From positions 1 through 64,000 of the forward strand of contig JAUSBC010000017.1 in NCBI GenBank assembly GCA_030652215.1: a DNA stretch of 64,000 nucleotides. Reading direction: 5' to 3'. The notes under the pieces were generated by a model. That model saw only the letters and a list, made by a program, of their open reading frames with translations. It made no database searches and had not been told where the DNA came from. The position numbers were made by a program, and so were the translations under genes. Positions 1 to 64,000 of this stretch are shown piece by piece. Each line of letters starts with the position of its first letter. Within the stretch, counting starts at the first letter, position 1. This DNA is from Sideroxyarcus sp. (GTDB taxonomy: Bacteria > Pseudomonadota > Gammaproteobacteria > Burkholderiales > Gallionellaceae).

Positions 1-828
1 ATTCTCCAGCGAGCCGTCCACCAGCACTTTGCTGCGCACCACCGCGCACAGTGCAACGTTGAGCAGCAGGCCGGAGAGCACGGCGGAGACCGGCGTCGGG
101 CCCTCGGCATGCGCGTCAGGCAACCAACTGTGCAGCGGCACCAGGCCGACCTTGGTGCCGTAGCCGACCAGCAGGAAGATGAATGCCAGTTTTAACACGG
201 TCGGTTCCAGATCGCCTTTTACTTCATTCAGGTGCGTCCACAGCAGCGCGGTGCCCCCTTGGCCCAAGACGCGCTCGGCGGCAAAATACAGCAGGATGGT
301 GCCGAACAGCGCGAGCGCGATGCCGACGCCGCACAGGATGAAATATTTCCACGCGGCTTCCAGGCTGGCCGGGGTACGGTACAGCGACACCAGCAGCACG
401 GTGGTCAGCGTGGCCGCTTCCATCGCAACCCACACGATGCCCATGTTGGTGGTGGTGAGCGCGACCAGCATGGCGACGGTGAACAACTGGTACATGCTGT
501 AATACAGATGCAGCATACCGGTGGTGAGCTTGCCGTGGTGCTGCTCAATGCGCATGTAGGGCCGCGAGAACAGCGAGGTGGTGAAGGCGACGAAGGCGGT
601 GAGCGCGACCAGGAACACGTTGAACTGGTCGATGAAAAACTGTTCGTTGAACGCGACCTGCGGGCCGGAATCGATCACGCGCACGGTCAGCACCACAGAG
701 GCGGCGAAGGTGAGAAAGCTCATCAGCGAATTGAGTTCGGCCGCCCAGTTGCGCGAACCGAACACGGCCAGCAGCGCCCCGCCCAGCAGCGGGATCAACA
801 GCAGCGCCATGAGTTGCAGGTCAATCAT
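1..828 (-). CDS. hyfF: Hydrogenase-4/formate hydrogenlyase-like proton-pumping membrane subunit (HyfF-like), C-terminus beyond left edge
   Basis: Reading the minus strand from ATG at 828 gives MIDLQLMALLLIPLLGGALLAVFGSRNW... with the antiporter-like motifs GYGTKVGLVPLHSWLPDAHAEGPTPVSAVLSG; ORF open to window edge; overlaps the stop of the next gene by 8 bp. Confidence 0.85.
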   Translation of the reverse strand, partial: MIDLQLMALLLIPLLGGALLAVFGSRNWAAELNSLMSFLTFAASVVLTVRVIDSGPQVAFNEQFFIDQFNVFLVALTAFVAFTTSLFSRPYMRIEQHHGKLTTGMLHLYYSMYQLFTVAMLVALTTTNMGIVWVAMEAATLTTVLLVSLYRTPASLEAAWKYFILCGVGIALALFGTILLYFAAERVLGQGGTALLWTHLNEVKGDLEPTVLKLAFIFLLVGYGTKVGLVPLHSWLPDAHAEGPTPVSAVLSGLLLNVALCAVVRSKVLVDGSLEN

Positions 829-1483
829 CCTTGAGCTTCTCCATATGGGTGATGTCCAGGCTGTCGAAAGTCTCGCGGATCTGCAAGAAGAACACACCGA
901 AGAGGAAGGTGGCGACCAGCACGTCGAGCGCGATGCCCAGTTCCACCACCAGCGGCATGCCCTGCGTGGCGCTGGTGGCGGCGAAGAACAGGCCGTTTTC
1001 CATGGACAGAAAGGCGACCACCTGCGACACCGCCTTGCGCCTTGTCAGCATCATCAGCAGCGACAGCAGCACGCAGGCCAGCGCGATACCGATCAGTCCG
1101 CGCGTGATGCCCTCGGCCAGTTGCGCAATCGGCGCAGCCAGATTGAAAGAGAAGATCACCAGCGCCAAACCGGCCAGCATGGTGGTCGGAATGTTGATCA
1201 GCGTTTCCACATCCCAGCGCACGTTCAGCTTGCGTATCAGCCGGTGCAGCAGCCAGGGCAGGAGCAGCACCTTGAGCAGCAGCGTGAGACCGGCCGAATA
1301 ATAGAGATGATGCTGTTCCGTGGAATACGCCACGATAAAGGTGCTGAGCGCCAACAGCGCGCCCTGCCAGGCGAACAAGTTGATCAGCGACAGGATGCGG
1401 CGCTGCGCGAGCATGGCGAAGGCAATCAGCAGCAGCAGGGCCGCCAGCAGGTTGATGATTTGCAGGGTGAACGGAATATGCAC
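821..1483 (-). CDS. hyfE: Hydrogenase-4 component E-like membrane protein (HyfE-like)
   Basis: 220 aa, multi-TM, located between HyfC-like and HyfF-like genes in the same operon. Confidence 0.75.
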   Translation of the reverse strand: MHIPFTLQIINLLAALLLLIAFAMLAQRRILSLINLFAWQGALLALSTFIVAYSTEQHHLYYSAGLTLLLKVLLLPWLLHRLIRKLNVRWDVETLINIPTTMLAGLALVIFSFNLAAPIAQLAEGITRGLIGIALACVLLSLLMMLTRRKAVSQVVAFLSMENGLFFAATSATQGMPLVVELGIALDVLVATFLFGVFFLQIRETFDSLDITHMEKLKDD

Positions 1484-1484
1484 G

Positions 1485-2447
1485 TTACGCCCCCAGCAGG
1501 AAATGGATGAGCAGACCGAGCACGGCCAGCAGGAAGGCGGTGCCGAGGAATTCGGGCGCGCGGAAAATACGCATCTTGGCCATCACCGTTTCCAGCACGG
1601 CCAGCCCCGCACCCGCCAGCATCAGTTTCAGCAGCAGCAGGAAAATGGCCAAAGGCAGTCCCGCCCAGTTGCCCGCCTCGGCGATGCCGTGCGGCAGGAA
1701 CAGCGCGATGCCGATGGAAATATACGCAAACAATTTCAGGCTGCTGGCCCATTCGATCAGCGCCAGATGGCGCGCCGAATATTCCAGAATCATCGCCTCG
1801 TGGATCATGGTCAGTTCGAGATGGGTCGTCGGATTGTCCACCGGGATGCGCGCATTCTCTGCCAGCAGCACGATCACGAACGACAATCCGGCGAAGGCCA
1901 GGCTCGGATACAGGATGAACTGGTGGTGCGCCAATGTCTCCACGATGCGCGGCAACTGGGTGGACTGGCTGATCATGGAGGCGGTGAACAACACCATCAG
2001 CAGCGCCGGCTCGGCCAGGAAGGACACCAGCATCTCGCGCCTGGCGCCCATTGATCCGAACGCGGTGCCGATGTCCATTGCGGCCAGCGAAATGAACACG
2101 CGCGCCAGCGCGAACACGCCTACCAGCGCGATCACGTCGGCGGCCTGCGAGAACGGCAAGTCCAGCGCAATGATGGGAATGATCGCGGCCGCCAGCCACA
2201 TGCAGCCGAACACGATGTAGGGCGTGACGCGAAACAGCCACGAGGCGTTGTGCGCCAGCACCGCATCCTTGTGGAACAGTTTGCGCAGCACGCGGTACGG
2301 CTGCAGCACGCCCGCGCCGCTTCGGTTCTGCAGCCAGGCCTGGCACTGGTTGACCCATCCGGTCAGCAACGGCGCAAGCAATACCACCAGCAGCAGTTGC
2401 GCGAGCTGGAACAGGATGGCGAAAAGCAGGCTGTAGTTTTCCATCAT
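1485..2447 (-). CDS. hyfC: NuoH/HyfC-like respiratory-chain NADH dehydrogenase subunit 1 family protein
   Basis: MMENYSLLFAILFQLAQLLLVVLLAPLLTGWVNQ... with ENARIPVDNPTTHLELTMIHEAMILEYS motif typical of NuoH/HycD/HyfC; ATG at 2447/2444 overlaps the HyfB stop. The ORF-track start at 2582 is an overlong extension. Confidence 0.85.
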   Translation of the reverse strand: MMENYSLLFAILFQLAQLLLVVLLAPLLTGWVNQCQAWLQNRSGAGVLQPYRVLRKLFHKDAVLAHNASWLFRVTPYIVFGCMWLAAAIIPIIALDLPFSQAADVIALVGVFALARVFISLAAMDIGTAFGSMGARREMLVSFLAEPALLMVLFTASMISQSTQLPRIVETLAHHQFILYPSLAFAGLSFVIVLLAENARIPVDNPTTHLELTMIHEAMILEYSARHLALIEWASSLKLFAYISIGIALFLPHGIAEAGNWAGLPLAIFLLLLKLMLAGAGLAVLETVMAKMRIFRAPEFLGTAFLLAVLGLLIHFLLGA

Positions 2448-4453
2448 ACGAACACCAACAAAACGATCAGCGTGACGAACGTGTAAGTCAGATACAAATG
2501 GATGCGCCCGTGCTGCAGCAACCCGGCCCACGACGAGAATTTTTCGGTAAGGTGCTTGATCGGCAGGTACAGGATATGCCACAGCCGGTCATCGGTTTGC
2601 CCGTGATAGCGCGGATGCGTGTCGAACGGACTCGGCACATCCCTTTCGATCTTGAAGAACGGTTCGAAGATGCGCCGTATCGGCTGTCCGAAACCCTCGG
2701 CAGTATCCTGCATGCGCGCGGTCTGCGCCGGGAGTCCGCAATCCCAGACCGCGCTGCGCCGCAACCGACCGTGGTACAAACGCCGCACCAGCACACTGAC
2801 GAGCAGCATCACACCGAGCACCGCCAACAGGAAATACAACGGGCTGTAGCTGGCGCGCTCGGTATCCACGGGCGCCAGAAATATCCAGCCGGCCGCCGCA
2901 TTACCCAGCCCGGAACCGATCAGCATGTGCGAAACGAGGTCGATCTGCTGTACCACGTACACGGGCGCCAGGCCCAGCACAACGCAGACCAGCGCCAGCC
3001 AGATCATGCCGCTGCGTTCCCAGTTGCCCGCGTCGTGCGCGTGTTCCAGCACTTTCTCGCGCGGTTGGCCCAGAAAAATCACGCCATAAAATTTAACCAT
3101 CACATACGCAGCCAGCGCCGCCGCCAGCGCGATCACCGCAGCCGCCACCGGCACCAGCATGTTGATGTAACTGTTGGGTAATCCCGGCGACAGCAGGAAA
3201 GCCTGCAGCAGCAGCCATTCCGAGACGAAACCGTTGAGCGGCGGCAAGCCGGAGATGGCCAGCACACCGACCAGCATCAGCCCCGCCGCCCACGGCATGC
3301 GATGAATCAAGCCGCCCAGGCGCCCCCTGTTGCGCTCGCCGGTGGAGTGCAGGATGGCGCCCGTGCCGACGAACAGCAGGCTCTTGAACATGGCGTGGTT
3401 CAGGCTGTGATACAGCGTCGCGATCAGGGCGAGCGCCGCGAGCGCGTCCTTGCCGTAGACGTGGAAAATAATGGTCAGGCCGATGCCCACCAGCAGCAGC
3501 CCGATGTTCTCGATGGAGGAATAGGCGAGCAGGCGCTTCATGTCGCCCTGCACGGCGGCGAACATCACGCCGAAGATCGCAGTGATCAGGCCCAACGCCA
3601 GCACCAGCACGCCCCACCACCAGAGTTGCGTGTCCAGCAAATCGAACGTCACGCGCAGGATGCCGTAGATCGCGGTCTTGAGCATCACACCGCTCATCAG
3701 CGCGGACACCGGCGAGGGCGCGGCGGGGTGCGCCTCCGGCAGCCACACATGCATGGGCAGCACGCCGGCCTTGGCGCCAAAACCGAACAGGGCCAGCAGG
3801 AATGCCGCCGAGGACCAGAACTCGGTCAGGTGCGCGGACCGCATCGCGTCGAAGGTGTAGGCGGCAATGCCGTTGCCGCCCTGCATCACGCCGAAACTCA
3901 ACAGAATTGAAATCGCTCCCACATGCGCAATCAGCAAGTAGAGATAGCCCGCCTTGCGGATGTCGGGAATGGCGTGGTCGGTGGTGACCAGGAAGTAGGA
4001 AGCCAATGCCATGGTCTCCCACGCCACCATGAACATGTAGGCATCGTCCGCCAGCAGCACCAGGGTCATGCCGACGAGGAACAGGTGATACTCCAGACAT
4101 AACAGACCCAGCGTGCCGCCCGCCATGCTCTTGAAATAACCCGCGCTGAACAGGGATACTCCGAGCGATGCGCCACCCAGCAGGATCAGAAAGAATGCGG
4201 AAAGCGGATCGAGACGCAGGTGAAACGGAAGATCGGGCAAGCCCAGCGGCAGCACCATGACGTTGGGTGCGGCTGCCAGCGCCCACAAGCCCGTGGCTGC
4301 CAGCAGCAGGGACGCGAGGGCACTTAGCGGAAAGAGAATACTGTTGATCAGGTGCGGCGCGCGTTGCAGCGCTAACCCTGCCACACCGAGCACGATCCAG
4401 AACTGGACTAGCCAGCCAACAACATCCAGCGGCAACACACTATTGAAGTCCAT
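2444..4453 (-). CDS. hyfB: Proton-conducting transporter, hydrogenase-4 subunit B-like (HyfB/HycC)
   Basis: 669 aa, many TM segments, FGFGAKAGVLPMHVWLPEAHPAAPSPVSALMSGVMLK antiporter-like motif. Confidence 0.87.
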   Translation of the reverse strand: MDFNSVLPLDVVGWLVQFWIVLGVAGLALQRAPHLINSILFPLSALASLLLAATGLWALAAAPNVMVLPLGLPDLPFHLRLDPLSAFFLILLGGASLGVSLFSAGYFKSMAGGTLGLLCLEYHLFLVGMTLVLLADDAYMFMVAWETMALASYFLVTTDHAIPDIRKAGYLYLLIAHVGAISILLSFGVMQGGNGIAAYTFDAMRSAHLTEFWSSAAFLLALFGFGAKAGVLPMHVWLPEAHPAAPSPVSALMSGVMLKTAIYGILRVTFDLLDTQLWWWGVLVLALGLITAIFGVMFAAVQGDMKRLLAYSSIENIGLLLVGIGLTIIFHVYGKDALAALALIATLYHSLNHAMFKSLLFVGTGAILHSTGERNRGRLGGLIHRMPWAAGLMLVGVLAISGLPPLNGFVSEWLLLQAFLLSPGLPNSYINMLVPVAAAVIALAAALAAYVMVKFYGVIFLGQPREKVLEHAHDAGNWERSGMIWLALVCVVLGLAPVYVVQQIDLVSHMLIGSGLGNAAAGWIFLAPVDTERASYSPLYFLLAVLGVMLLVSVLVRRLYHGRLRRSAVWDCGLPAQTARMQDTAEGFGQPIRRIFEPFFKIERDVPSPFDTHPRYHGQTDDRLWHILYLPIKHLTEKFSSWAGLLQHGRIHLYLTYTFVTLIVLLVFV

Positions 4454-4574
4454 CTGGCGTTTCTTGTATCCCTCGGTTGAATGCGCTGCGACAGTGGGCC
4501 GATTCTACTCCGCCAGTCGTGGGCTATTCAAGAAAGGAACCCGATATTGCGGCCCATGCAGGCGGGCAGCATGT

Positions 4575-6098
4575 TCAGTGCAGTATCTCGACCACGCGGC
4601 TGGGCTTCAGGTTCGCATAGGAAGGCATCGCCATGCCGACCGTCGCACCGATGTAGGTCGGGTCCGCGACGACGTAACGCTGCCCCTGAAAGTCCACCGT
4701 GGCAAACTCCGCTTTCACCCGTTTGAGCGTCACGGCTGTGGTCATGTGCCCGGGATAGAGCAGGCCGACCGCCTTGATGCCAAGCAGTTCATGCGCCAGC
4801 CACGCGAACAGCACCGAGCGGTCTTCGCAGTCGTTATAGGGAAAGAACAGGGATTCTTCGACGAAGAAATATTTTTCGTAGCCGAACTGGTCCGCGTCGG
4901 TCTTGTAGGCGAACGCTTTTTGCACAAAGGCGAGCAGGAAATTCACCGCCTCTTCCTCGTCCATTTTCGCGGTATGTTTCTTCAGGTCGGCCAGCAGGTT
5001 GCCGCGTATCAGCGCGCTGCCGTCGGTATCAAAATACAGTTCGAATTCCGATTGCGGAAACGAGCCCATGTATTCCACCAGCCTGCGGTCGTAAGGCACG
5101 TTCAATGCAATCGCCTCGCCCCGGTAATCGAAACTCAGGGCGCGCTGCGCCGGCACAGTGCGCGTGAAGCCGGTCGCGGCGGACTGGATGTCGAGCGGTT
5201 TCAGCTTGTTCGGATAACTGGCTTCATAGGTATAGAAACTGCGTATGCTCTTGCCGCGATCCTCATCCAGCACCGCGTAGTAAGTCTGGCTCCCGACCGC
5301 CGTGAACTTGGTTGAATACACCTGCTGCTTGACGGCCACGAACAGATGCACGTCCGCGCCCGAATAGCCGAGTCTAACGTCGTAACCTGATTTTACGAGG
5401 AAGTACCACAACAGCAGGTTCTGCTCCGCCCTGCGTTCCGGCTGCAGCGCCTGCACGACACTGCGCCACAGCGTCACATGTCCCCAGTCGTCCAGTTTCA
5501 GCGTGCGTCGCGCTTCGTTGACCGCCTGTATCGTCGGTTCATAACGGCTACCACTCATCGTCGCCCAGAATGCGCTCATTGCCTCGGGCTTGGCCGCGCC
5601 GGACAGGCGGTACGTTTTCCACAGCGGATCGTAGACGAAGCGCACCGGGTTGCCGTAAAAAGCCAGTTCGACCGTGTTCGCGGCCACCGGCAGCGGTTTC
5701 GGTTGCGGGGGCGGCGGCGTCAATACAGGTTGAACGATGGGAGCGACCGGCGCAGGGGCTGGAGGTGCGACAGGCGGCGCGACGGGCTGCGGAGGTTTTG
5801 TGATTGGCCGTGCCGGCGCGGCGGGCGCCACCACCGGCACTTGCCGGGGCTTGGGTTCCTTGATGCGGACCTTGCCCTGAAAAGTCTCGAATTCGCGCCA
5901 CTGGCTTTTCAGGTATTCCGCAAACTCGCCATCCTGCTGTTCCTTGTATGCCTGGAATTCGGCTTTTTGCTGCTGCACTTCCTGCTGCTGCCGCTCCCGG
6001 AAGGATTTGAAATCATCTGCGGCGGCGCACGGCCCGCCCGGCAGAACGGCGCAAACCGACACAACCGCGAGCAACACGGGCACAGAACGCAGCCTCAT
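4575..6098 (-). CDS. Secreted protein with N-terminal coiled segment, Pro-rich linker and C-terminal transglutaminase-like domain
   Basis: Signal peptide MRLRSVPVLLAVVSVCAVLPGGPCAAAD; coil DDFKSFRERQQQEVQQQKAEFQAYKEQQDGEFAEY; linker rich in P/A; C-terminal FPYNDCEDRSVLFAWLAHELLGIKAVGLLYPGHMTTAV resembles a transglutaminase-like Cys/His/Asp region. Upstream ATG at 6116 also possible. Confidence 0.65.
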   Translation of the reverse strand: MRLRSVPVLLAVVSVCAVLPGGPCAAADDFKSFRERQQQEVQQQKAEFQAYKEQQDGEFAEYLKSQWREFETFQGKVRIKEPKPRQVPVVAPAAPARPITKPPQPVAPPVAPPAPAPVAPIVQPVLTPPPPQPKPLPVAANTVELAFYGNPVRFVYDPLWKTYRLSGAAKPEAMSAFWATMSGSRYEPTIQAVNEARRTLKLDDWGHVTLWRSVVQALQPERRAEQNLLLWYFLVKSGYDVRLGYSGADVHLFVAVKQQVYSTKFTAVGSQTYYAVLDEDRGKSIRSFYTYEASYPNKLKPLDIQSAATGFTRTVPAQRALSFDYRGEAIALNVPYDRRLVEYMGSFPQSEFELYFDTDGSALIRGNLLADLKKHTAKMDEEEAVNFLLAFVQKAFAYKTDADQFGYEKYFFVEESLFFPYNDCEDRSVLFAWLAHELLGIKAVGLLYPGHMTTAVTLKRVKAEFATVDFQGQRYVVADPTYIGATVGMAMPSYANLKPSRVVEILH

Positions 6099-6140
6099 TC
6101 CGGACGGGTGGCTCACGGATTATTCGGGCAGGGTCGCGCT

Positions 6141-6308
6141 TTACTTCTTCTCGGCTTCGGACTTCTGCTTTGCCACATCGGCAGCCATTTCTTCCTGGCT
6201 TTTTTTCGCGCGGTATTGCTGCCAATCGTCCTTGTCCTTGGCACTGGTGCAACCCGAAGCGGCAAACACGATTCCGGCAGACAACAACACTAGCAAAAAT
6301 TTATTCAT
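6141..6308 (-). CDS. 55-aa putative lipoprotein (not in ORF track)
   Basis: Minus strand ATG at 6308: MNKFLLVLLSAGIVFAASGCTSAKDKDDWQQYRAKKSQEEMAADVAKQKSEAEKK stop (6141-6143). Lipobox ASGC; tail resembles the C-terminus of the adjacent LPP20-like lipoprotein. Confidence 0.7.
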   Translation of the reverse strand: MNKFLLVLLSAGIVFAASGCTSAKDKDDWQQYRAKKSQEEMAADVAKQKSEAEKK

Positions 6309-6400
6309 GATGACCTCCAGTCGATATCAAAACAATTCTGAAAACATCCCGGTGCCGTGCGAACGCGCCGCCACGGCCCGGCTGCCGCATGTTTGCGCGA

Positions 6401-7036
6401 TCAGTTCTTGGGCTTGTCTGCCTCGGGGGAAGCCGCCACCGGCTCGACTTTCTGTTTGGCTATATCAGCCGCCAGTTCGTCCTGTCCCTTTTGTGCGCGG
6501 AATTGCTGCCAAGCAGCCTTGTCGTTGTTCTGGCTGGTTTTGATCGCCGCTTCGGTGATCTGTTGCGCGCTGGCCGCATCGAGTCCGACGAGGACATACA
6601 GCGTTCCATCCGGGCCGGTCACGCTTTTCAGCAACCGGGTTCCGACCAGCGTTTCATTGGTAATCTGTTTGGTCACCGAGCTGTTGACCTGATCGACCGT
6701 GGCCTGATCCGCCGCGCCAGTCGTTTCGGCATACTGCTTGATCATGTTGGTCACCTGGATGCGCATCATCTGGGCCAGTTGTACGCGCCCATCGGCTGCG
6801 GCCATCTGTTTTACGAAGGCGATACCCGCCTGTGATTTCGGTGCCGAGCCCACTGCCGTCACGGCTACACCGTCAACCGGCTCGTCGCAAACCCAACCCG
6901 GCGCCGCTTCCCTCGAATTCGGGAACATGCAGGATGGTACTGCGGCTACCGGCTCCACCTTGGCGGGAGCGCTCGCGCAGCCTGACAGGCCTATCAAAGC
7001 AACCGCAGAAAACGTGACGAAAAGTATGTTGCGCAT
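6401..7036 (-). CDS. LPP20-family-like lipoprotein
   Basis: Start at MRNILFVTFSAVALIGLSGCASAPAKVEP (lipobox LSGC); AAADGRVQLAQMMRIQVTNMIKQYAET... typical of LPP20-like proteins. Confidence 0.6.
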   Translation of the reverse strand: MRNILFVTFSAVALIGLSGCASAPAKVEPVAAVPSCMFPNSREAAPGWVCDEPVDGVAVTAVGSAPKSQAGIAFVKQMAAADGRVQLAQMMRIQVTNMIKQYAETTGAADQATVDQVNSSVTKQITNETLVGTRLLKSVTGPDGTLYVLVGLDAASAQQITEAAIKTSQNNDKAAWQQFRAQKGQDELAADIAKQKVEPVAASPEADKPKN

Positions 7037-7158
7037 GAAATATCTCCTTAGTTTAATAAACACCCACAAATACTGGCACGGCATTCGCGCCATCGAACCC
7101 TCAATCCATCAATCGGCAATCATGTCTTGCTGAAACTGCGCTGCCGCAAAGCACGCAA

Positions 7159-7929
7159 TCAGTCGTGCACTTCCTTGAGCCACTCCGCCGCATAGTTCTC
7201 CAGGCTTTCCATGTCCTTGCCGGACTCGTCGCTCAACGCGCGCTCGGTCACCACATTCCCGTCGAACGTTGCCATCCTGTCGGCACCCAGCGCGAATTCG
7301 CGCTTGAATTCGATGAACTCGCGTTGCGTTTTAGCCTTGTACTCGGAGAAGTTGCGCTTCTCTTCGGCGATGGCATCGCTCGCTTCTTTTTTGAATGCCT
7401 CGAATTCGTCTTCCTGCGTTTGCCGGTGTATCTCGTACGCCTCGCCCGGACTCGTGACGCTCACCAGACCCTTGCGCATCCCGATCTCCTTGCGCTCCGG
7501 CAAGTCGGCAACCAGGAAGCGGGTGCCGCGCACGCCTATGGTCGCCGTGGCGGTCTTGACGCCCACGGGGCGTTGCGAACCCTGTATCGCATTCAGCGCG
7601 TAATAAATCATCCCCGTTACATGGCGAAATATACCCGCGTAATCGCCGGACTTGTCGACTTCGATCTTGCTGTTCTTCTCGACCACGATATATCCAACAT
7701 CGCCGACCTTGACCACGGCCCGGCCATTCGGCCCGGTGACCAGATAGTGGCGCGCGGGAAGTACGCTCTTGGTGAAAACCTTGCGCGACGGCTGGTCCTG
7801 CTGTGTGATCGCAACATCGCCCTCGGCTCTGACGACCTCTATCGCTTCGCCGGCCAAACACCCGCCGGCGGCCAGGCTGCCGAACAGGCCCGCCGCAAGT
7901 ACCAAAATCGAACTGTGGATACGCATCAT
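7159..7929 (-). CDS. FecR-domain secreted protein with C-terminal coiled segment
   Basis: Signal peptide; NGRAVVKVGDVGYIVVEKNSKIEVDKS...VGVKTATATIGVRGTRFLV is FecR-like; C-terminal EDEFEAFKKEASDAIAEEKRNFSEYKAKTQREFIEF. Confidence 0.7.
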   Translation of the reverse strand: MMRIHSSILVLAAGLFGSLAAGGCLAGEAIEVVRAEGDVAITQQDQPSRKVFTKSVLPARHYLVTGPNGRAVVKVGDVGYIVVEKNSKIEVDKSGDYAGIFRHVTGMIYYALNAIQGSQRPVGVKTATATIGVRGTRFLVADLPERKEIGMRKGLVSVTSPGEAYEIHRQTQEDEFEAFKKEASDAIAEEKRNFSEYKAKTQREFIEFKREFALGADRMATFDGNVVTERALSDESGKDMESLENYAAEWLKEVHD

Positions 7930-7939
7930 GCCTCCGTGT
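7916..7939. repeat. 24-bp direct repeat copy 1 (covers RBS and start of the FecR-domain gene)
   Basis: tggatacgcatcatgcctccgtgt, identical to 8109-8132. Confidence 0.9.
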
Positions 7940-8024
7940 CTATCTCGTCAACATCCGCCACCAGTATTGCAATTCATAAATAACGAATCATGTTGTTTGG
8001 TGCTAACTGCTGTCATGCATTCAT

Positions 8025-8100
8025 GTAGATTGGGCAAAGCGCAGCGTGCCCAACAGGCATCGTTGTCAATGTTGGGCACGCTGCGCTTTGCCCAACCTAC
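8025..8100. repeat. GTAG-bounded REP-like inverted doublet
   Basis: GTAGATTGGGCAAAGCGCAGCGTGCCCAAC...GTTGGGCACGCTGCGCTTTGCCCAACCTAC; near-perfect inverted repeat with GTAG/CTAC ends. Confidence 0.8.
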
Positions 8101-8108
8101 ACATCTGC

Positions 8109-8132
8109 TGGATACGCATCATGCCTCCGTGT
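8109..8132. repeat. 24-bp direct repeat copy 2
   Basis: tggatacgcatcatgcctccgtgt, identical to 7916-7939, on the other side of the REP-like element. Confidence 0.9.
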
Positions 8133-8153
8133 ATGTCTTGTCTCCGGCCGCCG

Positions 8154-9641
8154 CTAGTTCAACTCGTGGCGCAGGAATCTGGAAAATTTTTCGCGCCAGC
8201 GTTTGATCACGTTGATGCCCAGCACGTCCATGACCATTTCCTGCGAAATCGGATTCCACCCCGTCGTGCCCTGGAAGCGATCCGCAAAAACGGGCGTGCC
8301 GTTCTCCAGCAGGAAAGTGGTCATCCCGCCCTCGAACTGGTATTCGCGGCCGCGGCCCTGCGGGTCCCGGTCCGCGCGGTTGCGCATCTTCCCCAGCGCC
8401 ACCACGCCCAGCACCAGCTTGCCCGGTTCGCCCATGCTTTTCGGAATCTCGCCCTTCTGTAACGCCTGCAGTTGCGGCGCGGAGAGCGCTTGCATCCTGA
8501 CCTCGACATCCGCGCCCAGCGGGCGGATGACATTGTTCAGGCTGTCGCACGCCTTGTTCCATGCGCCCCGGTCGGTGCCGGAATTGAAATAGCAGACGAG
8601 CGTGGTGGCGCGGCCCTCGAAATACTGGCGCCACAATGTCTTTTCCATTTCCTCGGCCGAGCAGACCAGCGTCTCGGCTTTTTTCCGGGCGATCTCGCGC
8701 CGGTCGTTGAGTTGTTTCGAGTCTGCGGCCTGCTGAAAATAGCTCTTGGCGCCGCAGGCGCTTTTCCTCAATTCTTCGACCTCGCCCAGCTTGAACAGGA
8801 TATCCCCGGGCTCGAATACCGGCGGCAAGCCGCCGCCATGCTTCGCCAGCAAACCCTTGTAGGCGCCGGCCGCAGCGACGAGCGTCCTGGATTTTTCTAC
8901 CTCACCGGTCTGCCCCGAGGCCTGGTTGACCTGCAAGTCGGCCGCAGCCAGTGCCGCTTTGGCCTGGTCCAGATCGTCGCGCGTCTGTTGCAGATCGCGT
9001 TTGAAACCGTTCAACAGCCGTGCATAGTGCTCCGCCGAACTGGCCTCGGGAATGAATTCCAGCGCAATGCGCGGCAACACTTCCAGCGCGGCATCCACGG
9101 CGGACAAGCGGCCGTTCAGGGACGCGCCTTCATTTTGCACTACCGCCAATTGCTCGTTCAGCACGCCGAACAGCGTTTTGGCCAGCCCTTCGCGCTTGCC
9201 CTGCTCCACGTGTTTTTTAGAGACTCTTGCGCGCAGCCAGATCGAACAGGTTTTGGGGTCTTCCCAGGTTGCGACGGATTCGACGTTGCGCAATGACGCA
9301 TTCGTCGATGTCTTGGTGATGGATTGCAAACTGGAATCGGTGAGTTCCGTCCCGGCAACGTTGCGGCTCGACTGCTCCAGCACCAGGGAATTTTTGACGG
9401 AAACCTCGATCATCTCGGAAAGGTTTTTCAGCGCATTCTGTTTGGCCGTCGCAATGCGCTCGGCCAGCGGGGCCTGCGGATCGTCCGATACGCCTGCGGC
9501 AAACAAATGCTCTTCGGTGACGGATTCCGGGCTATCCACCCAGTCGGGCCGGGGTCCGCTGCCGGAACATTGCACGGCGAATGCCGTCGAGGAAAACCAC
9601 AACCCGGCGAAGGCGGCAAATAATGCAGCGCGAAGCATCAT
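8154..9641 (-). CDS. Secreted LPP20-like domain protein with long helical region
   Basis: MMLRAALFAAFAGLWFSSTAFAVQCSGSGPRPDWVDSPESVTEEHLFAAGVSDDPQAPLAERIATAKQNALKNLSEMIEVSVKN; LPP20-type 'PxW.......A.G......A...A...A..L' pattern. ORF-track start at 9704 lacks a signal peptide. Confidence 0.55.
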   Translation of the reverse strand: MMLRAALFAAFAGLWFSSTAFAVQCSGSGPRPDWVDSPESVTEEHLFAAGVSDDPQAPLAERIATAKQNALKNLSEMIEVSVKNSLVLEQSSRNVAGTELTDSSLQSITKTSTNASLRNVESVATWEDPKTCSIWLRARVSKKHVEQGKREGLAKTLFGVLNEQLAVVQNEGASLNGRLSAVDAALEVLPRIALEFIPEASSAEHYARLLNGFKRDLQQTRDDLDQAKAALAAADLQVNQASGQTGEVEKSRTLVAAAGAYKGLLAKHGGGLPPVFEPGDILFKLGEVEELRKSACGAKSYFQQAADSKQLNDRREIARKKAETLVCSAEEMEKTLWRQYFEGRATTLVCYFNSGTDRGAWNKACDSLNNVIRPLGADVEVRMQALSAPQLQALQKGEIPKSMGEPGKLVLGVVALGKMRNRADRDPQGRGREYQFEGGMTTFLLENGTPVFADRFQGTTGWNPISQEMVMDVLGINVIKRWREKFSRFLRHELN

Positions 9642-9690
9642 GAGTATCTGTCCTTGGAAATCCCGCACATCTGTCTGAACCGGCGCGACA

Positions 9691-10800
9691 CTAATCGCGC
9701 GCAATCTGATAATAAAGGTGGCGCGTGCCTTCGGAAACCTGCAGATAGTCGTTTCCGCCGGAACGCAGATGCGTCAGCAACGGTTTGTCGAACGAGTCTT
9801 CGAAGTACACCCTGCCGAGTTCCACGCCGCGCTCCGTATCGGCGAAGATCAGATGGCTTTGCGAAACGGCGGCGACGTAGCGCCATGTTTGCAGGAACCT
9901 GCAATCCGTGATTTTCGATCCGCCCTTCTGATAACGCTGATCCTTGATCGAAACGTCGAAATGCTCGACTTCATTTCTGGCATCCATGTCCACGATGTGC
10001 AACTGGGATGCATAGGTGCGCGTCGGTCTGCCGAAGGCGAACGTCGTATTCATGATATAGGTGCCAATGGCGCCCATGCGGCCATCGGTGGAACCCCTCA
10101 CGCAGGTGGGCTCTTCGGAGATCGAATCGTCCGACTTCAATTTCGCGTATTTCACCATGTCGTCATCTACGGCGCGCAGCGGCGGCGGCACGACCTCGAC
10201 CGCATCGGCGGCCAGTTCGGCGATGTTTTTCAGCGAGAATTTGACGAGTCTGGGATTGGTGACATCCATCACTTGCAGGCCGAATTTTTCCACCGCAATA
10301 TCGACCGCGCGCTGGATCGCATTATTCACTGCGGCCGACTCCGTCAAGCCGTCGGAGGGCGGCATGCCCTTGGTGCCCATGGGCGCAGAAGCCGACGATT
10401 TGATTTTTGCGTCTTCGCCGATAAAGCGGATATCGGCGACCGCAGTGGCCGTGAAGATGGAAGACAGCCCGCTGGTTTTGCCTACACCCAGATAGACTCT
10501 ATATATCCCGGATATCTGGAAACGCCCGGCATTCTCGACGAAATCTTCGGCTGTAATCAGCGCGCCCGGGTCGCCCAAACGGGCCCAGGATTTTTTGAGT
10601 TCTTCGGCTTTTTTCTGATCGAGGACGATCACGCCGTTGTCGCTGAGCAGTTGCTCCATACGCGTCTGCGCAACGCGCAAATACTGCTTGGCGGCGGCAT
10701 TCTGTCCGTAAACGACGATTGCGACTTTCTCCTGCTCGGCACTCGCCGGCAAAACGCTAAAACACAACACCAGAATCAATGCACGGAATAGCAATTTCAT
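9691..10800 (-). CDS. Secreted protein with N-terminal CsgG/FlgT-like domain, C-terminal beta-rich region
   Basis: Signal peptide MKLLFRALILVLCFSVLPASA; RMEQLLSDNGVIVLDQKKAEELKKSW... AVNNAIQRAVDIAVEKFGLQV resembles CsgG/LPP20-neighbour proteins; family call tentative. Confidence 0.45.
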   Translation of the reverse strand: MKLLFRALILVLCFSVLPASAEQEKVAIVVYGQNAAAKQYLRVAQTRMEQLLSDNGVIVLDQKKAEELKKSWARLGDPGALITAEDFVENAGRFQISGIYRVYLGVGKTSGLSSIFTATAVADIRFIGEDAKIKSSASAPMGTKGMPPSDGLTESAAVNNAIQRAVDIAVEKFGLQVMDVTNPRLVKFSLKNIAELAADAVEVVPPPLRAVDDDMVKYAKLKSDDSISEEPTCVRGSTDGRMGAIGTYIMNTTFAFGRPTRTYASQLHIVDMDARNEVEHFDVSIKDQRYQKGGSKITDCRFLQTWRYVAAVSQSHLIFADTERGVELGRVYFEDSFDKPLLTHLRSGGNDYLQVSEGTRHLYYQIARD

Positions 10801-10827
10801 TTGGAACCGTTCCGGAAAATTCCCGTT

Positions 10828-10856
10828 AAAAAAACAGGCCGCAAATGCGGCCTGTT
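10828..10856 (-). terminator. Rho-independent terminator downstream of beta-barrel gene
   Basis: Minus strand AACAGGCCGCATTTGCGGCCTGTTTTTTT: GC-rich hairpin followed by T run. Confidence 0.8.
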
Positions 10857-10866
10857 GTTGCCCGGA

Positions 10867-11430
10867 TTAGTATCTGGCAGTCAGGCCGAAAAGCACCCGT
10901 GACCCGGATTGGGTCATGTCGAAATCCGACGAAGTCAGCGTGTTATAGAAAAGTTGCAGCGCGGCATCCGCCGAAACTTCTTCCGTAATGAAGTAGGACA
11001 CGCCGCCACCGCCCACCATACCCACGCCACCAAAGCTGGTCGATGTACCGGCCGAAGTGTTATCCACCGCAACCACGTTGAAGCCTCCCTGCACGAACGG
11101 CACCCATTGCGATTTTGCCGAATCGGCGAAGTAATACTTCACGCCCACGCCCACTGCCGTACCGAGCGACTCGCTGCTACCCGAGTCGTTGCCGAATACG
11201 GACAGATTCACGCGGCCAACCAGCCTGGAAGTGAAATAGCGACCGACATCAACGTTAATGAACGTATTTGTCGAGTCCGAGGATGAAGTACCAAACCCCG
11301 TATCGACATCGCTCGTCGTACTCTCAATACTCCCTGCAACAGACATTTCCCACATACCCTTTTCCGCCATTGCATAAGGGGCGGCCAACATGGATGCCGC
11401 AATAATTGCCAATCGAATTGTGTTCTTCAT
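10867..11430 (-). CDS. Small outer-membrane beta-barrel protein
   Basis: Signal peptide MKNTIRLAIIAASMLAAPYAMA; alternating-hydrophobic strands; C-terminal aromatic (..FGLTARY). Confidence 0.65.
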   Translation of the reverse strand: MKNTIRLAIIAASMLAAPYAMAEKGMWEMSVAGSIESTTSDVDTGFGTSSSDSTNTFINVDVGRYFTSRLVGRVNLSVFGNDSGSSESLGTAVGVGVKYYFADSAKSQWVPFVQGGFNVVAVDNTSAGTSTSFGGVGMVGGGGVSYFITEEVSADAALQLFYNTLTSSDFDMTQSGSRVLFGLTARY

Positions 11431-11532
11431 TTTTTCTCCGCCTTTAAAAGTTTAGTCACAAGCTCCCCGGGCACCAGACACGACAACTACCCGCTGCCGT
11501 GTTTATCCTACACCAAATTTTCGGATTAATTC

Positions 11533-11550
11533 CTAGGTAACAATACCTAG
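11533..11550. promoter_or_regulatory. Candidate operator palindrome CTAGGTA-ACAA-TACCTAG
   Basis: Perfect 7-bp arms with a 4-nt spacer, ~100 bp upstream of the beta-barrel start. Confidence 0.4.
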
Positions 11551-11695
11551 CGTTTGTGGTGTCCGGACTGTGCCGTGCGTTCAGGAGAGGATACAAACTA
11601 AAGTGTCGATAAAACAAGGCGAAGACCCGATAACCCTGTTGCTCACCATGCCTTGCGCGCCTGATGGCGGAGGACTAGCAGCGTAACGTCGCCCC

Positions 11696-14600
11696 TCAGC
11701 GCTTCCTGAACCAGTCGAGAAATTCGCCCGCCGGCATGGGATAGGCGATGCCGTAACCTTGCCCGTAGCCGCAACCCATATCCGCGAGCGTTTGCACCAG
11801 CTTCGGGTCTTCCATTCCTTCGGCCACGGTCGTGCGGTTGAAGGTTTTGGCCAGCGCAATCACGCCCTGCACGATGGCGCGGTCGCCTTCGTTGGTTGCC
11901 ATGTTCTGCACGAAGGACTGGTCTATCTTGAGCGTGTCGGCGCCGAGTTTGCGCAGGTAAACCAGAGAAGAATAGCCCGTGCCGAAATCGTCCAGCGCAA
12001 AGCTGACACCCATGTCGCGGCAGGCCTTGATGATCTCGAAGGATTGCCCCATGTCTTCCAGCGCTGTGGTTTCCAGCACCTCGATCTGCAGACGGCCCTG
12101 CGCCAGTTTCGGATATTGTTCCAGCTTGTGTTTCAGCTCCGCGACGAAATCCGGCGACTGCAGATGGCGCGCGGAAATGTTGATGCTGACTTCCATCGCC
12201 ACCCCGCCCTGCTCCCAGGCATGCAATTGCGCGAGCGCCGCATTCAGTACCCATTTGCCCAGCCTGATTTCCAGATCCGAATTCTCGATGAGGGGCAGAA
12301 AGTCCGCCGGAAGCAGCAAGCCGCGCTCGGGGTGTTGCCAGCGTATCAGCGCTTCCACGCCGACCACCTTGTTGGAGGACAACTCCAGCTTGGGCTGGTA
12401 ATACAGATCGAACTCGCCACCCTCCATTCCTTCGAGAATGCGCCGTCTGGATTCGTGCAACGAGCGCACGCGCTGGTCGTGAATCGCATCGTAGATGTGA
12501 TAACGATTCTTGCCGGTCTGCTTGGCGATGTACATCGCCTGGTCCGCATGCCTGAGCAGGGTATCGCCGTCCTCGTTGTCCGACGGATAGAAGGTCACCC
12601 CGATGCTGGCGGACACGCCAACCTGGTGGCCGGCAAGCAGTATCGGAGCGGCGATGATCTGCATGATGCGATCCAGCACCTGGTAGCATTCCGCGCCCTC
12701 GGACAGGTCGTTGAACAGCACCACGAATTCGTCGCCGCCCAGCCGCGCCAGCGTGTCGCCCGCGCGCAGTGCCTCCTGCAGGCGGCCGGCAATATCCACC
12801 AGCAGGCGGTCGCCGGCCTCGTGCCCGTAGTGGTCGTTTACATCCTTGAAACCGTCGAGATCGATATAGCAAACCGCCAGCATTTTGCCGTTGCGTTGCG
12901 CATGCGCAACGGATTGCTTCAGACGGTCGGCCAGCAAGCGCCGGTTGGGGACGCCGGTCAGCGCGTCGTAATTGGCGACCAGGCTCAGTTCGGCCTCGTG
13001 ATCCTTGAAATACGTGATATCCGAGAACACACCGACATGGCGCTGCACCTGCCCGGTGTCGTCGCAAATCGCCGAGATCGAAAGCAACTCCGCGTACACC
13101 TCGCCGTTCTTGCGCCGGTTCCATATTTCGCCGCGCCAGACTTTCTCTTCCGCGAGCGACTTCCACATTGCGGTGTAGAACGCCGCATCCTGGCGCCCCG
13201 AACTCAGGAATTTCGGGTTCTTGCCCAGCACTTCGTCGCGGCCGTAGCCGGTGATGACCGAGAATGCGGGATTGACGTCGGCAATGGCGTTGTTCGCGTC
13301 GGTGATGACGATGGCCTCCTGGCTGTTGTCGAACACGCTGGCGGTAATGCGCAGCGCCTCTTCCGCCATGCGCCGGTCGGTGACGTCGTACTGGATGCCG
13401 TCCCACAGGATGTCGCCGTTTATCAGTCGCGTGGGCTGGGACTCGATGTGCAGCCAGCGTATCTCGCCATTCTTCCGGCGCACGCGCCCTTCCCACACAA
13501 AATGACTCAGGCTGGCGCGGGCCGCCTCGTTCAGGCGCTCGAAACGCTCCGCCTCGTCCGGGTGTATGCGCGCATGGAACACCCACTGGTCCCGTCTGAT
13601 TTCCGCTTCGGTCACGTCGAGCAACTCGCACCAGCGCGGGCTGACATAGTCGAAGACCGCACTGCCGTCCGAACGCATGCGATATTTGTAGATGCCCACC
13701 GGGATTTTCCGCACCAGTTCGCTGTACTGGCTGAGACTGTGGCGTAGCGCTTCCTCGGCGCGCTTCAACTCGCTCACGTCGCGCCCCACAATGACCAGGC
13801 CCTTGCGGCTCCCGTCATCATGGAAGAGCGGCACCTTGATAACGTCGAAGGTCAGCCTTCCCGCGTCGGGAATTTGCATGACTTCTTCCACGCGCGAAGC
13901 CACGCCCGCCTGCCATGCCTGCCCGTCCGTCTCGTGGCATTGCAGCAGCGCGGCTTTGTAGCGCGGATCGGCGATCTCCGACAACTCCGCGTCGGTTCTG
14001 CCCCGGCACGACTGATCGCCCAGGCCGAACGCGGCACGCGCGGCCGAATTGGATTCCAGCCAGCGCCCATCGCCGTCCTTGAATTCGATGGCATCCGGAA
14101 TGGCCTCGATCAGCGTGCGCAGCAATTCCTCGCTCTGGCGCAGTTGGGACGACTTCTCCTCCACCAGTTGCGTGAGCTCTTCCTTGCTGCGCCGCATCTC
14201 GGTGATGTCCACCAGCGTGCCGATGAGAGCCGGTCGCCCCTGATACACGATGCGGCGCCCGTGTGCATCGACGACCATGGGCGTGCCGTCGCGCTTGAAT
14301 GCGGTGAAACTGTTGCGTAGCGTCTGCTCTTCGCCGTCGATGCGGCGGCGGATATTCTCCTCGACCTGCGCCCTGTCCTCGGCTTTGACGAACTGCCCGA
14401 TGTGCACCGCATCCACAAGGCCGTCTTCCGTTTCGTAGCCGAGCATCTTGAGCAGGCCGGGATTGGCGTAGCGGAAGAAACCGTCCTGAATGATGAAAAT
14501 TCCAACCAGCGACTGTTCCACCAGCGCGCGGAACTTGGTGGACTCTTCAACGACCAGCCCTTCCAGGCGTTGCCGGTATTCTTCCAGTTGTCTCTCGGTC

Positions 14601-16162
14601 TGTTTGCGCTGGGTGATATCGCGGCCTATGCCAAGCGCGCCCACGATCTCGCCACTGCTGCCGCGTTCGGCGACATAAATGATATGGTGGATATGCAGTT
14701 CGCCACTGGGGTGAGGCACCGGAATTTCCATCTCGGCCCGTTCGCCCGTGGCGATGACCTGTTCGACCACGCGCCGGATGGATTTCGCCATCTCGTAATC
14801 CGGATGCGTATCACTGCTTCTTTCCCCGAGTGCCGGCAATGCTTCGGCAGCAAGACTCGCTGCCAGCGCCGGGTTCATGTATAGCACGCGGCATTCCCTG
14901 TCATAGCGGATGATGTTGTCGGGTGTGTTTTCCGCCAGTGTCCGGTATTGCCGCTCGCTTAGCTCGCGACCGGTGATGTCGCGCGCCACGCCCAGCACGC
15001 CGATCAGCCGCCCCTTGTTGTCGCGCATCGGCGTCTTCACGGTTTCGAACAGCCCCCGATAGCCGTCGGCCGCGAAGGTCAGCCATTCTTCATTGACGAC
15101 AGGTTTGTCCGAAGCCATCGCCTTGAGATCGTGTTCGCGGAAAAAATCCGCCTGTTCCTTGCCGACGAAATCGTAATCGGTCTTGCCGACGATCTCCGCT
15201 TCCTTCAAACCCAGCAGCAACTCGAAGCGCCGGTTGCACGACATAAACACCCCTTCCGTATCCTTGAGCCACACCAGATCGGGAATGGTGTCGATGAAGG
15301 TGCGCAGGAAGATTTCGTCCACTTCGAATTTTTCGTCGCGCAGCCCCGATGCCATGGTCTGCGTCAGGTCGTGCTCGCTCACCAGACCCAGCATGCGGCC
15401 GTCGCCGTCCACCACGGTCAGGTGGCGCACCTTCTTTTCAAGCATGCGCTCGGCAGCCTCGTTGATGGTGGCATCGGCGGGTATGGTCAGCACCGGCGAG
15501 GTCATCAGTTCGAAAAGCGGAACGTCAATGCGCTCGGGTTCGCGCGCATAAAAGCGCACCACGTCACGCTCGGTGACGATGCCCACCGGTTTTTCGTCTT
15601 CGACCACCACCACGCAAGACTCGCGCTGCGCCTGCATCAGGTTGAGCGCCTGCAGCAGGCTGCTGTGTCCCGGCATGCTGGTGACCGTGCTCTGGGCAAC
15701 GGACATCACCTGGCGCCGGCCGGCCAGGGCGGTGAGGTTCAGGCGCAGGCGGAAATCCGTTTCGCTGACCACGCCCGAGACCGCGCCCGACTCGTCCACC
15801 AGCACCAGATGGCGGATGCCCTCGCGCAAGCAGGTCTGATAGGCATCCAGGCTGTCGGTGCTTCCGGGCAGAACGATGACGGGAGAAGACATGCATATCT
15901 GCAACAGGGTGCCGGGCGAGTAACCTACGCGCATGGCATGCAGGATGTTGCGTTCGGTGACAATGCCGAGCGGGCGCCTGGTCTGGTCCGTGATCACGAT
16001 GGAGGAAAAGCGGCGCTGCGCCATGAGGCGCGCTGCCTCGCCGATGCTGGCATCGGCTGCGAGGCAGGTGACATCGCGGGTGGCAATGTCGATCAATTGG
16101 TGTGGTTTATTAATCATGCATTGTTCGCACAACCAGGCAGCTTTGCCGGTCGCTGGCGCCAA
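11696..16162 (-). CDS. CBS-CBS-PAS(x6)-GGDEF-EAL signalling protein
   Basis: Two CBS-like units (SIVITDQTRRPLGIVTERNILHAM; GVVSETDFRLR; VGIVTERDVVRFY; GLVSEHDLTQTM), about six PAS units, RAGDTLARLGGDEFVVLF (GGDEF with RxxD I-site), VGVEALIRWQHPERG (EAL). Alternative start MINKPHQ at 16117. Confidence 0.92.
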   Translation of the reverse strand: MAPATGKAAWLCEQCMINKPHQLIDIATRDVTCLAADASIGEAARLMAQRRFSSIVITDQTRRPLGIVTERNILHAMRVGYSPGTLLQICMSSPVIVLPGSTDSLDAYQTCLREGIRHLVLVDESGAVSGVVSETDFRLRLNLTALAGRRQVMSVAQSTVTSMPGHSSLLQALNLMQAQRESCVVVVEDEKPVGIVTERDVVRFYAREPERIDVPLFELMTSPVLTIPADATINEAAERMLEKKVRHLTVVDGDGRMLGLVSEHDLTQTMASGLRDEKFEVDEIFLRTFIDTIPDLVWLKDTEGVFMSCNRRFELLLGLKEAEIVGKTDYDFVGKEQADFFREHDLKAMASDKPVVNEEWLTFAADGYRGLFETVKTPMRDNKGRLIGVLGVARDITGRELSERQYRTLAENTPDNIIRYDRECRVLYMNPALAASLAAEALPALGERSSDTHPDYEMAKSIRRVVEQVIATGERAEMEIPVPHPSGELHIHHIIYVAERGSSGEIVGALGIGRDITQRKQTERQLEEYRQRLEGLVVEESTKFRALVEQSLVGIFIIQDGFFRYANPGLLKMLGYETEDGLVDAVHIGQFVKAEDRAQVEENIRRRIDGEEQTLRNSFTAFKRDGTPMVVDAHGRRIVYQGRPALIGTLVDITEMRRSKEELTQLVEEKSSQLRQSEELLRTLIEAIPDAIEFKDGDGRWLESNSAARAAFGLGDQSCRGRTDAELSEIADPRYKAALLQCHETDGQAWQAGVASRVEEVMQIPDAGRLTFDVIKVPLFHDDGSRKGLVIVGRDVSELKRAEEALRHSLSQYSELVRKIPVGIYKYRMRSDGSAVFDYVSPRWCELLDVTEAEIRRDQWVFHARIHPDEAERFERLNEAARASLSHFVWEGRVRRKNGEIRWLHIESQPTRLINGDILWDGIQYDVTDRRMAEEALRITASVFDNSQEAIVITDANNAIADVNPAFSVITGYGRDEVLGKNPKFLSSGRQDAAFYTAMWKSLAEEKVWRGEIWNRRKNGEVYAELLSISAICDDTGQVQRHVGVFSDITYFKDHEAELSLVANYDALTGVPNRRLLADRLKQSVAHAQRNGKMLAVCYIDLDGFKDVNDHYGHEAGDRLLVDIAGRLQEALRAGDTLARLGGDEFVVLFNDLSEGAECYQVLDRIMQIIAAPILLAGHQVGVSASIGVTFYPSDNEDGDTLLRHADQAMYIAKQTGKNRYHIYDAIHDQRVRSLHESRRRILEGMEGGEFDLYYQPKLELSSNKVVGVEALIRWQHPERGLLLPADFLPLIENSDLEIRLGKWVLNAALAQLHAWEQGGVAMEVSINISARHLQSPDFVAELKHKLEQYPKLAQGRLQIEVLETTALEDMGQSFEIIKACRDMGVSFALDDFGTGYSSLVYLRKLGADTLKIDQSFVQNMATNEGDRAIVQGVIALAKTFNRTTVAEGMEDPKLVQTLADMGCGYGQGYGIAYPMPAGEFLDWFRKR

Positions 16163-16230
16163 CCTGCGCTTCTCTGTCGTCGTGCGAACATCCCCCTAGC
16201 CTCACCGCAACACTCGCGGAGCAGTCATAT

Positions 16231-16325
16231 TTGATCCCGGGCGGTTTGTTGTTTTATGCCCTGAGTCTGTAGCCGGTCAGATCCGGCGGGTAAATACAGC
16301 ACCCGCTAAGTCTTGTCGGGATCAA
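16231..16325 (-). other. Candidate structured RNA/regulatory element between dnaE and the GGDEF-EAL gene
   Basis: Closing inverted repeat TTGATCCCG (16231-16239)/CGGGATCAA (16317-16325) enclosing hairpins GCCGG(16272-16276)/CCGGC(16283-16287) and GCGGGT(16286-16291)/ACCCGC(16301-16306). Confidence 0.4.
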
Positions 16326-16389
16326 GGTTAACACATTCACCCTTAATCCATGCTTTTGAAAAAGGTTATGTACGGCCGCCAGTCGGTGC

Positions 16390-19300
16390 CTATGAGTAGA
16401 CAACTTTTACGTTGTCCACTCCGCACATCGTGCGCAGCCCCTCCAGCAGTTCGTCCGGCAAGGTGACCTGCCAGGCATCGCCCAGACGCAGCGGCGCGCT
16501 GCCGATCAGGTTGCGGTAATTGATCTGCACCGGGCATTTGCCGCCACAGTAGGGTTTCAGGATTTCGGCCAGTTGCGGAACGCGTATCTTGTCGTCCATG
16601 GAACAGAAGATGTCCAGGCGTTTGGCGAACACGGCTCGCGCCGAGGCAAAGTCGTACAACTCCTCCGCCGTGATGCGCATGTTGCCGGAATAATCGTCCA
16701 TATTGGCTTTGCCGTTCACCACCAGCAGCTCATCGTCGCGTATCCAGGGCCGGCTCGCCTCGTAAATGTCGTTGAACACGGTCATTTCCAGTTGCGCGCT
16801 GCCGTCGTCGAGCGTAATCACGGCCATCTTGCCGCGGCGCGTCTGCAGGATGCGCACGCCGTTCACCATTCCCGCCAGCACCAGCGATTTCGCATTATTG
16901 CGCCGTCCGCCGCCCCCGCCATAATTCCCATTGCCGGAACTCGGCGCGGGAAGCAGATCCGGCGTGATATCCACCAGCCTGTGCTTCACGAAATGCGACA
17001 ACTCGGCCGCAAACTCCTGATACGGATGCCCGCTCAGGTAGAAACCCAGTGCGGTCTTTTCCTGCGCGAGCTGTTCGCGCATTTTCCAGCGCGGCACGTC
17101 CGCCATCTGCACCGGCATGGCGTGCGCTTCGTCGTCGCCGACCAGGCTGTTCTGGTTCGCCGCGCGCGCTTTCTGCTCTGCGCTGCCCAGCGCCGCATCC
17201 AGCGAGGCAAGCAACTGGTAGCGGTGATCGTTGATCTTGTCGAACGCACCCGCCCTGATCAGGGCCTCGATAGAGCGGCGGTTCACGATGCGCTTGTCCA
17301 CGCGGTGGCAGAAATCGAACAGATCCTTGAACGGCCCTGCCGCGCGCGCCGCGACGATGTTTTCCACCGCGTTCTCGCCCGTGCCCTTGATCGCGCCAAG
17401 ACCGTAGGCAATCGTTTTTTCATCCACGGGAGCGAAACGAAAGCCCGACGAATTGACATCCGGCGGCAAGATGGCAACACCCTGCTGCACCGTATCCTGA
17501 TAGAAGAAACTGACCTTGTCGGTGTTGACCATTTCCGAGGTCATGGTCGACGCCATGAACGCGGCGGGATAGTGACACTTGAGATACGCGGTCTGATAAG
17601 CGACCACCGAATACGCGGCAGCGTGCGATTTGTTGAAGCCGTAGCCCGCGAACTTCTCCATCGTGTCGAAGATCTCGTTCGCTTTCTTCTCTTCGATGTT
17701 GTTCTTCGCCGCGCCTGCAACAAAAATGCTGCGCTGCTCGGCCATCTCCTCGGCCTTCTTCTTGCCCATCGCGCGGCGCAGCATGTCGGCGCCGCCCAGC
17801 GTATAGCCCGCCACCACCTGCGCCGCCTGCATCACCTGCTCCTGGTACACCATGATGCCGTAAGTGCTACCGACCACTTTTTCCAGCAGCGGATGCGGCA
17901 TGATCACCTGCTGGCGCCCGTGCTTGCAGTTGATGTAATCGGGAATGAAATCCATCGGGCCGGGACGGTACAGCGCGTTCAGGGCGATCAGGTCGTCGAT
18001 GCAATCCGGCTTGGCCTTGATCAGCGTGTCCTTCATGCCGCGCGACTCGAACTGGAACACGGCCGTCGTGTTCGCGTTCTTGAATACCTTGTCGTAGGTC
18101 GGCTTGTCGTCGAGGGGGATGGTGTCGATGTTAAAGTTCTGCGTTCCTTCGACACCCGAACCTTTGATATAGCGCACCGCCCAATCAATAATCGTCAGCG
18201 TGCGCAAGCCCAGAAAGTCGAACTTCACCAGGCCGACCGCTTCGACGTCGTCCTTGTCGTACTGGCTGACAGTGCTCTCACTGCCCTCGGCGCAATACAG
18301 CGGACAGAAGTCGGTGAGTTTGCCGGGCGCGATCAACACACCGCCCGCGTGCATGCCGACGTTGCGCGTCATGTCTTCCAGGCGCTCGCCCAGCTCCATC
18401 AACTCATCCACGCCGTCTTCGCTGGCGATGATGGCGTTGAACTCCGGCTCCATCTCTCGAGCCTTCGCCAACGACACCGGCTTCACGCCGTCCAGCGGCA
18501 CCAGTTTGGAGAGCCGGTCGCACAGGCCGTAGGGGAAATCAAGCACGCGGCCGACGTCGCGGATCACGCCCTTGGAGGCCATGGTGCCGAAGGTGGCGAT
18601 CTGCGACACGTTCTGCTGGCCGTAATGGTGGCGCACATACTCAATGACGCGCTCGCGCCCGTCCTGGCAGAAGTCCACGTCGAAGTCGGGCATGGAGACG
18701 CGTTCGGGATTCAGGAAGCGCTCGAACAGCAGTTCGTAACGCAGCGGATCGAGGTCGGTGATGCCCAGCGAATATGCGACCAGCGAACCCGCACCGGAAC
18801 CGCGCCCCGGCCCCACCGGCACGCCATTGGGGAATTTCTCGTCGCGGAAGGATTTCGCCCAGCGGATGAAGTCGGCCACGATCAGGAAGTAGCCGGGGAA
18901 CTTCATGTTGATGATGGTGTTGACCTCGAAATCCAGCCGCGCCTGGTATTCCGGCATCTTCGCCGCGCGCTGCGCCTCGTCGGGATAGAGCTGCTGCATG
19001 CGCTGTTCCAGACCGCGCTGCGATTCGCTGCGCAGGAAATCGTCCAGCGATTCGCCGTTGGGTGTGGGAAAGTCGGGCAGGAAGTTCTTGCCGAGACGCA
19101 GCGAGATGTTGCAGCGCTTGGCAATCTCCACGCTGTTCTGCAGCGCCTCCGGCAGATCGGCGAACAGTTTCGCCATCTCGGCCTGCGACTTGAAATATTG
19201 CTGATCGGTGAATAGCTTCGCGCGACGTTTGTCGTTCAGCACATAGCCCTCGGCGATGCACACGCGCGCCTCGTGCGCCTTGAAATCGTCACGGGTCATG

Positions 19301-19908
19301 AACTGCACCGGGTGCGTGGCCACCACCGGCAACGCCAGTTCCGCGGCCAGCTTCACCGTGTCGCGCAGGTGTTGCTCTTCGCGCGGCGCGCCGTAGCGCT
19401 GCACTTCCAGATAGAAACGGTTGGGGAACAGCCCGGCATATTCCTGCGCGGCGACCTTCGCGCTCGCCGCATTGCCGTTCATCAGCGTGGCCCCGACTTC
19501 GCCCAAGTGCGCCCCGGACAGCGCGATCAAACCGTCCGCTCCCGCGCGCAGCCATTCCTTGCGAATTTCGGGACGGCCGCGATACTGGTTTTCCAGATAC
19601 GCCTGCGTGATCAGTTCGCACAGGCGCAAATAACCGGCATGGGATTGGCACAACAGCAACAAACGGTAGGGCTGGTCGCGCACCGCGTCGTTGGTCACGA
19701 ACATGTCGCAGCCAACAATGGGCTTGATGCCCGCACCACGCGTTTCCTTGTAAAACTTGACTAAACCGAAGACGTTGGATAAGTCAGTGAGCGCTAACGC
19801 CGGCATGGCGTCCGCCTTCGCCGCCCCTACCGCTTCACCAATGCGCACGATACCGTCGGCGATGGAATACTCGCTATGAAGACGGAGGTGAACGAAGGAG
19901 GGTTGCAT
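16390..19908 (-). CDS. dnaE: DNA polymerase III subunit alpha
   Basis: 1172 aa; MQPSFVHLRLHSEYSIADGIVRIGEAV, VGPGRGSGAGSLVAYSLGITDLDPLRYELLFERFLNPERVSMPDFDVDFCQDGRERVIEYV. Confidence 0.97.
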   Translation of the reverse strand: MQPSFVHLRLHSEYSIADGIVRIGEAVGAAKADAMPALALTDLSNVFGLVKFYKETRGAGIKPIVGCDMFVTNDAVRDQPYRLLLLCQSHAGYLRLCELITQAYLENQYRGRPEIRKEWLRAGADGLIALSGAHLGEVGATLMNGNAASAKVAAQEYAGLFPNRFYLEVQRYGAPREEQHLRDTVKLAAELALPVVATHPVQFMTRDDFKAHEARVCIAEGYVLNDKRRAKLFTDQQYFKSQAEMAKLFADLPEALQNSVEIAKRCNISLRLGKNFLPDFPTPNGESLDDFLRSESQRGLEQRMQQLYPDEAQRAAKMPEYQARLDFEVNTIINMKFPGYFLIVADFIRWAKSFRDEKFPNGVPVGPGRGSGAGSLVAYSLGITDLDPLRYELLFERFLNPERVSMPDFDVDFCQDGRERVIEYVRHHYGQQNVSQIATFGTMASKGVIRDVGRVLDFPYGLCDRLSKLVPLDGVKPVSLAKAREMEPEFNAIIASEDGVDELMELGERLEDMTRNVGMHAGGVLIAPGKLTDFCPLYCAEGSESTVSQYDKDDVEAVGLVKFDFLGLRTLTIIDWAVRYIKGSGVEGTQNFNIDTIPLDDKPTYDKVFKNANTTAVFQFESRGMKDTLIKAKPDCIDDLIALNALYRPGPMDFIPDYINCKHGRQQVIMPHPLLEKVVGSTYGIMVYQEQVMQAAQVVAGYTLGGADMLRRAMGKKKAEEMAEQRSIFVAGAAKNNIEEKKANEIFDTMEKFAGYGFNKSHAAAYSVVAYQTAYLKCHYPAAFMASTMTSEMVNTDKVSFFYQDTVQQGVAILPPDVNSSGFRFAPVDEKTIAYGLGAIKGTGENAVENIVAARAAGPFKDLFDFCHRVDKRIVNRRSIEALIRAGAFDKINDHRYQLLASLDAALGSAEQKARAANQNSLVGDDEAHAMPVQMADVPRWKMREQLAQEKTALGFYLSGHPYQEFAAELSHFVKHRLVDITPDLLPAPSSGNGNYGGGGGRRNNAKSLVLAGMVNGVRILQTRRGKMAVITLDDGSAQLEMTVFNDIYEASRPWIRDDELLVVNGKANMDDYSGNMRITAEELYDFASARAVFAKRLDIFCSMDDKIRVPQLAEILKPYCGGKCPVQINYRNLIGSAPLRLGDAWQVTLPDELLEGLRTMCGVDNVKVVYS

Positions 19909-20074
19909 GATGACCGCGATAAAAATCCGGCCGGAATTTTACCACTGCGATGCATCAGTCACGGAAGAAATTGCCACGCGGAATAATACGCTTGACGGCT
20001 TTGAGCCGCGCAGCTATTGGGCTTTCGGCCTGCATATGTGCGGAACACGCGTCCCTGACGGACCACAGTGCAGC

Positions 20075-20476
20075 TTACGATTGTTTTACGCTTAGCAAAT
20101 ATGGAATGCTGACAAAGGCGTGGCGAGCCGGGTCAAAATCCTTGCTGTTGCGCGTCACCAACAGCAATTGACGGTTGATTGCTACCGCAGCCTGCAAGGC
20201 ATCCGGCAACTTCCAGCGATGTTCTCGCCGCAAGCTTGCTGCCAGATCTGCATCCTCTTCCGTCAAATGATAAGTTGGGAAAAGACTGAGAAAAGCTTTC
20301 GCCGAAACCTCGTCTGCAGGATCGAAACCTGTCAGCACTTCGGCTCGTGTGATGACGGAAATTGATGCCGTCTCACTGTTTTCCAACAGAAATTGAGTCG
20401 CTTCCGATCTCCCATTGAAATGGTCGATCAAAATAACTGAATCCAGAAGGTAATTGCACTTCAACGCCCGCTCCAT
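20075..20476 (-). CDS. PIN-domain (VapC-like) toxin
   Basis: 133 aa with NYLLDSVILIDHF, ISVITRAEVLTGF, WKLPDALQAAVAI, LVTRNSKDF acidic motifs; overlaps upstream RHH gene by 16 bp. Confidence 0.8.
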   Translation of the reverse strand: MERALKCNYLLDSVILIDHFNGRSEATQFLLENSETASISVITRAEVLTGFDPADEVSAKAFLSLFPTYHLTEEDADLAASLRREHRWKLPDALQAAVAINRQLLLVTRNSKDFDPARHAFVSIPYLLSVKQS

Positions 20477-20703
20477 TCATCGCGCAGACGCTGCTGGGCA
20501 ATCAGCCCGTCCTCACCCTGCCGAATGCCGCTGGTGAGTCGCGCCAATTCCTCGAAAGATTGCGTTCCCCGAGCTTCCGCTTTCTTGCGATAAAGCTGCA
20601 ATGCTCTACGCACCACTTCCGTTTGCGGAACGCGCTCTACTTCGGCTCGGTGGGCGAGCCAGTCCCGTTCCTCGGGTTCCAGACTAATAGTAGTGCGTTG
20701 CAT
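20461..20703 (-). CDS. Ribbon-helix-helix-like antitoxin
   Basis: 80 aa MQRTTISLEPEERDWLAHRAEVERVPQTEVVRRALQLYRKK; immediately upstream of the PIN toxin. Confidence 0.7.
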   Translation of the reverse strand: MQRTTISLEPEERDWLAHRAEVERVPQTEVVRRALQLYRKKAEARGTQSFEELARLTSGIRQGEDGLIAQQRLRDEWSGR

Positions 20704-20706
20704 GAT

Positions 20707-20811
20707 TTAACTCCCTAGCCATGTAAGTAGCGGGAACATGTTATCAATCCGCACGGCATTTGCATACCCAACCAATTCCTGATGCTTATCGTCCATAGTC
20801 GGCAAACTCAT
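20707..20811 (-). CDS. 34-aa small ORF directly upstream of the antitoxin
   Basis: MSLPTMDDKHQELVGYANAVRIDNMFPLLTWLGS stop; GAGG upstream of ATG; ends 3 bp before the antitoxin start. Below ORF-track length cut-off. Confidence 0.35.
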   Translation of the reverse strand: MSLPTMDDKHQELVGYANAVRIDNMFPLLTWLGS

Positions 20812-20821
20812 TTCAGTTCCC

Positions 20822-21883
20822 TCACCCCACCCTGACCCGAGCCTCCCACTCCTTGATCAGGCTGAACCCCACCGCCAGCAATACGGGGCCGATGAAAATG
20901 CCGACGAAGCCGAAGGCCAGCACGCCGCCCATGACGCCGAACAGGCCCAGAATGAACGGCAGGTTGCTGCTGCGGCTGATGAGTATGGGTTTCACGACGT
21001 TGTCCACGCTGCTGATCAGCAGGAATCCCCACAGCAGCATGAAGATGCCCCAGCCCACTTCCCCCTGAAAGAACAGCCATGCGGCCGCAGCGCCCCATAT
21101 CAGCGGCGGTCCAACGGGAATCAGGGAAAACAGGGTGGTGACCACGCCGAGCAGCAAAGGCGCGGGCACGCCCGCGATGGCAAAACCGATAGTGGCGACG
21201 AAACCCTGTGCCAGTGCGGTGCCCACCATGCCGTACATGACCCCGCGCACCGTGCTGTTGACGATATCCAGAACGCTCCCGGAGTTGTTGCCGACCAGAT
21301 GCGCCACTGCCACGGTGGCGAATCCCGCCAGAGCCAGACCTTGGCGATAGAGGAAGAAACTGATGAAGGCGGCCAGACTCATTTCCACCACCCCCTGCCC
21401 GAGCATGATACCGCCCGCCAGCAGGAAATCCTTGGTGGGCTCCAACAGGCGCCGTCCCAGTGCGGCCAATTCGGTCTTGCTGCCGGCGACCAGATTCCAG
21501 TAGGCATCTGCCGATGCGCCGATAAGCGGCAGATCCTTGAGCCAGACGGGTGCTTCCGGCGGCCCGCTCTCGACGACCTGTTGGACCGCGTCGTATGTGG
21601 AGGTGACGTTATCGGCCAGGTTGTAAGCCACCAGCGCCATCGGCAGGATAAGCAGCAACACCAGCGACAGCGTCATCGTCAGCGCGGCCAGGTTTTCCCT
21701 GTCCTTCAGCCTATGCAGCAATTTGAGGTAAAGCGGCCAGGTCGTGATGCAGACCACGGCGGCAAGCAGCGTCGCAGTCAGGAACGGCTTTAGCACCAGA
21801 AAGCAGCCTCCCACCAGCAAGACCACGGCGACAAGTTGGGCAATATATTCGTAGCGTTTTTCCACGGGGTGTAGCCTTTTCAA
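20822..21883 (-). CDS. AI-2E family transporter (YdiK/PerM-like)
   Basis: 353 aa, N-terminal paired TM segments, C-terminal GFLLISSVDNVVKPILISRSSNLPFILGLFGVMGGVLAFGFVGIFIGPVLLAVG. Confidence 0.85.
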   Translation of the reverse strand: MKRLHPVEKRYEYIAQLVAVVLLVGGCFLVLKPFLTATLLAAVVCITTWPLYLKLLHRLKDRENLAALTMTLSLVLLLILPMALVAYNLADNVTSTYDAVQQVVESGPPEAPVWLKDLPLIGASADAYWNLVAGSKTELAALGRRLLEPTKDFLLAGGIMLGQGVVEMSLAAFISFFLYRQGLALAGFATVAVAHLVGNNSGSVLDIVNSTVRGVMYGMVGTALAQGFVATIGFAIAGVPAPLLLGVVTTLFSLIPVGPPLIWGAAAAWLFFQGEVGWGIFMLLWGFLLISSVDNVVKPILISRSSNLPFILGLFGVMGGVLAFGFVGIFIGPVLLAVGFSLIKEWEARVRVG

Positions 21884-22084
21884 TGCATTGGGATTTGGAG
21901 CGATGCAATCATAGCGACTATCCGCCCGGTCTGGCCACGATTATGGCCGGGCCCGCCGCACCCGACATTTCCGGTGCATGCACACAGGCAAGCATTATTG
22001 GGTACACTGCGCGCCCGGCGCATGGTTCGCCGGGCTGGGAGCAGGTTCGAATCTGCACCGGTACGTCACGCAAGGAGGCAGGGA

Positions 22085-22501
22085 ATGAAGCGGGCAGTGT
22101 TACTACTGTTGATGTTGGGAATGAGTCCGGCGCAGGCGGGTACCGAAAAGCCACCGTCGGCCGGCTATGTCAAATGGCAGGAAGAGTGCGGCAGCTGCCA
22201 CGTCGCCTATCCCCCACATATGCTATCGCCCGAGAACTGGCAAAGCCTGATGGGTGGGCTGGACAAGCACTTCGGCTCGAATGCCGTGCTGGACACCCGC
22301 GACAACAAAAAGATACTCGATTTTCTGAAACGCTTTGCGGGCAGCGGCGAGAAATACGCTGCCAGCAGCCTGCGCATCAGCGACACGCCGTGGTTCAGGC
22401 GCGAACATCGCAGCATCGCAGCCAAGGAGTGGACCAATCCGGATGTGAGAAGCCGGTCGAACTGCTCTGCCTGTCACGGGAAAAACGTGCTGGGAAGCTG
22501 A
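22085..22501 (+). CDS. Diheme cytochrome c-like periplasmic protein
   Basis: Signal peptide MKRAVLLLLMLGMSPAQA; two CxxCH sites (CGSCH, CSACH); GGAGG RBS upstream. ORF-track start at 21974 is overlong. Confidence 0.8.
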   Translation: MKRAVLLLLMLGMSPAQAGTEKPPSAGYVKWQEECGSCHVAYPPHMLSPENWQSLMGGLDKHFGSNAVLDTRDNKKILDFLKRFAGSGEKYAASSLRISDTPWFRREHRSIAAKEWTNPDVRSRSNCSACHGKNVLGS

Positions 22502-22530
22502 GCCGGCAAAGAACGCCGGCCCCGGAAGGT

Positions 22531-22803
22531 CTAGTGGGTCTCGGCCTTGTTCCGCTCGCGATACACGCGCTCTATCGAGACGCACAGAATGGCGACATCC
22601 TGCAGGTGCAAATCGGGGAATGCGTCGTGCAATACGACGCGCAGAAAATGCGCCGGTCCGCCGGTATGCGCTTCCTGCGCCGAATCGAGTACGGGATAGG
22701 CGACCATATAGGCTTGCTCGAAAATCTCGCGCAGATACGGCCGGGTGCGGCGCTCCGAACCATCATGCGGGGTTGCGGCATCTTTGTCGTTCGATCCAGT
22801 CAT
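22531..22803 (-). CDS. Hypothetical protein (90 aa)
   Basis: Convergent with the cytochrome gene; no family recognised. Confidence 0.4.
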   Translation of the reverse strand: MTGSNDKDAATPHDGSERRTRPYLREIFEQAYMVAYPVLDSAQEAHTGGPAHFLRVVLHDAFPDLHLQDVAILCVSIERVYRERNKAETH

Positions 22804-22906
22804 TGCGGAATCCTCATTGCATTTAGCTCTGACACCCTAACCACCTGCCGCTGCTTCGTCAATACGTTAGCGGTATTAAACCAAAATACCGTAAGTTGAG
22901 GGGGTT

Positions 22907-22994
22907 GTAGGTGCGAATTTACCTCGCAGAGGTTCTTGTACCCTTTAGGGATTCGCACGCTCAACAAGTTATGCGCGAATAAACTCGCACCTAC
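22907..22994. repeat. GTAG-bounded REP-like inverted element, second family
   Basis: GTAGGTGCGAATTTA ... TAAACTCGCACCTAC; imperfect inverted repeat with GTAG/CTAC ends. Confidence 0.7.
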
Positions 22995-23105
22995 ACTATT
23001 GATACAACGCATTGGATTTTCAGATATTTCATCTCCAACTACGTGTATTGGGTTAAATCCATCACTCCCTGACCGTATGCTCTACCCATAAACCGGGAGG
23101 GATTG

Positions 23106-23138
23106 TGAAGCTTTCGCGTTGCATCCGCGAAAGCTTCA
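23106..23138. repeat. Perfect 13-bp inverted repeat
   Basis: TGAAGCTTTCGCG-ttgcatc-CGCGAAAGCTTCA. Confidence 0.8.
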
Positions 23139-23302
23139 TCCCTTCGGGACCGCCCTCCGGGCGTCCTGCGCGAGCAGCTGGTGGCTGCGGCCGCGCTTTC
23201 GCGCTTAACGTTCGCAAGCTCACGTTAGCCTGCGCCGCAACACGCCATGCGGCGAGTTGTCGAACCCTAGAGGTCTCGTCCACACTTCCACTGCACCAAA
23301 TT

Positions 23303-23330
23303 AAAAAACCGCCCACAGGGGGCGGTTTGT
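23303..23330 (-). terminator. Terminator downstream of tRNA-Ser
   Basis: Minus strand AACAAACCGCCCCCTGTGGGCGGTTTTTTAA. Confidence 0.8.
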
Positions 23331-23335
23331 TAATT

Positions 23336-23425
<90 letters not shown>

Positions 23426-23509
23426 GAATACTACTCCGCTGCACGCCACGAATGTTGCCAGTTGCGTGAGGGCGCGCATTTTACCAGCAACATTTGAATT
23501 TCGGGCAGA

Positions 23510-24889
23510 ATGTTCGTCATGCGCAATCTTCTACCTCTGCAAGTTGCGGTCGCTCTCGCATTGTGTGCCTGGCTCTGGATCAAGACCACCGCCGTGGATC
23601 CCCTGCCGGACTGGCGCTTGGGCGAACTGGTGGTCATCGTGCCGCCCGCCGAAATGGAAACCGAGAATGCCTTCGAAACCGAACTGGCGGAGCAATTTGC
23701 CCTGCAATTGCAGGTAAGACTGAAGGTTATTCCCCTACCGAGCGACCAGGCACTGCCTGCGCTTGTTGCACATATGGCACACATCGCTACCTCCGCGCGC
23801 AGCACGAACGACTACGCTTTACGCTTCGGCAAGGCTTACCAGTCGCTGGATGAGTTGCTGATCTGCCACAGCGTGACACCGAAGGATATAGACGAACTGG
23901 CTGGACGCGAGCTGGTGGTTGCCGCCGGATCGCCGCAGCAAGCCGCCCTGCGCGAGGTGCAACGCGAGCACGACAAGTTGCACTGGAAATCGCGGCGCAA
24001 TACGTCCCCGGCCGAACTGCTGGAAGAAGTTGCCGACGGCAAACTCGACTGCACGGTAGCCAACGAGGAACAACTGGCCTCCTCGCGCAATTTCTATCCC
24101 GGACTGGGTGCTGCGCTGGACATTGGTTCGCCTTCCGAGATGTCCTGGGCATTCACCGGCGACACGCAACTCTTCGACGAAGCACAGCAGTTCTTCGCGC
24201 GCATCAAACAGGACGGCACATTGCGCCAGTTGCTGGACCGCTACTACGGCCACAACGACCGCCTGCAAACGATGGATGCCGAAACGTTTATCGCGCGCAC
24301 GCGCACCGTGCTGCCGCATTACAAGCACTGGTTCAAGGAAGCCGCCGACCTCACGGGCATCGAGTGGCAATTGCTTGCCGCATTGTCGTATCAGGAATCG
24401 CACTGGAATCCGAATGCAACCTCGTACACCAAGGTGCGCGGCATGATGATGCTGACCGAAGAGACCGCCGACCGCATGGGCGTGGAAAACCGCCTTGATG
24501 CGCACAGCAGCATCCTCGCCGGCGCGCGCTATCTGCAATTGCTCAAGGAACAATTGCCGTTGCGCATGAAAGAGGAAGACCGGCTGTGGATGGCGCTGGC
24601 CGCCTACAATCAGGGCATGGGCCATCTGGAGGATGCGCGCATTCTGGCCGGCAAGTCCGGGCTTAATCCTGACGTGTGGGCCGACGTGAAACGCATGATG
24701 CCCCTGCTCTCGCGCCCGTCGTATTACCAGGACACCAAGCACGGCAAGGCGCGCGGCGGCGAAGCGGTGATACTGGTGGAAACCGTGCGCCTGTATCACG
24801 ACATGCTGAAACGTCTGGACGCTCAGGACAGCTTTGCCCAATTACCGCCCGTATTGAAACGCAGCTTCGTCGGCCGCTTGATGGAATAA
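23510..24889 (+). CDS. mltF: Membrane-bound lytic murein transglycosylase F-like protein
   Basis: N-terminal SBP_bac_3-like domain followed by SLT domain (LAALSYQESHWNPNATSYTKVRGMMMLTEETADRMGV). Confidence 0.88.
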   Translation: MFVMRNLLPLQVAVALALCAWLWIKTTAVDPLPDWRLGELVVIVPPAEMETENAFETELAEQFALQLQVRLKVIPLPSDQALPALVAHMAHIATSARSTNDYALRFGKAYQSLDELLICHSVTPKDIDELAGRELVVAAGSPQQAALREVQREHDKLHWKSRRNTSPAELLEEVADGKLDCTVANEEQLASSRNFYPGLGAALDIGSPSEMSWAFTGDTQLFDEAQQFFARIKQDGTLRQLLDRYYGHNDRLQTMDAETFIARTRTVLPHYKHWFKEAADLTGIEWQLLAALSYQESHWNPNATSYTKVRGMMMLTEETADRMGVENRLDAHSSILAGARYLQLLKEQLPLRMKEEDRLWMALAAYNQGMGHLEDARILAGKSGLNPDVWADVKRMMPLLSRPSYYQDTKHGKARGGEAVILVETVRLYHDMLKRLDAQDSFAQLPPVLKRSFVGRLME

Positions 24890-24891
24890 GC

Positions 24892-25680
24892 CTAACCGCG
24901 TTTCGCCAGCAGATAGCGGTTGATCTCCAGCGCAACCGCTGCAGGAGAAAATTTCGGGCTGAGCGCCAGGAATTTGTTCACCATCCCCGGCACCACCACC
25001 GCGCTCCCGCGCATCACCCCCCGATAGCCCGCAAGCGCCACCTCGCGCGCCTCCATCGGCTTCGACCAATGAAACAGGCGCGTTTCCTGCGCCCCGGCCG
25101 TTGACTCAAATTCGGTGCGCGTCGGCCCCGGGCACAGCACGGTGACGCTGACGCCGGTGCCGCGCAACTCGCGCCGGATACCGCGCGAAAAGGACAACAC
25201 ATAGCTCTTGCTGGCGTAGTACGCCGCCATGCCCGGACCGCCCGGCTGAAATCCGGCCAGCGATGCAACATTGAGTATCCGGCCATGCTTCCTGGCGATC
25301 ATCCCCGGCAACACATGGCGCGTGAGCAAGGTCATGCCGGCAATGTTGAGCTGCAGCATACGTTCGATGGCCTCAGGCGCCTCCTCGGCAAAGTTCCCCG
25401 ATACCCCCACACCCGCGTTATTCACCAGCAAGTCGATATCCGGCTCGATGGCGGCGATTGCCTTCCATAACGCCTCCCCTGCAAACGGCTGCGCCATATC
25501 CATCCCGACTACGCTCGCTGTAATGCCGTACATCTTGTGCAGATCGTCGGCCAGCTTTTGCAGACGCTCGACGCGGCGCGCCGTCAAGATCAGGTCGTAA
25601 CCGTAAGCCGCCAGCATCGGGGCCAGTTCCATGCCGATGCCGCTGGATGCGCCGGTGATCACTGCTGTTTTTCTATTCAT
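24892..25680 (-). CDS. SDR-family short-chain dehydrogenase
   Basis: TGASSGIGMELA, NNAGVG, YYASKSYVLSFSRGI motifs. Confidence 0.88.
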   Translation of the reverse strand: MNRKTAVITGASSGIGMELAPMLAAYGYDLILTARRVERLQKLADDLHKMYGITASVVGMDMAQPFAGEALWKAIAAIEPDIDLLVNNAGVGVSGNFAEEAPEAIERMLQLNIAGMTLLTRHVLPGMIARKHGRILNVASLAGFQPGGPGMAAYYASKSYVLSFSRGIRRELRGTGVSVTVLCPGPTRTEFESTAGAQETRLFHWSKPMEAREVALAGYRGVMRGSAVVVPGMVNKFLALSPKFSPAAVALEINRYLLAKRG

Positions 25681-25740
25681 TCGCTTACTCCTTGTTTGTG
25701 CTCGCTGCGATGCTGATGCACCGGGTTTTTCCTCGCTGAA

Positions 25741-26481
25741 TTACATCTGCCGAAACAAATGCGCATAGCTGCGGCTCACCGCGACTTTCTCCGGCCTGTC
25801 GCGCAGGGTAAGCGTCACCTTGCCAAGCAAGTCGTGGTGCGCGGAGACGACCTGTTTCGCGTTGACTATCGTGCCGCGATGCACCTGCCAGAACTGTTCT
25901 GCATCGAGCTGTTCGATCAGTTCCTTGAGCGGTGTACGCAGCAGCAACTCCGCATCGCGCGTCAGCACGGTGGTGTATTTGTCTGCGGACTGGAAATAGC
26001 ACACCTCTTCCACCGCCACCATGCGCACCGACTGCCCGACCTGGATGCGCAGCCAGTGCAGCGGCTCCGGCCTGGCGGGCGTCGCAAGCAGTTGCTGCAG
26101 GCGCGCCAGCAGCGCGTCCGGCGCGAACATGCTGCGCTGCTTCAGGCGTTCGACACAGCGCTCCAGACGCTCGTCGGAAACCGGCTTGAGCAGGTAATCC
26201 ACCGCCGCCTGCTCGAAGGCCTGCACCGCATGGTCGTCGAACGCGGTGACGAACACCAGACGGCAATCGGCTGCCGCCGCCCGCGCCGCATCCAACCCGC
26301 TCTGCCCCGGCATGCGGATGTCGAGAAAAGCGATATCGGGTTTGAGTTCCTGCAGCGCCTGCGCGGCCGCCATGCCGTCGTGCAGCACGGCTGCAATCTG
26401 CAATTCGGGCCACAACTGCGCCAGGCGGCGGCGCAGGTCTTCTGCTAGATGCTGTTCGTCGTCGGCGATGATGGCTTTCAT
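25741..26481 (-). CDS. LytTR-family response regulator (AlgR/LytR-like)
   Basis: REC domain (IIADDEQHLAEDL...FLDIRMPG) plus LytTR domain (IQVGQSVRMVAVEEVCYFQSADKYTTVLTRD). Confidence 0.88.
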   Translation of the reverse strand: MKAIIADDEQHLAEDLRRRLAQLWPELQIAAVLHDGMAAAQALQELKPDIAFLDIRMPGQSGLDAARAAAADCRLVFVTAFDDHAVQAFEQAAVDYLLKPVSDERLERCVERLKQRSMFAPDALLARLQQLLATPARPEPLHWLRIQVGQSVRMVAVEEVCYFQSADKYTTVLTRDAELLLRTPLKELIEQLDAEQFWQVHRGTIVNAKQVVSAHHDLLGKVTLTLRDRPEKVAVSRSYAHLFRQM

Positions 26482-26488
26482 ACTGCCT

Positions 26489-26615
26489 CGTCATTCCGGC
26501 GAAGACCGGAATCCAGTTGAATTGAGTAATTCTTGCGCAGCAAGGCAAGTTCGTTGTTTTGTCCTCTACACGGTTTGTGTTTTATTGCTGGATTCCGGCC
26601 TTCGCCGGAATGACG
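26489..26615. mobile_element. ~127-bp MITE-like element with 28-bp terminal inverted repeats, copy 1
   Basis: CGTCATTCCGGCGAAGACCGGAATCCAG ... CTGGATTCCGGCCTTCGCCGGAATGACG. Confidence 0.75.
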
Positions 26616-26635
26616 GATTTGCGTTTTTCTGAAGT

Positions 26636-27613
26636 TCATTTCGGCAACTCCAACGTCGCGGCCACCCCGCCCCCGGCCTTGTTCTCCAGCTTCAGCCTGC
26701 CCTTGGCGCCGAACAGCGCCGCCAGCCGCGCGCGCACGTTCGTCAAACCGGCGCCGCCGCCCTCGTCGCCGATCAGGCCGACACCGCTGTCGCTCACCTC
26801 GATGCGCAGCGTCGAAGCGTCAAGGGTCGCGCGGATGCCGATCTCGCCTCCGCCCAGTTTCGGCTCTATGCCGTGGCGCACTGCGTTCTCCACCAGCGGC
26901 TGTAGCAGCATCGGCGGGAAGACCGACTGCCGGGCATCTTCGGGCACGTCGATGCGCCAGCGCAGGCGCTCGCCGAAGCGGATTTTCAATATCTGCAAAT
27001 AGTTTTCGAGCATATCCAGCTCATCGCCCAGGTTTGCGTTGCTGCTGCGCGCGCGTACCAGCGCAATGCGCAGCCAGTCGTTCAGGCGCTCCAGCAGTTT
27101 TTTGGCCAGGCGAGGATCGCTGTCGATCAGGCTGCCGACGTTGGCCAGCGTGTTGAACAGAAAATGCGGCTCGATCTGCGCCTGCAGCATTTTCAGGTTG
27201 GCTTCGATTTCGCGCTTTTCGCTTTCGCCCTTGATGAGTTCGCGCTGCGACGCTTCCATCTCGATGCGCTCGTACAACAGGAATGTGATCACGCCAATCA
27301 GCCCGAAAAACAAGCCCATCGCCATCACCCGCAGGACATAGCCCTCGCCCCAGCCTCCCACCCCGGTGATGGCAAAGCCCAGCGTCAGGCCCAGGGCCAC
27401 GCTGGCCGGCAGGGTGATACTGAGCATCGCCACGCGCGGGACCGGACTCTTCACGAAGTGGGCAAGCCCCACATTGATGGTCATCACCGAGAAGCCGATG
27501 CATTGCGAAAACACGAATTGGTGCCAGAACGGCGTCATGAACAGGTTCAGCACCGCAGCAATGGCCGTATTGAAAGCAAACGTGGCGATCAGGTAGTACA
27601 GTACTTTTTTCAT
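26636..27613 (-). CDS. LytS/AlgZ-type sensor histidine kinase (His_kinase family)
   Basis: Membrane N-terminus, LQAQIEPHFLFNTLANV, then ATPase motifs (LVENAVRHGIEPK). Confidence 0.85.
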   Translation of the reverse strand: MKKVLYYLIATFAFNTAIAAVLNLFMTPFWHQFVFSQCIGFSVMTINVGLAHFVKSPVPRVAMLSITLPASVALGLTLGFAITGVGGWGEGYVLRVMAMGLFFGLIGVITFLLYERIEMEASQRELIKGESEKREIEANLKMLQAQIEPHFLFNTLANVGSLIDSDPRLAKKLLERLNDWLRIALVRARSSNANLGDELDMLENYLQILKIRFGERLRWRIDVPEDARQSVFPPMLLQPLVENAVRHGIEPKLGGGEIGIRATLDASTLRIEVSDSGVGLIGDEGGGAGLTNVRARLAALFGAKGRLKLENKAGGGVAATLELPK

Positions 27614-27678
27614 CAGGCGATTATCCGTGCATGTGTGCGGCCGGGCAATCATCAACCTTGCCGCGCGAGACGATTCGG

Positions 27679-28686
27679 TCAGTGCTGCGCGCGCACACTG
27701 CCTACCACCGCCCGTACTGCTTCGACAACAATATCCGGCCGCTCGAACTGGATGTAATGCCCCGCATCCGCGACCAGTTGATGCCGGCTGTCCGACGACC
27801 AGGATGCTTCCTCATCATGCAGTGCTTTCCAGACTTCCTTGTACTGCCGGCCTTGTTCGGCCGTCAATTTGAGCGCGGCAAGCGCCTCGTCCGGCAGCGG
27901 AAGCATCGAGGTCAACACGAATACCGGACGGTTGCCGAGCTGCCTGATGGTTCCTGCTTCCGCGAGCGTCAAGTCCACCGACTCCATTTCCTTGAGCATG
28001 GCGCCCAACGAGGTCGGGGCATAGGCAGCCATGGCCTGCACTGCGCGGGGTGGCTGGCGAGGTGCACCCTGGGATGCCATCGGCGTCGCACGAACCGCGC
28101 CGGCCCAGGCAAGTGCGACACCCGCCTTGATCATCGGAAGCATGCTGGACGGCGAATACGTCGTCACCGCATTGAAGCGCTGCACCTGATCGGGGTGGGA
28201 GGCGTCCACGAACACCAGTCCCGCCACCTCCGGCCCGTAGTATTTCGTGTAGGTCATGATGTAGGGGCCGCCCAGCGAATGGCCCGCCAGAACGTACGGC
28301 GGCCGTTCGCCCGCCTTGGCCAGTACGGCATGCAAATCTTCCGCGATGGTCTTCGCATTCTGCGGGCCGTCACTCGGATCGCTCCACATGATTCCGGCAC
28401 GGCTGTATGCGCATGCGCGCGTCGTTTTGGCGACTTCATCGTGAACTGCGGACCAGCTCAATGATCCGTTCATATCCAGCCCCGCTTCGAAAACGACCGT
28501 GGGCGAACCGCTACCCCGGCAATCCAGTTGCATGCGCCGTCCGCCGATGTCCACCAGCTTGCCTTGCGGCGGGAATTCGCGCGCGGCGCGGCTCCTGCCC
28601 ATCGTCTCGTAAACAACGCCAACGGCAGTTACCAGCAGGATGAGCGCAACGATTGTCGCGCCGCTATATATGAGCCATTTCTTCAT
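27679..28686 (-). CDS. Alpha/beta hydrolase
   Basis: VLAGHSLGGPYIMTYTKYY nucleophile elbow; FVDASHPDQV; C-terminal DAGHYIQFE. Confidence 0.85.
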   Translation of the reverse strand: MKKWLIYSGATIVALILLVTAVGVVYETMGRSRAAREFPPQGKLVDIGGRRMQLDCRGSGSPTVVFEAGLDMNGSLSWSAVHDEVAKTTRACAYSRAGIMWSDPSDGPQNAKTIAEDLHAVLAKAGERPPYVLAGHSLGGPYIMTYTKYYGPEVAGLVFVDASHPDQVQRFNAVTTYSPSSMLPMIKAGVALAWAGAVRATPMASQGAPRQPPRAVQAMAAYAPTSLGAMLKEMESVDLTLAEAGTIRQLGNRPVFVLTSMLPLPDEALAALKLTAEQGRQYKEVWKALHDEEASWSSDSRHQLVADAGHYIQFERPDIVVEAVRAVVGSVRAQH

Positions 28687-28717
28687 GATTCGCGCCGTCC
28701 TGTGATTTTCTTAACGC

Positions 28718-29404
28718 TCATTGCGCGACCATTGCGCGGCCAGCGAACCAATTCACGCCGCTCGGCATCGCCTTGGGGAATTGCAGAATCGCGTAGCCCG
28801 AACCTCTGCCGTTGCCGGTTCCCGATACCGCGTGGCTCCAGTATCCGCTTATCCGTCCCTGAGTCGGATCAACCGAATCCACCGCAAAGTTGAATGTCGC
28901 GCTCATGGTGCCCACCACCATCCAACTGCAAAAGCGCGGTTCAAATTCGAGGGAGATTTCATCCGCAGAGCGAACCGTCAGCGTGGCTGGCGTAGCCGCA
29001 CAGTACACCGGCGTCCAGATAAAGGTGAGCGGCATATCGGCCTTCACACTGAGTTGATCGGACTGTTTGCCCTCCGCGATCTCGCTGAAAACAATGCTGT
29101 CAGCACACCCGTTGCCCGGCAGGATTCCACCAAGCACAAACTGGCAAATTCCGACGCTTTCGCAAGCGCGCGTGTTCGGGTCCGAATCGCAGATAGTCAC
29201 TTTCTCGCCCGCATTCGCCTGCATGAGCTGCCGGAAGCCGGATAGCATCTGCGCGGCGGAAAGTTTCTGTCCGGCCTTGTCGCAATCCCCCGCGCTACAC
29301 ACACGAACTTCCTTCACGGCGCTTTGCTGCGGCAGGGCGGCACAACCCGAAAACAGGAATACCGCTGCCGCTGCAAGCCATAACGACCGACGATGCATAT
29401 TCAT
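28718..29404 (-). CDS. Hypothetical Cys-rich lipoprotein
   Basis: MNMHRRSLWLAAAAVFLFSGCAALPQQ lipobox; several additional Cys; no family recognised. Confidence 0.5.
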   Translation of the reverse strand: MNMHRRSLWLAAAAVFLFSGCAALPQQSAVKEVRVCSAGDCDKAGQKLSAAQMLSGFRQLMQANAGEKVTICDSDPNTRACESVGICQFVLGGILPGNGCADSIVFSEIAEGKQSDQLSVKADMPLTFIWTPVYCAATPATLTVRSADEISLEFEPRFCSWMVVGTMSATFNFAVDSVDPTQGRISGYWSHAVSGTGNGRGSGYAILQFPKAMPSGVNWFAGRAMVAQ

Positions 29405-29546
29405 GAGTATTCTCCCTTCACTTCTGGTTTGGCGATCAGTGCGCCTACGCAATCGGACACACTATAGGCAGGCCGCCCCGAACAGGGGAGCGGAAAGCGA
29501 TGAAGCGCTGGAAATACGGAGCGAGCTGTATGGAATCGCCTGGTGA

Positions 29547-30746
29547 TTACGGCAGTGCGATCTTCACGCCCACCGTCAGGCTGCGCGTGAACAGCGCGGA
29601 AAACTCCTGTCGCGCATTACCAACCGGCAGCGCGGCCAAACCGAAGATGCCGAGGTGCGGGGTCAGCGAGGCTTCGCCGTAGGCGGCCAGTTCGTTGCCG
29701 TTATCCGTGAGGTTGCGCGTGTACATCAGCCGCCAGTAGCCCGTGTCGCTCGTCATGTTGGTCTGCAATACCAGATGCAGGTAATCGCGCCCCAGCAAAC
29801 GCGGCATCAAACCCAGCGCCAGGCCCGGCATGGCGGAGGCGCGCTGGAAATAGGCATCTTTCTGCGCCGCACTGTAGCCGTGGCCATCGTGCAGATACTC
29901 GGCGGAAAGCGCTCTGCCGCTCTCGAAGGTGTAGGTCGCACCTGCCAACGCCGTCGAGCGACGCGATGAGGGCAACTGCACGGTGAACGGCTGCGCGGCA
30001 TCGGCGTCGGATTGCAGGGCGAAGGGACGCGCGGACGAGCCGAACTCGCCGTACAGCATCAACTCGTCGCTCATGGTCATTTGACCGTGCGCGCCATAAA
30101 AATCGGGCAGGTGCGGCACTTGAACCGCGACCAGTCCGTATGCCCAGTCGCCGCTACGCCGGTCGAACTTCGCCAGCCAGGTGTTGCGCCACATGTCGGG
30201 CTGCATCGCACCGTAACCGGAACGGACAACGCGCACCAGGTTGACGCTGTTCTGCATGTCCGGCGTCCATGACAATTTCAGCGCATCCATGCCGACCAGT
30301 TCGCGCAACGGGTCGGTGCGTCCGTTATCAAAATAGAACGGACTGGACGGCGAACGGAATTGCGCCGCGCCCCAGTTCAGCACCTCGCGCCCGGCGGCGA
30401 CGTTCCAGTCTTCGGCAGCCCGCACGCGCACCTGCCACAGGCTGACATAGCCCTCGTTGCGCTGCTGCGTGCCGAAAGCATTGCGGGTCTCGCGCAGCAA
30501 GCCGATGGGTCGCGCGGTAATGCGCACCGTCTCGTTCTCCGCCTTGAAGTTGAGCCGCAGCTCGGCGCTGTCTGTGCGCTGCGCCAATCCCGCGACCTGA
30601 TTGCCGGGATTAAGCACGCTGTCTTCGTGCAGACGCATGCTGTTCGCATAGCCGTAGAGTGCACCGTCCCAGGAAGTGCGCCACGCCGACTCGTCTGCCG
30701 CCGCAACCGGCGCAACGAGGCACAAGCCAAGAATGGCAAGTCTCAC
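29547..30746 (-). CDS. Outer-membrane beta-barrel (porin-like) protein of exporter cluster
   Basis: Signal peptide; strand-rich sequence; GTG start at 30746 overlapping the LolA-like stop as GTGA. Confidence 0.6.
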   Translation of the reverse strand: MRLAILGLCLVAPVAAADESAWRTSWDGALYGYANSMRLHEDSVLNPGNQVAGLAQRTDSAELRLNFKAENETVRITARPIGLLRETRNAFGTQQRNEGYVSLWQVRVRAAEDWNVAAGREVLNWGAAQFRSPSSPFYFDNGRTDPLRELVGMDALKLSWTPDMQNSVNLVRVVRSGYGAMQPDMWRNTWLAKFDRRSGDWAYGLVAVQVPHLPDFYGAHGQMTMSDELMLYGEFGSSARPFALQSDADAAQPFTVQLPSSRRSTALAGATYTFESGRALSAEYLHDGHGYSAAQKDAYFQRASAMPGLALGLMPRLLGRDYLHLVLQTNMTSDTGYWRLMYTRNLTDNGNELAAYGEASLTPHLGIFGLAALPVGNARQEFSALFTRSLTVGVKIALP

Positions 30747-31474
30747 TGCATCTGCCCCAGATCGAACTCGGATGCCGATATCTTCTTCACCTTCACGGTG
30801 CCGAATTCCATCGTGGTTTCAGCGTCTATCAGTGCATCGCGGATGGTCATTTTGCTCACGAACGGCACGCGCTTGCCTTCGTGTTCGATGGCATTGTTGT
30901 AGTCCATGCGCGCCGTCTTCAGCAGCTTGCCGCTCACCGAATAGAACTCTGCCTTGACGCCGACCCCGCGCGCGATGGACACCCAGTAGCGGATTCGGTC
31001 GTAGGTGGTGCGTTTGTGTTTGGCACTCAGCTCCAGTACATGGCAGGGCTCGCCGTCGATGCTCTCGGTTCCGGCCAGTTGCGCGTCGTAGTCGCCCGCA
31101 TAGTTGGTCGCCGCGATGTCGCCGTTGGAAGCCTGGCCGCTCATGCGCTGGCGCGGCGAGATGGGAATGGGTTTCGACAGGCCGGGGCGCGTCAGCCACA
31201 TGTTGCGCCCCACCTGCAATATCTTGGCGCCTTTGAAACGCACCGGCTCCACCGTCTCGGCCACGCTGGAATCGTCCACCGCCTTGACCAGCAAACGCTG
31301 CACTTCGTCCGTACGCTCGCCGTCGCGCGACAGCACTTTGATCTCCCACACAATGCCCGGCAGTCCGCCACCGCGCGCCTGGTCGGAGTCCTTGAGGATA
31401 GTGTGGGCATCGGGGGCGGCAAAGGCAGCCGCGCTCCACAACAGCATCAATAGTGATTTGGGTAGCGTGTTCAT
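30743..31474 (-). CDS. Outer-membrane lipoprotein-sorting (LolA-like) periplasmic protein
   Basis: MNTLPKSLLMLLWSAAAFAAPDAHTILKDSDQARGGG... EPCHVLELSAKHKRTTYDRIRYWVS typical of COG2834-type proteins. Confidence 0.75.
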   Translation of the reverse strand: MNTLPKSLLMLLWSAAAFAAPDAHTILKDSDQARGGGLPGIVWEIKVLSRDGERTDEVQRLLVKAVDDSSVAETVEPVRFKGAKILQVGRNMWLTRPGLSKPIPISPRQRMSGQASNGDIAATNYAGDYDAQLAGTESIDGEPCHVLELSAKHKRTTYDRIRYWVSIARGVGVKAEFYSVSGKLLKTARMDYNNAIEHEGKRVPFVSKMTIRDALIDAETTMEFGTVKVKKISASEFDLGQMQ

Positions 31475-31501
31475 GTTTTCCTCAAAATGCATATCTTCTT
31501 T

Positions 31502-31581
31502 GTAGGGTGGGCAGGTGTTTTGTGCCCACGCGTTCACCATTTACCGCTAACCGCGTGGGCACAGAAGCGTGCCCACCCTAC
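31502..31581. repeat. GTAG-bounded REP-like inverted doublet
   Basis: GTAGGGTGGGCAGGTGTTTTGTGCCCACGCG...CGCGTGGGCACAGAAGCGTGCCCACCCTAC. Confidence 0.8.
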
Positions 31582-31612
31582 ACCTACAGCCGCCGGGACG
31601 TCGGCGCTCCCG

Positions 31613-32875
31613 TCAAACATGTCCCAACGCATCAATAATATCCTTCTGCGCCGCGCGCTTTGCCGGCATGTAGGCCGCCAGCGTACCCACCACGCCCATC
31701 AGGATAAAGGTGAAAATAGTGCGCCCCACATCCAGATCGACGAGCAACGGCACCGGGCTAACACTGTTTGGCGGGACATAGGTGATGTTGGCCACATTGA
31801 CGCCCCAGCGTACCAGAAACGAAATCACCAGCCCGGTGACGCAGCCGATGAGCGTGAGCAGCATCGATTCCATGGTGAACAGCCGTATCACGCCGCTGCG
31901 CTTGAGACCGATGGCGCGCAGCGTGCCGATCTCGCGGGTGCGTTCGATCACGGTCATGCCCATGGAATTGGCCACGCTCATCACCACCACGGTCAGCACG
32001 ATGGAGAAAATAAAGCCGAAGATCATGTCAAACATGCCGTGTACCTGATTGTAGAAATCGGAGAGTTCCTGCCAGGTCATGATCTCCACGTCGAATCCGG
32101 CCGCTTTCAGTTTGGCCTGCAAGCGGTCGCGCATCGGCTCAGTCTGGCTCGTGGCATCCAGCAGAATGGTCAGCCGCTGCGCGCGTCCTTCCGCGTCGAG
32201 CAGGGTGCGCGCCAGCGCCAGCGACACGAAGGCAAATTTGTCGTTGCTGCCCGCATTGCCGGTATTGAAGGACTTGGCCAGCGTGACGTCGGCAGCATTG
32301 GCCTGACCGGAGAGCGTATTCACCAGCACCTGCGCCTGCTCGCCTTCCTTGAGATGCAACATCTCGACCAGCCCGTCACTCAGGCTCACTACTTCGGGAC
32401 GGTCGTTATCCAATCGCATGCGCATGCTGTCGAACATGCCGCTCTTGCGCTCGTTCTCCGTCAGCGAACCCTCGCGCAACTTCGTGACCGCATCCGGCTC
32501 GATGCCCTCGGCGATGAAAATGGTGCTGGCGCGGCCGTTGCTCACCAGCCCGCTCATGCCCAGGCGCGGTGCAACCAGTTTGACGTGCTCCTCGGCGGCA
32601 ATCAGTTTGCTGATATCGGCAACCTCTTTGGCCGTGAGCAGGTAGCGCTCCGGATCAAGCTTGCCTTCCATGCGCATGCCTTTTTTGTACAGCGTCAGAT
32701 GGCCCAGCATCTCGCCGTGGATGGACTGGCGACCGAGACCGTCATAGACGTTGTGCGTGTATCCCGCGAACAGCGCGATGGCGGAGAAACCAAAAGCAAT
32801 GGCGAGCAGCGTCACCAGCGAACGGTGGCGGTTGCGCAGCAGGCCGCGCAGGGCGAGTTTGATCATGTTTTTCAT
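31613..32875 (-). CDS. ABC transporter permease, FtsX/LolC-like family
   Basis: 420 aa, N-terminal TM then large periplasmic domain, three C-terminal TM; GMTVIERTREIGTLRAIGLKRSGVIRLF signature. Confidence 0.87.
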   Translation of the reverse strand: MKNMIKLALRGLLRNRHRSLVTLLAIAFGFSAIALFAGYTHNVYDGLGRQSIHGEMLGHLTLYKKGMRMEGKLDPERYLLTAKEVADISKLIAAEEHVKLVAPRLGMSGLVSNGRASTIFIAEGIEPDAVTKLREGSLTENERKSGMFDSMRMRLDNDRPEVVSLSDGLVEMLHLKEGEQAQVLVNTLSGQANAADVTLAKSFNTGNAGSNDKFAFVSLALARTLLDAEGRAQRLTILLDATSQTEPMRDRLQAKLKAAGFDVEIMTWQELSDFYNQVHGMFDMIFGFIFSIVLTVVVMSVANSMGMTVIERTREIGTLRAIGLKRSGVIRLFTMESMLLTLIGCVTGLVISFLVRWGVNVANITYVPPNSVSPVPLLVDLDVGRTIFTFILMGVVGTLAAYMPAKRAAQKDIIDALGHV

Positions 32876-32892
32876 ACTGTCACCTCGCTTTT

Positions 32893-33018
32893 CGTCATTC
32901 CGGCGCAGGCCGGAATCCAGTCAGTCAAATAATTCCCCGCGAAGCGGGACTGCATTATGGTTTTGTCCGCTGCGCGGGATATGCTTTTTGCTGGATTCCG
33001 GCCTCCGCCGGAATGACG
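32893..33018. mobile_element. ~126-bp MITE-like element, copy 2
   Basis: CGTCATTCCGGCGCAGGCCGGAATCCAG ... CTGGATTCCGGCCTCCGCCGGAATGACG; interior aligns with copy 1. Confidence 0.75.
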
Positions 33019-33029
33019 GTTCATATTTT

Positions 33030-33737
33030 TCATACCATCACCTCATCACTCACAATATTGCCGTCGCGCAACAATATCTTCCTGTCCACATGATCCAGCA
33101 GCCTCTGATCATGCGTGGTGAACACGAACGTCACCTTGCGCGCGCGATTCATCTCACGCATCAACTCCACCACCATGCGGCTGTTCTCGGAATCCAGATT
33201 CGCCGTCGGTTCGTCGGCGATCACCAGCATGGGGTTCACCACCAGCGCCCGGGCAATCGCCACGCGCTGGCGCTGACCGCCGGAAAGTTTGTCCGGCAAC
33301 GAGCCCTTGAACCGCTCCAGCCCCACATCCACCAACGCCGCAGCAGCGCGTTCTTTTGCCTCATGTTCCGCCACGCCCTGAATCTGCAACGGCAGCATCA
33401 CGTTCTCCAGCGCTGACAGCACCGGCACCAGATTGAAGTTCTGGAACACAAAGCCGAGTTTCTGGCTTCGGAATTCGGTGAGCGCCTCGTCGTCCTGCAC
33501 GCGCGTGTCCTGCTCGTAGAAATGAACTTCACCCGATGTGGGCGAATCGATGAGTCCGATGATATTCATCAGCGTGGACTTGCCGCTACCGGACGGCCCC
33601 CAAACGGCCAAAAACTCGCCCGCATGGATGTCCAGCGAAATGCTGTTCAGCGCGTCGATGGTGGTCTCGCCCAGCAGGAAACGGCGCTTGATATTGCGCA
33701 GCTTCAGGATGGGCGGATGACTGGTGTTATCGCTCAT
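33030..33737 (-). CDS. ABC transporter ATP-binding protein, LolD/MacB-like
   Basis: GPSGSGKSTLMNIIGLID, LSGGQRQRVAIARALV, LVIADEPTANLDS. Confidence 0.92.
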   Translation of the reverse strand: MSDNTSHPPILKLRNIKRRFLLGETTIDALNSISLDIHAGEFLAVWGPSGSGKSTLMNIIGLIDSPTSGEVHFYEQDTRVQDDEALTEFRSQKLGFVFQNFNLVPVLSALENVMLPLQIQGVAEHEAKERAAAALVDVGLERFKGSLPDKLSGGQRQRVAIARALVVNPMLVIADEPTANLDSENSRMVVELMREMNRARKVTFVFTTHDQRLLDHVDRKILLRDGNIVSDEVMV

Positions 33738-33746
33738 GGTCTTACC

Positions 33747-34166
33747 TCAATGTAACTGGATGGATTTAGTGGCGGCATTTTCGCCGATATCGAAGGCGGC
33801 TTCAGCAAAATCTGGCGGGCCAAACATGCCGCGCGCATTGTTGGAGAAACCGTAAATCTCTTTGGGCACCCCCAGAAGGTTCTTGTCCTGTTTGCCGTTC
33901 TTGTTGTGGTCGACATAGACCGCCACAGCATATTTGCCGGAAGGCAGGTCGGGAATGAGCACAGTCAGCCGGTCGCCCGTTGCCTCGTTAACAATTCCCC
34001 TGAAAAATTTGTCGTCGGAGGGAAACTGCTCCGGCGCCTTGGCGGAATAGACGGCGACGCGTATCTGGTTTCCCGCCATGCCCTTTCCTTCAAGCTCCAG
34101 CTTCAGCTCCCCTGCCTGGGCGGCGAAGGGCAACAACAGTGCTGCGATAAACAGGGGGTATCTCAT
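33747..34166 (-). CDS. DUF2141-like secreted protein
   Basis: MRYPLFIAALLLPFAAQAGELKLELEGKGMAGNQIRVAVYSA...GKYAVAVYVDHNKNGKQDKNLLGVPKEIYGFSNNARG. Confidence 0.75.
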   Translation of the reverse strand: MRYPLFIAALLLPFAAQAGELKLELEGKGMAGNQIRVAVYSAKAPEQFPSDDKFFRGIVNEATGDRLTVLIPDLPSGKYAVAVYVDHNKNGKQDKNLLGVPKEIYGFSNNARGMFGPPDFAEAAFDIGENAATKSIQLH

Positions 34167-34373
34167 GTTGCGTCCCGATTTGATGACGGGGTGCACTTTA
34201 AACATGCGGGATGGCAATGGGTAGCGTATTGCGACGAAATGCGGGAATCGGGGAGTGAAAGTGGAATTGGGGATGCGGGATACCAAACGAGCAACAGCTA
34301 TTGGCCGGTAACGTCCATAAGCTCATTTAATAAATCGAAACTCTAGCTCACTGAACTGATTGCTCAGAACCGC

Positions 34374-34658
34374 TCACCAAGCTTTCGGCAACTTGCGGCG
34401 CGTATGAAAAACTCGCAGCACATGAAGTTCATCACCCACTACGCGATATGGTACGACGAAGGAATATTGATCAATTACCAATTCACGCGTACCCGGAACT
34501 CTGCCGGGCCGACCAGAGGACGGAAAATCACACAGGGCATCAACTTTTGCTTTGATGTGCACGAACATTTCAGCAGCAGCCATCAAGTTCTCTTGCGCTA
34601 TGTACTCCGCCTCTGCATCCAAATTTCTGATTGCTTTTTGCAGCCACCTAACCCGCAT
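34374..34658 (-). CDS. ParE/RelE-family toxin
   Basis: MRVRWLQKAIRNLDAEAEYIAQEN...VPGTRELVIDQYSFVVPYRVVGDELHVLRVFHTRRKLP. Confidence 0.85.
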   Translation of the reverse strand: MRVRWLQKAIRNLDAEAEYIAQENLMAAAEMFVHIKAKVDALCDFPSSGRPGRVPGTRELVIDQYSFVVPYRVVGDELHVLRVFHTRRKLPKAW

Positions 34659-34887
34659 GTCGTTGCCACTTTTCGCCAATCGCGTTGACTTCTTGGTCGC
34701 TGGCGAACTCGCCGTTGTCGGCTTCAGAAATCGCTTGCGTAATTTCGGTGATTTGCCATGACTCACGATCTATGTAGTCACGAATGGCTTGTCCAGCCAG
34801 GAAAGATTTTGTGCGGCCTGTGGCCGTTGCCAGTGCGTCAAGCTGATTGGTCAGTTCGTCCGGGAGGCGCATCGATATCATGCTCAT
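34648..34887 (-). CDS. Ribbon-helix-helix antitoxin (ParD/CopG-like)
   Basis: MSMISMRLPDELTNQLDALATATGRTKSFLAGQAIRDYIDRE; overlaps toxin start. Confidence 0.82.
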   Translation of the reverse strand: MSMISMRLPDELTNQLDALATATGRTKSFLAGQAIRDYIDRESWQITEITQAISEADNGEFASDQEVNAIGEKWQRHAG

Positions 34888-35016
34888 AACGTATTCCCTC
34901 TAGTTGTATTACAACGATTACATTGTAAACCACAAATGCGATCCTAGTGTATTTACACCCGATGCAGTGAAAGGGTTTCTACCGAGTTGACCAACACTCC
35001 CCACCCGTACCTTGCA

Positions 35017-35598
35017 TCATTTATCCCGCCACTGCCGACAGAATTCCCGCGTATCGCCCAACCACTCGTAGAAATCCACGGTAAACCCATCCACATCGGC
35101 AAGAAACTCCTGCTCACCCTGCGCCAGCGGATTCGGCTGCCGGGCGCGGCGCGACATGCGGGCCAGGACATCGGTGATGCCTTCGATCTGCGCATAGCTC
35201 GACAGCCAATCTTCTTTCGCCATCAACTTCAGGGCAAGATGCGAGTCTGCGGGAAGGTCGGGCAGCCGGGCTTCGATCAATCCATAGACGGTTGCGCAAT
35301 ATTCATGCAGCGGTTGCGGATGGATGGTTGCCCAATCTCGAGCCAGCAGATGGTCGTAGAACACATCGACAAGCACACCGGCATAGCGTCTGCGGGCGGG
35401 TGAGACGCGGGAACGACTGTGACAAAAGGCGGGGTGCGTTTCCGCGAAGTGGTCGATGGCGCGATGCAGGGCGACGCCTTTGGCCAGATCGTCCGGCAGG
35501 CCCGCTGGCAGGTGGCCTTTGATCCAGTCGCCGACTACACCACCCACGATCAGGTGTGGCGCTTCACCTGCGAGCAGTGCGTGGGCGAGAAAGTTCAT
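35017..35598 (-). CDS. acpH: ACP phosphodiesterase (AcpH-like)
   Basis: MNFLAHALLAGEAPHLIVGGVVGDWIKG...LHRAIDHFAETHP. Confidence 0.82.
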   Translation of the reverse strand: MNFLAHALLAGEAPHLIVGGVVGDWIKGHLPAGLPDDLAKGVALHRAIDHFAETHPAFCHSRSRVSPARRRYAGVLVDVFYDHLLARDWATIHPQPLHEYCATVYGLIEARLPDLPADSHLALKLMAKEDWLSSYAQIEGITDVLARMSRRARQPNPLAQGEQEFLADVDGFTVDFYEWLGDTREFCRQWRDK

Positions 35599-35738
35599 GG
35601 TCGGCTTTGTCGACGAGAGCGATGGACAGAAATTGGGATTGGCTTCAGTTCCATGCCCCCGATGGAACTACTAGCCATTCGACCAAGCTGGCAAATAACG
35701 CCAGCCAAGCGCTGGCTATCCGCCGGCATGACGGCTGG

Positions 35739-37061
<1,323 letters not shown>

Positions 37062-37070
37062 TTAGCCTGC

Positions 37071-37140
37071 GCAGGATGGGTGGAGTGAAACGATACCCAT
37101 CGAACAAAACGGTGGGTTACGCTGCGCTAACCCACCCTAC
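37071..37140. repeat. REP-like inverted doublet (GCAG/CTAC ends)
   Basis: gcaGGATGGGTggagtgaaacgATACCCATC...GGTGGGTTACGCTGCGCTAACCCACCCTAC. Confidence 0.7.
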
Positions 37141-37150
37141 ATTTTCATTC

Positions 37151-37214
37151 CGTCATTCCGGCGCAGGCCGGAATCCAGTCATTCAGTTGGACACCGGCCT
37201 GCGCCGGTGTGACG
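37151..37214. repeat. Short/deleted MITE-like copy 3
   Basis: CGTCATTCCGGCGCAGGCCGGAATCCAG followed by GGACACCGGCCTGCGCCGGTGTGACG. Confidence 0.65.
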
Positions 37215-37221
37215 ACATTCC

Positions 37222-38553
37222 TTATTTCTTCCTTGCCTTTGCATCCAGCTCACGCAAATGCGCCAGCTTCTCCGCAATCTTCGCTTCCAGCCCGCGCTCT
37301 GTGGGCTCGTAGAAACTTACCTCGGGCATGCCATCCGGGAAATAATTCTCGCCCGCCGCATATCCGCCCTTTTCGTCGTGCGCGTAGCGGTAATCCTTGC
37401 CGTAGTCCAGTTGCTTCATCAGTTTGGTCGGGGCGTTGCGCAAGTGCAGCGGCACTTCGCGCGTGGCGTCCTGACTGACGAAGGCGCGGGCGGCATTATA
37501 CGCGACATAGCCCGCGTTCGATTTGGCCGCGACTGCCAGGTACAGCACGGCCTGCGCCAGCGCCAGTTCGCCTTCGGGCGATCCGAGTCGTTCGTACGTG
37601 GCTGCGGCATCGTTGCATAGCTGGATGGCGCGCGGGTCGGCGAGGCCGATGTCTTCCCAGGCCATGCGCACGATGCGCCGCGCCAGATAGCGCGGATCGG
37701 CGCCACCGTCGAGCATACGCACCAGCCAGTACAGTGCGGCATCGGGGTTGGAGCCGCGCACGGACTTGTGCAGCGCGGATATCTGATCGTAGAACGCTTC
37801 GCCGCCTTTGTCGAAACGGCGCAGTTTTTGCGCCAGTGTGTTGTCGAGAAAGGCCGTGGTGATGTTGGTCAGCTTGGCGGCTTGGGCTGCGGTCTGCAAC
37901 TGTTCCAGCACGTTGAGCAGGCGGCGCGCATCACCGTCTGCATAGCCGATGATGCGCTCGCGTGCCGCATCGTCGAACTGCAAACTCTCCGTTCGCCCTG
38001 AGCCTGTCGAAGGGGGAACGGAATTTGCCCGGTCGAATAATTGCCCCAACTCCGCTTCGGAGAGGGACTGCAACACATACACCTGCGCCCGCGATAACAA
38101 CGCGTTATTCAGTTCAAACGAGGGGTTTTCAGTGGTCGCGCCAATGAAGGTAACCAGCCCCTGCTCGACGAAGGGCAGGAACGCGTCCTGCTGCGACTTG
38201 TTGAAACGGTGGACTTCGTCCACGAACAGGATGGTGTGGCGGCCGCTTTGCTGCAAAGTCTGCTCGGCCTGCGCGATGGCATCACGGATATCCTTCACCC
38301 CGGACAGCACCGCCGACAGCGGCACGAACTCGGCATCGAAGGCGGATGCCATCAAGCGCGCCAGCGTGGTCTTGCCCACGCCCGGCGGGCCCCACAGGAT
38401 CATGGAATGCAGCTTGCCGGACTGGAACGCCAGGCGCAGCGGCTTGCCTTCGCCCAGCAGGTGCGATTGGCCGATGACTTCGTCGATATGCTTGGGACGC
38501 AGGCGTTCGGCGAGCGGGGCGGCGGGTTGGTTGGGGGGGAACAGGTCGGTCAT
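37222..38553 (-). CDS. rarA: Replication-associated recombination protein A (RarA/MgsA)
   Basis: LAERLRPKHIDEVIGQSHLLGEGKPLR, ILWGPPGVGKTTLARLMA, LFVDEVHRFNKSQQDAFLPFVE. Confidence 0.95.
   Translation of the reverse strand: MTDLFPPNQPAAPLAERLRPKHIDEVIGQSHLLGEGKPLRLAFQSGKLHSMILWGPPGVGKTTLARLMASAFDAEFVPLSAVLSGVKDIRDAIAQAEQTLQQSGRHTILFVDEVHRFNKSQQDAFLPFVEQGLVTFIGATTENPSFELNNALLSRAQVYVLQSLSEAELGQLFDRANSVPPSTGSGRTESLQFDDAARERIIGYADGDARRLLNVLEQLQTAAQAAKLTNITTAFLDNTLAQKLRRFDKGGEAFYDQISALHKSVRGSNPDAALYWLVRMLDGGADPRYLARRIVRMAWEDIGLADPRAIQLCNDAAATYERLGSPEGELALAQAVLYLAVAAKSNAGYVAYNAARAFVSQDATREVPLHLRNAPTKLMKQLDYGKDYRYAHDEKGGYAAGENYFPDGMPEVSFYEPTERGLEAKIAEKLAHLRELDAKARKK
37989..38021. repeat. 33-bp dispersed-repeat-like insert inside rarA coding sequence
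   Basis: CCGTTCGCCCTGAGCCTGTCGAAGGGGGAACGG with CCGTTC/GAACGG ends; encodes VPPSTGSGRTES-like segment in frame. Confidence 0.6.
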
Positions 38554-39398
38554 CCTTGTGTTTTTCCTGATTTCCCGCCCACACTCGCCAGTCGTTTGAC
38601 CGCGCTATTGCCCAACAATGACTGCATCTGGCCAATGGCGATGTTGTTCAATTGCGTCAGTCGAACGGACTGCTCAAGGCCTTGATGAATCAACACCGCA
38701 TTAATGCTTTCCAGATTCGACAGCACCACCAACTGCTCCAGCGTGGCAAAGTCGCGCATGTTGCCGGCCAAATCCGGATTCGCCTGTCGCCACTGCGCAG
38801 CCGTGAGACCAAACAACGCAACGTTCAGCAAATCAGCCTCACTGGCGTAAATAACGCTCGTTTGCGCCATGGTCAAACGGGGCGGAATCAGTCGTTCCTT
38901 GATCGCATTGGTATGAATCTTGTAATTGACCTTGGACAAGGTGCGCTGAAAACTCCACTCCAGCGATTGTGAACTAGCTTCTTCGTCTTTGAGGCGTTGA
39001 AATTCCTTGATGAGGTAGAGTTTGAATTCCGGGCTAAGCCATGAGCCGAATTCGAAGGCAATGTCGCGGTGGGCATAGGTGCCGCCATAACGCCCGGCTT
39101 TTGCGTGCAACCCAATCGCACCTGTGGCATCTATCCACTTCTTGGCGGACAGAAAAAAACTATTTCGCCCTGCTTCGTTTTTAATTCCCTCGAATTCGAG
39201 GGAATTAAAACCGGGGTTGTTGAGCTGTTCCCATACCCCCAAAAACAGCACCGTGTCTTTGTTCTTGAGCCATTGTTCAATCAGGGCGCTGCCACCATCA
39301 AATTTTTTCACCATGTCGGTGAGCGAGATGTAATCCTGCTCATGCCGGGTGGCAATGCTCACATCGGCACCATGCACTGTAATGACGCGATTTTTCAT
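38550..39398 (-). CDS. KilA-N domain-containing protein
   Basis: YISLTDMVKKFDGGSALIEQWLKNKDTVLFLGVWEQLNNPGFNSLEFEGIKNEAGRNSFFLSAKKWIDATGAIGLHAKAGRYGGTYAHRDIAFEFGSWLSPEFKLYLIKEFQRLK; ATGA overlap with rarA. Confidence 0.87.
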   Translation of the reverse strand: MKNRVITVHGADVSIATRHEQDYISLTDMVKKFDGGSALIEQWLKNKDTVLFLGVWEQLNNPGFNSLEFEGIKNEAGRNSFFLSAKKWIDATGAIGLHAKAGRYGGTYAHRDIAFEFGSWLSPEFKLYLIKEFQRLKDEEASSQSLEWSFQRTLSKVNYKIHTNAIKERLIPPRLTMAQTSVIYASEADLLNVALFGLTAAQWRQANPDLAGNMRDFATLEQLVVLSNLESINAVLIHQGLEQSVRLTQLNNIAIGQMQSLLGNSAVKRLASVGGKSGKTQG

Positions 39399-39419
39399 TC
39401 GCCCCTCCCTTCATCCAAA

Positions 39420-40034
39420 TCAATCACCCAGCACATCCGCCCCCTTGGGCGGTACGAATTGGAAGCGCTGCGGAGACAGCGAAGGATTGCTCTTAAGGTC
39501 GGTGAAGCGCAAAACCGTGCGATGGCCGAAGGCATCGTGCAGCTCCATCACCACCAGTTCCGATTTGGCGTTGAAGGCCATGAGTATCTTTTCAAAGGTG
39601 GATTCGGGCGATTTGGGGGTGGCTTGCAGCCATTCCAGACCGTCGCGCGCTTCGATGTTCTTCAGGACAAAGTCACGCTCGATCTCGTTATTGCCGGAAA
39701 GCAATGCCGCCGGGCTGCTGCCGAGTGCCGCATCCAGTTTCTTGACCGTGACCTGGTTCAGGTCGAGGTCGTACATCCAGAACTTCTTTCCGTCGCCCAC
39801 GATGAGTTGCTCGTAGGGCTTGCGGTATTCCCAGCGGAACTTGCCCGGGCGCTCGAACTGCATGGTGCCCGAAGCGGATTGCATGCGCTTGCCGCCCGTG
39901 TCCTGCACTTCCTGGGTGAAATTGGCCTGGGCGGAGTGCGTGGCGGCGATGAAGGATTTGAGTTTATCGGTGGCAGCGGCGTGCGACGCCAGGGGAAAAA
40001 CAAGTAGCGCAAGAAGGATGAGTTTACGTTTCAT
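39420..40034 (-). CDS. lolA: Outer-membrane lipoprotein chaperone LolA
   Basis: MKRKLILLALLVFPLASHAAATDKLKSFIAATHSAQANFTQEVQD...ASGTMQFERPGKFRWEYRKPYEQLIVGDGKKFWMYDLDLNQV; downstream of ftsK as in many proteobacteria. Confidence 0.93.
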   Translation of the reverse strand: MKRKLILLALLVFPLASHAAATDKLKSFIAATHSAQANFTQEVQDTGGKRMQSASGTMQFERPGKFRWEYRKPYEQLIVGDGKKFWMYDLDLNQVTVKKLDAALGSSPAALLSGNNEIERDFVLKNIEARDGLEWLQATPKSPESTFEKILMAFNAKSELVVMELHDAFGHRTVLRFTDLKSNPSLSPQRFQFVPPKGADVLGD

Positions 40035-40080
40035 AACTTTTGTAGGGTCTAGGAGTTTGGATTTAGTCTCTAACCAGAAC

Positions 40081-40113
40081 AATGTTGGGCACGCTTCGCA
40101 TTGCCCAACCTAC
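40081..40113. repeat. Single REP-like hairpin (half copy)
   Basis: aatgTTGGGCACGCTTCGCATTGCCCAACCTAC. Confidence 0.6.
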
Positions 40114-40213
40114 GAGAAGAGGCTTTCTAATTTTGCTTCAGGCTTGTCCGGCTTAAGATTTTGGAAGTGCCTCATCACGCCAAAATCCCTTATCCTAAAT
40201 CCCAATTCCTGTT

Positions 40214-42490
40214 TCATTCCTGCCTTGCAGGAGCGAGCACCTCGCGATTGCCGTTGCCCTGCATAGGCGACACCAGCCCGGCTTTTTCCATCGCCTCGAT
40301 CAGGCGCGCGGCGCGGTTGTAGCCGATGCGCAGGTGGCGCTGGACCAGCGAGATGGACGGGCGCCGCGTCTTCAGCACGATCTCGACCGCCTGGTCGTAC
40401 AACGCGTCGGCTTCCGCATCCCCGCCGCCGCCGTCGTATTCGCCCTCGGCCGGTTCGTCCAGCGAGGTCAGCACGCCTTCAATGTAGTTCGGCTCGCCCT
40501 GCGCCTTGAGGTACTCGGTGACGCGATGCACTTCCTGGTCGGAAACGAAGGCGCCGTGCACACGTTGCGGATAACCGCTGCCGGGCGGCAGATAGAGCAT
40601 GTCGCCCTGTCCCAGCAGTGCTTCCGCTCCCATTTGATCGAGGATGGTGCGCGAGTCGATCTTGCTCGACACCTGGAAGGCCACGCGTGTCGGCACGTTG
40701 GCCTTGATAAGTCCGGTGATGACGTCCACAGAGGGGCGCTGCGTCGCCAGTACAAGGTGGATACCGGCCGCGCGCGCCTTTTGCGCCAGTCGCGCGATAA
40801 GCTCTTCGACTTTCTTGCCCACCACCATCATCAGGTCGGCGAGTTCGTCGATGAAGATGACGATGAACGGCAACTCTTCCAGCGCCTCGGGATTTTCGGG
40901 CGTAATCGTGAACGGATTGGTCAACGGCTTGCCGGCCTTGATCGCGTCGCGCACTTGCTGGTTGTAGCCTGCAATGTTGCGCACGCCCAGCGCCGACATC
41001 AGTTTGTAGCGCTTGTCCATTTCCTGCACGCCCCAGTTGAGCGCGGATGCGGCCTGGCGCATGTCGGTGACCACCGGCGCCAGCAGATGCGGAATGCCTT
41101 CGTACACCGAGAGTTCCAGCATCTTGGGATCGACCAGCAGCAGGCGCATCTGCTGCGGCGTGGATTTGTACAGCAGGCTCAGGTTCATGGCGTTGATCGC
41201 CACCGACTTGCCGGAGCCCGTCGTGCCCGCCACCAGCACATGAGGCATCTTGCCCAGGTCGGCGACTACCGGCTTGCCGGAAATATCCTTGCCCATGGCC
41301 ATGGTCAGCGGAGAGTTCATCTCGGCGTAGACCTGCGAACCCAGAATCTCGGACAGGTGCACGATCTGGCGTTTCGGGTTGGGCAACTCCAGCGCCATGT
41401 AGGCCTTGCCGGGGATGGTTTCGACCACGCGTATGCTCACCACGGACAAGGCGCGCGCCAGGTCGCGCACCAGATTGGTGATCTGGCTGCCCTTCACGCC
41501 GACGGCGGGGTCGATCTCGTAACGGGTGATGACCGGGCCGGGATAGGCACCGACCACTTTGACCTCGACGCCGAAGTCCTTGAGTTTGCGTTCGATCAGG
41601 CGCGAGGTGAATTCCAGCGTTTCGGCGGAAACGACCTCGACCTGCTGCTTCGCCTCGTCCAGCAGATGTAGCGGCGGCAGATCCGAATCCGGCATCTCGG
41701 CGAACAGCGAAACTTGCTTTTCCTTTTGCACGCGCGTTGAGCGTGGCACTTCGTACACCGGCATTTCAATGTGGATGGGTTGATGCTCCTCCACGCGCTT
41801 CTTCTCTTCTTCCACCACGACACTGCGTTCCTGCATCGCCTGCATCCCGATGCGTTTATCCTGCCGCGTCTGCCACGCGTTTTGCGCCCACAGATATGCA
41901 TCTTCCAGCGCGCCGCCCAGCCGGTCGACGAAACGCAACCAGGACAGGCCGGTGTAAAGGCTGAAACTCACCACCATCAACGCCAGCAGGAACAACGTGG
42001 CACCAATGTAGCCCAGCGTGTGCGCCAGCGTTTCGCCGATCGCGGCGCCCAGCATGCCGCCGGGAGCGCCGGGCAAAGCGACTTTCCAGGTATAGAGTCG
42101 CAGCGCTTCCAGCGCGCTGCTGGTAAACAGCAGGACCAGAAAACCCGACAGCGACATCCACAAGGCGCGCTGATCGAACAGGCTGTCGGAGCTGATGCGG
42201 CGATAGCCGGCCCACACGCGTTGCAGCATCAGCGTAACCCACCACCAAGCGGAGAATCCGAAAATATAGAGCAGCAGATCCGACAGATAGGCGCCAAATA
42301 CGCCGCCGGGATTGTGCGTAATCGCGCCGCTTGCGCTGTGCGACCAGGAGGGATCGTTGCGGTCGAAACCGGACAGGATGAGAACCAGGTAGATCGCCAC
42401 CGCGACCAGCAACAACCAGCCCGACTCGCGCAACAGACCGAGCAGCCTTTCCGGCAACGGAGGGCGAGGACTTGCGGGTAGCGCCATCAA
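40214..42490 (-). CDS. ftsK: DNA translocase FtsK
   Basis: Four N-terminal [25 protein letters not shown] Walker A, gamma domain [48 protein letters not shown]. Confidence 0.97.
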
Positions 42491-43179
42491 TTAATCTCGA
42501 CGTCGTTGGGTGCCGGGGGCAGGAAGCCCAGGCGACGCGCCGCGCTGACCGCTTCCAGTCGCGAGTTGACGTGCAGGGCCTGATACACCGCGGCCGTATG
42601 GATCTTTACGGTTCCTTCGGCCAGATTCATCTTTTTCGATATCTCTTTATTAGCCATACCCGAGGCCAGATAGGTCAGCACTTCGAGCTGACGCGAGGTG
42701 AGGCCGAACTTGGCGGCACGCTGCGACCGACGGTTCAGCAGCGTCTCGCCCTGGTCGACGTTGCTCACCGCCTGCTGCAACAGTTGCGGCGGCAGGTAGA
42801 CACCGCCCTCCAGCACCATGCGCAGGGCCGACAGCATGATCTTGCTGGACGACATTTTGGAAATGAAACCCATTGCGCCGGACTCCATCACGCTCTCGAT
42901 ATCGTCGCGGTGGTCCGAACCGGAGACCACGACCAGCGGAATTTCAGGATGGCGCAGATGGAAAAACTGGATGGAAGGCACACCTTCGCTGCCGGGCATA
43001 TTCAGATCCAGCAGGGCAAGATCCACATCGGGATTGTCGTGCACCAGTTGCAACGCATCCTGAAAATTTCCGGAATCCAGAATATCGACTTCATCGGCAA
43101 GCTGCTGCAATACGTAGCGCATGCCGTCGCGGAACAACGCATGGTCGTCCGCCATGAGCACTTTTATTTTCATATTCAT
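42487..43179 (-). CDS. NarL/FixJ-family response regulator
   Basis: REC ([18 protein letters not shown]) and LuxR HTH ([43 protein letters not shown]). Confidence 0.9.
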
Positions 43180-43229
43180 CCCCCTTCGTTCCGAATCATC
43201 CGCAATCATACCATCCCCTGCATGGTCAT

Positions 43230-45050
43230 TTAATTTTCACCGTACAGCGCAAAGTGCATCATCGCCCGCAGCCTGATGGGTGCTATCGGCTTATGCAGCA
43301 GGATCGCGCCGCTGTCGTGTATTTCGTGCAGGGTCTCGCTGGCGGTATCGCCGGTCAGCACCACCGACGGCAGCTCGTTGCCCCACAGTTCGCGCATGCG
43401 CTTGATTACATGGATGGCCGTCATGCCTTGCGGCAGGCGGTAATCGCACACCAGCAGGTCGGGACGCAATTGGGCGATATCCAGTTTGCGCATTACGTCC
43501 TCGGCGAATTCGCCCGCGATCACTTTGCATCCCCACTGCTCCATGAGATCGAGCGACACTTCGCGTATGTCCGGATCGTCCTCCACCAGCGCCACCACTT
43601 TGCCGCTCAGATCGTACTGGGAATGCGTAATAACAAAGGGTTGCACCAGATTTGATGTATTGCCCGTCGGCACTTCGAAACCGAACACCGATCCCACGCC
43701 CGGCACCGAACTGACGGTCACTTTGCATTCCAGCAGGCTTTCGATGCGGCGCACGATGGCCAGGCCCAGACCCAGCCCCTTGCGCCGGTCGCGGTGCGGA
43801 TTGTCCGCCTGATAGTATTCTTCGAAAATGTGCGGAATGGTCTCGGCCTTGATGCCGATGCCGGTGTCCGCGACTTCCAGGCCGACCTTGCCGGGCATGC
43901 AGGTGCAGCGCACCACCACCCCGCCGCTGTCGGTATAGCGGATGGCGTTGGAAATGAGATTGCGCAGCATGCGTTCCAGCAGGAACGGGTCGCTGTAGAT
44001 CACCACATTGCATATTTCCTCGTCGGCGTATTCCTTGCTCATGCAAACGGGCAACTGAAAGCTCAGGCCTTTTGACTGCGCGAGCGGGGCCATATCGCCG
44101 TAGATCCGGTCGAACAGGGTGCCCAGCATGAAATGTTGCTTGCGCGGCTCGACGATGCCCGCATCCAGGCGCGAGACATCCAGCAAGTCGTCGAACATGT
44201 CGACCAGCGCATTGACCGATTTTCCAATCTGCCCGGCCAGACGCACGGTATTTTTTTCTTTCGCCGTATCCAGCAAGGCATCGCTGAACAGGCGCAACGC
44301 CTGCAAGGGCTGGCGCAGATCGTGGCTGGCGGTGGCCAGGAACTTGGATTTTGTCTGGCTGGCCAGCTCGGCTTCCTGCCGCGACGCTTCGGCCTCGCGC
44401 TTCCTTTCCAGCAAGGCGCCGACCAGGCGCTCGTTTTCGTATCTGCGGCGTTGAGACTGCTCGAAAGTGCGAATCAGTTCCACCGCGGATTTCGACACAT
44501 AGATACTGAACATGCTCAGCATGCCGAACAATATCCAGTGTATGGAATCGTTCTCCCACGCAAGGCGCCCGAGCATCGGCATGATGATGCCGGCTTGATA
44601 GATGAACATCGAAGGGGGATGAAAAGGATTGCTGGTCGCCGCTCCCGCGGACAAGCCCATCATCACGCAGATCAGCATGGCCTGGTAGGCCAGATCGCCG
44701 GGAACGAACATGACCACACCGGCACTACCCCAGACAAATGCGGCGACCAGCGTCAACTTCTTGAACAAACCGTTCCAGGCCCGATTCTGCTCTACAGTCT
44801 TGGTCAGGTGGCGCCGGCTGCGCCAGAAAAGGAACTCGACTAAATTGATAACGAGAACCGCCGCCAGCCAACCCAGCAACACATCGTGCGCCAGCTTGTC
44901 CCACGCCAGCAGCACCAGCAAGGGCGCCAGCACCAACTCCGAGACGAGCATCAGCGGGTAGCTGTTGATACGCGCGCGGACCTGCTCCACGCGTATGGGC
45001 AGATTGAGTTCGTTTATCTCGAAGCGCAGCAGTTCAGTCAACGAGTTCAT
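43230..45050 (-). CDS. Hybrid sensor histidine kinase/response regulator
   Basis: N-terminal TM region, FLATASHDLRQPLQALRLF H-box, GLGLGLAIVRRIESLL, C-terminal REC (VALVEDDPDIREVSLDLME...LLVCDYRLPQG). Confidence 0.92.
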   Translation of the reverse strand: MNSLTELLRFEINELNLPIRVEQVRARINSYPLMLVSELVLAPLLVLLAWDKLAHDVLLGWLAAVLVINLVEFLFWRSRRHLTKTVEQNRAWNGLFKKLTLVAAFVWGSAGVVMFVPGDLAYQAMLICVMMGLSAGAATSNPFHPPSMFIYQAGIIMPMLGRLAWENDSIHWILFGMLSMFSIYVSKSAVELIRTFEQSQRRRYENERLVGALLERKREAEASRQEAELASQTKSKFLATASHDLRQPLQALRLFSDALLDTAKEKNTVRLAGQIGKSVNALVDMFDDLLDVSRLDAGIVEPRKQHFMLGTLFDRIYGDMAPLAQSKGLSFQLPVCMSKEYADEEICNVVIYSDPFLLERMLRNLISNAIRYTDSGGVVVRCTCMPGKVGLEVADTGIGIKAETIPHIFEEYYQADNPHRDRRKGLGLGLAIVRRIESLLECKVTVSSVPGVGSVFGFEVPTGNTSNLVQPFVITHSQYDLSGKVVALVEDDPDIREVSLDLMEQWGCKVIAGEFAEDVMRKLDIAQLRPDLLVCDYRLPQGMTAIHVIKRMRELWGNELPSVVLTGDTASETLHEIHDSGAILLHKPIAPIRLRAMMHFALYGEN

Positions 45051-45634
45051 TTGAAAGCCAGCAATATTCTGATGTCATGCAGCAACAGTTCCGCGCGCTG
45101 CCCATAAGGGGCCAGCAGGACCGGCTTGCCGTTTGGCGCAATGAGGTACGTTCCGGCGGAGTGATCCAGTTCGTATCCGCCGCTCTTGTTCGGTTGCTTT
45201 TCGTAAGTCACGCCGAACGCCCTTGCCGCCTGCGCGGTCATCATACTATCACCGTACAAGCCTTTGAATGTGGGATAGAACGCGGGCGGGTATTGCGCCA
45301 GCAACTCGCGCGTGTCGCGTTCCGGGTCGAGCGTCACGAACAGCACCTGCACCTTGTCCGCATCCTTGCCCAGCAGACGCATCACATGCGCCAGATCGGC
45401 CAGCGTGGTTGGACACACCTGCGGGCAGTGCGTATATCCGAAAAACAGCACCACCACCTTGCCGCGATAGCCCGCCAGGCTGACGGGTTTTCCCGCCGCA
45501 TCGTTGAGATGGAAATCAGCTCCGGCGTATTTCGAGCTGACATCACTGGCTTTGAAAGGGGACGGCAATTTCTGTTCGCCGCACGCGACCAGCAGAAACA
45601 ACAGCGGCAACAGCAGCAGCTTACGCAGCCACAT
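45047..45634 (-). CDS. SCO1/SenC-family lipoprotein
   Basis: MWLRKLLLLPLLFLLVACGEQ; GKVVVLFFGYTHCPQVCPTTLADL (CxxxC); conserved His in DHSAGTYLI. ORF-track start at 46051 is overlong. Confidence 0.9.
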   Translation of the reverse strand: MWLRKLLLLPLLFLLVACGEQKLPSPFKASDVSSKYAGADFHLNDAAGKPVSLAGYRGKVVVLFFGYTHCPQVCPTTLADLAHVMRLLGKDADKVQVLFVTLDPERDTRELLAQYPPAFYPTFKGLYGDSMMTAQAARAFGVTYEKQPNKSGGYELDHSAGTYLIAPNGKPVLLAPYGQRAELLLHDIRILLAFK

Positions 45635-46331
45635 GACACGCCCCCGCCCAGCCGTGAACCGCAAAGGTATAGCCCACTTTGAACAGGCCGTACACGCCGA
45701 ATGTCGCAACCAGCATGCCCGCCGCCAGCCGCACGCGCGGCGACTGCACCCAGCCCTTGATGCTCTCCCAGAACAATCCGATGGCGAGCAGATTCGGCAG
45801 CGTGCCCAGGCCGAACGCGAGCATGATGAGCGCCCCCTGCGGCGCGCTGCCGCTTGCCAGCGCAGTGAGAAGCACGCTGTACACGAGTCCGCAGGGCAAC
45901 CAACCCCACAGCGCCCCCAGCCCCAGCGCGCGCGGTACCGTGTTGACGGGCAGCAGCCGGGTCGTCCAGGGTTGCAGCAGTTTCCACAATCCGCCGCCCA
46001 GGCGCTCAAGCCGGCGCACAGCGCCCCATATGCCCGCGAGGTATGTACCAAGCACGACGAGCATCAGGCTGGACAGCGCGAACAGCAGATGCTGCACCGG
46101 AGCCGCGTCGCGCAGCAACAGCCCTGCCTGCCCGATTGCGCCGACCAGCGCCCCCGCCAGCGCGTAGCTTGCAATACGCCCGCTGCTGTAGGCCAGATGA
46201 AACGGCCAGCGCGCAGTGTCTTTGGGGACTTGGGAGGTAAATACACCGACGATGCTGCCGCACATGCCGAGACAGTGCACACCGCCAAGCAGACCCACTA
46301 TGAATACGGCAACCAGACTGAATTCGCTCAT
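45621..46331 (-). CDS. Sulfite exporter TauE/SafE-family (COG2836-type) membrane protein
   Basis: MSEFSLVAVFIVGLLGGVHCLGMCGSIVGVF; GLGALWGWLPCGLVYSVLLTALASGSAPQGALIMLAFGLGTLPNLL. Confidence 0.87.
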   Translation of the reverse strand: MSEFSLVAVFIVGLLGGVHCLGMCGSIVGVFTSQVPKDTARWPFHLAYSSGRIASYALAGALVGAIGQAGLLLRDAAPVQHLLFALSSLMLVVLGTYLAGIWGAVRRLERLGGGLWKLLQPWTTRLLPVNTVPRALGLGALWGWLPCGLVYSVLLTALASGSAPQGALIMLAFGLGTLPNLLAIGLFWESIKGWVQSPRVRLAAGMLVATFGVYGLFKVGYTFAVHGWAGACHVAA

Positions 46332-46378
46332 CTTTACCCATTTATTTCGGGAGGGCCTGCGCCCCGCCGGAGGTCACT

Positions 46379-47059
46379 TCAGCGCTCAGCCAACGGCGCT
46401 CCCAACAAACCCAAATCCAGACATGAAGCTGCAACCTTCATGTCCGGCTCAACCATGTGTGGAATCACCCCTAGCAACGGTGCCGCGATACGTTCACGCA
46501 GGGTCTGGATATTTTCCTGCAGAGAAGGCATGTCCGCATCCAGCACGTTGGCGACCCAACCCGCGCATTCTAATTGGTAATCGGCGATGACGCGCAGCGT
46601 CAGCAGCGCATGATTGATGCAGCCCAGCCGCATGCGCACCACCAGGATGACGGGCAGACCGATTTCCTTTGCCAGATCGGCGCTATCCAGCTTTTCGTTC
46701 AGCGGCACGCAGAATCCGCCCACGCCCTCCACGATCACTTCGTCGGTCTGCCCCGCCAGTTCACGGTATGACGCCATGATGCGCGGAAGGTCTATGCGTG
46801 TCCCGGCATGGCGCGCGGCTAGATGGGGCGCAATGGCACGCGGAAAACAATAGGGATTGATCTGGCCGTAGGTGGCCCGCACTGTGCTCGCAGCGCTCAA
46901 GAGTTTGGCATCTTCGTTGCGGTCGTCGGCGTCGCAGCCCGCCGCCACCGGCTTGAAGCCGGCCACGCGCTTGCCCTGTGCAGCAAAGGCATTCAGCAGC
47001 GCGCAACTCACCAGCGTTTTGCCGACGCCCGTGTCGGTGCCTGTTATGAAATAGCTCAA
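46379..47059 (-). CDS. bioD: Dethiobiotin synthase
   Basis: MSYFITGTDTGVGKTLVSCALLNAFAAQGKRVAGFKPVAAGC. Confidence 0.95.
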   Translation of the reverse strand: MSYFITGTDTGVGKTLVSCALLNAFAAQGKRVAGFKPVAAGCDADDRNEDAKLLSAASTVRATYGQINPYCFPRAIAPHLAARHAGTRIDLPRIMASYRELAGQTDEVIVEGVGGFCVPLNEKLDSADLAKEIGLPVILVVRMRLGCINHALLTLRVIADYQLECAGWVANVLDADMPSLQENIQTLRERIAAPLLGVIPHMVEPDMKVAASCLDLGLLGAPLAER

Positions 47060-47925
47060 AGTTTGAAATCCGTCTTGATGATGGCGCGCCCGTCCGCTGC
47101 CACTTTGGGCGCGGTCTTCCAGGCGTGGCCGTAGACGATTTCGAAGGTCGCGGGCAACTTTCCGTCGCGGCGCAGTTTTTCGTAATTCTCGGTGACGCGC
47201 TTCCAGGCCGCCTTGCCCATCATGCCGGGCGCACGCCCCGCCGTGGCGTTGTGCGCACCGATACTCTTCAAGTCCTGCATCACCGCGCGCACGTCGTCAT
47301 AGGTCAGCGTAATCCGCTCCATTTCCATCACGGGATCGGAAAATCCCGCCGCCATCAACATGTCGCCGACGTCGTGCATGTCGGCGAACCGGCTCAGGTG
47401 GCTGTATCCGTCCACATCGCTGAAGGCGGTACGCAATTCGCGCAGGGTGTCCACACCGAAACTGGAAAATATCAGCAAGCCGTCCACCTTCAGCACGCGC
47501 TGCAATTCGACGAACGTCGCCGGCAAATCGTTGCACCATTGCAAGGCAAGGTTCGACCACACCATATCCACACTGCCGGAGGCGACAGGCAGTGCTTCGA
47601 CGTCGGCACACAGGTAATTCTCGCGCTTTCCCGCAAACAGTTTTTTCCACCAGCTTGAAGTGCCGCGCGCCTGCTCCAGCATGCCGATGGCGATATCCAG
47701 CGCCGTGATCTCCGCTTTGGGATAGCGCCCGCCCAACTGGCGCGTGCCCCAACCGGTGCCGCTGCCCACATCCAGCAGGCGCGCAGGCTGCAGCTTGATG
47801 CAGTCGAGACGCTCCAGCATGCGCGTACACACCTCGCGCTGCAGCACCGCCGCCGCGTCGTAGTCCCGCGCGGCGCGGCTGAAAGCGCGGCGCACTTGTT
47901 TCTTGTCTATTTCGAATTCATTCAT
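47056..47925 (-). CDS. bioC: Malonyl-ACP O-methyltransferase
   Basis: KKQVRRAFSRAARDYDAAAVLQREV, LLDVGSGTGWGTRQL, SNLALQWCNDL. Confidence 0.94.
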   Translation of the reverse strand: MNEFEIDKKQVRRAFSRAARDYDAAAVLQREVCTRMLERLDCIKLQPARLLDVGSGTGWGTRQLGGRYPKAEITALDIAIGMLEQARGTSSWWKKLFAGKRENYLCADVEALPVASGSVDMVWSNLALQWCNDLPATFVELQRVLKVDGLLIFSSFGVDTLRELRTAFSDVDGYSHLSRFADMHDVGDMLMAAGFSDPVMEMERITLTYDDVRAVMQDLKSIGAHNATAGRAPGMMGKAAWKRVTENYEKLRRDGKLPATFEIVYGHAWKTAPKVAADGRAIIKTDFKL

Positions 47926-48697
47926 GCAGGAAACTCTTTACGTGTTCGACGAAAATTTCGGGATGCGACAGGAACGGCGCATGCGCCGCGCCCTTCACTT
48001 CCACCGCGCGCGCCGATTTCAGGGCTTGCGCCAGATAGTGCGAGGCTTGCGGCAGCGTCAGTTTGTCACGTTCTCCGGCAATGACCAAGGTCGGCTGTTC
48101 GATACCGGCCAATTCGCCGCGCAGATCTGCATCGCGCAGGATGTCCAATCCCCCGCGCAACGCGGCCATGTCGGGCTCGCCCCGGCTGAACAGACGTTCG
48201 CGCAACGATGACAGCAACTCGCGTTCGTTTTCGCTGCCGCGCAATTGCAGTGCAATGAAGCGGCGCAAGGTCGCGGCATGATTCTGCTCCAATTCGGCGG
48301 CAAATTTTTCGAGCACTGCGCCATCCATGCCAAAAAACCAGTCTTCACGTGCGGCAAAGCACGGCGTGCTTGCAACCAGTATCAGGCGCCGCACTTTTTC
48401 CGGCTCGCGCGCTGCCCAGTGTAGTGCAAGCTGGCCGCCCAGCGACCAGCCGCACACGGTTAGCGGCTCGCCGAATTGCTCCGACAGGGAGTGCACCAGA
48501 GTATCCAGGTTCGTTTCGGGCAGTGGCGCACTCGCGCCGTTGCCCGGCAAATCCAGAGTGTGCACGCGGAAGGCTGTCGCCAGCTTCGCTGCGACATCCG
48601 TCCAGACGCCGCCGTGCATACCCCAACCATGAATCAACAATAGCGGCTCACCACTGCCTATGCTTTCAACATGCAAGCTCATGCAGCGCTCCGACAA
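47918..48697 (-). CDS. bioH: Pimeloyl-ACP methyl ester carboxylesterase
   Basis: LLLIHGWGMHGGVW, VCGWSLGGQLALHWA; between bioC and bioF. Confidence 0.92.
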   Translation of the reverse strand: MSERCMSLHVESIGSGEPLLLIHGWGMHGGVWTDVAAKLATAFRVHTLDLPGNGASAPLPETNLDTLVHSLSEQFGEPLTVCGWSLGGQLALHWAAREPEKVRRLILVASTPCFAAREDWFFGMDGAVLEKFAAELEQNHAATLRRFIALQLRGSENERELLSSLRERLFSRGEPDMAALRGGLDILRDADLRGELAGIEQPTLVIAGERDKLTLPQASHYLAQALKSARAVEVKGAAHAPFLSHPEIFVEHVKSFLHE

Positions 48698-49826
48698 GTT
48701 GATTCACATCGACTGCGCTATGCGCTGCCGACAAAGTAATGCGCAGCCGCGCCGTGCCCTGCGGCACGGTCGGGGGCCGTATCGCGGCGACCCAGATGCC
48801 GCGTTCGCGCAGGCTTTCGCTCAGTTTCAGGGCCTGCAGATTATCGCCGATCAGCAAGGGCTGTATCGCGGTGTCGGAAGGCATCAGTTGCCAGGGCAGG
48901 CCGGACAGGCCGTCACGCAATTGCTCGACGAGCTGTTTCAGGTGTACGCGCAACGCCTCGCCCTGCCCGATCAGTTCCAGGCTCTGCGACAAGGCGACGG
49001 ACAAGGCGGGAGGCGTGGCAGTGGTGTAGACGTAGCTGTGCGCATGGTTGACGAGCGTGTCGACGACCACCTGTTCGGCCGCGACGAAGGCGCCGGACAC
49101 GCCGGCGGCCTTGCCCAGCGTTGCCATGTAGACGATGCGTTGCGACGCGATACCGAAATGGGAAAGCGAGCCGCACCCCCGCTCGCCCAGCACGCCGAAG
49201 CCGTGCGCGTCATCCACATACAGCCATGCATCGTGCTGCTCGCACAAAGCCAGCATTTCGCGCAACGGCGCGATGTCTCCATCCATGCTGAATACCGCAT
49301 CGGTGATGACGAGTTTGCGCCCACTTTGGGTCTGCGCCAGCAATTGCGCCAGTTGCGCCATGTCGCCATGCCGGTAGCGTTTCGTTTCGGCGCGGGACAG
49401 CAGCATCGCGTCGTTCAGCGAAGCGTGGTTAAGTTTGTCGGCGAAGACCGTATCACCCTTGCCGACCAGCCCCTGCACCACGCCCAGGTTGGCCATGTAG
49501 CCGGTGGAAAACAACAGCGCCGCGGGTTTGCCGACGAAGGCGGCGAGTTGATGTTCGAGCCGGTGGTGCGGTTCGAAATGGCCGCTGACCAGATGCGCCG
49601 CGCCCGCGCCCACTCCCCATTGCTGTGCGCCCTGCTGCAGGGCCGCGATGAGTTGCGGGTGATTGGCAAGACCGAGATAGTCGTTGCTGCAGAACGCGAG
49701 GTAAGGCTTGCCATCCACCGTGATGTGCGGCGATTGCGGCGTATCTAGCGTGCGGCGCCTACGCAACAACCCCTGCTCGGCACGGGTTTCGAGTTCTTTA
49801 GAAAGGGAAGAAAAAGGCATAAACAT
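48666..49826 (-). CDS. bioF: 8-amino-7-oxononanoate synthase
   Basis: AFCSNDYLGLANHPQ, YVDDAHGFGVLGERG, TLGKAAGVSGAFV PLP-site region. Confidence 0.95.
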   Translation of the reverse strand: MFMPFSSLSKELETRAEQGLLRRRRTLDTPQSPHITVDGKPYLAFCSNDYLGLANHPQLIAALQQGAQQWGVGAGAAHLVSGHFEPHHRLEHQLAAFVGKPAALLFSTGYMANLGVVQGLVGKGDTVFADKLNHASLNDAMLLSRAETKRYRHGDMAQLAQLLAQTQSGRKLVITDAVFSMDGDIAPLREMLALCEQHDAWLYVDDAHGFGVLGERGCGSLSHFGIASQRIVYMATLGKAAGVSGAFVAAEQVVVDTLVNHAHSYVYTTATPPALSVALSQSLELIGQGEALRVHLKQLVEQLRDGLSGLPWQLMPSDTAIQPLLIGDNLQALKLSESLRERGIWVAAIRPPTVPQGTARLRITLSAAHSAVDVNQLVGALHELAC

Positions 49827-49842
49827 CCGGCACAGAGAATTT

Positions 49843-49937
49843 GTAGGATGGGTTGAGTCCTTCGACTTCGCTCAGGACAGGCTGCGCGACACCCATCATC
49901 GGGCACGGCGGGTATCGCTACGCTCCACCCACCCTAC
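49843..49937. repeat. GTAG-bounded REP-like doublet containing a nested dispersed repeat
   Basis: GTAGGATGGGTT-gagtccttcgacttcgctcaggacaggct-...CCACCCACCCTAC. Confidence 0.65.
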
Positions 49938-49946
49938 GCATTGCGG

Positions 49947-50945
49947 TTAATGGCACTTGTCAGCGAGCGGATACAAACCCAGCTTGTTCATCAACGCCCG
50001 GTCGCGTTCCACTTCCGGATTGCCCGTGGTCAGCAACTGGTCGCCGTAAAAGATGGAATTGGCGCCGGCCAGGAAGCACAGGGCTTGCACCGCATCGCTC
50101 ATTTCCCCGCGCCCGGCGGAGAGGCGCACGAACGCTTTCGGCATGGTGATGCGTGCCACGGCGATGGTGCGCACGAAATCCAGCGGGTCCAGGTCTTCGG
50201 TATCAGCCAGCGGCGTGCCCTCGACCTTGACCAGGTTGTTGATCGGCACGCTTTCCGGATAGGGATTCATGTTGGCCAGTTGCGCAACGAGTCCCGCGCG
50301 CTGGGTGAGGCTTTCGCCCATACCGATAATCCCGCCGCTGCAGATATGCATGCCGGCTTTGCGCACGCGCTCCAGGGTATCGATGCGGTCCTGGTAGTCG
50401 CGCGTGGTGATGATGTTGCCGTAGAACTCGGGCGAGGTGTCCAGGTTGTGGTTGTAATAGTCGAGGCCGGCGTCTTTCAGTTGCCCGGTCTGCTCGTCGT
50501 TGAGCATACCCAGCGTGGCGCAGGTTTCCATGCCCAGCGCGCGCACTTCCTTGACCATTTCGACCACGGCGGTCATGTCTTCTTTCGAGGGCTCGCGCCA
50601 GGCCGCGCCCATGCAGAAGCGTCCGGCGCCGGCATTTTTGGCTGCCTTGGCCGCTTTCAGCACTTCCTCGATATCCAGGATCTTCATGTTTTCCACTCCT
50701 GCGGAGTGGTAGGACGACTGAGTGCAGTAGCCGCAATCTTCGGTGCAGCCGCCGGTCTTGATCGACAGCAAAGTGGACAGTTGCACCGCGTTCGGGTCGA
50801 AATGCTCGCGGTGTATTTGTTGCGCGCGGTACATCAGGTCTGAAAAGGGCAGCTTGTACAAGGCTTCGACTGCCGCAACGCTCCAGGTTTGGGGCGTCGC
50901 TTCGGATTGGGAGGAAGGTGCGAATTCGGCGGTTTTGGTTTGCAT
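49947..50945 (-). CDS. bioB: Biotin synthase
   Basis: [27 protein letters not shown] radical-SAM motif; start chosen at MQTKTAEF (ORF-track start 51002). Confidence 0.96.
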
Positions 50946-51017
50946 ATAAATAGTGGCAAGCAAGTAGAATGGGAAAAAAGCATCCTCGACCCGATAAATC
51001 AACAGGATCGGAACGAC

Positions 51018-51734
51018 ATGTCTATTTTATCCCATCACTCGTTTGACATCGGCGCAAAATTTGCACGACTATTGCCCGCCCAACCCTGCCTGCTGTGCGG
51101 CGCGGCCAGCCACGACGGCTTGTGCTGTGCCAACTGCGACGCGGAATTGCCGCGTATAGGCGCAGGTCATTGTCCGGTTTGCGGGCTGCCGACCCCGGAC
51201 GGCAACGTGTGCGGACAGTGCCTGAAGCATGCGCCGCCGTTCGACCATACCGTCGCCGCCTTCAGCTACGGTTTTCCGGTGGACAAGTTGATTCAGGCAC
51301 TCAAGTTTAACGACCGACTGATCCTGGTTGATTTTCTTGCGCAGGCCCTGGCACTGCGCATTGAGACCCGTCCAGACTGCATCGTGGCCATGCCGCTGCA
51401 TCCCGCCCGTCTGCGCGAACGCGGTTTCAACCAATCCCTGCTACTGGCGCGCAGGATTTCGCGCAAGCTGCGCCTTCCCCTGCTTGCCGACGCCTGCGAA
51501 CGCGTGCGCAACACGCCGCCGCAATCCGCTTTGCCGTGGAAAGAGCGCGACAAGAACATGCGCCAGGCCTTCACCTGCAAACCCGGCTCCGCCGTGCGCG
51601 GCAAACATGTCGCCATCGTGGATGACGTGATGACGACGGGCGCTTCGATAGGCGAACTGGCGCGGGCACTGAAAAAGGCCGGCGCGAGCGAAGTCAGTGC
51701 GTGGGTGGTTGCGCGGACGTTGCCGCACAGTTGA
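51018..51734 (+). CDS. comF: ComF-family phosphoribosyltransferase
   Basis: [22 protein letters not shown]...[20 protein letters not shown] motif [20 protein letters not shown]. Confidence 0.92.
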
Positions 51735-51752
51735 TTAGAGCTCTTTGAGGAG

Positions 51753-51829
51753 TAGGGTGGGCACGTTTTTGTGCCCACGCGGCGCAGAACCTGAAACAGC
51801 GTGGGCACGAAATCGTGCCCCCCCCCTAC
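51753..51829. repeat. GTAG-bounded REP-like inverted doublet
   Basis: GTAGGGTGGGCACGTTTTTGTGCCCACGCG...GCGTGGGCACGAAATCGTGCCCCCCCCCTAC. Confidence 0.8.
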
Positions 51830-51837
51830 ACCAAGAT

Positions 51838-52920
51838 TCAAAGCTCTTTGAGCTTCTGCTGCACGAATGCCTGCAACTGCGGGTTCAGGGTATTCGTTGC
51901 CAGTGCGCGCTGAAATGCCTCGCGCGCGTCTTCCTTGCGTTCCAGCGCCTGCAGCGAGATGCCCATGCCCATCAGCCACACGCCGTTGTTGGGCGCCAGT
52001 TTCAGCGCAATCTGATAGTGCGCCACGGCTTCCTCGTAACGATTCTGGCGGTGCAACAGGTAGGCCATGAACGACTGGAAGTCGGCCTGACCTTCGGCAT
52101 ATTGCGAGACCTTTTGCAGGGTTTCCAATGCCAGCGGCGCTGCATCGCGCTCGACCTGAAGGCGCGCCAGTTGCATGGCAAACGAGGTGTCGCGCGCATC
52201 GCGCTTCAATCCTCGCTGCAGCACTTCTTCGGCTTCGGCATTGCGCTTCAGGTTTACCAGCAGAGCCACCCATGCCCGGCGCGCGGGTTTGTACGTCGAG
52301 TCGATGAGCAACGCACCTTTGTAACCTGTCAGCGCATCTTCGGTTCTGCCTTCCTGGACTGCAAGATTGGCGATGCGGAATTCGTTCTCGGCGCGCTGCA
52401 GCGGGCTGATCTTTTTGAGCAGCTCGGGATTTTCCGCAGGATGAACGTCAACTGTTTCTGCAGGGGCAGGTTTCGCGCGCTCCGGCTTGCGCGGCGCAGG
52501 TTTCTTCGCCTCTGCTGGAGCTGCTTCGGGTTCATCCTCGCTGCTGATTTGAAGCAGGGGTTTGCCGCGCAGGCTGTCGACCGGCTGCGAGGCGGCAAGC
52601 GACGAGACGACCTGCACCCCGCTTTCGCCCGGCATGGATACCGCCCACACGGGTGCGGAAGCGGGCTCGGATGCCGGTGCGGGAACGGCCAGTGCTACAA
52701 CCGGAGGCGCGACGACCAGCTTCGCGGGCGCGATGGCCTGCGTGCGCGACAGATACCATTTGCCGCCCGCCAGCACTACCAGCAGCCCGATCCCCAGCGT
52801 CAAATAAAGCGCGTGATGCGACTGCCGGCGCGGCGGAACGGGACGTATGGTGGTTTCGCCCAGGGGCGTGTTCACCCCCCGGTTTTCGAGTTCGTTCAAT
52901 ACCTGATTGATGATGCTCAT
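51838..52920 (-). CDS. mshN: MSHA biogenesis protein MshN-like (TPR protein)
   Basis: MSIINQVLNELENRG N-terminus, single TM, C-terminal TPR repeats; ORF-track start at 53430 is an out-of-frame extension over the AAA gene. Confidence 0.85.
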   Translation of the reverse strand: MSIINQVLNELENRGVNTPLGETTIRPVPPRRQSHHALYLTLGIGLLVVLAGGKWYLSRTQAIAPAKLVVAPPVVALAVPAPASEPASAPVWAVSMPGESGVQVVSSLAASQPVDSLRGKPLLQISSEDEPEAAPAEAKKPAPRKPERAKPAPAETVDVHPAENPELLKKISPLQRAENEFRIANLAVQEGRTEDALTGYKGALLIDSTYKPARRAWVALLVNLKRNAEAEEVLQRGLKRDARDTSFAMQLARLQVERDAAPLALETLQKVSQYAEGQADFQSFMAYLLHRQNRYEEAVAHYQIALKLAPNNGVWLMGMGISLQALERKEDAREAFQRALATNTLNPQLQAFVQQKLKEL

Positions 52921-53873
52921 TGCAGCGACAGGGCGAGCAGCGTCAGTGCGCCGATCACGGCCGCAGATCCGACACCCCAGATCCAGGGCATCCAGTCCTT
53001 GTAGGATTCCGGCGTATCGGCTGCGGCTTTGCGCACATGTCGCGCCCGCACCTGTTGCCGGCCTTCGGCGAAGCTCAGCATCAGCGCCTTGTGCGCGATG
53101 ATGTTGGCCAGCCGGGGCGTGCCGCGCGTGACCCGGTGCAGCAAACTGACTGCTCCGGAATTGAACAGGGTCTCGCCCTTGAATCCGGCCACGGCCAGCC
53201 GGTGCCGCAGGTAGCGGTCCATTTCGTCGCGGTGCAAGCCGTTCAGCTTGTACTGAAAGCTGATGCGCTGACGCAGCTGGCGCACCGAATTGTGTTTGAG
53301 GCGCTCGTCCAGTTCCGGCTGCCCGAACAGCACCACCTGCATCAGTTTGCGCTTTTCCGTTTCCAGATTGGTCAGCAGGCGCAGCACCTCCAGGCTTTCC
53401 AGCGGCATTGCCTGCGCTTCGTCCAGGCACACCAGCACGCGTTTGCCGTCGCGCGCAAAATTGAGCAGGGTGCGCGTCAGTTCTTTCAGCAGTTGATGCT
53501 GGTCAAAGGAGTTGTCGATCTCGATGCGGAACTCGTCCGCCAGCGCCAGCAGCAGGCTGCGCGGTTCGAGATAGGGGTTGGGAATGTAGGCGGTGATGAA
53601 CTTTGCCGCATGGCGCCCGCTGGTGCCGCCGTCCTGCGTGCCGATATCGGTGGTGGTGGCGCGGTCGCTGTTGAGCGTGGCGATAAATTTGCGGCACAGC
53701 AGGGTTTTGCCGTTGCCCACCTCGCCCACAATCTTGATAAAGCCCTCGCCGGTGCGTGCCGCCACCAGCAGGGTATTCAGCCCTTCCTGGTAGTTGGTGC
53801 AGGCAAAGAAAAAGCTGGTATCGGGGGTAAGCGAGAACGGCAACTCGCGCAGACCGAAATGCGCCAGATACAT
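52917..53873 (-). CDS. mshM: MSHA biogenesis AAA ATPase MshM (ExeA-like)
   Basis: MYLAHFGLRELPFSLTPDTSFFFACTNYQEGLNTLLVAARTGEGFIKIVGEVGNGKTLLCRKF. Confidence 0.92.
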   Translation of the reverse strand: MYLAHFGLRELPFSLTPDTSFFFACTNYQEGLNTLLVAARTGEGFIKIVGEVGNGKTLLCRKFIATLNSDRATTTDIGTQDGGTSGRHAAKFITAYIPNPYLEPRSLLLALADEFRIEIDNSFDQHQLLKELTRTLLNFARDGKRVLVCLDEAQAMPLESLEVLRLLTNLETEKRKLMQVVLFGQPELDERLKHNSVRQLRQRISFQYKLNGLHRDEMDRYLRHRLAVAGFKGETLFNSGAVSLLHRVTRGTPRLANIIAHKALMLSFAEGRQQVRARHVRKAAADTPESYKDWMPWIWGVGSAAVIGALTLLALSLQ

Positions 53874-53878
53874 GATGC

Positions 53879-55579
53879 TTATTTGGACATGCTGTTCATG
53901 CGATCACGGCTCTGTCCGATGGCGTCAGACCAGTCCTTGTCGCTGTCAACCACGGTCGGCTTGAGCAGGATGATCAGTTCGCGTTTTTCGGTGCGCTTGC
54001 TGGTTTGGCCGAAAATCGACTTGGGCAGCATCGGCAGGCCGGACTCGTCGTTCACTTCGGCCTGGCGCATCAAGCCGCCTATTGCCACGATCTGTCCGTC
54101 ACGCGCACGCACGATACTGTCCGTTTCCGAAACCGAACTTGATGCCAGGGGCAGATTGAAGATATTCGAAATTCCGCCCGAGGAAGTGCCCAAATCCACC
54201 GTCTTGTTCACGGTCGTAACCGTGCTCACCGAGGGATGCACATGCAGGATGATCTCATTGTTCTCATCGATGCGCGGGGTCACATCCAGCATGATGCCGG
54301 AGAAGAACGGTTGCACCTTCACCGTCGGCGAGGTTCCCGCCACCGTCGCGGTAGCTTGCGTGCCGCCCGAGACTTCGGTCACGAAGAACTCGTCCGTCCC
54401 CACCTTCAGCACCGCCTTCTGGTTGTTCAAGGTCGCAATGCGCGGACTCGACAGCACATGCACATTGCCTTGGGACTCCAGGAAATTCAACAAGGCCGCA
54501 AAATTGCTGGTCTGGAACGCCAGTCCGAATAATGTGCCCGCAATGGCTCCGGTCGGCAAGGCATTCGCGGCCGTAGTTTGTAGCGAGGCGCCCGGTATCG
54601 AGGAAAGAAGCGAATTCGACAACAAGGACGCCGTAGAGCCGCCCGGCGACAGCGAACTACCCGTACTGCCCATCCCTGCCGTCACGTGGCTGTTCGGGCG
54701 ATTCCCGAACACTGCCCAATTCACGCCGGACTGGAACGCGTCATTCAATTGCACTTCCACGATCTTGGCCTCAAGTATCACCTGGCGCTCGATGGAAAGC
54801 TGCGAGGCCTTGAGGTAAGCCGTCACATTCTTTAACTCGTCCGGCATGGCGCGAATCACGATCACGCCCGACATCGGACTGATGACCACATTGCGGCCGG
54901 CCTCGTCGCCGACGATCATTTTCAGCGCCTTGCTCAACTCGTCCCAGAAATCGGTATTGCTGGTCATGGTCACTTTGCTGCTATCACGGCTGCCGGTGGC
55001 ATCGGTCGCGGCAGCGGCTCCCGTTCCGGATGAACCGATCGCGGTGTCTCCCACCGAGCCCGAGGCAACGCGCAACGAAGACTTGCCCTCGCGCTGACCG
55101 GTGAGATAGCTCACCTGGAAAATGCGTGTCTGCAATGTCAGCGGCTGGATGTAAATGCGCGAACCGTCCACTTTGTAGTCGTAGCCATACATCTCGCGAA
55201 TGGCTTCCAACGCGTCGAACACCGTTACGTCCTTCAATGTGAGCGAAATAAAACCGCTCACATCCGGATGCACCAGCACGCTGTAGCGGGTGCCGGAAAC
55301 AACGGCCATGAATACATGTTTGGCGGGCGTGTTATTGACCGCCAGGTCGAATTTGGCTTCCATCGGTTTGTTGTCGGCCTGGAATGGCGACACCGACAGC
55401 GGCGGCAGGAGCGCCTGATCGACCGCCTCCGGTTTGGCCGACTCCGGTTTGGCCGCCTCGGGACTTGCGGCAGCGGCATCCATTTCCTGCTTGAGCAGGT
55501 TCGCCGTTTGGTTCTTGCCGCCGCCCGTTGCGCAGGCCGACAGGAACAGCAACGACAACAAAACTAACGCGTGTTTCAT
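53879..55579 (-). CDS. mshL: MSHA pilus secretin MshL
   Basis: Lipobox LSACATGG; STN-like N domain; secretin domain LSSPRIATLNNQKAVLKVGTDEFFVTEV...VIVGGLMRQ-type region. Confidence 0.93.
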   Translation of the reverse strand: MKHALVLLSLLFLSACATGGGKNQTANLLKQEMDAAAASPEAAKPESAKPEAVDQALLPPLSVSPFQADNKPMEAKFDLAVNNTPAKHVFMAVVSGTRYSVLVHPDVSGFISLTLKDVTVFDALEAIREMYGYDYKVDGSRIYIQPLTLQTRIFQVSYLTGQREGKSSLRVASGSVGDTAIGSSGTGAAAATDATGSRDSSKVTMTSNTDFWDELSKALKMIVGDEAGRNVVISPMSGVIVIRAMPDELKNVTAYLKASQLSIERQVILEAKIVEVQLNDAFQSGVNWAVFGNRPNSHVTAGMGSTGSSLSPGGSTASLLSNSLLSSIPGASLQTTAANALPTGAIAGTLFGLAFQTSNFAALLNFLESQGNVHVLSSPRIATLNNQKAVLKVGTDEFFVTEVSGGTQATATVAGTSPTVKVQPFFSGIMLDVTPRIDENNEIILHVHPSVSTVTTVNKTVDLGTSSGGISNIFNLPLASSSVSETDSIVRARDGQIVAIGGLMRQAEVNDESGLPMLPKSIFGQTSKRTEKRELIILLKPTVVDSDKDWSDAIGQSRDRMNSMSK

Positions 55580-56010
55580 TTAATTCCTCCCACATCTTGC
55601 CCCGGCAGATCTGTCTGCCCGGAAGCTTTCTCTTGTATATCACCCGCACCCGGCACCGCACGGTTTTTCGTAATGCTCACCTTGGGAAAAAGCTCAACCA
55701 CGCGCCGTCCCTGTGCGTTCTGCAGCACCACACTGCTCTCGCGCACTTCGACCAGTCTGGAGTCCCCGTACTTGCCGCCTTCGAGCACCGTGACGCCGTT
55801 GATGATGGCGGCGCGGTATCGCGGCGAAATGATGACGGACTGCAATCCGCGCTGCGCCGTCTCTTCCGGAACGACATCCGACTCGCTACCCGCACCGCTG
55901 CTGTTCAAGTCGATGGAAGGGCGCGTCGGGTCCGGCAAAACCTCCGCCCCCGCGAACTGCGGCAGGCACAGCAAGCACGCTGCGAGCAGCACTCTCAAAC
56001 CTGTAGCCAT
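55576..56010 (-). CDS. mshK: MSHA biogenesis protein MshK-like
   Basis: LPDPTRPSIDLN...LQSVIISPRYRAAIINGVTVLEGGKYGDSRLVEVRESSVVLQNAQGRRVVELFP. Confidence 0.8.
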   Translation of the reverse strand: MATGLRVLLAACLLCLPQFAGAEVLPDPTRPSIDLNSSGAGSESDVVPEETAQRGLQSVIISPRYRAAIINGVTVLEGGKYGDSRLVEVRESSVVLQNAQGRRVVELFPKVSITKNRAVPGAGDIQEKASGQTDLPGQDVGGIK

Positions 56011-56672
56011 GTCTTGTCCAAACTCAGGGTGTAAAGCGTCAGGCTCAACTCAACGGTGGGATGCTGCACCACGTCCATTTTCGCCACGCCCCAGAACATC
56101 TGCGTGGGCATCTTTTCCAGCGCCGCCAGGTATTGCGTCAACTCGGCATAGCTGCCGCGCACCGTGATCTTCACGCCGTGCTTGTATATCTGGCTTTCCG
56201 GGCCGGTCAACTGAACCGCCTCCGCATCGACGGACGGCTCGATCAGTAGGCTCACCGGCAGGGTTTCGAGCGCGACCAACCGCAGGCCGGCGTTCTTGTT
56301 CAGCACCTGTTCCAATAGCTGCGCCATCTTTTCCGGCGGCACCAGCTTGTCGCGGCGCCCCTTCAGGTAGTTATCTCCTTCGGCAATCTGCTGGCGCAGC
56401 GCGCGTATGCGATCACGCTGGGGCGAATTCGCATCGGCCTGCTGCGCCTGCAGCAGTGCAGCGAGCTGCGACTGAACTTCCTTCATCTTTTCCTGCTGCT
56501 GGACGACCTGCGCGGACAGGGCCTTCTGCCGGACCAGCAACGGTTCGAGAAACGCATAGTTGATCAGTGACACCACCAGGAACGCGGCGGCGGCAAACAC
56601 CAGCACGCGCTCGCGCAAGGAGAACCCGTCCACTTTGGCGACGATCTTGTCGATCTGCTCCTTAATCTTCAT
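55995..56672 (-). CDS. mshJ: MSHA biogenesis protein MshJ-like
   Basis: N-terminal TM with coiled region, GspM/PilO-like domain VKITVRGSYAELTQYLAALEKMPTQMFW. Confidence 0.82.
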   Translation of the reverse strand: MKIKEQIDKIVAKVDGFSLRERVLVFAAAAFLVVSLINYAFLEPLLVRQKALSAQVVQQQEKMKEVQSQLAALLQAQQADANSPQRDRIRALRQQIAEGDNYLKGRRDKLVPPEKMAQLLEQVLNKNAGLRLVALETLPVSLLIEPSVDAEAVQLTGPESQIYKHGVKITVRGSYAELTQYLAALEKMPTQMFWGVAKMDVVQHPTVELSLTLYTLSLDKTWLQV

Positions 56673-57298
56673 TTCTTCGCCTCATCGGGTATCGCGGTCG
56701 AGCGCAGACTGAATTCGACATAGCGCGGAACCAGGCGCTCGCCGTCTTTCTTGGGCTGCTGCATCTGCAACGTGGAGAATGTCTTGCCGTGCATAACCCT
56801 TTCCCGCCCCAAGCGCTGTATGAACGACGGCACCAGCCGCGGATTCACCACTGCACCGCTCAAACTCATCTGCGCGCCGTCCCCGGTGATGTCGAACGCG
56901 GTCAGCCACAGGCCGCTGACCGACTGCCGCGCAAATGCGCGCATATACTCCGAATAACCCTCGGTGTTGCCGAGCGCACCGCTCTTGAGCAGATTCAGCA
57001 CCGTGTCCTGTGCGGCCGCCTGCGCTTCCACCTGTTTCAGTTCGTCTTCCAGCTTCTGTCCGGTTTGCTGCAGCGAATATTCTCTGGTGAAGTTGGCCAG
57101 CCGCGTTTGCTCGGACACATAGCGCTTGCCCATTTCGTCCGCCTGTTTCGACAACTGCGCGACCTGGTACGCCGCGTAGCCGTAAAACACCGCCGACCCG
57201 AGCACAATCAAACCCAACGCCTGCAACATCGCGGTCACAGAAAAATACTTCTTCTGCTTCAGGAATACCGGATTGAAAAGATTGATCTGCTGGCTCAT
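56669..57298 (-). CDS. PilN-like MSHA biogenesis protein (MshI2-like)
   Basis: MSQQINLFNPVFLKQKKYFSVTAMLQALGLIVLGSAVFYGYAAYQ. Confidence 0.82.
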   Translation of the reverse strand: MSQQINLFNPVFLKQKKYFSVTAMLQALGLIVLGSAVFYGYAAYQVAQLSKQADEMGKRYVSEQTRLANFTREYSLQQTGQKLEDELKQVEAQAAAQDTVLNLLKSGALGNTEGYSEYMRAFARQSVSGLWLTAFDITGDGAQMSLSGAVVNPRLVPSFIQRLGRERVMHGKTFSTLQMQQPKKDGERLVPRYVEFSLRSTAIPDEAKK

Positions 57299-58251
57299 AG
57301 CGCCTTCTTCTCATGACGCAAAGCCGCGCCCAGCACGGGCAGGGCGTAACTGACAAATTCGCTGTCCGTCAATTCCGGCACGGCGAAAATATCCATGCCC
57401 TGCGCCAAATCCAGCATTTCCACGGGCAAACCCAGATTGGTCGTGAGCATCTTGTCCAGCCCCAGCGATTCCGGCGCGGACAGCAAAATGCGATTCACCG
57501 GAATGTGATGGAACTGGCGGTCGAAGTAATCCAGCGAGCGCTGCACTTCCAGCTCCACACGGTCCAGGTACTGTTGGCGCAGATTTTCGTCCGCGTCCTG
57601 CAACTGTCCCAGCGTGATTTCCAGGCGGCGCGCCAGAAACAGCTCGCCGTCACAAGTAATGGTGAGCAAGCCGCCCTCGTCGCCGAAGGCCAGCATCGCC
57701 AGACCGCGCCCTTCCATCTCGAACAGGGCCGCGACGTTACGCTGCGCCATTTCCGGGATGTCAATCACGCTCAACTCGATTTTGGCTTTCTCGAACAATT
57801 CGATACGCCTGCGTATCGTCTCGTTGGAAGCGGCAACGGCATAAAGCGATTGCGGACGGTCGCCGCCGTATTTATTGACAGGTATCTGCAGCACGTCGAT
57901 GGTGGCATCGTCGATGTGGTAACTCAGCGAATCCTTGATTTTCCAGCGTATCGCGGTCTTCAGCTCATCGACCGGAACATTCGGCGCATCCACCATCATC
58001 AGTTGATATTCGTTGGCGGACAGCAGCGTGGTAAATCTGGCGTCTTCGAGTTGCGCATCCTTGCGCACCTTTTCCAGCGTGGAGGCTGTCACCTCGGGGA
58101 GCGGGTAAAAAACGCACTTCGAAATTTGCGGGCGAGTACCCACATATTTTGCCTGCGCAATATGCACGCCCCGCTTGCTGATAACGACGGCAATCCACCC
58201 GCTGGCACGGCTACTTTTCTTGAAAACTTTGAAGAATTGGGGCATTTCCAT
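57295..58251 (-). CDS. mshI: PilM-like MSHA biogenesis protein MshI
   Basis: VDELKTAIRWKIKDSLSYHIDDATIDVLQIP; actin-like PilM/MshI fold sequence features. Confidence 0.83.
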   Translation of the reverse strand: MEMPQFFKVFKKSSRASGWIAVVISKRGVHIAQAKYVGTRPQISKCVFYPLPEVTASTLEKVRKDAQLEDARFTTLLSANEYQLMMVDAPNVPVDELKTAIRWKIKDSLSYHIDDATIDVLQIPVNKYGGDRPQSLYAVAASNETIRRRIELFEKAKIELSVIDIPEMAQRNVAALFEMEGRGLAMLAFGDEGGLLTITCDGELFLARRLEITLGQLQDADENLRQQYLDRVELEVQRSLDYFDRQFHHIPVNRILLSAPESLGLDKMLTTNLGLPVEMLDLAQGMDIFAVPELTDSEFVSYALPVLGAALRHEKKAL

Positions 58252-58261
58252 AATTAGCGTG

Positions 58262-58290
58262 AACTTAAGTTACTAACCCATTGCTGTCAA
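58262..58290 (-). promoter_or_regulatory. Candidate sigma70 promoter of the mshI operon
   Basis: Minus strand TTGACA (58285-58290), 17-bp spacing to weak -10 TAAGTT, just upstream of ATG at 58251. Confidence 0.45.
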
Positions 58291-58411
58291 GGGATTTTTT
58301 GCCGCGCTTCGACCATCGCCGGACAGGAAATGACTATTTCCGGACAAACAGCGCCAATTCCGACAATTGCCGCCACTTCGGGCAGAACTCCCACTTGTCA
58401 GCAAACGGACA

Positions 58412-61400
58412 TCAATAAGCCTCGCGCATATAGATAAACTGGTTCGCCCCCTTGTAAACGCCGAAGGTCACGAGCCCGGCAACGCCCGGATTCACAGCCT
58501 CCCCATTGCTGCCCGTCAGCAAATAGCTCGGCGCGTCCGCGCCGCCCAGAAGAATATCGGCACTGCCGGCAATCCCCGGCCTGTTCACGGTAAACGATCT
58601 CAGCCCGGCCGCGACCGCAACCGACCCGATATTTGTCACGACGACATTGCCGACCAGCAACGGCCCCTTTCTGATGGTTACCAGCATGGTTGCAGGATTG
58701 AACGAGGTCACATTATCGGTGGAACTGGTCAGCCAACTCGTTCCATCCCAGTACTGCACCGTTGCAGTCAACGGTAGCGGCAATTGCTCCGAACCATAAG
58801 CACTAGAGACTTTCATGCGACCGACCCGCACCTGCACCCCGCCTTCGACCGAAGTCGCCGGGGCACTCGCCCGTCGCGAGGTCACGCCGTCGCCGCCTGC
58901 TGACTCAGTCGCACGCAGGTAAATATCGGTCGGTGCTGTCGCCACCGTATCCAAGGTGTAGAGCGGCCGGTCAATTGCGGTAGTTGCTACACCCGCCCCG
59001 AAAGTTGCGGCGGTGATGGCGGTATTGGCCAGTGCACCGTTCGGATTCTGGTCTGCTACGCTGCCCGGCGCATCCCATGCACCCAGCGTCACGGCATGAG
59101 CATAATTGCTGTAGTAATTCAGCGTCGTGCCGCCCGCCAGGTTCCTGGCCATGACTTGGGTGGTGAAATTCTGGCCGGAATAAACGAAACCGGTCGATGC
59201 CGCTGGCGGGCAGATCGAACCGCTTGGGCATGGGCATATCTGTCCTGCCGGGCAGAGCATGGGCACACCGGCCACGGTGCCGATTGCGGTATCGAAATGA
59301 TCTGGGATGAAGCGCCCAAAGGCAAAGCCTGTCTTGTTGCCGACATAACATCCATAGCGACCATTGATGAGCACATCGGAAAGGTTGTTGGGCACAGTGC
59401 CGTTGGTGGTGTTCGCCGACAGCAGGCAGTCGCAGGTGTCGGTGGTGGCGCAATTCGGCAGTTGATTGATCTGATCTACGCTGGTGAAACCCGTGTCGCG
59501 GAAAGTGCCGGGATTGGCATAGAAGTAGCCCACTTCGGAATACGTGGCGTTACTGCCCTGCGCAGTGTTTGCCTGTATCGCTGAGTTATAGGTCACGGTG
59601 TTGACCGTAAAAGGAGTGAGCGCAAGCGCACCCACCGTACCGCCGCTGATCTGGGCCGATACATTGCTCGGCAATTGTGCAGTTAGCGCGCTGGGCACCA
59701 GCGTCAGCACGCCGATGTAGCCGGTGGGTGCCGTCGCTGCGCCAAGATTGAAGGAGGCCCCGGCCCGAATGGTGTTCGCATCGGACGGACTTGGCGGAGT
59801 CGCCAGCGTGTTAGTGGAATTCAAGACCACCGCAGAAGGTCGCACGGCGAACTTGTCATAGGAACAGGCGTACGTGTACGGCGCTGCCGATCCGATCCTG
59901 ATGCGCACTTGGGCGCTTGGTGCCACGGCAGCGCAGGTCATCGAGACCGTTCTGCGCCCTGCGGCAAGCGTAACGGACTGTGCCGTATTCAATGCCGTGC
60001 TGGTTGAAGAGCAGGCTGCGCTGGATGTATCGACAAGATCGACCGACACCGTGGTGTTCTTGGTGGTATCGACCGTGGTGGCGGGCGTGCCCACCGCCAC
60101 GACATCCAGATTGAAAGCCGTTCCGGCCAGCTTGGTGTAGAGATGCGTTTGCGGATTGGCGCCGACTTCGACAGCGTCGAACGAGCAGTCGGTCGCGCCG
60201 ACGCTCAGGGTGCACGTTTCCGTCGCACCATTGAAGCAGCGAGTGGCTCCCGCAGGATTGGGCGACACACTGGTCGTGCCCAGTGTCAGGGTGGGCGCGC
60301 TGATAGCGGAGTTATTCAATGTCGCCGTCGCCACACCGCCGTTTATCGTCAAGATGTCACTGGGGGTCCAGCCGTTGGGCGAAAGATGAACCGTCACCGT
60401 CCCCGGATACAGGCTGGAACAACTCGCGTTCATGCAGGCCTTCACCGTTACAGTCTTGGGAGCGCAAGTGGATGCCGTGCCGTCATGTTCGATCTGGATA
60501 TGATCGAAAGTGCTTGCCCCGCACAGCCTGCCCAGATTCATGTCCGCCTGAACTTCGGCTGCGGTCAGCTCATAGTCGTAGATTTTGGCCTCGTCTATCA
60601 TGCCGTGGAAATTCCGCGCGGGGAGCAAGCCGCAACCAGAACCGGTAGCGATATCCCCGCCGATATAGAACGGACAGGCATTGGTCGCCAGGGTACCCGT
60701 CCAGTTGTTTGTGTTCACATCCTCCACCCCGTTGATATAGATGCGCTGCCTTCTGTTTCCGGGTGTCGAATCGAAGGTAATGGCGATGTGCGTCCATTGA
60801 TTCGTTGGAATTATCGCGGCGGAAGTCAGGGTGGAGGAGTTCCACCACCAGTACAGCCGCCCTTGTTGATTTAGGTGAAACTCGTAATTGACGTCGTTGG
60901 ACAGGATCGAATATAGATCGCTGCCTCCAGTGGGATAGGCGGTCGGATAAATCCAGGCTGATGCCGATAGCCGGTTGGTAAACTGGAAATACGGACTGCT
61001 CGCCGATTCCACTACGGCTCTGCCGTCGAAACTGCCCGCATTGCAGAATCCGCCAACGACCGAAGGATGCTCGGATGCGATGGTCGGGCTGGGCGCGACC
61101 GTATTGGTGGTGGTGGGCGTGGTAGTCGTGCGGCGCCGTCCGTTCAACCCATTGCCGCCGCTGTCGATCACCTCCCCGGTCGCCCCCGTCCACGATCCTG
61201 CGGCCTCGTCCATGCTGTAGCGCGTAATGGCGCTCGGCAGAATCAGGATGTCGGCGCTGGCCGGGGTTGCACCCGGCGAGGTGACGGTATTGGTATATGT
61301 GCCCTGCGCTGTCGGCTGAACCACCAGCGTTAACTGCGCGCTACCGCCCGAGGGCAGATAGGGAATGGTCCAGGTGAGGGTCTGGCCGACCACGTTCACG

Positions 61401-63460
61401 GTCCCCAGCGTGGCCGCATTGGTGGTGTAGGTCATGGTGGCCGGAATCACATCCGTCAGCACCACATTGTTCAATGCGCCGGGCGTGGAATTGGTGGCCG
61501 TAAGTTCGTACGTTACATAGCTGTCGACAGCCGCAGCAGAAGTCCCGGCAGATTTGCCGAGGGTCACTACAGGCGGCAGCACCGCGCCCACCGCATAACT
61601 GCCAAAGATAGTCTGTCCGGGGTAAGTGGCCGTTGTGCCGCTCGCCGAACCGGCCAAGGCAGACCAAGTTGTCGCGCCGCGCATTCCAACCTGGAAAGTG
61701 GAAACCGTTGCGCCGACATCCACATCACCCGCAACAAAGTTGAAAGTGGCGGTGTAACTCCCCCCGCTTGGCAAAGTGGACATCGTGTCGCCGACGGCGC
61801 CCAGCGTCCAATAGCGGTTGACATCCTGCGCCGGGTTGATTCCCGAGGTGGATATTTGGGGGTGCTCGCCATTGGCGGCGCTGCCGGTAAGCGTTCCTCC
61901 CGCGATGCCCGCAAAGTGGGGGACGGTGACGGAGATCGGCGCATAAACCATGGCACTGCCGACAGGATATACACAGGTCACGCTCCAAGCAGGATACGTC
62001 AAACGCAGGTTGCCGTTCACATAGCTGGCGGCACTGCCGCCGGATACCGCACCGGGACAATTCGCGCTGGCGATGAGACTGAATACGCCGGTGGCGATAT
62101 CGCCGCTGGTCAGGGTCAACGTTCCCGGCACGGTCACATTGCGGCTCAACGTCAGGCCGCTGGCATTATTCATGGTCAGATTGCCGAGGCCGGTGTCGGT
62201 GATGCCTCCAATGCTTTGCGCTGTTGTTCCATTTATCAGCCAGGATGTGTTGGGCAGGCTGATTGCCCCGTTATTGGTCAGGTTGCCTCGCAGATTGAGC
62301 GTGGAATAGTTGGCACTCGACACCGTGCTGCCCGCATTCACAGTGAGATTGGTGACCGAGCTCAGGGTGCCGTAGAAAGTTGCCGCCTGCGTCCCGGCAC
62401 GCTCGAAAATCAGATTGTTGACCGTGAGGGCAGCGGAATTATTCGTCAGGTCACCACCGACATTGAAGTCGGTTCTGACCGTGAAGGTAGCGCCAATGGT
62501 CGTGTTGCCCGCAACGGTCAGGTTGTCGACGGTGAACGATGTGCCGTTGACCGTCAGATTGCCGCCCACAGTCAGATCAAAACTGCCGTTGATTCCGTTG
62601 TCCGCCACCGTGCCGGAATTGGTCACATTTCCGCTGATGCTCAGGCTCCGCGCGACAGACCCGGTTTGCTGCAAAGTACCCGAGTTGACGGTAAGCGATA
62701 CTGCACTGGCGCTGGTATCCAGCGACACCACCTGATTGTTGATCGTGACGCTGTCAATGGCAGTAGGCGGGCCGTCACCAGGTCCGGCACCGCAATTCCA
62801 GGTGTTGGCATTGCTCCAATTGCCCGTGACTACCGATACACATGACCGAGGTGCTGGTGTGTAATTGACCACAATCTGGATATGATCCACGCTGATCGTA
62901 TGTGCGTTGCCGCTGGAACTTGCCTTGGTGGCGGCAAATGCCGCCCCAAAATTGGTGTTATTAATATCGGCGGCAGTCCAGGTGGTCCCCCACAATAAAT
63001 CTGACGCGCTACCATGCGCCTCAACCACATCGGACGTTGTATAGGTCGTGCTCGTAGAGTGATCAGTCGTGCCAATCACGCCCGCTTTGACCAGCCGCAT
63101 GGCGGCATCAACACTGCCGCCACCGTCGGTTCTGGAAGATCTCCGCTCGACATTGACGGTAATGCCATCAATTGTCGCTCCCGCAGGTATGGCAAAACCA
63201 TAACCTGTGCATCGCAAGAATCGTGTAGTTGAACCGTCAACCGAAGCCGACGCCCTGTTGTTATCGCTGGAAACTGCCTGTGTGGAATTGCTCCAATCCA
63301 CCGAACCTATGCCAACCACACTTGCACAGGTGGCAGGACTGGCGGTTGCTGTAGCCGCCATGGCACTCCAGCCGTTCAGCAAGGAAAGCGCAACGACACA
63401 CAGCGCAGGCAAGAGCAACTTGATCAGGCGGTAGTTCCGGCAAAGCAGTATGTTATTCAT
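58412..63460 (-). CDS. mshQ: MshQ-like large surface protein with LamG-like and DUF11-like domains
   Basis: Signal peptide MNNILLCRNYRLIKLLLPALCVVALSLLNGWSAMA; DUF11-like VDSYVTYELTATNSTPGALNNVVLTDVIPATMTYTT; LamG-like FDGRAVVESASSPYFQFTNRLSASAWIYPT...NGVEDVNTNNWTG; C-terminal DUF6701/MshQ-type region. ORF-track start at 63748 is overlong. Confidence 0.85.
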   Translation of the reverse strand: MNNILLCRNYRLIKLLLPALCVVALSLLNGWSAMAATATASPATCASVVGIGSVDWSNSTQAVSSDNNRASASVDGSTTRFLRCTGYGFAIPAGATIDGITVNVERRSSRTDGGGSVDAAMRLVKAGVIGTTDHSTSTTYTTSDVVEAHGSASDLLWGTTWTAADINNTNFGAAFAATKASSSGNAHTISVDHIQIVVNYTPAPRSCVSVVTGNWSNANTWNCGAGPGDGPPTAIDSVTINNQVVSLDTSASAVSLTVNSGTLQQTGSVARSLSISGNVTNSGTVADNGINGSFDLTVGGNLTVNGTSFTVDNLTVAGNTTIGATFTVRTDFNVGGDLTNNSAALTVNNLIFERAGTQAATFYGTLSSVTNLTVNAGSTVSSANYSTLNLRGNLTNNGAISLPNTSWLINGTTAQSIGGITDTGLGNLTMNNASGLTLSRNVTVPGTLTLTSGDIATGVFSLIASANCPGAVSGGSAASYVNGNLRLTYPAWSVTCVYPVGSAMVYAPISVTVPHFAGIAGGTLTGSAANGEHPQISTSGINPAQDVNRYWTLGAVGDTMSTLPSGGSYTATFNFVAGDVDVGATVSTFQVGMRGATTWSALAGSASGTTATYPGQTIFGSYAVGAVLPPVVTLGKSAGTSAAAVDSYVTYELTATNSTPGALNNVVLTDVIPATMTYTTNAATLGTVNVVGQTLTWTIPYLPSGGSAQLTLVVQPTAQGTYTNTVTSPGATPASADILILPSAITRYSMDEAAGSWTGATGEVIDSGGNGLNGRRRTTTTPTTTNTVAPSPTIASEHPSVVGGFCNAGSFDGRAVVESASSPYFQFTNRLSASAWIYPTAYPTGGSDLYSILSNDVNYEFHLNQQGRLYWWWNSSTLTSAAIIPTNQWTHIAITFDSTPGNRRQRIYINGVEDVNTNNWTGTLATNACPFYIGGDIATGSGCGLLPARNFHGMIDEAKIYDYELTAAEVQADMNLGRLCGASTFDHIQIEHDGTASTCAPKTVTVKACMNASCSSLYPGTVTVHLSPNGWTPSDILTINGGVATATLNNSAISAPTLTLGTTSVSPNPAGATRCFNGATETCTLSVGATDCSFDAVEVGANPQTHLYTKLAGTAFNLDVVAVGTPATTVDTTKNTTVSVDLVDTSSAACSSTSTALNTAQSVTLAAGRRTVSMTCAAVAPSAQVRIRIGSAAPYTYACSYDKFAVRPSAVVLNSTNTLATPPSPSDANTIRAGASFNLGAATAPTGYIGVLTLVPSALTAQLPSNVSAQISGGTVGALALTPFTVNTVTYNSAIQANTAQGSNATYSEVGYFYANPGTFRDTGFTSVDQINQLPNCATTDTCDCLLSANTTNGTVPNNLSDVLINGRYGCYVGNKTGFAFGRFIPDHFDTAIGTVAGVPMLCPAGQICPCPSGSICPPAASTGFVYSGQNFTTQVMARNLAGGTTLNYYSNYAHAVTLGAWDAPGSVADQNPNGALANTAITAATFGAGVATTAIDRPLYTLDTVATAPTDIYLRATESAGGDGVTSRRASAPATSVEGGVQVRVGRMKVSSAYGSEQLPLPLTATVQYWDGTSWLTSSTDNVTSFNPATMLVTIRKGPLLVGNVVVTNIGSVAVAAGLRSFTVNRPGIAGSADILLGGADAPSYLLTGSNGEAVNPGVAGLVTFGVYKGANQFIYMREAY

Positions 63461-63492
63461 GATGCATCTCCAACGTATGCCAGCTCGATTAT

Positions 63493-63915
63493 TCACTGTG
63501 CGATGCTGACCTGTATCCGTCGCTCGACATAGCCCGGCGAACCGGGCGTTCCACCTTGTGATGCAGTCGAAGTCAGGTCGTAGACGGTCACTATGCCGCC
63601 GGTTGCGGTCACTTCGCTTGCCACGGTTGGCACGCAAGTCACCGTCACCGTGAATCCGTTCAGCGTTGTCCCGGCAAACGTTGCTGGCGGCAACACACCT
63701 GCGCACGCACCTGCCCCGCCGCCGCGCAGCACCTGATAAGCCCCCCACTCCACACCCGTCCGCGCCGCTTGATATGCCCGCGTACCAATAACGTCCATGG
63801 CTGAACTCATGTGCTGATTGGTCGAAAAAGTCACCATCGCCGCGCCGAGAAACGCCAGCACCACCAACAGGAAGATGGCAGAAATAATGCTGAATCCTTT
63901 TTGCAGTGTCTTCAT
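63493..63915 (-). CDS. mshP: MSHA minor pseudopilin MshP-like
   Basis: MKTLQKGFSIISAIFLLVVLAFLGAAMVTFST; ends ERRIQVSIAQ. Confidence 0.85.
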   Translation of the reverse strand: MKTLQKGFSIISAIFLLVVLAFLGAAMVTFSTNQHMSSAMDVIGTRAYQAARTGVEWGAYQVLRGGGAGACAGVLPPATFAGTTLNGFTVTVTCVPTVASEVTATGGIVTVYDLTSTASQGGTPGSPGYVERRIQVSIAQ

Positions 63916-64000
63916 GGCACGTTGTTTACATGAGTTGCAGAGTACAGGGTAACGTCTTCGCCGTGATCGCTTATGGTCAGGTGCATGGTCACCAGTCCGG
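63912..64000 (-). CDS. mshO: MSHA minor pseudopilin MshO-like, C-terminal fragment at window edge
   Basis: Minus strand reads ..GLVTMHLTISDHGEDVTLYSATHVNNVP stop, ATGA overlap with mshP start. Confidence 0.65.
   Translation of the reverse strand, partial: GLVTMHLTISDHGEDVTLYSATHVNNVP

Follow-up and report, generated by a model that had tools for sequence, protein, structure and literature searches.

The locus comprises seven open reading frames between positions 4575 and 11430, all on the minus strand of the 64,000-nucleotide stretch of DNA that was analysed (the window). As originally predicted, the seven co-oriented genes code for exported proteins, each of which is predicted to carry a signal peptide or a lipobox. 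Genes and features are listed in Table 1. The G+C content of the cassette is 0.582, compared to 0.597 for the window. None of the seven proteins matched a PADLOC model for anti-phage defence systems and, when all seven were searched against PHROGs, only LPP20a and LP55 gave matches, which were weak and to families of unknown function.

Table 1. Genes and features of the cassette, with positions referring to the window.
Feature	Position	Strand	Remarks
TG-like, 513 aa	4575..6116	-	secreted; transglutaminase/LapG-like, cysteine peptidase-type; helical EF..YK segment at the N-terminus (about aa 34-80), Pro-rich linker
LP55, 55-aa lipoprotein	6141..6308	-	lipobox ASG-C; shares the C-terminal segment of LPP20a
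LPP20a, 211-aa LPP20 lipoprotein of outer-membrane type	6401..7036	-	PF02169 4e-10; core partner of TG-like
FecR-domain protein, secreted	7159..7929	-	PF04773 1.1e-8; helical segment at the C-terminus with homology to the N-terminus of TG-like
LPP20b, long secreted LPP20-domain protein	8154..9641 (alternative start 9704)	-	PF02169 4.6e-6
369-aa exported protein ("CsgG-like" in the original prediction)	9691..10800	-	accompanies the barrel and LPP20b
Intrinsic terminator, conserved	10833..10856	-	between barrel and CsgG-like gene; strongest hairpin of the scan
Small outer-membrane beta-barrel	10867..11430	-	PF13505 (OMP_b-brl) 1.4e-7; cassette member
Cassette interval	4454..11695		hyf-like gene on one side, CBS-PAS-GGDEF-EAL gene on the other

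The two LPP20 domains, the FecR domain and the beta-barrel, which had been proposed from the letters alone, were all recovered by Pfam. LPP20a and LPP20b score 40 and 27 bits against PF02169 (cut-off 25.9) and are thus members of the LPP20 family; the LPP20b orthologue in the related genome G071 matches with 2.9e-10. The family profile of LPP20a matches Helicobacter pylori LPP20 (5OK8) with 1.1e-12, and its lipobox cysteine (Cys20) is invariant in 17 homologues. LPP20b has a signal peptide and no lipobox. LPP20a differs from H. pylori LPP20 and FlgP in that it represents a subfamily of its own with a conserved C-terminal segment (WQQFKAQKGQDEL), and in that its partner is the TG-like enzyme and not the flagellum. 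The contig carries a second, more divergent LPP20a-like gene at a distance of about 95 kb, beyond the window (G000 C12:101985-102443; L064:9943-10686).

The assignment of the 369-aa protein as CsgG/FlgT-like is unproven because the protein has no convincing match in Pfam, NCBIfam or PDB. Neither the window protein nor its orthologue in G071 gave a match to the CsgG domain, and hhalign comparisons with CsgG, LpoB, GNA1162 and DUF6175 proteins, based on few sequences per profile, were not significant. The single-sequence AlphaFold model, with a pLDDT of 33, is too poor for a judgement on the fold. "CsgG-like" is used below as a name only.

The label "transglutaminase-like" is based on an invariant Cys-His-Asp set together with weak matches. 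In 18 homologues of the TG-like protein, D429-C430-E431-D432-R433, H457 and D485-P486-T487 are invariant. Cys430, His457 and Asp485 probably form a catalytic triad, as would be expected for a cysteine enzyme of the transglutaminase clan. The profile evidence is weak, however: the protein itself has no Pfam match and nothing convincing in NCBIfam, the family reaches only 0.0028 for DUF553 and 0.088 for Transglut_core (0.021 with the consensus sequence), and hhalign of its profile with five transglutaminase cores gave scores no better than permutations. The single-sequence AlphaFold model of the protein is poor (pLDDT 43).

The best PDB match of the TG-like domain profile is LapG (4U65), with DCED around the catalytic cysteine in register and a non-significant E-value of 0.54. 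LapG has a C-H-D triad with nearby calcium ions (PMC4359373), and HvyA is a secreted enzyme of the same BTLCP group that controls a surface structure (PMC4241560). The TG-like protein resembles these enzymes in being secreted and in its Cys-His-Asp order. It differs in the His-Asp spacing (28 residues, compared to 15 in HvyA; PMC4241560), in having a different N-terminal helical and Pro-rich region, and in being nearly always paired with LPP20a; the cassette carries neither a LapD-type receptor nor a LapA adhesin. Membership in LapG/BTLCP is not supported by this E-value, and Peptidase_C93 (PF06035) matches neither the window protein nor any of 13 family members.

Together, the seven genes constitute an accessory cassette, which is gained or lost. 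The gene order (barrel, CsgG-like, LPP20b, FecR, LPP20a, LP55, TG-like) is identical in the window and in four related genomes (G963, G933, G990, G071), with two barrels in the cassettes of G071 and G933. The TG-like gene is found in 13 of the 34 genomes of the genus. In the sister genomes G976, G932 and G999, which lack the locus, the CBS-PAS-GGDEF-EAL and hyf-like genes are adjacent and only 135-165 bp apart, so that the predicted boundaries of the locus are correct. The direct neighbour of this GGDEF-EAL gene in G987 and G972 is a SulP gene, and SulP is the other flank of the cassette in G071, G933 and G990. Partial sites also occur: G958 has the complete cassette except for TG-like, and G993 has LPP20a alone at an otherwise empty site (L193:9880-10500), either as a remnant or as a minimal form. 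The parts are thus not obligate together. The common gene order, the empty sites and these partial sites indicate gain and loss as a unit as well as piecemeal erosion. In G071, the TG-like gene faces a convergent gene for a SulP-family transporter (L020:12527-14218), and in G907, a genome of a different family, a transporter gene which is similar by eye is placed likewise (L054:6158-7894).

It had been suggested that, in view of the terminator, the barrel may be a separate transcription unit. The terminator itself is conserved, since its stem (10856-10833) is kept at the same place in the window and in G963, G933, G990 and G071, with loops and flanks changed in the latter three. The barrel nevertheless belongs to the cassette and is missing from the empty sites, too.

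LPP20b and FecR are separated by about 190 bp (7942-8131) that are absent from the sister genome G963, which has a 31-bp gap at this position. Two copies of a 25-bp palindromic repeat (TTGGGCAAAGCGCAGCGTGCCCAAC) lie within this stretch, and its end is a duplication that covers the start region of FecR; it has the appearance of a small mobile element of the palindromic kind. The repeat occurs a third time, on its own and with 2 mismatches, at 40084-40108 (chance expectation 0).

Co-occurrence of the genes extends over families and orders and into one further phylum, so that the locus is not a peculiarity of this strain. The closest association is that between LPP20a and TG-like. Within the order, strong matches to TG-like were obtained in six of 298 other genomes (window sequence as query; E < 1e-100), and LPP20a, searched with a profile that included members found beside TG, matched in exactly these six (6/6 vs 0/292, Fisher p 1.1e-12). 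In a class-wide sample of 273 other genomes, LPP20a is present in 15, among them 11 of the 12 TG genomes (p 1.3e-15), the TG profile having included members found beside LPP20a; in the exception, G837, the TG gene is at a contig end. The grouping is thus not due to chance, given these p-values and the gene order repeated in four other genomes. In 15 genomes, a single contig carries both genes, with 38 bp to 3.9 kb between them. Their contigs differ in G718, G713 and G672, which shows that the co-occurrence does not reflect linkage alone. Searches of plasmids with the CsgG-like protein and LPP20a gave no matches.

A tree of 28 TG-like proteins places that of G687 (L053), a genome from another order, inside the family of the window with full support. 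This suggests horizontal transfer, but may alternatively be due to a binning error. The core pair is also found in Bacteroides finegoldii (NZ_OY725910), in an operon of genes in one direction for LpoB-like, DUF6175, long LPP20, short LPP20, unknown and TG-like proteins. Compared to the window cassette, this operon lacks FecR and the barrel, and sequence identity is about 30%. The sequence NZ_OY725910.1 (L018) is labelled as plasmid 8 of B. finegoldii; with dusB, dprA and a U32 peptidase gene among its genes, it is probably a chromosomal piece rather than a plasmid.

The cassette consists of two modules. The first (M1) comprises the FecR-domain protein, LPP20a, the small lipoprotein(s) and the TG-like enzyme. 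The second (M2) comprises the barrel, the CsgG-like protein and the long LPP20b, and is replaceable by LpoB/TPR/LPP20 or by other lipoproteins. The CsgG-like gene occurs in 10 of 151 genomes of the family, eight of which also have TG-like, the linkage not being constant. At eight loci the barrel adjoins the CsgG-like/LPP20b pair, while the remaining two CsgG-like loci end at contig ends. In the congener G931, the place of M2 beside TG-like is taken by LpoB (PF13036, 2e-39), a TPR protein and an LPP20 protein. The same trio, LpoB-LPP20-COG3014, lies beside TG/LPP20a in several distant genomes (L059, L061, L090, with two of three members in L063). PF13036 is also present in G718 and is marginal in Bacteroides. 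In the window cassette it was not found by Pfam: the 369-aa protein has no detectable similarity to LpoB, an activator of PBP1b, and no PBP gene adjoins. G814 has yet another combination (CsgG [PF03783], GNA1162-like, long LPP20, FecR, TG-like and a divergent LPP20a).

Lytic transglycosylases are a further recurrent neighbour, adjoining LPP20a or TG at L058, L059, L061, L090 and L091; an SLT domain was confirmed in those of the first three loci, and Mltc_N in two of these three. Distant operons have the composition COG3014-LpoB-LPP20-MltC-LPP20a-TG (G752) and LPP20s-LPP20a-MltC-TG (G783). Among 42 genomes tested, 5 of the 18 with TG have full-length matches to the MltC type, as do G890 (LPP20a only) and G670 (neither). 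LpoB and MltC neighbours are thus limited to some lineages, and the window cassette has neither. The MltC-like gene of this genome is located elsewhere and matches only from profile position 83. The product of a window gene at 23510-24889 resembles a solute-binding protein in its N-terminal part and a transglycosylase in its C-terminal part; it is MltF-like by eye and has a weak match to the MltC profile (4e-5).

Segments shared between the proteins of the locus had been taken to argue for a single assembly. The segments are statistically real, with hhalign scores above those of all permutations. The first (EFxxYKxxQDxEFAxFLKxQW) is found at the N-terminus of TG-like, at the C-terminus of the FecR protein and at the N-terminus of MltC-type proteins, though not in the MltC-like protein of this genome (hhalign E 1e-7 to 6e-7, scores 41-43 vs a permutation maximum of 20, with 60 column permutations each; TG-like vs FecR: E 1e-7, score 43 vs 20). 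In TG-like, it was modelled as one long helix (aa 32-82) in what is overall a poor model. The second connects the C-terminus of LPP20a with LP55 (E 1e-8, score 37 vs a permutation maximum of 11). Between the first and the second kind of segment, no significant relation was seen. The locus is made up of two separable modules and is not one fixed assembly. That this is an unnamed multi-gene envelope assembly is borne out by its occurrence outside the strain and by the open-access full-text literature (subscription journals being outside the search), in which no matching named operon or system was found.

As best explanation, held tentatively and with somewhat less than even confidence, we propose an accessory scaffold that is associated with the outer membrane and the peptidoglycan and docks a cysteine peptidase-like enzyme. 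The cassette products would assemble into a complex located on the peptidoglycan and the inner face of the outer membrane, with LPP20a, LP55 and the M2 proteins as a scaffold tethered to the outer membrane. For the TG-like protein, we propose the activity of a cysteine peptidase or amidase in the periplasm (Cys-His-Asp), possibly with the assistance of Ca2+ as in LapG. It would be docked and positioned via its long N-terminal helix, which is shared by the FecR protein and, in other lineages, by an MltC-type lytic transglycosylase. Its most likely job would be the local processing of peptidoglycan-associated proteins or peptides, coupled to cell-wall remodelling. A role at the cell wall is suggested by the associated LpoB-type and MltC-type proteins, and processing of surface proteins by the resemblance of TG-like to LapG; the two readings are not mutually exclusive. 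A wider proposal, which we regard as possible but doubtful, is that of a so far undescribed, horizontally transferable envelope machine. LPP20 lipoprotein and cysteine peptidase, as its invariable core, would take up interchangeable outer-membrane scaffold modules via the common docking helix, and this helix would recruit a lytic transglycosylase as well.

Among the alternatives, a LapG-like release or export of an adhesin or surface protein, in which TG-like clips a substrate anchored in the outer membrane and the CsgG-like protein and barrel serve as exit or retention site, survives best and is still rather unlikely. The LapG match with its catalytic and Ca motif in register, the precedent of HvyA and the fact that M2 always includes a barrel speak for it. 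The match is not significant, though, Peptidase_C93 is found in none of the 13 members, the neighbouring GGDEF-EAL protein is of the CBS-PAS type without a LapD domain match and is encoded just as often next to sites without the cassette (12/21 genomes, compared to 10/13 with it; p 0.21), and the cassette has no large adhesin and no confirmed CsgG.

A structural ring or disc resembling Vibrio FlgO/FlgP/FlgT and the basal-disc proteins of Campylobacter, reused outside the flagellum and with TG-like as a pseudo-enzyme scaffold, seems improbable to us. Several LPP20-family proteins per locus and the LpoB/CsgG/GNA1162-type proteins of relatives would fit such a structure. On the other hand, Pfam detected no FlgT domain in the window proteins, the flanks are hyf-like or SulP genes, no flagellar genes were recognised among the loci examined, the core is present in Bacteroides, which is non-flagellated, and the invariant Cys-His-Asp residues argue for catalysis.

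The signalling role that had originally been mentioned finds no specific support here. Least probable is an envelope signalling cluster in which the FecR-domain protein senses and a neighbouring GGDEF-EAL or CHASE2 cyclase responds: FecR lies beside a CHASE2-cyclase in G129 and G1005 and a GGDEF-EAL gene flanks the locus in at least eight genomes, but the CHASE2 link is rare, the cassette offers FecR neither a sigma factor nor a transmembrane partner, and the GGDEF-EAL gene flanks the empty site as well. Control of the cassette by c-di-GMP was rejected for this last reason, the frequencies given above lending it no support; the apparent link is explained by the shared insertion site.

If LPP20a and TG-like form one functional unit, this would provide a role for many genes that, in bacteria ranging from proteobacteria to gut Bacteroides, are annotated as "LPP20 family lipoprotein" or are transglutaminase-like and without a name, and would tie these genes to peptidoglycan enzymes. 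The presence or absence of the cassette at a fixed site allows a clean test, both natural and genetic.

Follow-up and report, generated by a model that had tools for sequence, protein, structure and literature searches.

A segment with a common aromatic register in a transglutaminase-like protein, its FecR-domain neighbour and cell-envelope enzymes from related loci

Two genes from one gene run of a Sideroxyarcus sp. (Gallionellaceae) encode a transglutaminase-like secreted protein (Tgl) and a FecR-domain secreted protein which have in common a gap-free segment of 36 columns, found at the mature N-terminus of the former and in the C-terminal part of the latter. That this segment is a homologous protein module is well supported by sequence and profile comparison. 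FecR and Tgl have their register in common with some MltC-like transglycosylases, and the genes are grouped together. We give a probability of about one half to the proposal that the module is a docking helix, by which cell-wall enzymes would be gathered on an assembly in the envelope. The window analysed is a stretch of 64,000 nucleotides (contig JAUSBC010000017.1, positions 1 to 64,000); coordinates given without a locus name refer to it, and the features they describe lie on the reverse strand (-).

The segment in Tgl and FecR

Tgl (4575-6116) has 513 residues if read from a GTG start, or 507 from the ATG at 6098, and is laid out as a signal peptide, the module helix, FQGKVRIKEPKP, a Pro-rich linker and a catalytic domain with Cys, His and Asp. 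Across 39 sequences, C424 and H451 are invariant and D479 nearly so (numbering from the ATG); the three residues are thus conserved and in the order typical of a transglutaminase-like cysteine peptidase. Searches of Tgl against Pfam and NCBIfam returned no match at E-values up to 1. Its AlphaFold2 model (pLDDT 85.6) contains an unbroken helix across the segment at a pLDDT of about 90, so that the Tgl segment is predicted to be helical; after it come the Pro-rich linker, modelled with low confidence, and the catalytic domain, modelled confidently. The closest PDB folds are those of LapG and are weak matches (E 5e-3 to 0.14); Foldseek assigned a probability of 1.00, but with an E-value of 5e-3 and a TM-score of 0.49 by target length. 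Relatives of Tgl were found at 45 loci in one scan, comprising Gallionellaceae/Nitrosomonadales-like genomes (61-91% identity), one member of the Arcobacteraceae and many Bacteroidales (about 22-31%).

The FecR-domain protein (7159-7929; 256 residues) belongs to PF04773, scoring 35.8 bits where the cut-off is 24 (E 1.1e-8). The beta domain of its AlphaFold2 model is of fair quality and matches FecR-type anti-sigma and PupR folds. The module segment is of low confidence in this model, and we therefore infer its helicity from homology. The protein carries a signal peptide only and does not qualify as an anti-sigma regulator proper; no sigma gene was found in the inspected neighbourhood, which extended to 14 kb in the window, while a relative in genome G251 does have a sigma-like gene close by. 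We also observed a weak NCBIfam match of the N-terminal beta domain to the LapA retention module (E 0.036), as well as a match of the model to the surface-protein anchoring domain 5ix9 (TM-score 0.74 by target length, E 0.02).

The module covers 50 residues in Tgl (5868-6017; DDFKSF...FQGKV), where it is conserved in aligned orthologues and has aromatic residues at 0, 3, 18, 21, 29, 32, 40 and 43 and a valine at 11. In FecR it covers 54 residues (7249-7410; DEFEAFKK...FDGNVV), the first 36 of which align with Tgl without gaps, and it sits between folded parts of the protein rather than at a terminus. A sequence-only reading of this DNA had drawn attention to two peptides, residues 34-68 of Tgl (5913-6017) and 174-208 of FecR (7306-7410). 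Both are where it placed them and the spacing it listed, counted from the first F, is correct throughout, although it overlooked that position 12 (V/I) matches as well. It had also described an F-x-G-x-V motif trailing both segments. The motif is present in both proteins and roughly conserved as [ST][FY]xG[KN], but it falls outside the gap-free stretch because it lies about three residues further along in FecR.

The two peptides share 10 of 35 residues. Aligned without gaps, they score 65 by BLOSUM62 at offset 0 and at most 30 at all other offsets up to 22, and a score of 65 was reached by none of 200,000 residue shuffles and none of 5,000 best-local shuffles. In a search of its own genome the single pair has an E-value of 1.2, yet it is the sole second match there; taken alone, this pairwise similarity is suggestive only. 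Profile-profile comparison including orthologues (hhalign) gave E-values of 7e-9 and 8.6e-9 over 36 gap-free columns, and no column shuffle out of 300 attained the observed score. Nor was the observed 40.95 reached in 300 shuffles restricted to the non-aromatic columns (maximum 36.3). The match consequently exceeds a mere common aromatic stripe, as no shuffle with the aromatic columns held fixed equalled it.

The skeleton of the segment may be written as F0, Y/F3, mostly V/I/M11, F18, Y21, F29 and Y/F32; column 10 holds a small residue. The aromatic columns common to Tgl and FecR (0, 3, 18, 21, 29 and 32) are aromatic in 16 of 16 sequences drawn from FecR, Tgl and MltC-like proteins, while column 11, usually V/I/M, is hydrophobic in 75% of them. 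The step from column 11 to column 18 spans 7 residues and interrupts the 11-residue repeat at one and the same place in all three families. Such a hydrophobic stripe with 11/7 spacing is that of a coiled coil or hendecad helix. A Pfam scan of the segments alone identified no known family, and PDB sequence searches with the module and with Tgl returned nothing usable.

Further carriers and gene neighbourhood

The presence of the segment at the N-terminus of one protein and towards the C-terminus of its neighbour had been taken to indicate a transposed module. A shared module placed in this way is supported: it is conserved in both families, is specific to the locus in whole-genome searches, and also begins the proteins of a third enzyme family. 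In genome G020, which lacks Tgl, FecR adjoins a 430-residue ORF for an MltC-like lytic transglycosylase (SLT 5e-23, Mltc_N 4e-17) with the module at its mature N-terminus and in the same register. The other MltC of G020 and the MltC of G015 are lipoproteins (with a lipobox in the G020 paralogue) which have no such module. The MltC-type pair of G020 (L175:451-1758 and L145:7449-8738) comprises one lipoprotein without the module and one protein in which the module is combined with a plain signal peptide. Module-bearing Tgl and MltC-like genes also adjoin in three gammaproteobacteria (G203, G191 and G235) and in an Arcobacteraceae locus, L018, where the 11-residue repeats are uniform; uniform versions of this kind occur in Bacteroidales and Campylobacterota. 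In mature Tgl and MltC-like proteins the module stands at the very N-terminus. At L008:6875-7897 a protein with an FGE-sulfatase domain, encoded between FecR and Tgl, has a shorter version of the module at its start. The description of the carriers as two unrelated neighbours is too narrow, since MltC-like transglycosylases and an FGE-like protein carry the module too.

Searches with a profile of the FecR segment across 61 whole genomes of relatives yielded, below an E-value of 0.15, only two kinds of non-FecR match, namely Tgl (12 genomes) and the MltC-like ORF of G020. A combined profile of all families matched only FecR, Tgl and the G020 ORF in 34 genomes of the genus, and any module match at E ≤ 0.02 was confined to 6 of 399 genomes of the phylum. 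Full-length searches of the 34 genus genomes found FecR in 15 and Tgl in 13; 12 genomes have the two together, a co-occurrence with a Fisher p of 9e-6, uncorrected for phylogeny. In the loci of close relatives FecR and Tgl belong to one gene run and both segments are conserved. Module-bearing FecR proteins are also present in G251, G109 and G492, and in G251 FecR and Tgl are on separate contigs. Neither Tgl nor any other module carrier was found in G015, a genome of 100% completeness whose FecR has the module; its locus (L146) comprises FecR and LPP20 without Tgl and is followed directly by the flanking NADH-dehydrogenase-like genes. By the terms of the sequence-only reading, its proposal would fall if profile searches showed the pattern to be a generic coiled coil that is not enriched here. 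These searches of whole genomes did not give that outcome, since matches and co-occurrence alike point to the locus.

Between FecR and Tgl lies the gene for an LPP20-family lipoprotein (6401-7093; 230 residues; PF02169, E 5e-10). It has a conserved tail, DKAAWQQFRAQKGQDELAADIAKQK (6449-6523), beyond which a short extension ends the protein, and which is also present in betaproteobacterial, gammaproteobacterial and campylobacterotal LPP20 proteins. A copy of this tail (6162-6236; 17 of 25 residues identical) occurs in a small lipoprotein of 55 residues (6141-6308) which contains little else besides a signal peptide with a lipobox Cys and has syntenic homologues in four loci (L003, L009, L013 and L014); its gene is smaller than the usual ORF size cut-off. 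The tail opens with [WF]xx[FY][KR], resembling the module, and was considered as another copy of it. Module profiles matched the small lipoprotein only at E-values of about 9-18, and we keep the two apart for want of a significant profile relation. The same gene run encodes a second LPP20-domain protein (8154-9704; 516 residues; PF02169, E 6e-6), syntenic in L003, L009, L013, L014 and L146. A secreted protein of 369 residues with no Pfam match (9691-10800) has conserved synteny with LPP20, FecR and Tgl, and an outer-membrane beta-barrel protein (10867-11430; 187 residues; PF13505, E 1.4e-7) is syntenic as well. PADLOC identified no defence family.

Possible roles of the module

If the module is a docking handle, it would form a straight, highly charged helix in which aromatic pairs recur at intervals of about 11 residues, except for a single step of 7. 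In the periplasm such helices may pair with each other or share a single partner, and may thereby hold cell-wall enzymes at one envelope assembly made up of the FecR protein and LPP20 lipoproteins. The sequence-only reading had further suggested hetero-oligomerisation, which the module may serve. The Pro-rich linker of Tgl would give the catalytic domain reach beyond the dock. In the MltC-like enzyme the module occupies the position at which the usual MltC has its lipid anchor. Because cell-envelope enzymes other than Tgl also have the segment at related loci, a shared handle is probable. An exchange of partners, as suggested by G020, where a module-bearing MltC-like enzyme stands beside FecR and Tgl is absent, also argues for docking, as do the homology of the segments, their specificity to the locus, the co-occurrence of FecR and Tgl, the adjoining Tgl and MltC-like genes of the gammaproteobacteria and the helix predicted in Tgl. 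Several observations count against it: hydrophobic residues are sparse in the segment and thin for a classical coiled-coil core; AlphaFold2 builds no confident helix for the FecR segment; FecR and Tgl are on separate contigs in G251; and the module-bearing FecR of G015 has no further carrier in its genome.

The main rival is that the helices share a non-protein target, each lying as an amphipathic 11-residue-repeat helix on the membrane or cell wall and serving as a lipid-free anchor. An 11-residue periodicity is typical of helices which lie on membranes, and both the extreme N-terminal placement in mature Tgl and MltC-like proteins and the coincidence with the canonical MltC lipid anchor are what an anchor would lead one to expect. 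All four segments tested, however, have a negative mean hydrophobicity, 37-51% of their residues are charged and the hydrophobic moment of the Tgl segment is low (0.18), which speaks against a membrane, and the internal position of the module in FecR is awkward for an anchor. We regard this explanation as rather unlikely.

A still smaller chance attaches to an ordinary coiled coil, in which the likeness would be the convergence of two charged helices. The coiled-coil-like composition, the modest E-value of the single pair and the simple 11-residue repeats of the Bacteroidales and campylobacterotal versions are consistent with convergence. Against it stand an 11-7-11 break, a small residue at 10 and V/I/M at 11 that recur from family to family, the shuffles with fixed aromatics, and genome-wide searches which match essentially this locus only. 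Least probable of all is a pair akin to LapG and LapA, in which a LapG-like Tgl acts on FecR as substrate or regulator and the shared helix joins them: LapG is the best fold match of Tgl, and the 5ix9 and LapA retention module matches of FecR fit, but every one of these matches is weak, PF04773 and PupR-type folds explain FecR better, and the FecR of G020 adjoins an MltC-like enzyme instead of Tgl.

Should the docking reading be correct, the module would show which proteins belong to a so far unstudied complex of the envelope in Pseudomonadota, Campylobacterota and Bacteroidales and provide a sequence tag for further members, and it would become possible to test what the uncharacterised proteins of the LPP20, FecR and transglutaminase-like kinds do. 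A broader form of the docking reading, which we hold to be possible though doubtful, is that an undescribed family of docking helices constitutes an exchangeable envelope interface, through which Tgl-like, MltC-like, FGE-like and FecR proteins attach to a single LPP20-containing assembly, with the helix in place of the usual lipid anchor.

Comparison with known systems

Our search of the literature for LPP20, FecR, transglutaminase and transglycosylase together found no description of such a system, and broader searches on coiled coils and hendecads added nothing. The LapG cysteine protease is the nearest solved fold to Tgl, if a weak one; Tgl differs in having no Pfam or PDB sequence match and in its N-terminal module and Pro-rich linker. 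MltC shares its domains (Mltc_N and SLT) with the third module carrier, whereas the canonical MltC paralogues examined are lipoproteins without the module. Hendecad coiled coils, exemplified by the peripheral stalks of rotary ATPases, have the 11-residue periodicity in common with the module. In the module, by contrast, each repeat retains only the aromatic pair, the third core position being polar or small, and one heptad step interrupts the series.

Docking helices encoded within an operon offer a works-like comparison only. The docking domains of polyketide synthases are short terminal helices by which the separate enzymes of one cluster find each other. The module helices differ from these in being homologous to one another, secreted, built on an aromatic 11-7-11 register and carried by envelope proteins, and their pairing is presumed. 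Docking helices between operon partners are therefore known as such, and the module looks like an undescribed family of them.
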